A stretch of 36,727 nt of DNA. Source: Flavobacteriales bacterium (lineage in GTDB: Bacteria > Bacteroidota > Bacteroidia > CAIKAF01). Made by a program: the position numbers and the translations under genes. Location of the stretch: the NCBI GenBank assembly GCA_025055575.1, contig JANWWP010000019.1:1-36727 (forward strand). Reading direction: 5' to 3'. Numbering within the stretch: the stretch's first letter is position 1; every line of letters starts with the position of its first letter. This document shows, in pieces, positions 1 to 36,727 of the stretch. The notes beneath the pieces are model-generated. The model was not told the DNA's origin. It made no database searches and saw only the letters and a list, made by a program, of their open reading frames with translations.

Positions 1-80
1 AAAAAGCCTCGGCCCTGTGAACCATGCAAAGGCGGGGCTTCGACACGGCGCAGGAGGCAGCTTTTCAGCCACCGGGTCTA

Positions 81-270
81 CCCTGCGTGAGGGATGCGGA
101 GGGCGGCGCCGAAGGCGCCCGCACAGCCCTGAGCCCGTGCAACGGGCGAAGGGATTGCCGGAGCGGTAGCGGAGCCCGGAGCAGCCCGACCCCCGGCGGG
201 CCGGCGGTACGCGCCGGCGGAGCGGAGCGAAGGCCGGCCCGCCGGCCGCCGGCCCGCCGGGGGGCACGCC
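81..270. other. GC-rich structured intergenic element
   Basis: Non-coding stretch far richer in G+C than its flanks. It contains three perfect inverted repeats: GGCGCC at 105-110 with 114-119 (GAA loop), GCCCGT at 133-138 with ACGGGC at 142-147, and an 18-bp stem of 190-207 with 246-263 enclosing a GC-rich loop. Two imperfect tandem units are visible: GAGGGATGCGGAG (89-101) followed by AGCCCTGAGC (125-134), then GAAGGGATTGCCGGAG (148-163) followed by AGCCCGGAGC (173-182). The short open frames here run across all these stems and resemble no protein, so I do not call a gene. It could be a structured RNA, a dispersed intergenic repeat or a strong terminator-like fold. The rest of the gene-free stretch holds little: 1-80 has only a weak terminator-like arm at the edge, and 271-417 is ordinary AT-rich leader. 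Confidence 0.6.
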
Positions 271-417
271 CAGAAAAAATATAAAAAATGAAGCATTCCC
301 TGCTGTGCGGGCATAGATTCTAGAACACATGGGGTTGTCGGGTGCAAAATTTTTGAAGGGTTGTACTACGAATTTGAATTTTGGATGGATTTTTGTTCCC
401 TATTTCAACAGCACCAT

Positions 418-936
418 ATGCGTTCTTACCTGTGGATTTTAATTGTTTGGTTGGGGGCAGGGTTTCCCATTCTGAGGGCCCAGACCTTTCGTCTGCCGTC
501 GGTGGATTTGAAAACGCCGGAGGGAAAAATCGTGAACAGCCGCGACTGGCATAATAATGACCGGCCGATGATCGTGAATTTTTGGGCCACCTGGTGCAAA
601 CCCTGTGTGCTGGAGCTAAGCACAATAGCCGAAGAGTATGAAGACTGGCAGAAGGAAACGGGTGTGAAGCTGATCGCAGTCTCCATTGATGATATGCGGA
701 ATGCGGCCAAGGTGGGGCCTTTTGTGAAAGGCCGTGGATGGAATTATGAGGTGTATTTGGACAGCAATGAGGACTTCAAGCGGGCCATGAACGTGACGAA
801 CCCGCCCCACACTTTTGTGGTGAACGGCAAAGGGGAGGTGGTGTGGCAGCACATGGCCTACCAGCCGGGCGACGAGAAACTGCTGTATAAGGTGGTGAAG
901 AAAGTGGCGGCAGGCCTGCCTGTGGACGACCACTGA
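418..936 (+). CDS. TlpA-like exported thioredoxin-fold oxidoreductase
   Basis: A 172-residue thiol-disulfide oxidoreductase of the TlpA/ResA type, probably working in the periplasm on cytochrome c maturation or protein disulfides. I see an N-terminal signal peptide (residues 1-22, ending LRAQ), a thioredoxin fold with the redox motif WCKPC at 59-63 in the usual FWATWC context, and the cis-proline loop before strand 4 (NPPHTF). The frame is open further upstream to a TTG at 361, but the ATG at 418 puts the hydrophobic signal directly at the N-terminus, so I chose it. It is a single-gene unit, convergent with the membrane protein gene ending at 948 (11-bp gap). The substrate cannot be told from sequence. 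Confidence 0.88.
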   Translation: MRSYLWILIVWLGAGFPILRAQTFRLPSVDLKTPEGKIVNSRDWHNNDRPMIVNFWATWCKPCVLELSTIAEEYEDWQKETGVKLIAVSIDDMRNAAKVGPFVKGRGWNYEVYLDSNEDFKRAMNVTNPPHTFVVNGKGEVVWQHMAYQPGDEKLLYKVVKKVAAGLPVDDH

Positions 937-947
937 GCCGGGCATTT

Positions 948-2045
948 TTAAGGCGTTGTGGGGGCTTGCCGGCGGGCGGCGGCGCGCAGCAGGCCTCGTG
1001 CGGACTGGATATTGAGGGGAAACTCCAGAAACACGTGGAGCATGCTGAGAAAAAACAGAGCTACCAGCCCCCAGTAGTAATTATAAAAATACAGAACAAC
1101 GGCAACGACCCAAATGAAAAAAGCTGCGGCAAGACGCGGACGTGGCACCTGGTGCCAACGGATGATGCCGGTTTTGGAAAACCAGTTGAGGTAGTGGTAG
1201 GTGTAAGCAAAGGCGATGAGGGTCTGGATGCGCCAGCCATACACGGTGTTGAGGAAGGCCCAGGGCATGTGTTCCTGAAGGTACTGGCGCACCTTGTGGG
1301 CTGGGGCTAATAGCTGAAAAAGGGCCAGGTTGAGGTATTGGAATTTGCTGGAAAAATAACTCTGGAGGGTGGCGCCGCCCAATTCGCGACCGGCAAAAAC
1401 CTTGGGGCTGAGATTGAGAATGATGAGGACAGCCAGGATGAGCGCCCCGACAGAAAGGAACCCTGGCAAGCTGCGGTTTTTGACGGCGCCGTAGAGCATG
1501 AAAAGTCCTGTGAAAACCCCCACATGGACCAGCGTGGGGACAAACATGCCAAACAACATGGCATACCATACCTGATGGCGGAGCGCCAGGGCCACTGCAA
1601 GAATGGGCAGGATCCATAAAAGGCGTCCGCGTCCGGGGGGTATGAGCACGAAAACAAGGCTGACCATGAGGGCCGAAAACACAAAGGCTGAACCGCTTTG
1701 TTCCAGGAACCGCGCCGCGCTCAGCAGTTCCGGATAGCGCCTGAGGAAGGGATGGGGATCGGAGGAAGAAGCTCTCAGGAATTCGGTGGATAGAAAGGAG
1801 AGGAAGATGAGCAGGGTGAGCGCCGTAAGCCACAGGGCGTCGCGGCGACCGGGAGAGAAGAACTGCCGCTCGCGCAGCCAGTTAATCTCGGTGAGGTAGT
1901 GCAAGGGCCCGAGCACGGCGTAAGAAAACAGAAATAATTCAAACGGCAGGCGCAGGGCCACAAGCAGGGAAAGCACGATGAGGCCGATGTTCAGATAATC
2001 AATGCTTCGGGCGGACTGGAGCCAGGGAACGCGGCGGCTTACCAT
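948..2045 (-). CDS. polytopic membrane protein of unknown function
   Basis: A 365-residue inner-membrane protein with about eight to nine hydrophobic segments. I do not recognise a named family with certainty. Histidines lie within or beside the membrane segments at 49 (GPLHYL), 174 (LVHVG), 284 (YHYLNW) and 337 (LHVFLEF), a pattern also found in membrane metalloenzymes such as the Brp/Blh carotenoid dioxygenases and membrane desaturases; the resemblance is only in layout, so any enzymatic role is inference. The start ATG overlaps the stop of the NlpC/P60 gene (ATGGTAA, 7-nt overlap), so it is the last gene of a coupled three-gene unit headed by thiolase. The C-terminal tail is Arg-rich and probably cytoplasmic. 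Confidence 0.8.
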   Translation of the reverse strand: MVSRRVPWLQSARSIDYLNIGLIVLSLLVALRLPFELFLFSYAVLGPLHYLTEINWLRERQFFSPGRRDALWLTALTLLIFLSFLSTEFLRASSSDPHPFLRRYPELLSAARFLEQSGSAFVFSALMVSLVFVLIPPGRGRLLWILPILAVALALRHQVWYAMLFGMFVPTLVHVGVFTGLFMLYGAVKNRSLPGFLSVGALILAVLIILNLSPKVFAGRELGGATLQSYFSSKFQYLNLALFQLLAPAHKVRQYLQEHMPWAFLNTVYGWRIQTLIAFAYTYHYLNWFSKTGIIRWHQVPRPRLAAAFFIWVVAVVLYFYNYYWGLVALFFLSMLHVFLEFPLNIQSARGLLRAAARRQAPTTP

Positions 2046-2848
2046 GCCACAGGTCTTTGGATTTTTTTCAGGAAATGGGTGTAGCGGGCCAGCAGGGGAT
2101 CAAAAAGGCCCGTGTCATCAAGGCGGCCCACCCGCACCTGTCCGGAGGCATGGATGACGCCCCCTTCCTCATCATACACCAGAGCCACGTGGGTGATGAA
2201 GGCCTCTCCCTGTGGGCCCAAGAAGGCCAGATCGCCAGGACGGGCTTCGGCCACACAGGGCACTGGAGCGCCCACCACAGCCTGGTCGCGGGCATCCCGG
2301 GGCAGCGTAACACCTTCGGATTTGAAAACCACCTGAATAAATCCAGAGCAATCTATGCCAAAGGGCGAGCGCCCGCCCCATTGGTAGGGGGCATTCAAAT
2401 AGGTGAAGGCAAAATCCAGGAGGCGGTCTAAAGTGGAAGCGGGCCGGTGGGCCAAGGTTTCTTCATGCAAAAGAAAACTTCGACATCCCGCTTTGAAAAC
2501 AGCGCCGTCACTGGCATAGAGTGTACTGCCGCGCAGAACGGGAAACACCACACCGCTTTCCAAATCTTCCAGGCGGCTGATGAGGCGATAGGCTGTGTGG
2601 GAGGGCTGAGCCAAAAGATTATTAAATTGATCCGGGGTCAGCGGCGTATGCTGGTGGAGGGATAGAAAGCCCGTATAGCCATCGAGGTGGCACTTAACGC
2701 GAATCCAGTCCTTTCCTGCCTCGGTCCAGTCATACGTTTCTCCAAACAGGAGCTGACTCACCTGTTCACTTCGGTGGTTGGGTTCGGCCCTTAGAGGTGC
2801 GAGGGCCAACAGGCAAATGCCCGGGGATGAAGGCGCTGGTTGGTTCAC
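2039..2848 (-). CDS. SH3b-NlpC/P60 peptidoglycan hydrolase
   Basis: A 269-residue cysteine hydrolase that should cleave peptide stems of cell-wall fragments. Residues about 10-75 form a bacterial SH3 domain (APLRAEP, SEQVSQLLFGE). The NlpC/P60 domain fills the C-terminal half, with catalytic Cys167 (GIDCSGF), His220 (THVALVY) and a third polar residue His233 (VIHASG). The open frame extends upstream into the thiolase gene and gives an implausible Arg/Cys-rich leader. I start at the GTG at 2848, which overlaps the thiolase TGA in the sequence GTGA and begins just before the SH3 domain. No signal peptide is visible, so it may act on recycled muropeptides in the cytoplasm, as related Bacteroidota enzymes are thought to do; that location is inference. 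Confidence 0.85.
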   Translation of the reverse strand: MNQPAPSSPGICLLALAPLRAEPNHRSEQVSQLLFGETYDWTEAGKDWIRVKCHLDGYTGFLSLHQHTPLTPDQFNNLLAQPSHTAYRLISRLEDLESGVVFPVLRGSTLYASDGAVFKAGCRSFLLHEETLAHRPASTLDRLLDFAFTYLNAPYQWGGRSPFGIDCSGFIQVVFKSEGVTLPRDARDQAVVGAPVPCVAEARPGDLAFLGPQGEAFITHVALVYDEEGGVIHASGQVRVGRLDDTGLFDPLLARYTHFLKKIQRPVAW

Positions 2849-4026
2849 ACTCTTTCGATGACAAGGGCAGAGGCGCCGCCGCCGCCGTTGCAAATGCCAG
2901 CGGCTCCAAATCGGCCACCGGTGCGCTGGAGGATATGTAGCAGTGTGACCAGGATACGGGCCCCCGAAGCGCCTAGGGGATGGCCCAAAGACACGGCTCC
3001 GCCCTGGATATTGAGCTTATCGGCTGGGATGTTCAGCATCTTCTGATTGGCCAAGGCAACCACCGAAAAGGCTTCATTGATTTCGAAGGCGTCCACCTGG
3101 TCCACCGATAAGCCCGCTTTTTGCAAGGCCAGCTGGAGGGCTTTCACGGGTGAGGTGGTAAACCACTCCGGAGCCTGCTCTGCATCGGCGTAAGCCACAA
3201 TGCGTGCCAAGGGGCGAAGACCGTATTTCCGCACGGCCTCTTCCCCGGCCACCACCAGGGCTGCCGCACCATCGTTGAGGGTGGAAGCGTTGGCGGCCGT
3301 CACGGTACCGTCTTTCTGAAATACAGGCCGAAGGGTGGGTATTTTATCGAAATGAACCTGGGTGTATTCCTCGTCGCGGCTGAAAAGCAACGGGTCCCCT
3401 TTTTTCTGCGGCACAGGCACAGGAGTCACCTCGGCGTCGAACCATCCGTTGTCCCAGGCCCGGGCGGCGCGGCGGTAGCTTTCCATGGCATAGGCATCCT
3501 GTTCTTCCCTTGAGATCTGGCATTCCCGCGCACACAATTCGGCCGCATTCCCCATGTGGAACTGGTGGTACACATCGGTGAGGCCATCCTTCACGAGACC
3601 GTCCACCAGCTGGCCATGGCCCAACCGATATCCATAGCGGGCACTTTCCAAATAGTAGGGTACGCGGCTCATATTTTCCATGCCTCCGGCCACGATTAAG
3701 CTGCGGTCACCGGCGCGTATGGCCTGGGCGGCCAGCATCACAGATTTGAGGCCTGAGGCACACACCTTATTCACCGTGGTGCAGGGCACCGTGTCGGGAA
3801 TACCGGCAAAGCGGGCAGCTTGACGGGCCGGAGCCTGACCTACGCCCGCCTGCAGCACGCAGCCCATATACACCTCTTCCACATCATCGGCTTTTACGGA
3901 ACCTGCCTCCAGAGCGCCTTTGATAGCCACGCTGCCCAATTCCGGCGCCGGCACACCGGCCAAACTTCCACCAAATGAACCGATGGGCGTACGCTTTGCA
4001 GATATTAAATACACAGGGTTGGACAT
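2845..4026 (-). CDS. acetyl-CoA C-acyltransferase (thiolase)
   Basis: A 393-residue thiolase of normal family length that interconverts two acetyl-CoA and acetoacetyl-CoA plus CoA, or cleaves 3-ketoacyl-CoA. The nucleophile Cys89 (NKVCASGL), the general-base His349 (LGHPLGASG) and the second cysteine Cys379 (CNGGGGAS) are all present, as is the NEAF motif. Position and spacing of these residues match biosynthetic acetoacetyl-CoA thiolases, but degradative members look alike. The frame extends to a TTG at 4035; the ATG at 4026 gives the typical start MSNPVYLISA. It heads a three-gene coupled unit with the NlpC/P60 and membrane protein genes, with a good -7 box at 4046-4053. Confidence 0.95.
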   Translation of the reverse strand: MSNPVYLISAKRTPIGSFGGSLAGVPAPELGSVAIKGALEAGSVKADDVEEVYMGCVLQAGVGQAPARQAARFAGIPDTVPCTTVNKVCASGLKSVMLAAQAIRAGDRSLIVAGGMENMSRVPYYLESARYGYRLGHGQLVDGLVKDGLTDVYHQFHMGNAAELCARECQISREEQDAYAMESYRRAARAWDNGWFDAEVTPVPVPQKKGDPLLFSRDEEYTQVHFDKIPTLRPVFQKDGTVTAANASTLNDGAAALVVAGEEAVRKYGLRPLARIVAYADAEQAPEWFTTSPVKALQLALQKAGLSVDQVDAFEINEAFSVVALANQKMLNIPADKLNIQGGAVSLGHPLGASGARILVTLLHILQRTGGRFGAAGICNGGGGASALVIERV

Positions 4027-4045
4027 AGTATGCAAGAACAGTGGT

Positions 4046-4053
4046 CAAAGGTA
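4046..4053 (-). promoter_or_regulatory. -7 promoter box for the thiolase operon
   Basis: On the minus strand this reads TACCTTTG, an exact match to the Bacteroidota -7 consensus TAnnTTTG. It lies about 20 nt before the thiolase ATG. The -33 region is weak. A second exact match, TATATTTG, lies at 4145-4152 on the same strand and could be an alternative start. Both are consensus matches only. Confidence 0.5.
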
Positions 4054-4197
4054 AGCCTTGCCTCTGGACTTTTAAACACGACGTACGTCCATCATTCCAT
4101 GAATTGGGATGCTCTGCAGTTTTGAACATGTAAAGTACATCATTCAAATATAGCAGAAATTATTTAAAATGATGATCTAAACAGGTGTAAAAAATTA

Positions 4198-5619
4198 TTA
4201 AAACATATAATCCAATACAAAATTCCAGTTCCACATATCCACTTTGTTATGTATAAAACGGTAATTGTTATAATCATTACCAAGAGAACCCTTATATACA
4301 ACCAATCCTATGATAGAAAATCCCTTGAGATATCCTGAAAAGTTATATCGGAGTTCAATATTTAATTGGTTGTAGGACGGCACACTGTATTTATTAAGAC
4401 GGTAATTGAAAACATCTGGAACATAAAAATGCCCGTAAGCCACAGAAGGGATCCATTTGTTTTTTAAAAAACCATGAGAAAAACGCACCACGGCAGCATG
4501 CACATCCCCAAGGCCGTCATTGCGTTCCCGGGGCATGAAGGTATAGAAATATTCTCGTCCCCATTCGCGCGGAAAAAGGAAGCGTCCATGCGCCGTGATG
4601 CGGGTATAATTGAATGAAAACAGGGTTGTTTTATGCTGAAAAGCCAATCGACCACTGAAGATATTGGAAGATTGGCCGCGGGGCATATAGGCTTTTGAGG
4701 GATCACAATGGCCTCCGCAATTGACGGGATCCTGTCGGGTGTAAATGAATCCGGGTCTGAAAATCCAAGAGGATTTTAAAGGGAAAGAGCCTTCAAGTTC
4801 CAAATAGGCGGTGTTGAAAACATTTTCAGTGAACAAATCCCAAGTATGAACGCGCAGCAGGTCTTTCCAATTATAAGAAATTCCCAGGGCAAAAAGGCCT
4901 TTTGAGGAAATATGACCGGGGTACATGGATTTTTGCCCATAAATGTTGAGACCTGCGGGGTAGATGCCCATCGATTCGGATATTTTGAACCAGTCTTTTG
5001 TGGAACGGGGTGAGATGGCTCTGATGTAGCCGCCCTCCAAAGACCACCCCTTCAGGTCGTCCAGAGATAGCCAAATGCCTTCCTCCAGGGTGCCACGCAT
5101 GCGGCCGTCTTGCTTATTCAAAAACGGAGTTTGAACTTCCTGGCGGCCGATTCTCAGGTTAAATTTTTTGTAATTGTAGTTTAAATACAAATTTTCGAGC
5201 CGGTCTAAATCGTGGTGATTTTCCGGATCTCGGATATCAAAAAGCCCTAATTCATAGCGGCTTCCAGCTCCTGATAGACTATCCACGCGGCCCAAATCGG
5301 AAGAAGCGACATTAAAAATAAAAAAACCTGTAATACCAAACTGAAATCCTTTCCAAACCGGGCTTTCGTAGCCAATGCCAGCGCCCAGGCCCCAGGCCCA
5401 ATAGTCAGTGAGAGGGCTTTTGTTATCGGTGGCCATAAAGAAAGACCGTGCATGGGCGTGGAAGAAACCATGGCGTATAAGAACGCTGCGCAGGGAGCCG
5501 CAGGTGTCTCCGTGGGAAGGATTGTCATGAAGCTGGGCAAGGGCGGCCAGGGAGATACCGGAAAACAATCCCAAAGAAAAAATCCATTTTTTTAAAATCC
5601 GGCTTTGAGGTAGCTCCAT
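4198..5619 (-). CDS. OprD-like outer-membrane porin
   Basis: A 473-residue outer-membrane beta-barrel. After a signal peptide (residues about 10-29, ending LAALAQ) the sequence alternates aromatic and polar residues in strand-sized stretches, includes an early block typical of OprD-family porins (residues about 50-90, with FFMATDN and DYWAWGLG), and ends in a terminal aromatic (DYMF), as barrels inserted by BamA do. OprD-type porins pass small anions or amino acids; the substrate here is unknown. It is the last gene of the sulfur operon and overlaps the DsrE-like gene by 28 bp, so it may bring in an inorganic sulfur compound such as thiosulfate or tetrathionate; this is inference from context. 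Confidence 0.8.
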   Translation of the reverse strand: MELPQSRILKKWIFSLGLFSGISLAALAQLHDNPSHGDTCGSLRSVLIRHGFFHAHARSFFMATDNKSPLTDYWAWGLGAGIGYESPVWKGFQFGITGFFIFNVASSDLGRVDSLSGAGSRYELGLFDIRDPENHHDLDRLENLYLNYNYKKFNLRIGRQEVQTPFLNKQDGRMRGTLEEGIWLSLDDLKGWSLEGGYIRAISPRSTKDWFKISESMGIYPAGLNIYGQKSMYPGHISSKGLFALGISYNWKDLLRVHTWDLFTENVFNTAYLELEGSFPLKSSWIFRPGFIYTRQDPVNCGGHCDPSKAYMPRGQSSNIFSGRLAFQHKTTLFSFNYTRITAHGRFLFPREWGREYFYTFMPRERNDGLGDVHAAVVRFSHGFLKNKWIPSVAYGHFYVPDVFNYRLNKYSVPSYNQLNIELRYNFSGYLKGFSIIGLVVYKGSLGNDYNNYRFIHNKVDMWNWNFVLDYMF

Positions 5620-6032
5620 CCTTGTTCCTGTTTTTGAACGATATACACTAAACCAAAGGGAATAAATCCAATATCTCCCACGAGCGCTTCACGCGGGATT
5701 TTTTTTTGCTTAAGTGTGTTTTCGCATGCCAGAAAGACGACACCTTGCGCTCTTAAGTTTTGAATAGTGGGATGCCAGGGGGTTTTTTCCTTCAGCAGTA
5801 TTTCAATCCCAGGCCCATGCACCACCACTTCAACCTTCACGGAGTCGGCCCATCTTTCCTTTAAAGCCTGAAGCTGGTTGAAAAGGGCCTTGTGCACTTC
5901 AGGTTCCGAAGATGTCAGCTGCATTACGATGGAGTGCATGACCGCAGGGCCCTGTGCTTGCATATGCAAGGGAGAAAGAAGCAGCAGGGGTAATTTCCAG
6001 AATGGGATCAGAAGTGCCCAGAGTTTATTCAT
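5592..6032 (-). CDS. exported DsrE-family protein
   Basis: A 146-residue DsrE/DsrF-like protein. The family fold carries or relays sulfane sulfur on a cysteine. I see the core strand VEVVVHGPGIEIL (residues 67-79), the conserved Cys103 in VFLACENTL, and the C-terminal segment ending in GWSYLKAG. Residues 1-27 form a signal peptide ending MQAQ, so the protein should be periplasmic, unlike the cytoplasmic DsrEFH and TusBCD proteins. It follows the TsdA-like cytochrome by 68 bp and overlaps the porin gene. A role as periplasmic sulfur carrier for the neighbouring oxidases is inferred. Confidence 0.82.
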   Translation of the reverse strand: MNKLWALLIPFWKLPLLLLSPLHMQAQGPAVMHSIVMQLTSSEPEVHKALFNQLQALKERWADSVKVEVVVHGPGIEILLKEKTPWHPTIQNLRAQGVVFLACENTLKQKKIPREALVGDIGFIPFGLVYIVQKQEQGWSYLKAGF

Positions 6033-6100
6033 AATAAAAAGTATTTTTTGAATGAATAATAAAACAGAAAAATAATTCTAAGCTTTTATTCCCTAATTTT

Positions 6101-7186
6101 TCAGGAAGATTTATTTTTGGAAGTAACTTCTGCGGAAGGTTTATTTTTTTTGTAGAAGTCTTTTATAGGTCCAAAGGGTCCGTACTTATGTTGGGTTTCC
6201 GGAAAATCGTCGGCAAAAGGTCCGAAGGGATGATCCACCGGTTTTTTGGAAATGTCCGGCCAGTCCTTGGAGATATCCATGACAGGCCGGGGCTGGGAAT
6301 TCACGTATGCGGCCACATCCCAGGCCTCCTCGTCGGTCAATTGAGGATTGTCAAAACTGGCACCCAAAGGCATATTGGCTTTTACATAGCCTGCAAATCG
6401 CGATAAACGGTATAAGCCGGCGCCGGTATTGTAGCTATGAGGCCCCCACAGAGGCGGATATTGATAACTTATGCCGTCGGGCAAAAGAAGTCCCTGACCT
6501 TGAATTCCATGGCATACCGCACATTTTTGTTCGTACACAAGCCGGCCTTTTTCCGGATCGGCGGCCCGTTCCAAATAGGGCACTTCCACCAACCCCACCC
6601 CTGGCGGCGACTGGCCTTTGGGAACATTTTGGCCCAACCATTTCATGTAAGCCACAATAGCCCGCATCTCGCGCCCATCCTCGGGGAGTGCTTTTCCGTT
6701 CAGGCTTCGCTCAAAGCAATCGTTGATCCTTTTTTCAATGGATTCAATGGTTCCTGACCGTGCCCGAAACTTTGGGTAGGTGGAAGCCACCGCGCTGTAA
6801 TTGTTTCCAAAGATCTTGGTACCGGCCTCCAGATGACAATTTTGGCAATTGAGCCCATTGCTTATAGATTTCACAGAACCTTTGGGACCCAAATAGCGGG
6901 AAGTGGCCACAATGAGTTCCCGACCATATCTGATTTCTTCGTCAGTCAATTGAGAGATATCGGGAGCCTGCCAATAAGCGGGGGCGTCTTTTTTTTCGGG
7001 ATTTTTATCCTGGGAAGGATGATTTTTTTCTGCTGAGGAGGACAAGGAAGGAAACAGAGGGCCAAAAAGATGGAATGACAGAAAAAAAAGACAAGCCAGC
7101 AAAATGCTTCCCACAAGCCACTGAAGGTGGTTGATGTTTTTTAAAAGCTCTTTAATGGGGTTAGATAATTCCTCTTGCGGATTCAT
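6101..7186 (-). CDS. TsdA-like diheme cytochrome c
   Basis: A 361-residue c-type cytochrome with two heme sites, CQNCH at 114-118 and CAVCH at 222-226. The region around the first heme and the downstream motif RINDCFERSLNG (Cys157) resemble TsdA, the thiosulfate dehydrogenase/tetrathionate reductase, in which a cysteine about 40 residues after the first CxxCH is the unusual distal ligand of the catalytic heme. Met272 or Lys269 could ligate the second heme. A single N-terminal membrane anchor (residues about 22-41) replaces a cleavable signal, and the C-terminus has a Pro/Lys-rich tail. It lies 17 bp after the SoxB-like gene. Thiosulfate-to-tetrathionate oxidation is the likely reaction; other electron-carrier roles remain possible. 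Confidence 0.75.
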   Translation of the reverse strand: MNPQEELSNPIKELLKNINHLQWLVGSILLACLFFLSFHLFGPLFPSLSSSAEKNHPSQDKNPEKKDAPAYWQAPDISQLTDEEIRYGRELIVATSRYLGPKGSVKSISNGLNCQNCHLEAGTKIFGNNYSAVASTYPKFRARSGTIESIEKRINDCFERSLNGKALPEDGREMRAIVAYMKWLGQNVPKGQSPPGVGLVEVPYLERAADPEKGRLVYEQKCAVCHGIQGQGLLLPDGISYQYPPLWGPHSYNTGAGLYRLSRFAGYVKANMPLGASFDNPQLTDEEAWDVAAYVNSQPRPVMDISKDWPDISKKPVDHPFGPFADDFPETQHKYGPFGPIKDFYKKNKPSAEVTSKNKSS

Positions 7187-7203
7187 GTCGGGTGTGCGGA
7201 ATA

Positions 7204-8922
7204 TTATCTGAACTCATAATTCGTACCCTGCAATTGCGTCAGCAGGGTGGGAGGGAAGTCGAGCGCTACGGCACGCCCTTCAAGACGGGGCGCCACAACG
7301 GGATGGGCAGCCAGGTACTCTTCCATAACCGCATGCATGAAAATTCCTGTTTTTTGCGGATTTTTTACTTTTTCCATACGACATAATACGTCGTCGGGAT
7401 CGCCTTCGCGTTCGCAGGCCAGGATGGTGTACGCCTGGTCAAAGTCTAATGGCTGGCCCTGGATTTTAACCTCATGGAGCCGCTGGTTGGGCGGATTGTT
7501 GATACTGAATCGCACTTCCATTCCGGCAAATCTTACGAACCAGCCCCCAAAGCGCCGCGCAGGGTTTTTTGCAAAAGCATTTTCCAGTTCTTTTTCAAGC
7601 CAATCCCAGATTTGGCGACCGGTGGCCTGAGCAGTTTTTATTTCGCTATCCACAGGCAGCATATTCCATAAAAACTCTTTTGTGATCTCGGCATAGCCTG
7701 TGCGCGGATCCACATTCAGGGGCTGACAAAACCGAAATCCATTGCTCAGAGCTACATCTGGTTTAAATTTCCACATCAAGGCGTCCGTTATCAAATTATC
7801 TATGGGGGTCTCTAACACAAAGTATCGGAGGAGTGGCGTGCGCGATCGGCCAATGACGCGGCGCATTTCTTTTTCGAAGGGCGCAACGGCCTGGTCTATG
7901 AGTTTCTGAACGCTGCGGTCCGGCTTGTATTTTTCCGGATCCACATCCAGTAAATCGTATTGAAAATCCGCCAACTGACCTTTTTCGAAATACAATTCCA
8001 GTTTGCCCAGGAAAGAACCAAAAGCGCCACATTCCACCACGCGCGTGTATTGACCCTGGATGGGGGTGCGCACCCTTTCATGCGTATCTGCTCCCAGAAT
8101 AAAATCCACCCCTTGACATACCGGGTTATTGGCTAACCCCACTTGCTGTGCCAGACCCATATGGGTCACTAAAAACACCGCATGACAACCTTCCACTTCA
8201 CGAAGCAGACGCACATACCGCGCCGCATTTTTTTCGGCATGTTCAAAGCGAATACCCGCGCTGTAGGCCGGGGATTGTCGTTTAGGGATCAGATGGTCTG
8301 TGTATCCGATGAAGCCCAGTTTTATCCCTTCTATCACTTTAATCCAATAGGGGGGATAAATCAATTCACCATGAAACTCGTCCTCGGAGTCATGCCACAT
8401 ATTGGCGCAGATTTTTGCCGCCAAGGCATGACCCATATCATGCAGCATTTTTTTCTTTTTGTATACCACCTCCCAGTTTCCGGGCAGCATCAGGTCATAT
8501 CCCAGAGCATTGAAGATGGGAATCAAAGCTTCGCCTTCCGTGAGGGACGCCACTCCGTGTCCGTGGAAATAATCTCCGCCGTCAATCAAGAGTGTGCGTG
8601 TGGGATTTTTTCGACGGAGAGTTTCCACCATCGTTTTCAGAACTGCCAGCCCGCCGCGTTTTCGAAAAACAGCCTGATTATTCTCCCAGAAAAATTCATC
8701 GTGGGTGTGCAACTGGGCATGGATATCTGCCGTGTACAGCAAGGTTATCCGTACGTTGGAAGACAGGTCGGTCTTTGCATCGGATTCGGATATGGGATGC
8801 CGTGCTCCGGTCACTCCTTTCTTAGGAAAAGCCATGCTGATTCCTAAGGCAGCGCTACCCGTGAGAAAGTCTTTCCGGCTCAGGGAATAGCCTTTTTTCC
8901 TGGGACTTGCATCAGAGGCCAT
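7204..8922 (-). CDS. SoxB-like metallophosphoesterase/5'-nucleotidase family protein
   Basis: A 572-residue two-domain enzyme of the 5'-nucleotidase superfamily. Dimetal ligands are visible in order: DIH 66-68, GGD 115-117, GNWE 148-151, TH 253-254 and DTH 279-281, followed by a C-terminal substrate domain. The tryptophan in GNWE (GNHE in nucleotidases, GHWE in SoxB), the FRF motif and the GGWFVR segment favour the SoxB thiosulfohydrolase branch. The N-terminus has a Tat-like signal, SRKDFL at 15-20, with RK instead of RR. I start at the ATG at 8922, 14 nt after the preceding stop; the longer frame runs through the YeeE gene. SoxB releases sulfate from SoxYZ-bound cysteine-S-sulfonate; no SoxYZ or SoxAX is in this window, so the substrate is uncertain. 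Confidence 0.8.
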   Translation of the reverse strand: MASDASPRKKGYSLSRKDFLTGSAALGISMAFPKKGVTGARHPISESDAKTDLSSNVRITLLYTADIHAQLHTHDEFFWENNQAVFRKRGGLAVLKTMVETLRRKNPTRTLLIDGGDYFHGHGVASLTEGEALIPIFNALGYDLMLPGNWEVVYKKKKMLHDMGHALAAKICANMWHDSEDEFHGELIYPPYWIKVIEGIKLGFIGYTDHLIPKRQSPAYSAGIRFEHAEKNAARYVRLLREVEGCHAVFLVTHMGLAQQVGLANNPVCQGVDFILGADTHERVRTPIQGQYTRVVECGAFGSFLGKLELYFEKGQLADFQYDLLDVDPEKYKPDRSVQKLIDQAVAPFEKEMRRVIGRSRTPLLRYFVLETPIDNLITDALMWKFKPDVALSNGFRFCQPLNVDPRTGYAEITKEFLWNMLPVDSEIKTAQATGRQIWDWLEKELENAFAKNPARRFGGWFVRFAGMEVRFSINNPPNQRLHEVKIQGQPLDFDQAYTILACEREGDPDDVLCRMEKVKNPQKTGIFMHAVMEEYLAAHPVVAPRLEGRAVALDFPPTLLTQLQGTNYEFR

Positions 8923-8936
8923 GATTATCAGCTGGC

Positions 8937-9464
8937 TTAATGGGGAAGTTTTTCTCTCAGATACGCATACACCCAGGTGCCTGCAATGGCGCTGAGGAGG
9001 GTCACAATCACTGCGGTGGCGCCGGCGCCAAACTGGGCAAACAAAGGACCCGGACAGGCGCCTGTGAGAGCCCAACCTACACCAAACATTAAACCTCCAA
9101 AAATTTGACCCTTATTGAACTTTTTAGGATGAAAGACGATGTCTTCCCCGTATATCGTTTTTATTTTAAAACGTTTGATAAGAAACACCGAAAGGGCGCC
9201 CACCACCACAGCGCTGCCGATGATTCCGTACATATGAAATGACTGGAGCCTGAACATTTCCTGGATACGAAACCAACTGATCACTTCGGCTTTCACCAAT
9301 ATAATTCCAAAAAGAACCCCCGCTACCCAATATTTGATTTTATGATACCATTTGTGTTCCAGTTGGCTTTCATTGACACACATTGCGTCCAGAGAGCGCA
9401 CTTCAAAATCAGTGTTCGTGGTTTCCGCTTGCTGAGGAATGGTGTGGGTGATATTCTTTTCCAT
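8937..9464 (-). CDS. YeeE/YedE-type sulfur transporter half (second)
   Basis: A 175-residue membrane protein of the YeeE/YedE (TsuA-like) family, which moves thiosulfate or related sulfur species through conserved cysteines. After a cytoplasmic N-terminal stretch of about 40 residues there are four hydrophobic segments; the signature TGACPGPLF places the key cysteine at 137. It carries only one family repeat and follows a second single-repeat gene by 48 bp, so the two probably assemble as a heterodimer equivalent to one full-length transporter. It precedes the SoxB-like gene by 14 bp. Confidence 0.85.
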   Translation of the reverse strand: MEKNITHTIPQQAETTNTDFEVRSLDAMCVNESQLEHKWYHKIKYWVAGVLFGIILVKAEVISWFRIQEMFRLQSFHMYGIIGSAVVVGALSVFLIKRFKIKTIYGEDIVFHPKKFNKGQIFGGLMFGVGWALTGACPGPLFAQFGAGATAVIVTLLSAIAGTWVYAYLREKLPH

Positions 9465-9512
9465 ATAGTTCTTCTTTTGATTTAGGCTTGAATTTGAGTT
9501 TTTGAAATCAAC

Positions 9513-10085
9513 TTAAAGTGAGAGAATATAGGGCACCAGAAAATGCGTTGAAAAAAATCCTCCGGCCATGAAACAAATGACCGCCACCAGCGATGGCCAC
9601 TGTAAGGTGGAAAGTCCCATTATGGCGTGGCCGCTGGTGCAGCCTCCGGCGTAGCGGGTTCCAAAACCTACGAGGAATCCGCCCACGATCATCAGAATGA
9701 AGCCCCGCAGCGTGAATACCTGATCCCAGCTGACCAAATCGGAAGGAACCAGCTTCGAATAGTCGGTAATGCCATACTGGGCCAAGTCTTCAGCCAGATC
9801 CGGATGTACTTCCACGGGCTCAGGACCTGGCAGCCAAGACCCTGCAATGAAACCTCCCACCAGGATACCTGCTACAAAGAACAAATTCCAAGCTTCTTTT
9901 CGCCAATCATACTTTAGAAAAGGAATGTTGGCGGGCATACAGGCGGCACAGATGTGGCGGAGGGAAGAGCTGATGCCGAAGCTTTTATTGCCCATGATCA
10001 GGAGCAAGGGCACTGTGAGGCCGATGAGGGGCCCGGCAACATACCAGGGCCAGGGCTCTGAAAGAAGAGTGTGCAAATGTGTCAT
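9513..10085 (-). CDS. YeeE/YedE-type sulfur transporter half (first)
   Basis: A 190-residue membrane protein, the partner half of the neighbouring YeeE/YedE gene. Hydrophobic segments lie at about 15-35, 66-84, 126-146 and 160-180. The signature GGCTSGHAI gives Cys149, and a second cysteine pair CAAC lies at 46-49. Short genes of this type often occur in pairs in Bacteroidota and Proteobacteria next to rhodanese and persulfide dioxygenase genes. It is the first gene of the sulfur-oxidation operon, 43 bp downstream of the terminator hairpin that ends the detoxification set. The direction and the species transported are inferred. Confidence 0.86.
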
Positions 10086-10127
10086 GTGGGTTGATTATTT
10101 GATATTTAAGACATGTGGTTTTTGCTT

Positions 10128-10156
10128 AAAAAAAATCGTGGTATTAATGACCACGA
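10128..10156 (-). terminator. rho-independent terminator after the HMA gene
   Basis: Read on the minus strand this is a perfect 7-bp stem (TCGTGGT / ACCACGA at 10150-10156 and 10136-10142) with a 7-nt loop, followed directly by eight T residues (10135-10128). It lies 21 nt after the stop of the HMA-domain gene and 43 nt before the start of the first YeeE gene. It should therefore end the TauE/CstB-like transcript and separate the two sulfur modules. Confidence 0.85.
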
Positions 10157-10177
10157 CGAGAAACCCTGTGCAGGACT

Positions 10178-10435
10178 CTATTTTTCGGATAAAGAACCTA
10201 ACATACAACTTACGTAGGACTGCGCTTTTCTTTTTAGATTGTTGTGGCCCACGGGGGGATATCCAAGTTGAGAAAGTTTTTGGATAAGGCTCTCTTTTTC
10301 TGGATTACCTTCCACATGAACTGTTCCCGCCTCCACGTCAACCACCACGTGCTGCACCCCGGGCAGGCCGGAAAGTGCTTTCCGAATGCCCGAGGCACAG
10401 CCAGAACATTTGAGATTTTCTACCCGAATCTCCAT
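10178..10435 (-). CDS. heavy-metal-associated (HMA) domain protein
   Basis: An 85-residue stand-alone HMA fold, the type found in copper chaperones and metal ATPases. The N-terminus reads [13 protein letters not shown], with the metal-binding pair Cys10 and Cys13; the canonical GMxCxxC glycine-methionine is replaced by NLKCSGC. The family repeat PGVQHVVVD and the LGYP end are clear. I start at the ATG at 10435, 4 nt after the rhodanese stop; the longer frame only adds rhodanese-overlapping residues. There is an extra C-terminal tail of about 15 residues with a third cysteine. Because it is co-transcribed with rhodanese and persulfide dioxygenase genes, it might handle thiol sulfur or protect against copper sulfide; both are inference. 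Confidence 0.85.
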
Positions 10436-10439
10436 ACGC

Positions 10440-10808
10440 TTATTTTTTAAGCACGTTGGCCACATTTTGCCAACTTCCGCCATTGATTACGTTTTTGATA
10501 CCGTGGCTTTCCAGGATTTCCTTGGCCCGAGCGCTGCGGCTTCCACTGCGGCAAAAAACCACCACTTTTTCCTTATTTCTAAATTCCTTTAAACGGGCCG
10601 CCACCTGGTCCAGTGGAATATTTACAGCTCCAGGCACACTGCCATCGGAAAACTCTGACGGTGTGCGCACGTCCACAAGGAAGGCATTTTTCAGGTCTTC
10701 CTTCGTCAAGGCCGGCCCCGGGTTTTGGGCGAATATTTTCAGCAATCCAAACATAGCCATGAGCACAAAAGCCAATCCACTTAAGCGTTGAAAACCTTGC
10801 TTTGACAT
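10440..10808 (-). CDS. membrane-anchored or exported single-domain rhodanese
   Basis: A 122-residue rhodanese that should transfer sulfane sulfur between thiols. Residues 9-27 form a hydrophobic signal or anchor ending FAQ, and the rhodanese domain follows with LVDVRTPSEF (44-53) and the active-site loop CRSGSRSA with Cys86. The start ATG lies inside the end of the CstB-like gene (28-bp overlap), so translation is likely coupled. Localisation outside the cytoplasm would put it near the periplasmic oxidation enzymes, while its operon partners are cytoplasmic. Confidence 0.9.
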   Translation of the reverse strand: MSKQGFQRLSGLAFVLMAMFGLLKIFAQNPGPALTKEDLKNAFLVDVRTPSEFSDGSVPGAVNIPLDQVAARLKEFRNKEKVVVFCRSGSRSARAKEILESHGIKNVINGGSWQNVANVLKK

Positions 10809-12217
10809 ACGTAATCCGTTTTGGGGATCCCCGTTTTTGCTATGGCATTGAAGCCGCCGGCCACCTCCGTGAAATTACGGTATCCGCGGGATTGGAGAAT
10901 GCTGGCGGCAATCATGCTTCGGTAGCCACCGGCACAATGCAGGTAAAAATGTTCCTGGGGATTGATTTCCTTGATCCAGTCATTAATGTATTGGAGCGGG
11001 CGGTTGTAAGCCTCTTCCACATGTTCGGCCGCAAATTCGCTTTCTTTCCGCACATCCAGAATTTTATCTTTTCCGATGCGCACCCGCTGAGCAAATTCCT
11101 CTGCTGTTATTCGTGGGACAGTATCTATTTCTTTACCCGCGTTTTTCCAAGTTTCAAAGCCACCTTTTAAGTGTCCCAATACATTATCAAAACCTACCCG
11201 GCTCAGCCGTGTGATAGCTTCTTCTTCTGTGCCGGGTTCACAGACCAGGAGGATAGGCTGTTTGACATCCACGATCATGGCGCCTACCCACGGTGCAAAG
11301 TCGCCTTTCAGACCAATGTTTATGGAGTTGGGAATAAATCCTTGAGCAAAAACACTGTTGTCTCGGGTATCCAGAATTAAAGCTCCTGTAGATTCGGCGA
11401 CTGCCTCGAATTCTTCAGGGCTCAATGCCCGCATGCCTTGATTCAGCACATTTTCATAACTTCCATACCCTTGTTTGTTCAGCATGGCATTGAATCCAAA
11501 ATAACCGGGAGGGGGCGTGAGGCCCTCCAAAACGGCTTTTATGAAAGCTTCCTTGGAGGGCTGTTTAAGAGCATAATTCACCTTTTTTTGATTGCCCAGG
11601 GTGTCCACAGTTTCTTTCATCATGTTCTTGCCGCAGGCGCTGCCGGCTCCATGGCCTGGGTATACCACCAGGTGATCGGGTAGAGGAAGAATCTTATTAT
11701 ACAGACTGTCGTACAGGAGGCCTGCTAACTCTTCCTGAGTCATGTTTGCAGCTTTTTGGGCCAAGTCCGGGCGGCCGACATCCCCCAGAAACAAGGTGTC
11801 GCCAGTGAACAGGGCTTCTGGCTGGCCTTCTTCGTCTAGCAACAGGAAGCAGGTGCTCTCCATCGTGTGGCCGGGGGTGTGTAGAACTTTGATTTTCACG
11901 GTGCCCAGGCTAAACTCCTGGCCATCCTCAGCGACCACACAATCAAAGCCGCATTGTGCTGTGGGTCCGTAAATAATCGGTGCCCCTGTGGCTTTGGACA
12001 AATCTAAATGCCCGCTCACAAAATCGGCGTGAAAATGGGTTTCGAAGATGTATTTCAGTTTCACGCCGTCTTTCTCCAGACGCTCCAGATAAGGCCGGGT
12101 TTCACGCAGTGGATCGATGATGGCGGCTTCCCCTCCCGAGACGATGTAATACGCGCCTTGGGCCAGGCAGCCGGTGTAGATTTGCTCTACGCGATGATTT
12201 TTTTGCTTCGTTTCCAT
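10781..12217 (-). CDS. CstB-like persulfide dioxygenase-rhodanese fusion
   Basis: A 478-residue cytoplasmic protein with three domains. Residues about 10-200 are a metallo-beta-lactamase fold of the ETHE1 persulfide dioxygenase type (HFHADF 61-66, His117, Asp140, PGHG with His189), binding a single non-heme iron. Residues about 265-365 are a first rhodanese domain with Cys326 (LVCEPGTE), and 370-475 a second with Cys428 (CAGGYRS). This layout matches CstB, which oxidises low-molecular-weight persulfide to thiosulfate or sulfite. Residue spacing and length are normal for that family. The gene follows TauE in the same direction, with a -7 box and palindrome in the 108-bp gap. Confidence 0.9.
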   Translation of the reverse strand: METKQKNHRVEQIYTGCLAQGAYYIVSGGEAAIIDPLRETRPYLERLEKDGVKLKYIFETHFHADFVSGHLDLSKATGAPIIYGPTAQCGFDCVVAEDGQEFSLGTVKIKVLHTPGHTMESTCFLLLDEEGQPEALFTGDTLFLGDVGRPDLAQKAANMTQEELAGLLYDSLYNKILPLPDHLVVYPGHGAGSACGKNMMKETVDTLGNQKKVNYALKQPSKEAFIKAVLEGLTPPPGYFGFNAMLNKQGYGSYENVLNQGMRALSPEEFEAVAESTGALILDTRDNSVFAQGFIPNSINIGLKGDFAPWVGAMIVDVKQPILLVCEPGTEEEAITRLSRVGFDNVLGHLKGGFETWKNAGKEIDTVPRITAEEFAQRVRIGKDKILDVRKESEFAAEHVEEAYNRPLQYINDWIKEINPQEHFYLHCAGGYRSMIAASILQSRGYRNFTEVAGGFNAIAKTGIPKTDYVCQSKVFNA

Positions 12218-12276
12218 AATTTAAAATATTTTTTTCGGATTAAATTTTACTTATTGTTATCTGCAGAGATTGAATA

Positions 12277-12284
12277 CAAAGTTA
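12277..12284 (-). promoter_or_regulatory. -7 promoter box for the CstB-like gene
   Basis: Minus-strand TAACTTTG matches the Bacteroidota -7 consensus TAnnTTTG exactly and lies 60 nt before the ATG at 12217. Its centre is 34 nt downstream of the centre of the palindrome at 12308-12321, and no clear -33 TTG is present, as expected for an activator-dependent promoter. This is a consensus match only. Confidence 0.45.
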
Positions 12285-12307
12285 ATTGCGATCTCATGGG
12301 ATTTTCG

Positions 12308-12321
12308 GTAACATTAGTTAC
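12308..12321. promoter_or_regulatory. palindromic operator candidate, GTAA-N6-TTAC
   Basis: The sequence GTAACATTAGTTAC is a perfect inverted repeat. It lies 91 nt upstream of the CstB-like start codon, just past the TauE stop codon. The half-site spacing suits a dimeric helix-turn-helix regulator of the Crp/Fnr type. A second copy of the same GTAA-N6-TTAC pattern is upstream of TauE at 13186-13203. Confidence 0.55.
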
Positions 12322-12325
12322 ATCC

Positions 12326-13126
12326 TTAAAACCCTATGGTTTCTTTTAAAAGGATATAAATGCCCATAATTAATACAAACCAACCGAAGGCTGGCTTAAG
12401 TTTTTTACCATCTATTTTCCGTGCCAGAAAACTGCCCAAAAAGATGCCGGCCAAGGCGAAGGCGCTCACCAGGGAAATCAGCGTCCAGTCCATGCCGCCT
12501 AAATTGCTTTCACCTGTGAAGCCAATCAGAGATTTGGCCGCAATAATCACCAGTGAAGTGCCCACAGCTTCCTTCATTGGCAGTCGGCTAAGCACCACCA
12601 GGGCCGGAATGATCAAAAATCCACCTCCGGCTCCGACAAAGCCTGTTAGGGCTCCCACAATTGTGCCTTCCAGCAATATCAACGGATAATTAAACTTTTG
12701 AGGACCTGAAGGTTCTCCCGTATTTTTTGGGGCATCTTTTTTTATCATACTATAGGAGGCGGCCACCATCAACACAGAAAAAACCACCATGGTTAGAAGA
12801 TTTTTTGTAAGAACAAAGGAACCTATCGAAACAATTTCTTTTGGGATGGCCGGCATCAGCCAGGCCCGGGTGGCAAAGACTGCGGCTATGGAAGGAATGC
12901 CGAACACGAGGGCAGTGCGCACATTCACCAATCCCTGCCGGAAGTATGTGATGGATCCTACTGCGGCCGTGAGCCCAACTATGAATAAAGAATAAGCTGT
13001 GGCCGGCACAGGCTCCACTTTTAGCAAATAGACCAATACGGGTACAGTGAGAATACTGCCTCCACCCCCTATCAGCCCAAGACTTATTCCAATGAGAACT
13101 GAAGCCAGGTATCCCAGTAATTCCAT
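12326..13126 (-). CDS. TauE/SafE-family anion exporter
   Basis: A 266-residue membrane permease with the two-fold repeat of the TauE/SafE family: the glycine-rich motif IGGGGSILTVP near residue 20 and its counterpart VGAGGGFLIIP near residue 165, with about eight hydrophobic segments. Members next to persulfide dioxygenase and rhodanese genes are thought to expel sulfite or related sulfur anions produced by those enzymes. It is the first gene of the detoxification set and is divergent from the aminotransferase, with a palindrome in the 159-bp gap. The exact substrate is inferred. Confidence 0.87.
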   Translation of the reverse strand: MELLGYLASVLIGISLGLIGGGGSILTVPVLVYLLKVEPVPATAYSLFIVGLTAAVGSITYFRQGLVNVRTALVFGIPSIAAVFATRAWLMPAIPKEIVSIGSFVLTKNLLTMVVFSVLMVAASYSMIKKDAPKNTGEPSGPQKFNYPLILLEGTIVGALTGFVGAGGGFLIIPALVVLSRLPMKEAVGTSLVIIAAKSLIGFTGESNLGGMDWTLISLVSAFALAGIFLGSFLARKIDGKKLKPAFGWFVLIMGIYILLKETIGF

Positions 13127-13157
13127 TTTAATTTATCTCCAATGGTTGATTCGGCTG

Positions 13158-13165
13158 CAAAATTG
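13158..13165 (-). promoter_or_regulatory. -7 box candidate for the TauE gene
   Basis: Minus-strand CAATTTTG matches TAnnTTTG at all fixed positions except the first. Its centre is 33 nt downstream of the palindrome centre at 13194.5, nearly the same geometry as the CstB-like promoter (34 nt). The leader to the TauE ATG would be about 30 nt. Confidence 0.35.
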
Positions 13166-13185
13166 GTGTGGCTTTGCGGCTTTTT

Positions 13186-13203
13186 GTGTAATAGTGGTTA
13201 CAC
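13186..13203. promoter_or_regulatory. palindromic operator candidate, GTGTAA-N6-TTACAC
   Basis: A perfect inverted repeat, GTGTAA (13186-13191) and TTACAC (13198-13203) with a 6-bp spacer, in the gap between the divergent TauE and aminotransferase genes. Its core GTAA-N6-TTAC is shared with the site at 12308-12321. It could serve TauE, 60 nt away, or the aminotransferase, 83 nt away. Confidence 0.55.
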
Positions 13204-13285
13204 TCCTTGCATTCCCTTCTTTTTCAAAACCGTAGGGGTTGGGGGCATTTCTTGTATTTTTATCCTTTATTATTGCAACCCTGAT

Positions 13286-14560
13286 ATGGCGCAGCGTTTT
13301 TCTCACATGGCCGAAACCCTGACCGGGTCTGAAATCATTCGGCTGGGCAATGAAATCAGTCGTCGGATTAAAGCCGGGGAGCGCATTTTCAATCTCACCA
13401 TCGGGGATTTTGATCCGGGCATTTTCCCGATTCCTAATACATTAAAAAGGTTAATACAAGAATGCTATGATAAAGGGCTCACCAATTATCCCCCGGCCGA
13501 TGGCATTCTGGAGCTGCGTGAAGCGGTCAGCCAATTTTTGAATAATTCCCTAAAAACGGGTTTTAAACCTTCGGAGATTCAGGTTGCTGGCGGAGCCCGG
13601 CCCTTGATTTATACCATTTTCCGCACTTTGTTGGATCCCGGCGATGCGGTGGTGTTTCCGGTGCCTTCTTGGAACAATAACCATTACTGCCATTTGGTGG
13701 GCGCTCGGCCACTCGTTGTACAAACGCTTCCTGAAGATAATTTCATGCCGCGGGCCCAGCAGCTTGAACCTTTGCTGAGGGAGGCCACCCTTCTGGCCTT
13801 GTGCAGCCCTCTAAATCCCACGGGCACAAGTTTCACCAGACAGCAATTGCAGGAAATTTGCGGGCTTGTCCTGGAAGAAAATCGCCGTCGCAAGAGCGGA
13901 CAAAAACCTTTGTATTTGTTATATGATCAGATTTATTGGCCCTTGATGCCTTCGGATTTGGAGCATCACCATCCTCTGGCTTTGCTTCCAGATTTGGCGC
14001 CCTTCACGGTGTATGTGGATGGAATTTCAAAAAGTCTGGCGGCTACGGGCCTGCGTGTGGGCTGGGCGAGTGGTCCGGAGCCCCTTATCCAGCGGATGCG
14101 GGCTATTTTGGGCCACATCGGAGCCTGGGCGCCCCGGGCAGAGCAGTCGGCCGTGGCGGATTATCTGGGGCGCTCCAGCGAGGTGTCTGAATTTTTGCAG
14201 CACATTAATCGGGAAATTTCCAGCCGACAGAATGCATTTTATGAAGGATTGAAAGGCTTACAGGATAAAGGCTACCCGGTTCAGGTTATTCAACCCACCG
14301 GCGCCATCTATCTTTCAGTCCGTTGGGCTGTACGCGGCGCCCAAACCCCGGCCGGGAAGGTTCTTCACACCGCCTCCGACATAGCCGAGTATCTGTTGGC
14401 GGAGGCTTCCGTGGCGGTGGTGCCATTCACAGCCTTTGGTCTACCGCCGGATACGGATTGGTTTCGCATTTCGGTGGGCACCTGCCGCCTTCAGGACATT
14501 CCGGAAATATTGGAGAGCATTGAGAACAGCCTATCCCATCTCAGCTTCCTTGCGAATTGA
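13286..14560 (+). CDS. class I/II PLP-dependent aminotransferase
   Basis: A 424-residue aspartate-aminotransferase-fold enzyme that moves an amino group between an amino acid and a 2-oxo acid using pyridoxal phosphate. I see the conserved NPTG at 177-180, Asp214 and Tyr217 that contact the cofactor (YDQIY), the Schiff-base Lys249 in SKSLAATGLRVG, and an N-terminal tunnel region LTIGDFDPG. The frame is open upstream to 13142, but that part is rich in Cys/Phe and lies in the regulatory gap, so I start at the ATG at 13286 (MAQRFSHMAE). The substrate amino acid cannot be assigned. The downstream symporter gene begins 11 nt after its stop. Confidence 0.88.
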   Translation: MAQRFSHMAETLTGSEIIRLGNEISRRIKAGERIFNLTIGDFDPGIFPIPNTLKRLIQECYDKGLTNYPPADGILELREAVSQFLNNSLKTGFKPSEIQVAGGARPLIYTIFRTLLDPGDAVVFPVPSWNNNHYCHLVGARPLVVQTLPEDNFMPRAQQLEPLLREATLLALCSPLNPTGTSFTRQQLQEICGLVLEENRRRKSGQKPLYLLYDQIYWPLMPSDLEHHHPLALLPDLAPFTVYVDGISKSLAATGLRVGWASGPEPLIQRMRAILGHIGAWAPRAEQSAVADYLGRSSEVSEFLQHINREISSRQNAFYEGLKGLQDKGYPVQVIQPTGAIYLSVRWAVRGAQTPAGKVLHTASDIAEYLLAEASVAVVPFTAFGLPPDTDWFRISVGTCRLQDIPEILESIENSLSHLSFLAN

Positions 14561-14571
14561 AATCCCCCTTT

Positions 14572-15882
14572 ATGAAAAAAATTTCTCTGCCCACCCAGAT
14601 ACTGGTGGCCATGCTGGTGGGTCTTGCGTTGGGTGTTTGGGCAACTCTGGCCGGAGGGCAACGTTGGGTGAACCATTATTTGATGCCCTGGGGGCAGATT
14701 TTTCTCAATCTTCTGAAATTAATTGCCCTGCCCCTCGTGCTGGCTTCTTTGGTATCCGGCGTGGCCTCCCTGCGCTCGGTGCATAGCCTTTCCCGCCTGG
14801 GCAGCAAAACCATTGGGCTCTACATTTTAACGACTGTGCTCGCCGTCTCCATGGGGCTCCTGGTAAGCGGCATAGTGGGGCCTGGAAAATATTTATCTGT
14901 AGAGAAAAGAGAAGCACTCAAAGAAAAATTTGGAGGTGTGGCGGGCCAGAAGGCCGAAGCAGCCCAGGCACAGGCTGATCAAAGCCCGCTTCAGCCTTTG
15001 GTGGACATGGTTCCGAGTAATTTGGTTCAGGCCGCCGGAGACAATACCCGAATGCTCCAGGTAATCGTGTTTGCCATGTTGCTGGGCGTGGCCCTGGTGG
15101 GGGTGTCGGAGGAAAAAGGAATGGCCGTCCGCGCGTTTTTCAATAGCTTCAACGATGTGATGCTGCGTCTCACGGAAATTATTATGCGGGGCGCCCCCTT
15201 GGGAGTTTTGGGTCTCATGGCAGGGGTGGTGGTGCAGATTGGCGGGGACGACCCGGCCGGGCTGGCCGATCTTTTCAGGGCTCTTTTGATGTACATCCTA
15301 TGCGTTTTGACAGCTTTACTACTAATAATTTTGGTAAATTATAGTGTATTGCTAAGGTTTTTTGCCCGACGTTTCTGGGGGCGGCGTTTCTTTAAAACAT
15401 TGCTTCCAGCACAACAGCTGGCTTTCACCACCAGCAGCAGCGCGGCTACTCTCCCGGCCACTATGGAATGTGTGGAAGAGGGTTTAGGTATTCCAAAAAA
15501 AATTGCCGGATTTGTGCTTCCGCTTGGGGCCACCATCAATATGGATGGCACCAGCGCCTATCAGGCCGTGGCCACGGTTTTCATTGCCCAAGCATTTGGA
15601 TTGGATTTGTCCTTTTCCCAGTATTTAACCATTATCCTCACCGCCACCCTGGCCTCCATAGGGTCAGCTGCCGTGCCGGGGGCCGGCATGGTGATGCTGG
15701 TCATTGTCTTGGGGTCGGTGGGTCTTGGGCCGGAAGGCCTGGCTTTGATTGTGGCGCCTGATCGCCTTCTGGATATGGCCCGCACCGTCGTGAACGTCAC
15801 CGGAGATGCGGTGGTCACAGCCGTCGTGGCCCAATCGGAAGGCATTCACCCCTTTGAACATGCATCTAATTCTGAATCATGA
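14572..15882 (+). CDS. dicarboxylate/amino acid:cation symporter
   Basis: A 436-residue transporter of the DAACS (GltP/DctA) family that uses Na+ or H+ gradients to import glutamate, aspartate or C4-dicarboxylates. The serine-rich re-entrant loop TTSSSAATLPATM, the motif GATINMDGTS that forms the cation and substrate site, and the second hairpin IGSAAVPGAG are all visible. There are about eight transmembrane helices plus two hairpins. Residues about 105-150 hold an extra soluble, Ala/Gln-rich loop. I choose the ATG at 14572; a TTG at 14557 would overlap the aminotransferase stop (TTGA) and is an alternative. Placement behind an aminotransferase fits amino acid or dicarboxylate use. Confidence 0.92.
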   Translation: MKKISLPTQILVAMLVGLALGVWATLAGGQRWVNHYLMPWGQIFLNLLKLIALPLVLASLVSGVASLRSVHSLSRLGSKTIGLYILTTVLAVSMGLLVSGIVGPGKYLSVEKREALKEKFGGVAGQKAEAAQAQADQSPLQPLVDMVPSNLVQAAGDNTRMLQVIVFAMLLGVALVGVSEEKGMAVRAFFNSFNDVMLRLTEIIMRGAPLGVLGLMAGVVVQIGGDDPAGLADLFRALLMYILCVLTALLLIILVNYSVLLRFFARRFWGRRFFKTLLPAQQLAFTTSSSAATLPATMECVEEGLGIPKKIAGFVLPLGATINMDGTSAYQAVATVFIAQAFGLDLSFSQYLTIILTATLASIGSAAVPGAGMVMLVIVLGSVGLGPEGLALIVAPDRLLDMARTVVNVTGDAVVTAVVAQSEGIHPFEHASNSES

Positions 15883-17018
15883 TATTATTTGATGATCCTA
15901 TTGTTCGGGAAAATCTCCTGCCGTTCACATTCACCCGTCCCGTAGGCGCATTGAGAACGGGCATTGACACTTTGGCCGAAAAATGGGAAAATTGGCTTGG
16001 AGAGCCGGCATTTTTTAAAACGGAAACTTATTTGCAAGAAAAATTTCCATTCCGTGAAAACGAATCCCTTTGGGTGGAGGGATCCCTTATTCCAGATGAA
16101 ACTTTAGCAGAAGCGGTACGGCATTTAAGGGAGGGGGAGGTTCTTGTAGATACAATGGGTCAGCGCTTAGCCTGGAGGGCTGAACCTATTCGTGAAATTG
16201 TATATTCCAAGCCATTTCTTAAACTGTCACAGCTCTGGGAAATTTTTTCCCTGAACGATTTGATCCTGCGCAAGGATTTTCAAAGGCTCACCCGAGGCCG
16301 TGAAAGCCAGCCCCTGAGTCCCACCAACACGCTCATTGGCCCGAAAGACAACCTTTTCATTGAAGAAGGTGCGCGGGTAGAAGCCTCGGTGCTCAATGTA
16401 TCCACGGGCCCTATCTACATCGGACGGGCGGCCGAGGTGATGGAAGGCTGTCTGCTTCGTGGGCCTATTGCCCTGTGCGAGGGAGCCCAAGTGAAGATGG
16501 GCGCTAAAATTTACGGAGCATCCACGTTTGGGCCCTACGTGCGGGTGGGTGGCGAAGTAAATAACAGCGTGATGCTGGGATATTGTAACAAAGGGCACGA
16601 TGGATTTTTGGGGAACAGTGTGGTGGGGGAGTGGTGTAATCTGGGAGCCGACAGCAACAACAGCAATTTGAAAAATAATTATGCGCCTGTGAAACTCTGG
16701 AATTACGGCCGTCAGGGCTTCGTGAATACCGGACTCCAGTTTTGCGGATTATTTATGGGGGATCACAGTAAGTGCGGCATAAACACCATGTTCAATACGG
16801 GCACGGTGGTGGGGATGAGCGCCAATATTTTTGGCAGCGGCTTTCCCAGAAATTTTATACCTTCTTTTGCTTGGGGCGGCGCCCAAGGTTTCCAGACCTA
16901 TCGGCTGGACGAAGCCATAGCTACAGCGCGGCGCGTGATGGAACGGCGCCAGGTGCCATTTACCCCTGCCGATGCCGCTATTTTTGCGGAGGTCTTTGCA
17001 CGGGATGCCTTCAAATAA
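15879..17018 (+). CDS. GlmU-like putative sugar nucleotidyltransferase
   Basis: A 379-residue protein of the Bacteroidota GlmU-like family. The N-terminal part (1-130, starting FDDPIVRENLLPFTFTRP) is a short, diverged version of the nucleotidyltransferase fold, and residues about 150-320 form a left-handed beta-helix of hexapeptide repeats (GAKIYGASTFGPYVRVGGEV, GADSNNSNLKNN). Members are thought to supply UDP-N-acetylglucosamine in species without a classical GlmU. The usual N-terminal GxGTRM nucleotide loop is not visible. The ATG overlaps the symporter stop (ATGA). Confidence 0.8.
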   Translation: MILFDDPIVRENLLPFTFTRPVGALRTGIDTLAEKWENWLGEPAFFKTETYLQEKFPFRENESLWVEGSLIPDETLAEAVRHLREGEVLVDTMGQRLAWRAEPIREIVYSKPFLKLSQLWEIFSLNDLILRKDFQRLTRGRESQPLSPTNTLIGPKDNLFIEEGARVEASVLNVSTGPIYIGRAAEVMEGCLLRGPIALCEGAQVKMGAKIYGASTFGPYVRVGGEVNNSVMLGYCNKGHDGFLGNSVVGEWCNLGADSNNSNLKNNYAPVKLWNYGRQGFVNTGLQFCGLFMGDHSKCGINTMFNTGTVVGMSANIFGSGFPRNFIPSFAWGGAQGFQTYRLDEAIATARRVMERRQVPFTPADAAIFAEVFARDAFK

Positions 17019-19416
17019 ATCCCCAATCTTCGCCCCAGTAGTAAAGCTTCGGCTTTTATTGGGGTGCGCTTTAGCGGGGTTCATCATCTCCTGCAGTCCT
17101 TTACGCAAATCACAACCCCATGATTACTTGGTGACCCGCGTGCGGGTATTACAGGGCAAACATTCGGAAATTGACGACAATTTGTTGGATTACAGTTTTG
17201 TCCGCACCAACCGAAAGACCTTTGGAGTTTTCCGGCTTCCGTTGCAGCTGTATTTGTCTGTCCAACAGGAAAAAATGCAAAAGCGTCGGCAGTATTTGGA
17301 CTCTCTGCGCCTGGTAAAAAATGAGCGGCGCATTGCCCGCGGAAAAAAAGGCAACCTCAAGTCGCGACGAACTCTTGGGGAGATTGTGTTGAGTATGGGT
17401 GAGAAGCCGGCGTTGTTGGACTCCCTGCAAGTGGCCAGGTCCGCCACCAATATGCAAAAAGCCTTGGTCAACGAGGGTTTTTTTGACGCTCGGGTCCGCG
17501 ACTCCATCGTCCTGAAAAAAAAACGTAGGGCGCATGTATATTTTATTGTGGAAGAAGGCCAGCCCTATCGTATTCGCCAATATAGTTTCTCAGCTTCCAA
17601 CCGCTACATGCAGGAGGAAATTTCCAAGGCCATGGCGCAAAGCCCCATCCAAACCGGAAAGCCCTTCGATCTCCGCCGCCTGAACCAGGAACGCGATCGG
17701 ATTACCAAGCTATTACGGCAAAAAAGCTTTTTCTTTTTCAGTAAAGATTACATCTCATTTGAAGCCGACACGGGTGTGGGCGACCACCTGGTGGATCTTA
17801 AAATGGTGATTAAAAATCCCAACTATTATTTAAAAACCGAAACCGACAGCTTTCCGGTCAAAAGGCATCACTCCTGCAAAATCCGGAATATCTATGTGGA
17901 TACAGACTTTAATATTCTCGAAAGTTCAGCAACAAAGCACAATTATGACACATTGAAAGGCTATATCTTCATGTATGAGGATTATTTAAAAATTAAACCT
18001 ACAATTATTGCTAAGAATATTATTCTTGAGTCCGGAAATACATTCAATTCTGATGATCATGATAAGACCTACGCTTATTTAAGTAATTTAAGAATTTTCA
18101 AATTTATCAATATTACATATAAATATGTGGGTCGGGAGGACGGTTATGAAATGCTGGACTGCTTCATTCAATTGACCCCCTCCGATCATCAGAGTGTGAC
18201 GTTTAATACTCAGGGCACCACCACCGGGTCCTTTCCGGGTATGGAGGCCATGGCCACGTACACCAATCGCAACGCCTTTTATGGGGCGGAGACATTCACT
18301 TTCAATGTGCTCGGGCGCGGCGAATCGCAACTTGTGGCCGCAGATATTCCCAACCGCCGGATTATTTTCAACACCTTGGAATACGGGGGAAATCTTTCCG
18401 TTCAATCGCCCAAATTCCTTGTCCCTTTTAACATTGGCCGCTATTCTAAGCGCAATCAGCCTGTGACCACCCTTAAGATGGGTCTCACGTATCAGAGTCG
18501 TCCCGATTATCAAAGATTTTTATCCTCCGCTTCTTTCGGATATGAATGGAATGAAACGCCGAAAAAACGCCACACCATAATTCCTGCGGATATTAACATC
18601 ATCAATGTCAATCTTTCAAATTCTTTTCGGAGTTATCTCAATAGTCTGAATGATAAGTTTTTGTTAAACAGTTTCACCAGCCATATAATTTCGGGATTTG
18701 TGTATGTATTTGGCTACAACGAGCCACGCCCATCCCGTGGCTACACCAAAAGCCTGCGGATAGACGCCCAATTTGGCGGTAACACTTTGTGGCTGGCAGG
18801 CCGCCTGCTCAAATGGCCAGCGGACAATATCGGACGGCGCACCCTGGCCAATATTCCTTTTGCCCAATATGCCCGCCTGGAGCCGGACTTCAGGCAATAT
18901 TTTATTTTCAAGGGGAATTATGTTTTGGCTACCCGCCTCAACATTGGTGTGGGCCTGCCTTATGGCAACAGCCGTGTGCTGCCTTTTGAAAAAAGTTTTT
19001 TTGCGGGCGGGGCCACGGATTTGCGGGGCTTTCTGGCCCGTCGCGTGGGTCCGGGGCGTTTTCCAGGAAAAGCCTATGACCAGTTTGGAGATATCAAGAT
19101 TCTGCTTTCGGTGGAGCAAAGAATTCCTGTCCTTAAACAAATTGAAGTAGCCCTGTTTGCCGATGCTGGCAACATCTGGCTCTTCAGGCCGGATGGCGCG
19201 CGGCCCGGAGGCCACTTCCGGTTCCCTGATTTCTACCGGCAGATGGCGCTGAGCGTGGGTTTTGGTTTGCGTTTGAATTTGGGCTTTTTTATTTTCCGTT
19301 TGGACCCTTCCGTGCCCATCTATGATCCCAGCGCTTACTACGGGGATGTGTGGGTGGTGAAATTTTTGAAACTGAAAAGTATTATTGGTAATTTTGCCAT
19401 TGGATATCCTTTTTAA
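17005..19416 (+). CDS. tamL: TamL-type BamA-family outer-membrane lipoprotein
   Basis: An 803-residue Omp85 protein. It begins with a lipoprotein signal (residues 14-30, lipobox FIIS-Cys30), has POTRA-like domains at about 40-430, and a C-terminal 16-strand barrel with the Omp85 motif region GGATDLRGF and the terminal aromatic YPF. In Bacteroidota the lipidated TamA relative is called TamL and works with TamB in envelope assembly; TamB is not in this window. I use the ATG at 17005, which overlaps the GlmU-like gene by 14 bp; the longer frame adds 11 unlikely residues. The region about 17880-18130 is clearly more AT-rich than the rest of the gene. Confidence 0.88.
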   Translation: MPSNKSPIFAPVVKLRLLLGCALAGFIISCSPLRKSQPHDYLVTRVRVLQGKHSEIDDNLLDYSFVRTNRKTFGVFRLPLQLYLSVQQEKMQKRRQYLDSLRLVKNERRIARGKKGNLKSRRTLGEIVLSMGEKPALLDSLQVARSATNMQKALVNEGFFDARVRDSIVLKKKRRAHVYFIVEEGQPYRIRQYSFSASNRYMQEEISKAMAQSPIQTGKPFDLRRLNQERDRITKLLRQKSFFFFSKDYISFEADTGVGDHLVDLKMVIKNPNYYLKTETDSFPVKRHHSCKIRNIYVDTDFNILESSATKHNYDTLKGYIFMYEDYLKIKPTIIAKNIILESGNTFNSDDHDKTYAYLSNLRIFKFINITYKYVGREDGYEMLDCFIQLTPSDHQSVTFNTQGTTTGSFPGMEAMATYTNRNAFYGAETFTFNVLGRGESQLVAADIPNRRIIFNTLEYGGNLSVQSPKFLVPFNIGRYSKRNQPVTTLKMGLTYQSRPDYQRFLSSASFGYEWNETPKKRHTIIPADINIINVNLSNSFRSYLNSLNDKFLLNSFTSHIISGFVYVFGYNEPRPSRGYTKSLRIDAQFGGNTLWLAGRLLKWPADNIGRRTLANIPFAQYARLEPDFRQYFIFKGNYVLATRLNIGVGLPYGNSRVLPFEKSFFAGGATDLRGFLARRVGPGRFPGKAYDQFGDIKILLSVEQRIPVLKQIEVALFADAGNIWLFRPDGARPGGHFRFPDFYRQMALSVGFGLRLNLGFFIFRLDPSVPIYDPSAYYGDVWVVKFLKLKSIIGNFAIGYPF

Positions 19417-19429
19417 TTGTCATTTTTAC

Positions 19430-19624
19430 ATGAAAAAAATTTTTTTTCTCTGCATCACGGCTTCTCTTTCAATGATTTCCTGTAAAAAAGAAGTTTGTAT
19501 TCGCTGCACCCCCATTGCGGATCCTTCCGGTCCAGAGCAACGCGAATGCTCTAAGGATAAAGACGAAAGGGCATCTTTTATGGTGAAATGGATAAAAGCA
19601 GGCTACAATTGTGCGGAAGATTAA
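19430..19624 (+). CDS. small lipoprotein of unknown function
   Basis: A 64-residue protein starting MKKIFFLCITASLSMISC, a classical lipoprotein signal with Cys18 as the lipidation site. The mature part is about 47 residues with four further cysteines besides Cys18 (CIRC, EC, NC), perhaps two disulfides. I do not recognise the family. It lies 13 bp after the TamL gene and 10 bp before the coiled-coil lipoprotein, so it belongs to the same unit. The frame extends 15 residues upstream into TamL, but the ATG at 19430 fits the signal peptide. Confidence 0.7.
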   Translation: MKKIFFLCITASLSMISCKKEVCIRCTPIADPSGPEQRECSKDKDERASFMVKWIKAGYNCAED

Positions 19625-19634
19625 ATATCTGGCC

Positions 19635-20513
19635 ATGAAAAAAACAGCATATTTTCTGATTCTTCTCTGCGTTTCCTTTTCGATCAGCTCCTGCGGTGAT
19701 CATACAAAAGAAAAGGAACGTTATCAGGCTACCATTGACTCCCTGACGCGGCAACTGGATGAGAAAGACAACTCTGTCAATGAGTTTTTAAAAGCTTTCA
19801 ATGAAATTGAGGAAAGTTTATTACAGGTTCAAAACAAGCAGCGCAGCATTGAAAGCGGCTCCCTCTCTGCCGGAGAGACCAATGCTAACGTTAAAGCCCG
19901 CATCGAGGAAGAAATCCGTTCCATCAATGAAGCGATGGCTGAATCGCGAAATAAAATGGCGGAACTTCAAGGCAAGCTGAAAAAGTCCAATTTGAAGATT
20001 GTGGAATTAGAAAAGATGATCACCCGGCTCAACAGCTCTTTGGCCGAAAAAGATGCTGAAATTGCCTCTCTAAATGAAAAACTAATTGCCATGAATTATA
20101 AAGTGGAGGGCCTCACCCAGGAAGTCTCCACGCTGCGGGCTGAAAAGCAGGCCGTCACGCAGGAACTGGAAACCAAATCCCGGGAAGCCGAAGAAAAAAC
20201 CACCGAATTAAACACCGCCTACTACGCCATAGGTACAAAAAAAGAACTCATAGACAAGGGGGTGTTGAGCAAGGAAGGAATTTACTCAGGCCCTAAAGCC
20301 CGCGGGAAACTCGGGGTCACTTTCAATGAAAAATCTTTTACCCGGGTGGATATCCGTACGACGAGCGAGCTTCTTCTCAATGCCAAAAAGGCCCGCCTGC
20401 TGAGCAGCCATCCCGCCGGATCTTTCACCCTCACGGGCGAAAAACTTGTCATCTCCCAGCCCCAGGAATTCTGGAAAGCCAGTAAATATTGTGTCGTGGA
20501 GATTGTACGCTAA
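19635..20513 (+). CDS. coiled-coil lipoprotein
   Basis: A 292-residue surface or periplasmic lipoprotein. Residues 1-20 are a signal with lipobox SISS-Cys20. Residues about 28-200 form a long heptad-patterned coiled coil rich in Glu, Lys and Leu. Residues about 205-292 (from NTAYYAIGTKKEL) form a small compact domain found at the end of many Bacteroidota coiled-coil proteins, some of which are annotated as collagen-binding Cbp1-like adhesins; I would not assign that function here. I start at the ATG at 19635, as the longer frame adds only eight residues overlapping the previous gene. Confidence 0.8.
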   Translation: MKKTAYFLILLCVSFSISSCGDHTKEKERYQATIDSLTRQLDEKDNSVNEFLKAFNEIEESLLQVQNKQRSIESGSLSAGETNANVKARIEEEIRSINEAMAESRNKMAELQGKLKKSNLKIVELEKMITRLNSSLAEKDAEIASLNEKLIAMNYKVEGLTQEVSTLRAEKQAVTQELETKSREAEEKTTELNTAYYAIGTKKELIDKGVLSKEGIYSGPKARGKLGVTFNEKSFTRVDIRTTSELLLNAKKARLLSSHPAGSFTLTGEKLVISQPQEFWKASKYCVVEIVR

Positions 20514-20536
20514 GGCTGCGTTGGCGGGATAAACAT

Positions 20537-20570
20537 TCTGTTCAATAAAAGAACAGAGCGTTTATTAATT
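20537..20570 (+). terminator. terminator after the coiled-coil lipoprotein
   Basis: A perfect 7-bp stem, TCTGTTC at 20537-20543 and GAACAGA at 20551-20557, with a 7-nt A/T loop, followed by a T-rich tract on the plus strand. It lies 24 nt after the lipoprotein stop and between convergent genes, so it may also serve thyA from the other side. The stem is short, hence moderate confidence. Confidence 0.5.
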
Positions 20571-20595
20571 TTCCCTTTTGAACAATCCTCTTGCT

Positions 20596-21390
20596 CTAAA
20601 CTGCCACATCAGCCCGAATGGGCGGATGCGGGTGATAGTCAAGTATCTCGATGTCTTCGAAACGGAAATCAAAAATATTTTGAACTTTTGGGTTGAGTCG
20701 TAGCCGAGGCAGAGGACGCAAGTCGCGGGAGAGCTGAAGCCGGGCCTGATCTATGTGATTGCTATACAAATGGGCATCGCCCAGCGTATGCACGAATTCC
20801 CCGGGCTGCAGCTGGGTCACTTGCGCCATCATACACGTGAGTAGGGCATAGCCTGCGATATTAAAAGGAACCCCCAGAAAAACATCGGCGCTGCGCTGAT
20901 ATAATTGGCAGCTGAGGCGTCCCTCCAGCACGTAAAACTGAAAGAGGGTGTGGCAGGGTGGCAAAGCCATGCGGGGCAGATCGGCCGGATTCCAAGCCGA
21001 AACCACAAGGCGCCGGGAATGGGGATTGCGACGGATTTCATCCACCACCCACTGAATCTGGTCAATCACCCGGCCGTCTGGCGCTTCCCAGGCCCGCCAC
21101 TGTTTGCCATACACGGGGCCTAATTCTCCTGCCTCGTCCGCCCATTCATCCCAGATGGTGACCCCGTTCTCGCGAAGGTAGCGAATATTGGTTTCTCCTT
21201 TCAGAAACCATAAAATTTCGTGAACCACCGATTTGAAGTGTACTTTTTTGGTGGTCACCAATGGGAAGCCTTCGGCCAGATCAAACCGCATCTGATATCC
21301 AAAAATCGAATAGGTCCCGGTGCCGGTGCGGTCGCTTTTAAAAACACCTTTTTCCAGAATGGTTTGAAGCAAATCATGATAGGCTTGCAT
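20596..21390 (-). CDS. thyA: thymidylate synthase
   Basis: A 264-residue ThyA of exactly normal length, making dTMP from dUMP with methylenetetrahydrofolate as donor of the methyl group. The N-terminus has the phosphate-binding DRTGTGT, the catalytic cysteine sits in [11 protein letters not shown], and the folate and nucleotide contacts ([21 protein letters not shown]) are all intact. The C-terminus ends in IRADVAV, the usual closing segment. No folA is next to it; the neighbouring genes are unrelated, and it is divergent from the Rieske gene across 117 bp. Confidence 0.98.
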
Positions 21391-21507
21391 GACTCCCTAA
21401 AGTTATGTTAAGATAGAAACTTTTTTTTCACAGCCAGAAAAAACTTATACAACTTTTTTAAGTCATGGTTTTCTTTAATTTGCTCCAGAAACTAAAATCA
21501 CCAGTTT

Positions 21508-21945
21508 ATGAACAAAAGACGGGAATTTTTGAAAACCACCTGTGCCCTGTGCGGTGTGACCTTAGCCTCAGGGAGCGCCGGAGTGTGGTTGTCTGGGTGC
21601 AAAACTTTGGAAAAACCAGCTGAAGAGTCTGGTTTTGCGGTGCGCGATGGCCTCCTCAAAATCCCGGTATCGGCTGTTGCGGCTGAAGGTTCTGTCATCC
21701 AGGCCCATGGTTTGTCCAGGGAGCTTTACATTCACCCAAACGCCGATGGCACCTTTGAAGCACTCTTGCTCCGCTGCACCCACATGAACGGCAAATTGAA
21801 TCCGACCCCTGAAGGCTTTACCTGCGCATTGCACGGCAGCCGTTTTGCTAAAACCGGTGCGGTATTGAAAGGGCCGGCTAAGGAACCTTTAAAAAAATAT
21901 CCGGTGAATCGCCAGGGAGATCAGCTCATCATCCAGGTAGCCTAA
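21508..21945 (+). CDS. small Rieske 2Fe-2S protein, Tat-exported
   Basis: A 145-residue electron-transfer protein with a Rieske cluster. The two ligand boxes are Cys90-x-His92 (CTHMNG) and Cys106-x2-His109 (CALHGS), 13 residues apart. The N-terminus carries a twin-arginine motif (KRREFLK, residues 3-9) followed by LSG-Cys31, a possible lipobox, so the folded protein is probably Tat-exported and perhaps lipidated. The cluster-binding disulfide of the bc1 Rieske proteins (extra Cys after each box) is missing, as in ferredoxin-like Rieske domains. No cytochrome b is adjacent, so its partner is unknown. The TonB receptor starts 106 bp later. Confidence 0.9.
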   Translation: MNKRREFLKTTCALCGVTLASGSAGVWLSGCKTLEKPAEESGFAVRDGLLKIPVSAVAAEGSVIQAHGLSRELYIHPNADGTFEALLLRCTHMNGKLNPTPEGFTCALHGSRFAKTGAVLKGPAKEPLKKYPVNRQGDQLIIQVA

Positions 21946-21983
21946 AAAAGTTTCTTTTGGATATTTAATTTTTCATTAAGAGG

Positions 21984-21999
21984 GCAATTTTATTATTGC
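21984..21999. promoter_or_regulatory. palindrome upstream of the TonB-dependent receptor
   Basis: A perfect inverted repeat, GCAAT (21984-21988) and ATTGC (21995-21999) with a 6-bp spacer, lying 52 nt before the receptor start codon. It could be an operator for a dimeric regulator or a weak hairpin at the end of the Rieske transcript; there is no T-run after it. Confidence 0.3.
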
Positions 22000-22051
22000 G
22001 CCGGGCAGGGATGTCGCTCATGTGTACTGAAAAAACAATTTTTTTCATTTT

Positions 22052-24409
22052 ATGAAATTAAGCCTTTGGCCTCGTCTAATATCTTATTTTTTGGCCTTGC
22101 CGGTGCTTTGTGCGCAAAAACCTGCGGGTGAATTAAGGGGTACAGTGCGCGATGCAGAGTCCGGAGAGACCCTGCCTGGCGTGGCTATTTTATTTGGAAA
22201 AACAGGCCTCATCACCGACCTCACCGGAAAGTTTATTTTCAAAGCGGAACCGGGCCATCACACTTTGAAGTTTCGTTTCATGGGATATGAAACCCTAACC
22301 CGGACGGTACGTCTGGAGGCCGGAAAGGCAGACACGCTTACTATTTTTCTAAAACCATCCAGTCAAAACCTTAATTTGGTGGTCGTGACGGGCAGCCTGT
22401 ATGAAAAAAACGTCACACAGGAAACCGTGAGTATGGAAGTGGTGAGTGCCAAACAAATTGCTAATACCAATTCCAATGATATAACAGAAGCCGTGAGCCG
22501 AACCTCTGGAATTTTAATTCAGGACAATCAGATTTCCATCCGCGGTGGGAGTTCTTACTCGTATGGCACAGGCGCACGGACGGCCGTGATCGTGGATGGA
22601 TTGGGGTTCACCAGTGCAGACCTGGGGGATATACAGTCCAAATTCGCACCCGTCGAAAACATCCGTCAGGTGGAGGTGATTAAAGGGGCTTCATCCGTGG
22701 CCTACGGTTCCGCCGCCATGAACGGGGTGGTGAACATCATCACCGACTGGCCTTCCAATGAAAAAGGAGAGACGGTGGTATCGCTGAACAGTGGAATGTA
22801 CAGCAATCCTCCTGCCGGGTACCTGCGCTGGTGGGAAGGCGCCCCGCCTTTTTTTACCATGTTAAACGTGAATCATGGACGGCGCCAGGGACGCTTGAGT
22901 TATAGCGCCGGAGGCAACCTGACACAATTGAACAATTATTTACAGAAGGCCAACGAATTCCGCGTGCGGGGCTATTTCAAAACCCGTTTCACAGGGCGGC
23001 GCAATGCGGGCCTTCAATATGGCCTCAACGGCACGGTGATGCACGAAGCCAGCGACCGGTTCTTTATTTCCAGCGACATGGATTCCAACATGTTTTTCAG
23101 GGCCGAGGGATCCAATGATAAATATTGGCGTTGGGCTGTGGATCCGTATTTCACGTATGCCCATCCCCGGGGGCATCATATCCGTCTCTATGGCCGATGG
23201 CTGAGTATTTTTAGGCAGGGCAACGGGACAGACCCCAACGCCCTGAGCCAATCCTTTGCATTCGACACCCGTTATCAGAAAAGGATATGGGGAGAGCGCC
23301 TTGTGCTATCCACGGGAATTCCATTTTCTTTCAGTTTGAATCGTTCTAACCTTTATCCCGGCACGCGCCTGGCCTATGCAGCGGCGGGGTTTTTTCAGGT
23401 GGAGGGACAACCCCTGCGATGGCTGAGTCTAATTGGGGGGGTGCGGTATGAATTTAACAAAATAGATAAATACTTTTCAGCCACTGATCCAATTTTTAGA
23501 ACCGGCCTGAACGTCGCTTTTAGCAAGACGACCTTTATGAGGGCTTCCTGGGGGCAGGCCTATCGGTTGCCCACGATAGGCGAGCGTTTTCTACAGCAGG
23601 AATTCACACAAAGCATTTTCGTTTTCCCAAATCCCGACCTGAAAACGGAAAAAGCCTGGAGCGCAGAATGGGGCTTCATGCAGGCCTTTAACATCAGCCG
23701 TTGGAAAAGCCTCCTAGATGTTGCCGTGTTTTGGCAGGAGTACAAAAATTTTGTGGAATACCGGGTGGGCCTGTATTCTAATAAGGATGAATTTGGAAAT
23801 CCTATTTTCCCCGGCCAGGGCGCCTATGCTTTCGGCCTTCGGCCATTCAATGTGGACAACGCCCGCATTGCCGGTTTCGAAGGCACCTTAAGGGCCGACG
23901 GGCGGCTGGGGCCCGTGCAAGTGACGGTGCAGGGGGGGTACATGTACCATTGGCCAGGCAATCTGGATTCTTCGTCAGCCGGTCGAAGCACCGGAGCTTT
24001 TGTCCGGGATGCTTTCAAATATTGGGGCCAAAGGGTAAGGGATGAGGAAACGATCAATGCCCTGCTTCTTTTCCGATCCCGCCATCTGGTGCGGGGGGAT
24101 GTGGAGGCGGAGTACAAAAAGTTTTCCTTAGGGGGTGCATTTTATTACACGAGCCTCCCCGAAAAAGTGCCGACGCTTTTCTTACTCGCCCTGGGCGTGA
24201 TTGACGGAGGGCGCAAAACGTTTGAAAGATATTTGCAAAAACATATTAACGGGGATTTCACTTTTGATTTGCGCTGTGGATACGAAATATCCGAAAAAGT
24301 TCGGGTAGGTTTTATTGTCAAAAATGTCCTGAATCGAGTGTATTGTCTCAGACCTGGCCGGCCAGAGCCCCTGAGGAATTTTACGGTCCAGCTGCGTTTG
24401 CGTTTGTAA
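22052..24409 (+). CDS. TonB-dependent outer-membrane receptor
   Basis: A 785-residue receptor for active import across the outer membrane. Residues 1-21 form a signal peptide (ending LCAQ), residues about 26-100 a carboxypeptidase-regulatory-like beta-sandwich (GTVRDAESGETLPGV), then the plug domain (about 105-230, with the IRGG and VEVIKGASSVAYGS motifs) and a 22-strand barrel to the end. The N-terminal sandwich is typical of Bacteroidota. No SusD-like gene follows, so it is more like siderophore, vitamin or metal receptors than glycan receptors. The substrate cannot be told. The barrel has two runs of seven G residues (23435-23441, 23932-23938) that keep frame. Confidence 0.93.
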   Translation: MKLSLWPRLISYFLALPVLCAQKPAGELRGTVRDAESGETLPGVAILFGKTGLITDLTGKFIFKAEPGHHTLKFRFMGYETLTRTVRLEAGKADTLTIFLKPSSQNLNLVVVTGSLYEKNVTQETVSMEVVSAKQIANTNSNDITEAVSRTSGILIQDNQISIRGGSSYSYGTGARTAVIVDGLGFTSADLGDIQSKFAPVENIRQVEVIKGASSVAYGSAAMNGVVNIITDWPSNEKGETVVSLNSGMYSNPPAGYLRWWEGAPPFFTMLNVNHGRRQGRLSYSAGGNLTQLNNYLQKANEFRVRGYFKTRFTGRRNAGLQYGLNGTVMHEASDRFFISSDMDSNMFFRAEGSNDKYWRWAVDPYFTYAHPRGHHIRLYGRWLSIFRQGNGTDPNALSQSFAFDTRYQKRIWGERLVLSTGIPFSFSLNRSNLYPGTRLAYAAAGFFQVEGQPLRWLSLIGGVRYEFNKIDKYFSATDPIFRTGLNVAFSKTTFMRASWGQAYRLPTIGERFLQQEFTQSIFVFPNPDLKTEKAWSAEWGFMQAFNISRWKSLLDVAVFWQEYKNFVEYRVGLYSNKDEFGNPIFPGQGAYAFGLRPFNVDNARIAGFEGTLRADGRLGPVQVTVQGGYMYHWPGNLDSSSAGRSTGAFVRDAFKYWGQRVRDEETINALLLFRSRHLVRGDVEAEYKKFSLGGAFYYTSLPEKVPTLFLLALGVIDGGRKTFERYLQKHINGDFTFDLRCGYEISEKVRVGFIVKNVLNRVYCLRPGRPEPLRNFTVQLRLRL

Positions 24410-24415
24410 AATGTT

Positions 24416-25381
24416 TTAGTTTCTCAACATGTAAATAAAGTCGCGCAGACGTTGCAAACGGTGGGGGGTCTTGAGCCAAGACTTCCACATCAGCTTTCGG
24501 GCAAAGGCTTTCCGACCTTCATTAAAATAACGGCGGCCTAAGCGTTCAAAAAATAATCCGGGGTCCTGCAGATAGGGCGCTTCCAACTCTTCCACAATCT
24601 GGCGGATTTCTTTGGGGTCGTTGCGCTCGAGATAATCGGTTCCGCTGCGCTGGCGCTCTTCGATGGCTTTTTTTACCATAGCGCCGCTGATAAATTTTCG
24701 GTGGGAGTCGCTCAGATTGCCCCCCACACTGGAAGGGTTGTAACGGTAATAATACAAGACGTCAGGTACATTGGCGATTCCGGAACATTCAGCCACGCGG
24801 TAAGCCCAGTATAAATCTTCGGCGCCGATGCGGTCAAATGCCATGTGATACCCTCCTATTTTGTCCACCACAGCGCGGCGCACCATGAGAGCGGAGCCAA
24901 TAAAATCAAACTTTTCCGGCATCCTTTGGAGAATTTTTTCCGGCTCCGTCTCAAACTGGGAGGTGAAGAGTATTTGGCCTGCCTCGTTTACCCGCGCGTA
25001 ATTGCTACCCACGGCCCCCCAGCCGGGATTTTTCTCAAGAGCTGTTAAAAGCTTGTCCAGTCTTTCCGGTGCACTCCAGTCGTCCGCATCCTGAAACGTG
25101 ATATAGTCCCCTTTGGCCAATCCCAAAAGTCGGTTCCAAGTCTTCAGATACCCTTGGTTCACATCCTGATGAAAGGTGCGGATTCTTTTGTCTTGCACCG
25201 CGTAATCATTCAGAATACGGCGTGTGGAATCCCAGGACCCGTCGTCTGCAGCGAGCAATTCCCAATGAGGGTAGGTTTGAGCTACAATGGAGTCTAAAGC
25301 CTTAGCTACAAATTTTTCACAATTGTAGGCGGGCATCAGGATGCTCACCAGGGGCTTTGGGGTAGAGGAAGAATGCAACAT
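24416..25381 (-). CDS. family 2 glycosyltransferase
   Basis: A 321-residue GT-A fold glycosyltransferase that should add a sugar from a nucleotide sugar to a lipid or polysaccharide acceptor. The N-terminal region holds VSILMPAYNCEKF, the nucleotide-binding aspartates ADDGS (45-49) and the metal-binding DADD (98-101). A C-terminal region with several aromatic and basic residues probably binds the acceptor. It has no membrane segment. The gene is convergent with the TonB receptor (6-bp gap) and divergent from der. A matching -7 box lies 13 bp upstream. Confidence 0.9.
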   Translation of the reverse strand: MLHSSSTPKPLVSILMPAYNCEKFVAKALDSIVAQTYPHWELLAADDGSWDSTRRILNDYAVQDKRIRTFHQDVNQGYLKTWNRLLGLAKGDYITFQDADDWSAPERLDKLLTALEKNPGWGAVGSNYARVNEAGQILFTSQFETEPEKILQRMPEKFDFIGSALMVRRAVVDKIGGYHMAFDRIGAEDLYWAYRVAECSGIANVPDVLYYYRYNPSSVGGNLSDSHRKFISGAMVKKAIEERQRSGTDYLERNDPKEIRQIVEELEAPYLQDPGLFFERLGRRYFNEGRKAFARKLMWKSWLKTPHRLQRLRDFIYMLRN

Positions 25382-25393
25382 TCAACGACCCCG

Positions 25394-25401
25394 CAAAATT
25401 A
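25394..25401 (-). promoter_or_regulatory. -7 promoter box for the glycosyltransferase
   Basis: Minus-strand TAATTTTG is an exact TAnnTTTG match, 13 nt before the ATG at 25381. No clear -33 box is visible, so this is a consensus match only. Confidence 0.4.
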
Positions 25402-25470
25402 AAGGCCGAAAGCACGGTATCGGGTTAGGCCTTTTGCGTGATGTAGCGGCCCGTTTTGTTTTTTTGCGGC

Positions 25471-26781
25471 ATGCCGTCGCGTCTGGTTTCTATCGTAGGG
25501 AGGCCTAATGTCGGAAAATCCACCTTATTTAATCGTCTCACAGAAAGCCGATCGGCAATTACCGACGCTTCCGCCGGCACCACCCGCGACCGCCACTATG
25601 GCTCTGTCCTTTGGAATGGGCGTTCGTTCACGGTGATAGATACGGGGGGGTACGTCAGTGGTTCGGAAGATGTTTTTGAAAGTCAGATCAACCGGCAGGT
25701 GCGCGAAGCCGTCAAGCAGAGCGCTGTCGTCCTTTTTGTTGTGGACGCAGCCGCGGGACTGAATCCCCTGGATGAAGCGGTGGCCGATATGCTCCGTACC
25801 GAGGGGCGGCCAGTGATTGTGGTGGCCAACAAAGCCGATGATTATCGCACCCTCCAGTCCAGCGCAGAATTTTATGCTTTGGGTTTCGATAAAATATTTT
25901 CAGTGGCGGCTATCAGTGGAAGTGGCACGGGCGATCTTTTGGATTATTTGGTGGACCTTCTGGGGGCTGAGGAGGCGGAACCGCCTACCGAGTTTCCTCG
26001 GATCACAGTGGTAGGGAGGCCCAATGTGGGCAAGTCCTCCATAGTAAATGCCCTTTTGGGTGAAGAAAAGCATATCGTGACGCCGGTGGCTGGTACCACG
26101 CGCGACAGTATTGACAGCCATTTCCGGGGCTTTGGCATGGACTTTATCCTCGTGGATACGGCCGGCCTAAGGAAAAAAGGCCGGGCCATGGAGGATATTG
26201 AGTTTTACAGTGTGCTGCGCACCATCCAAAGCATAGAACGGAGCGATGTGTGCCTGTTGGTAACGGACGCCCGGGAGGAGTTTGGACAGCAGGAGCTCAA
26301 CATTTTGCGCCTATTGGAAAAAAATCACAAAGGGGTGGTGATTTTGGTGAACAAATGGGATTTGGTGGAAAAAGACACCCGCACCACCGACCTCTACCGG
26401 CGGCAAATTCTAGGCCGCACGGCGCCCTTCACGGATATACCGGTGGTATTCACGAGCGCCGTCCGGCGCCAGCGCCTCCTTAAGGCCTTTGAGGAAGCCC
26501 TTGCCGTGTATAACAGGCGTCAGCAAAAATTTAAAACCTCGGAACTGAACGCCACACTGCTACCCATCATTGAGGAAAATCCTCCGCCGGCCATCAAAGG
26601 AAAATATATCCGAATCAAATACATCACCCAACTGGCCACACCTTACCCGTCTTTTGCATTCTTCTGCAATCTTCCGCAATACGTCCGGGAGCCTTACAAA
26701 CGTTTTCTGGAAAACAAAATGCGGGAGTTATTTGATTTCCATGGGGTGCCTATTGAGCTATTTTTCAGGGCAAAATCCTGA
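25471..26781 (+). CDS. der: ribosome-assembly GTPase Der (EngA)
   Basis: A 436-residue GTPase with two tandem G domains followed by a KH-like domain, needed for assembly of the 50S ribosomal subunit. The first P-loop is GRPNVGKST at 10-18, the second GRPNVGKSS near 187-195; each G domain has its DTxG and NKxD motifs (NKAD, NKWD). The C-terminal KH domain covers about 350-436. I use the ATG at 25471; a longer frame from TTG at 25456 adds five residues. Length and all motifs are normal. The AT-rich gene at 26802 begins 20 bp after its stop. Confidence 0.97.
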   Translation: MPSRLVSIVGRPNVGKSTLFNRLTESRSAITDASAGTTRDRHYGSVLWNGRSFTVIDTGGYVSGSEDVFESQINRQVREAVKQSAVVLFVVDAAAGLNPLDEAVADMLRTEGRPVIVVANKADDYRTLQSSAEFYALGFDKIFSVAAISGSGTGDLLDYLVDLLGAEEAEPPTEFPRITVVGRPNVGKSSIVNALLGEEKHIVTPVAGTTRDSIDSHFRGFGMDFILVDTAGLRKKGRAMEDIEFYSVLRTIQSIERSDVCLLVTDAREEFGQQELNILRLLEKNHKGVVILVNKWDLVEKDTRTTDLYRRQILGRTAPFTDIPVVFTSAVRRQRLLKAFEEALAVYNRRQQKFKTSELNATLLPIIEENPPPAIKGKYIRIKYITQLATPYPSFAFFCNLPQYVREPYKRFLENKMRELFDFHGVPIELFFRAKS

Positions 26782-26801
26782 TATTTTAATATTTTAGTCA
26801 T

Positions 26802-27584
26802 ATGGGAAACGGAGACTTAATAGAACAACTTATTAAAGCATTGTATTATAAAAAGAGAGAAGATTTGGCTTATCTGTTGAGAAATTCTTCTTACGATATT
26901 GATATTTCAAATTCTTATGGTAGTTACCGGTATTCCAAATTAAGTGAATTAAGAATATTTTGTCATCCTGATAATTATAAAAAATTAAAAAATATTAATA
27001 GCTCTGATAGGGATTTGATTTTGGATTCAATTAAATTGATAATTCCACCCACTGAAGGGGGTATAGAAATTTGTAATGTAGGGTTTTTCCCAGATTTTGG
27101 TTTTGTCAATACTTTGAATATAGAAACAAAAAATTTGAAAAAAAATCCATATGGATTTATTCAAGATCTTTCTTTAAAATGTGATAGTAAAATTCGGGAA
27201 AAAGATTATGAAAGTGCTGTTACACTTGCTAGAATTTTGATTGAGACAGTTTTTGTTTATATAATAGAAGTTGATACTAATAATAAGTATAAAAGTGATG
27301 GAAATATCATGAAAATGTTTAAAGATGTTTTCTCAATTATAGATTCTAATTCAGGCTCGCAATTAAGTAAATTTTCTAAGGAAATTTTGTCCGGAGTGGT
27401 AAGTATTATTAATGGAATTTCTGCAATTAGAAATACCTATGGCGAGTCTCATGGAAAGGGTCCACTTCAAATTCATCAAAAAATTGATGAATCGAATGCA
27501 ATACTGGTTGTAAACCTAGCAAAATCAATTTCTGAATATTTTATTTCAAAATTTCAGAAAAAAATATCTCCTAATAGTAAATGA
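26802..27584 (+). CDS. Abi_C-type abortive-infection protein with HEPN-like motif
   Basis: A 260-residue protein, probably an anti-phage abortive-infection factor. The C-terminal half (about 135-250) matches the Abi_C pattern: the ESAVTLARILIET helix, the conserved RNTYGESHGKG with Arg210, Asn211 and His217, and the helix VVNLAKSISEYF. The spacing Arg-x6-His fits the Rx4-6H motif of HEPN ribonucleases, so RNA cleavage on infection is a reasonable guess. The N-terminal region (residues 24-100) resembles the sensor-like part seen in such proteins. The gene is much more AT-rich than its neighbours (27% GC in 26821-26880, 50% in a der sample), uses Lys AAA and Ile ATT heavily, and seems acquired. 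It sits 20 bp after der, in the same direction, without its own visible promoter. Confidence 0.75.
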   Translation: MGNGDLIEQLIKALYYKKREDLAYLLRNSSYDIDISNSYGSYRYSKLSELRIFCHPDNYKKLKNINSSDRDLILDSIKLIIPPTEGGIEICNVGFFPDFGFVNTLNIETKNLKKNPYGFIQDLSLKCDSKIREKDYESAVTLARILIETVFVYIIEVDTNNKYKSDGNIMKMFKDVFSIIDSNSGSQLSKFSKEILSGVVSIINGISAIRNTYGESHGKGPLQIHQKIDESNAILVVNLAKSISEYFISKFQKKISPNSK

Positions 27585-27623
27585 TAAAAATGAATTAAGT
27601 TTAAAGTAATAAAATTTTCGAAT

Positions 27624-29621
27624 TTATACTCCTTCGCTTTTTCTCGGGTCTCCTAAATGTTGTTTTAAGAAGCGCTCCATGGCTCGGTAGAAATCGAAGC
27701 GGTTTTCTTCGTTGCTGAAGCCGTGGCCTTCGTTGTCTTTCACCATGTATTCCACTTCAATGCCCCGCTTGCGTAAGGCTTCCACCATCTGGTCGCTTTC
27801 GGCCTTGTTCACTCGTGGATCGTTCGCGCCCTGGGCAATGAAAAGAGGCCGCACAATTTTATCAGCGTGCAGCACCGGAGAAGCGGCCGCCAGGAGAGCG
27901 CTGTCTTTTCGGGGGTCGCCCACCATTTCGTACATCATTTCAAGGTAAGGCTTCCAGTAGGGTGGAATCGTGTTCATAAAAGTGAACAAGTTGCTCACCC
28001 CCACATAATCCACGCCGCAGGCGTAGAGCGTGGGTGTGAAAGTGAGCCCTGCCAGGGTGGCATAACCGCCATAGCTGCCCCCGTAGATGGCGATGCGGCT
28101 GCTGTCTGCTATGCCCTCTTTCACTAAAAAGCGCACGCCGTCTGTGATATCATCCTGCATGGTGCGCCCCCACTGTTTGAAAGAAATTTCCCAGAAATTC
28201 CGCCCAAAGCCCACCGAGCCGCGGAAGTTCATCTGAAAAACGGCAAATCCCCGGTTGGCCAAAAACTGAGCTTCTGGATCATAGCCCCACACATCGCGGG
28301 CCCAGGGCCCTCCGTGCGGAATCACCACGGTGGGCAGATTTTTTCCATCAGAACCCACGGGCAGGGTCAGGTAGCCTTCGATGGTGAGCCCGTCGCGCGC
28401 GGTGTATTTTACGGGTTTCATGGGCGCCAGGTGCTCTTCTTTGAGCCAGGGCCGGCTTTCGGCCAGAAATTCCAGTTTCCCGGTGGCGCGGTCATACAGG
28501 TAGTATTTCCCGGGATTCCTGTCGCTGTAGGCGACCACAATAAATTTATTTTCTTCTTTATTATGAGATGTAAAGGAAATTTCATAATCCGGCAAGCTCA
28601 CCTGCACTTGTTTGTACATGGCCTCAAAATCCGGATCAAAAAAATGGATCTCCGTTTTTTGCCAGCCCGTGTAAGTGGTGGCCACCAATTTTTTCTCCTT
28701 TCGGGAATAGGAGGCGCCGTTGAGGTCGTAGGTGTCATTTTCGTAAAGCTTTTCCACTTCTTTTTTGTTGTTTAAGTCAAACACCACCAATGCCGTTTTG
28801 TCCCTTCCTAAATTGGAAAGCGCGTAAATGTTTTTGTTGTCGAATGTGAAAAACTGAGGAGATAGAGTTTCCTTAAAAGAAATGGTAATCACCTCCTTAA
28901 AAGGGCTTTTTTCATTGGGTCGGTGCAGAAGCGTGGTATTGACGCCATCGGTTTTGATGGCTAGGCGCAGCTTACCATCGTGATCGGTCATCCAGTCTGT
29001 AATGTCGCCAGGATTTTGAAACAATAGGTCCATTTTGCCGTTGCGAATATGGATGCGATAAGGATCAAACACTTGGGGATCGCGCTTGTTAAGACCGATG
29101 ATCATGTGGTCGGGGTCATCCTCCAGGTCGTCAATGATGGTGGTGAGAACTTTTGGAAAAGGCGTCAGGGGCAGAACATCCTGGCCCGACACATTGCATG
29201 AAAACAGTTGAAAGTTTTCGTCTCCGCCAATATCCTGCAAGTAGAGGATGCGGTCGCTTTTCCAGAAATAGGAACGGATGTCCCGGACGGTATCGTGAGT
29301 GATGCGTTGGGGTTTCCCGGTGCCTATTTCTTCTACGAAAATATTGAGCCGGTTTTTCCAGGGTGCCAAGTATGAAATATAGCGCCCGTCGGGCGAAATT
29401 TTGAAAGATGTTTTTTCCGGATTTTTAAAAAAATCCTCCAAAGGAATGAATGGTGCCATAGAATTAGAATCTGAAGATTTTCCCCCACCCCCGCAAGCCC
29501 AAGCGCCCATCAGAAGCGCCCAGGCCAGGGTCAATTTTACGGAGGGAATGGAAAAAAAACAAACAGTCTTAAAGCGGGCGTTTTTCCACCAGCATGAGGA
29601 AATAGTTGGGATTGTATTCAT
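27624..29621 (-). CDS. S9-family prolyl oligopeptidase, exported
   Basis: A 665-residue serine peptidase that cleaves peptides, often after proline or at dipeptides. The N-terminal half is a beta-propeller (about 60-390) and the C-terminal half an alpha/beta-hydrolase with Ser516 (GGSYGGYA), Asp601 (GANDPRV) and His633 (NEGHGF). A lipoprotein-type signal with GAWAC (Cys43) comes before a Gly/Ser linker. The ATG at 29621 overlaps the preceding glycosyltransferase by 53 bp and leaves an N-region of about 28 residues before the hydrophobic core; a start near the TTG at about 29534 is possible, so the N-terminus is uncertain. Confidence 0.9.
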   Translation of the reverse strand: MNTIPTISSCWWKNARFKTVCFFSIPSVKLTLAWALLMGAWACGGGGKSSDSNSMAPFIPLEDFFKNPEKTSFKISPDGRYISYLAPWKNRLNIFVEEIGTGKPQRITHDTVRDIRSYFWKSDRILYLQDIGGDENFQLFSCNVSGQDVLPLTPFPKVLTTIIDDLEDDPDHMIIGLNKRDPQVFDPYRIHIRNGKMDLLFQNPGDITDWMTDHDGKLRLAIKTDGVNTTLLHRPNEKSPFKEVITISFKETLSPQFFTFDNKNIYALSNLGRDKTALVVFDLNNKKEVEKLYENDTYDLNGASYSRKEKKLVATTYTGWQKTEIHFFDPDFEAMYKQVQVSLPDYEISFTSHNKEENKFIVVAYSDRNPGKYYLYDRATGKLEFLAESRPWLKEEHLAPMKPVKYTARDGLTIEGYLTLPVGSDGKNLPTVVIPHGGPWARDVWGYDPEAQFLANRGFAVFQMNFRGSVGFGRNFWEISFKQWGRTMQDDITDGVRFLVKEGIADSSRIAIYGGSYGGYATLAGLTFTPTLYACGVDYVGVSNLFTFMNTIPPYWKPYLEMMYEMVGDPRKDSALLAAASPVLHADKIVRPLFIAQGANDPRVNKAESDQMVEALRKRGIEVEYMVKDNEGHGFSNEENRFDFYRAMERFLKQHLGDPRKSEGV

Positions 29622-31248
29622 ACGCCTTTATGGGTTGGTATCGAAGTCGAATGGAATCCACGGAAAACACGCTAAAATACTGCCACATTATTATATTTTG
29701 AGCCATTTCAGGAGAAATTGTGTCGGGAGGATTCTGAACGGCTTCTCTTAGAGCAGATTGGGCGGGGGTGTTTTCGCCGGGAATCATATTGCAGACCACC
29801 CAGCGTGGTTTTTCGCGCAGAAAGTAGGCTAAGAATTCTTTTTCTGTATTTTTCTTGGCCTGGTCGCAGGCAGGATACCAAAAGCAATATTCGTAAGCCC
29901 AGGGATTGAATTTATTTCGGTAAAAAATGTGCGACGTGGTGGTGTCTCCAAGACCCAAAAAATCTATAAAATATACGTTTGGTGCCACCCAGGCCGTCAT
30001 TCCGGCATCGGTCACTACGGCTTTGTCTCCGGGCCTGGCCCGGGCCTGCATGATTTTTCCGGCATCCGCATGGCAGAGTTCCAATGCCTCCAAGACTTCG
30101 TTGTGGCCGCCAAAGGCGCGTGGATATTTTTGAAAATACCAAAACCCGATCCCCCCCAACAATCCTGCAAAAAGAAGACCTGGCGCCAGTCGGAAAAAAA
30201 GGCTTCCATGGAAATCTTCCACCACCTGCCTCAGAAAATCATACAAAAATTTTACGAAAACCCCGGCAGAAACCAGCATGGCCGGAGCCATGGGCAGCAG
30301 AAGCCGTTCCTCAGGCATCAGATCCCCGCCGCTGCGGGCGAAATGGAGCCCAAACAAAAGGCACCAGCCCGCCAAAAAAACTGGGAGGCCTCGTTCTTTT
30401 TCATCCCTCCATAAATATACCCAGCCCATCAGGGCAAAAACGGAATAAAAAATATTGAAGTTTTTTTGCCCGAATCCTTTTAATGCGTAATACCCGCGCT
30501 TCATCAGCCAGATTCCCCCGGCTTCTTTGGCATAGAAGGTGTTCGGAAAAGGAAGTCCGAAATAAGATAGCCTAAAAAGCAGCAATATCAAGTAAAGGGC
30601 GATGGGAAGGCCCAGTAAGGCTAGAAAGTATTGGGCCTGGCGCAAGCGGGCTTCGCTCAGCATAGCCAGGAAAGCCGCGGCCATTAGGATGGGCGCTTCA
30701 GGCCGGTTGAGCACCATAAAGGCAAAAGCCGGAGCGGCTTTCCAAAACGACCGGGGGGACGGCACTTCTATGGCTTGCAAAAACATCCAGGCGCCCCAGA
30801 TCACCGAAAAAATAAAGGCTTCCGTCTCCAAACCTGAGGTGATCCAAAGAACCCGGGGAGGATACGCGGCGAAAATGAGAGGGATCGCCAAAGCCCATAA
30901 AGGATGTTTCAGAATCCTGAATGCCGTCCGAAACAAAAACCATTGCGAACCCAATCCAAACATCAGGGATACCATTTTAAGGACTGTAAGGGGCGGCCCA
31001 TCGGCCCATAACGTGGCGATGCACAGCCATTGCCAGAAAAAACCTGTAAACGCCTCCACCCGGACTTCGGGATTGTACCCCAGGTTGCCATGGTCCAGAA
31101 AAATGCGGGCCACCCGCAGATAGATCAGGGCATCGTCCTGAACAAATCCCCTTAAAATCCAGCCTGCGTACGCCAAAATTGGAGCCGACAGCACAACGGC
31201 CAGCACAGCCCAGCGCCGTTCCATGGATTGCATACCAGCCGCCATCAT
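29569..31248 (-). CDS. polytopic membrane glycosyltransferase-like protein
   Basis: A 559-residue integral membrane protein with about eleven hydrophobic segments and the GT-C hallmark QDDALIY (Asp-Asp) in the first outer loop, like ArnT, mannosyltransferase or oligosaccharyltransferase relatives that use polyprenyl-phosphate sugars. The C-terminal region (about 400-559) is soluble, with MTAWVAPN and DFLGLGD motifs seen in many Bacteroidota GT-C proteins. I choose the ATG at 31248, which overlaps the murF stop as ATGA and is followed at once by a second ATG. The longer frame reads into murF. The acceptor is unknown. Confidence 0.8.
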   Translation of the reverse strand: MMAAGMQSMERRWAVLAVVLSAPILAYAGWILRGFVQDDALIYLRVARIFLDHGNLGYNPEVRVEAFTGFFWQWLCIATLWADGPPLTVLKMVSLMFGLGSQWFLFRTAFRILKHPLWALAIPLIFAAYPPRVLWITSGLETEAFIFSVIWGAWMFLQAIEVPSPRSFWKAAPAFAFMVLNRPEAPILMAAAFLAMLSEARLRQAQYFLALLGLPIALYLILLLFRLSYFGLPFPNTFYAKEAGGIWLMKRGYYALKGFGQKNFNIFYSVFALMGWVYLWRDEKERGLPVFLAGWCLLFGLHFARSGGDLMPEERLLLPMAPAMLVSAGVFVKFLYDFLRQVVEDFHGSLFFRLAPGLLFAGLLGGIGFWYFQKYPRAFGGHNEVLEALELCHADAGKIMQARARPGDKAVVTDAGMTAWVAPNVYFIDFLGLGDTTTSHIFYRNKFNPWAYEYCFWYPACDQAKKNTEKEFLAYFLREKPRWVVCNMIPGENTPAQSALREAVQNPPDTISPEMAQNIIMWQYFSVFSVDSIRLRYQPIKAYEYNPNYFLMLVEKRPL

Positions 31249-32534
31249 GGGGTTTCTATTAATTTTTCCAAGGTAAATTTCCTGGAACCTTTTAAGAGTA
31301 GATGATAGCCTTTCCAAGCATGGGTATCAAACCAATTTTTCAGTTCGGCCGTATTTTCGAAACAGGGGTAGGGGAGGTCCAGTTCCTGCGCAGCTCTGCA
31401 AAACTCAGGCCCGCATAAAATCACCTCGTCCAAGCCATCAGATTTTTGGAGGCTTTGCAAAATCTGCCGATGTTCTTCAGGTGCATAAGGCCCTAATTCC
31501 AGCATATCAGCCAGGATGGCCGCACGGGGCCGGGGAGCGGTGCGGGCAAATTCGGTGAGCGCGGCATGCAAGCTGGAGGGATTCGCGTTGTAGCAATCGG
31601 CCACCACCACAGCGTCTTTCCATTTCAAAATAGCCGAACGGTAGCCGGTGGGCTCATATTGAGATAGAGCCTTCGCAACGGCCTCGCCAGACATTCCGAA
31701 ATAACGGCCCACAGCGCACGCCGCCAGAGCGTTGGGAATATTGTGAGCTCCGAAAATCTGAAGCTGCACCGGGTGGCCTCCGGGATGTAACAAAAACGAG
31801 GGCCTGAGGCCGCCTTCCAGTGGCCCGGACCAAGCTAAAGATTTGGAAAGGTTGTAAGGAAGGCGCTGAAGTGAATGGCTGTGTCGCCACAGAGACGCGT
31901 CCCCGCCGTTCACAAAAGCCAGGCCGCCCGACCTTCTCAGGTAATCATACAGCCCGGCGTTGGCACGGGCTACATTTTCAGGACTGCCAAAGCCTTCCAA
32001 ATGGTCTTTGCCATTATTGGTGATAAGTCCATATGTGGGCTGCACCAGACGGCATAGAAAAGCGGTTTCCTGTAGATGATTGGCTCCTATTTCTACGATC
32101 AGAAATTGTGTGTCCGGAGGTGTGGATAGCAGGGTGAGAGGTACGCCAATGTGGTTGTTTAAATTGCCGGGCGTGGCATGGCAGCGATACCCTTCACGTA
32201 TCACCGCTTTTATCAATTCTTTGGTGGTGGTTTTGCCGTTGGAGCCTCCCAGTGCCAGGACAGGAAAAGTAAAACGTTGCCGGTGAAAACGGGCCAGGGC
32301 TTGCAGCGTGGCCAATGGGTCCGGAGAAAAGAAAAACCGGTCGCCACGAAGGTCTTGGCGGCACGTTATCACTTTTTGGGCGCCTTTATCGGCAGCCTCT
32401 TCCGCGAAGCGGTTCCCGTCAAACCGCTCACCTTTGAGGGCAAAAAATAGGCATCCGGGCGTGAGTTTACGCGTATCCGTGCAAATGACCGGATTATCCA
32501 GGTACAGGCGGTATAATGCCCGGAGGTCCATCAT
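31245..32534 (-). CDS. murF: UDP-N-acetylmuramoyl-tripeptide-D-alanyl-D-alanine ligase
   Basis: A 429-residue Mur ligase that adds the D-Ala-D-Ala dipeptide to the peptidoglycan precursor in the cytoplasm. The N-terminal domain has the DTRKLTPGCLFFALKGERFDG region, the ATP loop is GGSNGKTTTKE, and the central EIGANHLQE and TNNGKDHLEG and C-terminal YNANPSS motifs are all present. Length is slightly short of E. coli MurF (452) but normal for Bacteroidota. It heads a coupled unit with the membrane glycosyltransferase and S9 peptidase genes and is divergent from nth. Confidence 0.96.
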   Translation of the reverse strand: MMDLRALYRLYLDNPVICTDTRKLTPGCLFFALKGERFDGNRFAEEAADKGAQKVITCRQDLRGDRFFFSPDPLATLQALARFHRQRFTFPVLALGGSNGKTTTKELIKAVIREGYRCHATPGNLNNHIGVPLTLLSTPPDTQFLIVEIGANHLQETAFLCRLVQPTYGLITNNGKDHLEGFGSPENVARANAGLYDYLRRSGGLAFVNGGDASLWRHSHSLQRLPYNLSKSLAWSGPLEGGLRPSFLLHPGGHPVQLQIFGAHNIPNALAACAVGRYFGMSGEAVAKALSQYEPTGYRSAILKWKDAVVVADCYNANPSSLHAALTEFARTAPRPRAAILADMLELGPYAPEEHRQILQSLQKSDGLDEVILCGPEFCRAAQELDLPYPCFENTAELKNWFDTHAWKGYHLLLKGSRKFTLEKLIETP

Positions 32535-32547
32535 CGGTTTTGACGGG

Positions 32548-32555
32548 CAAAGATG
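32548..32555 (-). promoter_or_regulatory. -7 promoter box for murF
   Basis: Minus-strand CATCTTTG matches TAnnTTTG except the first base and is followed by a C/G-rich start region, 14 nt before the murF ATG. The plus-strand TTATTTTG at 32556-32563 is a 7-of-8 match for nth, so the two divergent promoters would overlap in a 35-bp gap. Confidence 0.35.
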
Positions 32556-32569
32556 TTATTTTGTAGCCT

Positions 32570-33259
32570 ATGTCGCCAAAAATCCGTATCAAGGAAAGAT
32601 TTCGCATTGTTTTGGAGCGACTTGAAAAGGCCTGGCCTGAGGCCCGCACCGAACTGAATTACCGGAATTCTTATGAATTAATGGTGGCTGTGATGCTGAG
32701 TGCGCAGTGCACGGATAAACGCGTCAACATGGTGACGCCGGCTTTTTTCGACCGGTTTCCGGACATAGCTTCCCTGGCGGCGGCTTCCACGGAAGAAATT
32801 TTCACCTATATCCGCAGCATCAGCTACCCCAACAGCAAAGCACGGCATTTGAAAGAAACCGCCCGAAAACTCCAGGAAGATTTTGCAGGGGAAATTCCAC
32901 AAGATCCAGAGTTGCTCCAGAAACTGCCCGGAATTGGACGCAAAACCGCCCACGTTTTGGCATCGGTCATTTGGCAGCAGCCCCGGCTGGCAGTGGACAC
33001 CCACGTGTTTCGCGTGGCAGCCCGTTTGGGGCTCACCCGCAACGCGCGTAATCCTTTACAGGCCGAGAAACAACTGGTGCGGCACATTCCGCCTGAGCTC
33101 ATTCACAAAGCGCATCACTGGCTCATTTTGCATGGGCGGTACGTGTGCAAGGCACGAAAGCCTTTGTGCGGCGCATGCCAACTCTCGGATGTGTGTCATT
33201 TTTTTGGAAAAACAAACTTTGCCCCTGCAGATTCTTTTTCGGAAGCGAAAAAATCCTGA
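32570..33259 (+). CDS. nth: endonuclease III
   Basis: A 229-residue DNA glycosylase/AP lyase that removes oxidised pyrimidines in base-excision repair. The helix-hairpin-helix LPGIGRKTAHV holds the catalytic Lys125, and Asp143 lies in AVDTHVFR. The [4Fe-4S] cluster ligands are Cys193, Cys200, Cys203 and Cys209 (C-x6-C-x2-C-x5-C). The C-terminal tail of about 20 residues beyond the cluster is a little longer than in E. coli Nth. The start ATG at 32570 lies 35 bp from murF. DUF2752 and nnr follow on the same strand. Confidence 0.97.
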   Translation: MSPKIRIKERFRIVLERLEKAWPEARTELNYRNSYELMVAVMLSAQCTDKRVNMVTPAFFDRFPDIASLAAASTEEIFTYIRSISYPNSKARHLKETARKLQEDFAGEIPQDPELLQKLPGIGRKTAHVLASVIWQQPRLAVDTHVFRVAARLGLTRNARNPLQAEKQLVRHIPPELIHKAHHWLILHGRYVCKARKPLCGACQLSDVCHFFGKTNFAPADSFSEAKKS

Positions 33260-33298
33260 CAATGGCCCCAAAGAATCTTGCCGATTTATCTTCGTCTT

Positions 33299-33559
33299 AT
33301 GTTGCCTTGTCCTTCCAAACTTTGGTTGGGTCTGGAATGCCCGGGTTGCGGCTTGCAGCGGGCCTTTTTGGCCTTGATGCAGGGGCATTTTGAAGACAGC
33401 TTTCGGTTATATCCTGCCCTACTACCTCTTCTGGTCACGGCCGGGCTTCTCGCTTATGTGGTCATTTTCCGAAGGCGTGGATTCTCAAAGTTGTTGTTGG
33501 CCCTGTATGTTTTGGACACAGTTATGATGTATGGCCATTTTCTTTTGAAGATATTATGA
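33299..33559 (+). CDS. DUF2752 small membrane protein
   Basis: An 86-residue membrane protein with the DUF2752 signature CPGCGLQRAF near the N-terminus and two hydrophobic segments (about 40-60 and 65-84). The family is common in Bacteroidota and Actinobacteria; its function is unknown. I use the ATG at 33299; a TTG at 33278 would add seven residues. It lies 39 bp after nth and its stop overlaps the nnr start as ATGA. Confidence 0.8.
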   Translation: MLPCPSKLWLGLECPGCGLQRAFLALMQGHFEDSFRLYPALLPLLVTAGLLAYVVIFRRRGFSKLLLALYVLDTVMMYGHFLLKIL

Positions 33560-35091
33560 ATCTTAAGCATTTTCCACGCGTTCCCACCGTGGCAGAAAAA
33601 AGAGCCTGGGATGCCGAAACAATTCGGCAAGGGACAGACTCTTTGGTGTTGATGGAAAGAGCCGGCAGCGCTGTGGCGGAACACATTGTAAGGCATTATT
33701 CTGAACGTATTCGTCGTGTGCATGTCTTGTGCGGTCCCGGGAATAATGGCGGGGATGGATTTGTTGTGGCCCGCCTTTTGAAGCCGTTTTATGAAGTGGT
33801 GTGTTGGGCCACCGAACCGGATGAGAGCCGATGCAGTCCCGACAATGTGACCAACAGGAGGCGCTACCTCGCCAGCGGCGGTGAAGTGAAGCTCTGGGAC
33901 AGTCAGCAATTTTCCGCATGGTGTGATGTAAAATGCCTGGTGGTGGATGCCCTCTTAGGCAGTGGTCTCAACAAACCTGTACGTGGGCTTTTGGAATCCG
34001 TCATCCACACCGTAAATCGATGCGAAAGCCCCGTCCTTTCGGTGGACATACCTTCCGGGCTTCCCGGCGATGACAGGCTCCAAAAATCCGGCCTGGCAAT
34101 ACGGAGCAGGCATACGGTGTGTTTTCAGGCCCCATATTTTTCTTTTTTCTTGTCGGAATGCACCCCGTGGGTCCCTGAATTTTCAGTTGCGGAGATTGGC
34201 CTGGTGGAAGGTTTTTTTCAGGATGCGTCGTCCTCTGCCACTTTTTATATCACCCCTTCGGCCTTGCGTTCTCTAGTCCGTCCCAGACCGGTGGCCGGTC
34301 ATAAGGGAACGTTTGGTCGCGTGGTGGTGGTGGGAGGAAGTCAAGGCATGTGCGGCGCTCCTATGCTGGCCGCACGGGCGGCCAAAGCCGTGGGCGCCGG
34401 TTTGGTGTATCTGGCTGCTTCAGAAGCATGCCGAATGCCTGCGCAGACCGGCCTGCCCGAAGTCATTTTTATCCCGGCGGAGAGGCTTGTGGATTTTTCT
34501 TTCGCGGCTCCGCCGGATGTTTTGGCAATAGGCCCGGGCTGGGGCAGAGAGGGTGGTTTGGAGCCCCTGGTGGAGATGGCTGAAAAATGGCCTGGGACTC
34601 CGTGGGTGTTGGATGCGGATGCCCTCAACCGCTTGGCGGAAACCGGGATTCCCTGGGATCTTCTGAGGGAGCGGTGCGTTCTCACGCCGCATCCAGGAGA
34701 GTTTGATCGCCTGTTTCGTGTTCCGGATGAGAAAAAAAATACGGTGGAACGTTTAAAAATCGCCGGGGAAGTAGCCGTGGGCAATAGTTTGGTATTGATT
34801 CTGAAAGGACACCGAAGCGCTGTGGTTCTGCCAACGGGTCATCGGATATTCAACACCTCCGGAAATGCCTGGTTGGCTTCCGGTGGCTCTGGGGATCTGC
34901 TCACCGGTCTTCTGGCAGGGCTTTTGGCCCAGGGCTACACGCGGGAAGAAGCTTCCGTTATAGGCGTGTGGTTGCACGGCCGGAGTGCTGACCTGGCGGC
35001 CCGCCATGAGTACAAGCCTTTGGATTTGCTGCATGTCCTGAAATATCTTCCGGAAGCCATGCAGGAAATCGGTTTCGGTGTTCAGGCCTGA
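33556..35091 (+). CDS. nnr: bifunctional NAD(P)HX epimerase/dehydratase
   Basis: A 511-residue metabolite-repair enzyme that restores NADH and NADPH damaged by hydration. The N-terminal half (about 1-220) is the YjeF_N epimerase domain with CGPGNNGGDGFVVARLL. The C-terminal half is the ADP/ATP-dependent dehydratase (ribokinase-like) with GHKGTFGRVVVVGGS, LTPHPGEFDRL, KGHRSAV and NTSGNAWLASGGSGDLL motifs. Both active domains look intact. The ATG overlaps the DUF2752 stop, and its end overlaps that of the convergent YrdC gene by 10 bp. Confidence 0.96.
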   Translation: MNLKHFPRVPTVAEKRAWDAETIRQGTDSLVLMERAGSAVAEHIVRHYSERIRRVHVLCGPGNNGGDGFVVARLLKPFYEVVCWATEPDESRCSPDNVTNRRRYLASGGEVKLWDSQQFSAWCDVKCLVVDALLGSGLNKPVRGLLESVIHTVNRCESPVLSVDIPSGLPGDDRLQKSGLAIRSRHTVCFQAPYFSFFLSECTPWVPEFSVAEIGLVEGFFQDASSSATFYITPSALRSLVRPRPVAGHKGTFGRVVVVGGSQGMCGAPMLAARAAKAVGAGLVYLAASEACRMPAQTGLPEVIFIPAERLVDFSFAAPPDVLAIGPGWGREGGLEPLVEMAEKWPGTPWVLDADALNRLAETGIPWDLLRERCVLTPHPGEFDRLFRVPDEKKNTVERLKIAGEVAVGNSLVLILKGHRSAVVLPTGHRIFNTSGNAWLASGGSGDLLTGLLAGLLAQGYTREEASVIGVWLHGRSADLAARHEYKPLDLLHVLKYLPEAMQEIGFGVQA

Positions 35092-35708
35092 TCTTCCACA
35101 AGTTCGGCCCCGAGGCCTTCGCGCACCACCACCACTTCGTCGGTAGTACAATCAATCACCGTGCTGGGCTCATTGTTTCCGAATCCGCCGTCGATCATCA
35201 TAGACACTTCATGGCCGTGGCGGTTGTATATCAATTCCGGGTCGGTGGTGTATTCGATTATGGCGTCGTCATCGTGCACGGAAGTGGATAGTAAGGGACG
35301 CCCCAGCATGCGCACGATGCTTTGAACCACACGGTTATCCGGAATTCGGATTCCGATGGTTTTCTTTTTGTAACCATAAATTTCCGTCACCAGGCCGTTG
35401 GCATTCAAAATAAAGGTGAAAGGCCCGGGCAAAAACCGGTTGATCATTTTGAACGTGGCATTGCTCATCGGCTTAACATATTTACCGATAAGCTTTATAT
35501 CGCTGAAAATCAGAGAAAAATTTGCCTGGCTGAGGTCCACGCCTTTGATGCGGCATAAACGGGCCACGGCCTGAGGATGATGCGCATCGCAACCAAATGC
35601 GTACACTGTGTCGGTGGGATATATCATCACGCCGCCGTCGCGCAGTACATTCACCACCTTTTCAATTTGGGCATCCGAGGGATGCAAGGAATTCAATTTG
35701 AGGAGCAT
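35082..35708 (-). CDS. YrdC/YciO-family protein (Sua5-like)
   Basis: A 208-residue protein with the YrdC fold, the family of threonylcarbamoyl-AMP synthases that start t6A modification of tRNA. The N-terminal GGVMIYPTDTVYAFGCDA and the following CRIKG basic patch bind nucleotide and threonine, and GPFTFIL marks the core. It lacks the Sua5 C-terminal domain, and its motif KGVDLSQANFSL is nearer to the YciO branch, whose role in t6A synthesis is less clear. It lies 18 bp after the transaldolase gene on the minus strand. Confidence 0.85.
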   Translation of the reverse strand: MLLKLNSLHPSDAQIEKVVNVLRDGGVMIYPTDTVYAFGCDAHHPQAVARLCRIKGVDLSQANFSLIFSDIKLIGKYVKPMSNATFKMINRFLPGPFTFILNANGLVTEIYGYKKKTIGIRIPDNRVVQSIVRMLGRPLLSTSVHDDDAIIEYTTDPELIYNRHGHEVSMMIDGGFGNNEPSTVIDCTTDEVVVVREGLGAELVEDQA

Positions 35709-35726
35709 GGTTTTATGTTTTGAAAG

Positions 35727-36410
35727 TTAGACTCGGGGATAAGTTTTTTCAGCCTGTTCCTGGGAACGGGCATAGTCGGATAGAAATTTTTCCAAACCCA
35801 CCTGGGTGAGCGGATGATTCAGAAGAGCCAATAGCGAAGACAAAGGGCAGGTCACCACGTCGGCGCCGATGCGTGCGCATTGAACGATATGCAGAGGACT
35901 TCGGGCCGAGGCCGCCAGAATTTCCGTTTCAAAAGCATAATTATCAAAAATTTCCCGCAGGCTCCGGATCAGCTCAATCCCTTCCTGGGAAATGTCATCC
36001 AGCCGGCCCATGAAAGGCGATACATAAGAGGCACCGGCTTTGGCCGCCAGCAGAGCCTGGCCCGGCGAGAAAATTAAGGTGCAGTTGGTGCGGATGCCTT
36101 TTTTTGAAAAATAGCTGATGGCTTTCAGGCCTTCTTTGGTAATAGGCACTTTGACTACAATGCGGGGATGGATGGCAGCTAAGGTTTCTCCCTCCCGCAC
36201 CATGGTTTCAAAATCCGTGGCAATCACTTCGGCGCTCACATCCCCGTCCACCAGCCCGCAAATGGTCTCATAATGCCTCAGAATGGCTTCCGTGCCGATT
36301 ATTCCTTCTTTAGCGATGAGGGAGGGATTGGTGGTGACGCCATCAATAATTCCTAGACTGGCTGCTTCTTTAATTTGATCCAGATTGGCCGTATCTACAA
36401 AGAACTTCAT
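35727..36410 (-). CDS. transaldolase/fructose-6-phosphate aldolase family protein
   Basis: A 227-residue TIM-barrel aldolase of the short transaldolase (TalC/FSA) class, acting in the pentose phosphate pathway or splitting fructose 6-phosphate. The start MKFFVDTANLDQIKEA and GVTTNPSLIAKEG are typical, and Lys87 in VVKVPIT forms the Schiff base. Length matches the short family rather than the 310-residue TalB. Bacteroidota members of this length are usually transaldolases, but FSA activity cannot be excluded. A weak -7 candidate (TATATTTC, minus, 36429-36436) lies 19 bp upstream. Confidence 0.92.
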   Translation of the reverse strand: MKFFVDTANLDQIKEAASLGIIDGVTTNPSLIAKEGIIGTEAILRHYETICGLVDGDVSAEVIATDFETMVREGETLAAIHPRIVVKVPITKEGLKAISYFSKKGIRTNCTLIFSPGQALLAAKAGASYVSPFMGRLDDISQEGIELIRSLREIFDNYAFETEILAASARSPLHIVQCARIGADVVTCPLSSLLALLNHPLTQVGLEKFLSDYARSQEQAEKTYPRV

Positions 36411-36561
36411 GCAAAAATCTTTTCCGCCGAAATATACAATTTTTTCCGGGCTATGAACACATTGTTAATAAAATTTTTCCCGAAAAAAAAGGAGTAAAAA
36501 AATATTGGTGGAGCAATTAAAAACTTTCGTTTTAATGGAGGTTGATCGAAGGAGGGACAGA

Positions 36562-36727
36562 TTAGTTCTGGATCAAAATCTTGCTCACCCGCGTGCTGCG
36601 GCCGTCTTCCGCGGAGGCGAATATCACGTACACCCCGGTGGAAGCTCTTTGCCCGTTGAAGTTGAGCCCGTTCCAGGTGGCCGTGCCGCCGTTGGCCACA
36701 GTTTGGAAAATAAGATGTCCGGCGCTG
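36562..36727 (-). CDS. C-terminal fragment of a T9SS-type secreted protein (partial)
   Basis: The last 54 codons of a gene that runs past the window end; the stop TAA is at 36562-36564. The peptide includes ATWNGLNFNGQ, STGVYVIFASAEDG and ends in VSKILIQN. The pattern WNG-x-G-x-STGVYV-x-DG-x-KI is the Ig-like C-terminal domain of Bacteroidota type IX secretion cargo or of PorU/PorZ-like machinery. Which of these cannot be told from 54 residues. The 151-bp gap to the transaldolase gene holds no gene; an AT-rich inverted repeat near 36515-36535 may be its terminator. Confidence 0.7.
   Translation of the reverse strand, partial: SAGHLIFQTVANGGTATWNGLNFNGQRASTGVYVIFASAEDGRSTRVSKILIQN

Follow-up and report, generated by a model that had tools for sequence, protein, structure and literature searches.

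The gene located immediately behind der, which codes for an essential GTPase, in a 36,727-nucleotide stretch of DNA from a Flavobacteriales bacterium (contig JANWWP010000019.1, referred to here as the window) encodes a HEPN protein of the AbiJ kind, as judged from its sequence, its active-site motif and its predicted fold. The protein has a two-domain layout and is probably a one-gene abortive-infection protein that was acquired horizontally, in which a proposed N-terminal trigger domain is joined to a predicted HEPN RNase and for which a role against phage is predicted. AbiJ HEPN proteins, and the portable N-terminal domains that are found on them, are already known. The N-terminal region of about 100 residues described here is a real, mobile domain that is also present on a TIR protein encoded near a Thoeris system, and no description of the domain or of its HEPN-to-TIR exchange was found in the libraries and open literature searched.

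The gene and its neighbours

The AbiJ-type gene occupies positions 26802..27584 of the forward strand (260 codons plus a stop), exactly where an earlier reading, made from the sequence without database searches (the sequence-only reading), had placed it. Its frame is open over just 264 codons and the start codon is therefore nearly certain. The gene is recognised by its matches to Pfam Abi_C and PADLOC AbiJ and by its low GC and GC3 contents. It begins 20 bp 3' of the stop codon of der (EngA) and on the same strand, which agrees with the earlier description of a position close behind this gene. The der gene itself spans 25456..26781 on the forward strand, with the ATG at 25471 as its likely start, and is matched by NCBIfam TIGR03594 (E=2.5e-151). 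On the other side lies an S9 prolyl oligopeptidase-family gene (27624..29621, reverse strand; Pfam Peptidase_S9, E=6.9e-47), which is convergent with the AbiJ-type gene, belongs to a separate transcription unit and is outside the system.

The composition of the gene, said earlier to have about half the GC of its neighbours, is indeed foreign, with a GC content of 27.2% and a GC3 of 17.6%, whereas the corresponding values are 52.8% and 60% in der and 49.7% and 59.3% in the gene of the S9 peptidase. When the DNA is taken in 783-bp segments the mean GC is 50% (sd 5%), and the minimum outside the AT-rich gene is 39%. No partner ORF is found alongside, in keeping with a single-gene system, and no defence island surrounds the gene in the genome, where the neighbours look to be housekeeping or metabolic. 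A putative terminator-like hairpin lies over the der stop codon (26765..26781, forward strand), from a scan in which 4 were found against 3.5 expected by chance; a second comparison gave z=0.43. The sequence-only reading had proposed that the gene depends on der transcription. Both the hairpin and the promoter scans that bear on this gave results near the chance level and do not support it, and a promoter for the AbiJ-type gene was not established.

The C-terminal HEPN domain

The C-terminal half of the protein (residues 115-256; 27144..27569, forward strand) is assigned as a HEPN domain from the helical bundle in its structural model, from Foldseek comparisons and from its conserved residues. 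The AbiJ-type HEPN identity follows from matches to both the Abi_C and AbiJ models, from the R210-x6-H217 motif and from the HEPN bundle of the AlphaFold model, and the sequence-only reading, which had assigned the gene to Abi_C/HEPN and suggested a profile search as a check, was thus correct on this point. Pfam Abi_C (PF14355) matches residues 172-248 with 44.3 bits against a curated cut-off of 24 (E=2e-11), and PADLOC AbiJ (PDLC02347) matches residues 7-252 (E=3e-25). Abi_C is matched only once in the 2.44 Mb source genome, by the AbiJ-type gene, and not at all in 14 control genomes. No relevant NCBIfam model was matched by the whole protein.

The sequence RNTYGESHG, proposed earlier to fit the HEPN Rx6H pattern, is present and is borne out as the putative active site (Rx4-6H; R210-x6-H217, RNTYGESH; 27429..27452, forward strand), with R210 encoded at 27429-27431 and H217 at 27450-27452. 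Both residues are at least 90% conserved in an alignment of 28 sequences, whilst D135, H217, A233 and N238 are invariant in an alignment of 14. The pattern RN-x5-H is also carried by most of the relatives from viral contigs.

An AlphaFold model calculated from the 28-sequence alignment (mean pLDDT 83, pTM 0.60) predicts that residues 115 to 255 form a helical bundle. The best match in the PDB with Foldseek is 2hsb, a HEPN protein (probability 1.00, E=7.5e-3, target TM 0.67), and the HEPN structure 3o10 is likewise found at a probability of 1.00. The HEPN domain of human sacsin is matched with this probability and with a similar target TM (0.67-0.68 for 2hsb and sacsin, with E values of 7.5e-3 and 0.15), and lower-ranked matches include other HEPN proteins and AbiV; none of the Foldseek matches to the model has an E value of 0.001 or better. 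The protein is probably a suicide RNase of a known kind.

Proteins related to the HEPN half are also encoded on mobile DNA. The plasmid-borne relatives are annotated as 'abortive infection family protein', and 3 of the 11 that were inspected adjoin restriction-modification genes. On the plasmids L048, L049 and L053 the gene is found beside or inside a restriction-modification operon, and on L049 the type I S and R genes flank it. Viral contigs carry relatives of this half as well. Two unannotated phage records from INPHARED, OR846638.1 and MT835913.1, also encode proteins similar to it, in MT835913.1 with a longer N-terminal part. Pattern scans in which the whole window protein was the sole query returned no matches on genome or viral contigs.

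The N-terminal domain

The N-terminal domain comprises residues 1-100 (26802..27101, forward strand) and is defined by its relatives on HEPN and TIR proteins and by its structural model. The sequence-only reading had noted that the N-terminal half was not a named domain, and residues 1-124, when searched alone, do indeed give no match to Pfam or PADLOC models at E values up to 1. Relatives of the domain were nevertheless found when the N-terminal half was searched against 395 genomes of the phylum, which gave two clear matches with E values of 7e-16 and 3.5e-12.

The first relative (L076/L081, E=7e-16) is a 259-aa protein from a Chloroherpetonaceae MAG that aligns collinearly with the window protein almost from end to end (32% identity, pairwise E=9e-49). 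It has its own match to Abi_C (E=4.6e-18) with the motif RNELSDAHG, and its gene is located among MazE, PIN and PemK toxin-antitoxin genes. The second (L077/L082, E=3.5e-12) is a 325-aa protein from an Ignavibacteriae MAG, in which a TIR domain (PF13676, E=2.3e-12) comes after an N-terminal domain of about 95 residues (35% identity to that of the window protein, pairwise E=2e-14). The gene for this NTD-TIR protein is followed by a GIY-YIG gene, a short ORF and then the Thoeris genes ThsA (E=1e-202) and ThsB (E=7e-75). In this contig (PAAX01000003.1, positions 111-4470 of L082) the ThsA-ThsB pair is complete and has ParA behind it. A possible role for the NTD-TIR protein is that of an additional sensor for the nearby Thoeris system.

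A weaker relative (L130, genome G319; E=3e-8) emerged when genomes of the class to which the window belongs were searched with a profile. It is a solo ORF of 88 aa that does not contain the last strand of the domain and that lies directly 3' of AbiEi and AbiEii (L130:63-1752); it is perhaps a truncated fusion. When compared with 2,000 shuffles, the domains of the window, L081 and L082 detect each other far above every shuffle, and L130 is detected more weakly, giving three convincing proteins with the domain plus one that is weak or truncated. Neither tblastn against plasmids and phages nor profile scans of viral contigs returned a match to the domain. A further set of loose matches to the N-terminal half (L078, L079, L080 and L131-L134) was discarded, as these are short, weak or within unrelated frames.

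Since the domain occurs on different effectors, HEPN and TIR, it is suggested to be an infection-sensing or adaptor module, and its presence on a TIR protein near Thoeris indirectly favours the guess of the sequence-only reading that the N-terminal part is a sensor. We would go further only tentatively, to the possibility that this is a portable infection-sensing module of the Bacteroidota phylum through which one recognition event is coupled to a HEPN RNase, to a TIR protein near Thoeris and possibly to AbiE.

HEPN proteins are common toxins, and a different explanation would make the window protein a HEPN RNase toxin in which the role of the N-terminal domain is limited to that of a fixed inhibitor or to dimerisation; the gene would then be kept as an addiction-like or stress toxin and not as an infection sensor. 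The toxin-antitoxin genes that surround the full-length relative fit with this, as does the failure to recognise any ligand-binding signature in that domain. No antitoxin partner ORF adjoins the gene, however, and the presence of the domain on a TIR protein near Thoeris points more to sensing or an adaptor function common to both effectors than to inhibition of HEPN specifically, so that this explanation appears unlikely. A toxin-antitoxin pair of the MNT-HEPN type would include a nucleotidyltransferase antitoxin, and no such ORF is present between der and the S9 gene, both of which are identified.

Predicted fold of the N-terminal domain

The N-terminal domain is predicted to adopt the order alpha-alpha-beta-beta-alpha-alpha-beta, with a core of alpha-beta-beta-alpha-alpha-beta, and residues 1 to 100 of the model have block pLDDT values of 71-96. 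A model of the NTD-TIR protein, made from a three-sequence alignment of low depth, has the same order of elements with good confidence to residue 98, past which it is unusable. The four aligned domains (window, L081, L082 and L130) share the invariant pattern S-x2-Y-G-S-x3-S, which in the window protein is the SxxYGSxxxS motif from S36 to S45 (26907..26936, forward strand).

The order of the core elements in both models is that of a type II KH domain, and it fits OsmC-like folds as well. The structural matches of the N-terminal model are weak and point to type II KH or OsmC-like proteins: those to RbfA, uS3 and Era have E values above 0.09, and OsmC and BolA score similarly to the KH proteins. 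The alignment of the domain contains no GxxG loop between its central pair of helices. With neither this loop nor a significant structural match, identity as a type II KH domain was dropped, and for the same reasons RNA binding by the domain is not claimed.

Origin of the gene and the der-S9 locus

A recognisable copy of the AbiJ-type gene was found in only one of 60 genomes searched, which were the source genome, one congener, 14 further members of the family and 44 of the class. That copy is the window's own, and the one other loose match among these genomes (L002) is partial and within a longer frame. Of the class, 395 genomes were compared with the AbiJ model and 6 of them, including the window's own, have a match. 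As none of these 59 relatives has a recognisable copy and the composition is foreign, horizontal gain of the gene is well supported, which upholds the earlier view of it as a foreign gene.

The sequence-only reading had described the gene as inserted behind der and had proposed a comparison of der-S9 junctions in related strains. The gain holds, whereas a simple insertion into the der-S9 junction is unsupported: the congener (G001) has no recognisable copy of the AbiJ-type gene, but der and S9 are not neighbours there either. In the congener der is followed by a gene for a secreted protein, and the S9 orthologue is on a different contig, where it faces DUF5683/ParB; orthologues of these neighbours are on other contigs in the source genome. 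Compared with positions 26781-27624 of the window, the congener thus has der and S9 apart, with other neighbours, on its contigs C97 and C99. Common to both genomes are a glycosyltransferase gene upstream of der and a membrane-protein gene upstream of S9, and these shared outer neighbours indicate a rearrangement breakpoint in the interval from der to S9 that the AT-rich gene occupies. The congener yielded no clean empty site, and no direct repeats were found on either side of the AbiJ-type gene to mark it as part of an element.

The location of the gene 20 bp behind der and on its strand, together with an N-terminal model of type II KH-like topology that weakly matches RbfA, uS3 and Era, could be taken to mean that the protein has a housekeeping function in RNA processing tied to der, such as rRNA handling, and not in defence. 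This is very improbable, as KH-like folds are widespread and the structural matches are all above 0.09 in E value, and moreover the congener and the 14 other family members have no recognisable copy and the gene behind der varies widely, being different in most relatives.

It is also improbable that the gene is a passenger from a mobile element that is weakly or not expressed and has no present function. Its unameliorated composition, its presence in one genome only among those sampled and the lack of an established promoter would all fit with such a passenger, as would the inactivity of an AbiJ homologue tested in Streptococcus thermophilus (PMC12322248). Against this, the reading frame and both putative catalytic residues are intact, and conservation with the distant relative from the Chloroherpetonaceae MAG extends over both the N- and the C-terminal half.

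Proposed mechanism and comparison with known systems

For the favoured abortive-infection protein, the N-terminal alpha/beta domain would detect something made during infection, or receive a signal, and would hold the HEPN domain inactive until it is triggered. In dimeric form the HEPN domain may then serve as an RNase that is independent of metal and relies on R210 and H217; its cleavage of cellular RNA would arrest the cell before phage release. The RNase activity, dimerisation, autoinhibition and phage trigger are predicted, and a defence phenotype is likewise expected by analogy with the family. This scheme resembles the proposal of Anantharaman et al. 2013 (PMC3710099) that AbiJ-type proteins consist of an N-terminal domain, which encounters a viral component and until then keeps the toxin in check, and a suicidal HEPN RNase. 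Protection should not be presumed, since the AbiJ homologue tested in S. thermophilus was inactive against the phages used (PMC12322248).

The window protein is similar to the AbiJ family (Lactococcus AbiJ; PDLC02347; PF14355) in its HEPN Rx6H motif, its size and its single-gene layout, and likewise consists of an N-terminal domain joined to a C-terminal effector. It differs in its first 100 or so residues, which match none of the AbiJ N-terminal domains named in Pfam. Domains AbiJ-NTD1 to 5 are present in many AbiJ-type members and not in all; solo members exist, and the domains do not define the family. Five such domains, AbiJ-NTD1 to NTD5, have been described, of which NTD2, NTD3 and NTD5 are also found on TIR proteins (PMC3710099). 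The domain of the window protein resembles them in being interchangeable between AbiJ HEPN and other effectors, and would be an additional domain of this type, set apart from the five by the absence of a Pfam match at E values up to 1, provided that Pfam covers all of them; AbiJ_NTD3 was seen among its models.

A tested one-gene example is SpbK of Bacillus subtilis, in which the N-terminal domain senses the phage portal YonE and clusters the TIR effector (PMC12847820). As in the window protein, a small N-terminal domain and a C-terminal effector are combined in one gene, although SpbK has a four-helix N-terminal domain with TIR and the window protein an alpha/beta domain with HEPN, and the comparison is one of analogy. 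With Thoeris, the connection is the context of the NTD-TIR relative shortly upstream of ThsA and ThsB and not membership, as the window has neither gene.

Significance for the AbiJ family

The N-terminal domain adds to the AbiJ-type repertoire a domain that is missed by the annotation libraries searched (Pfam, PADLOC and NCBIfam). Classification of AbiJ proteins follows the HEPN half. For what the N-terminal halves recognise, the HEPN and TIR pair described here makes a direct test, for if the swapped HEPN and TIR effectors were to answer the same phage, then the N-terminal domain would be the sensor.
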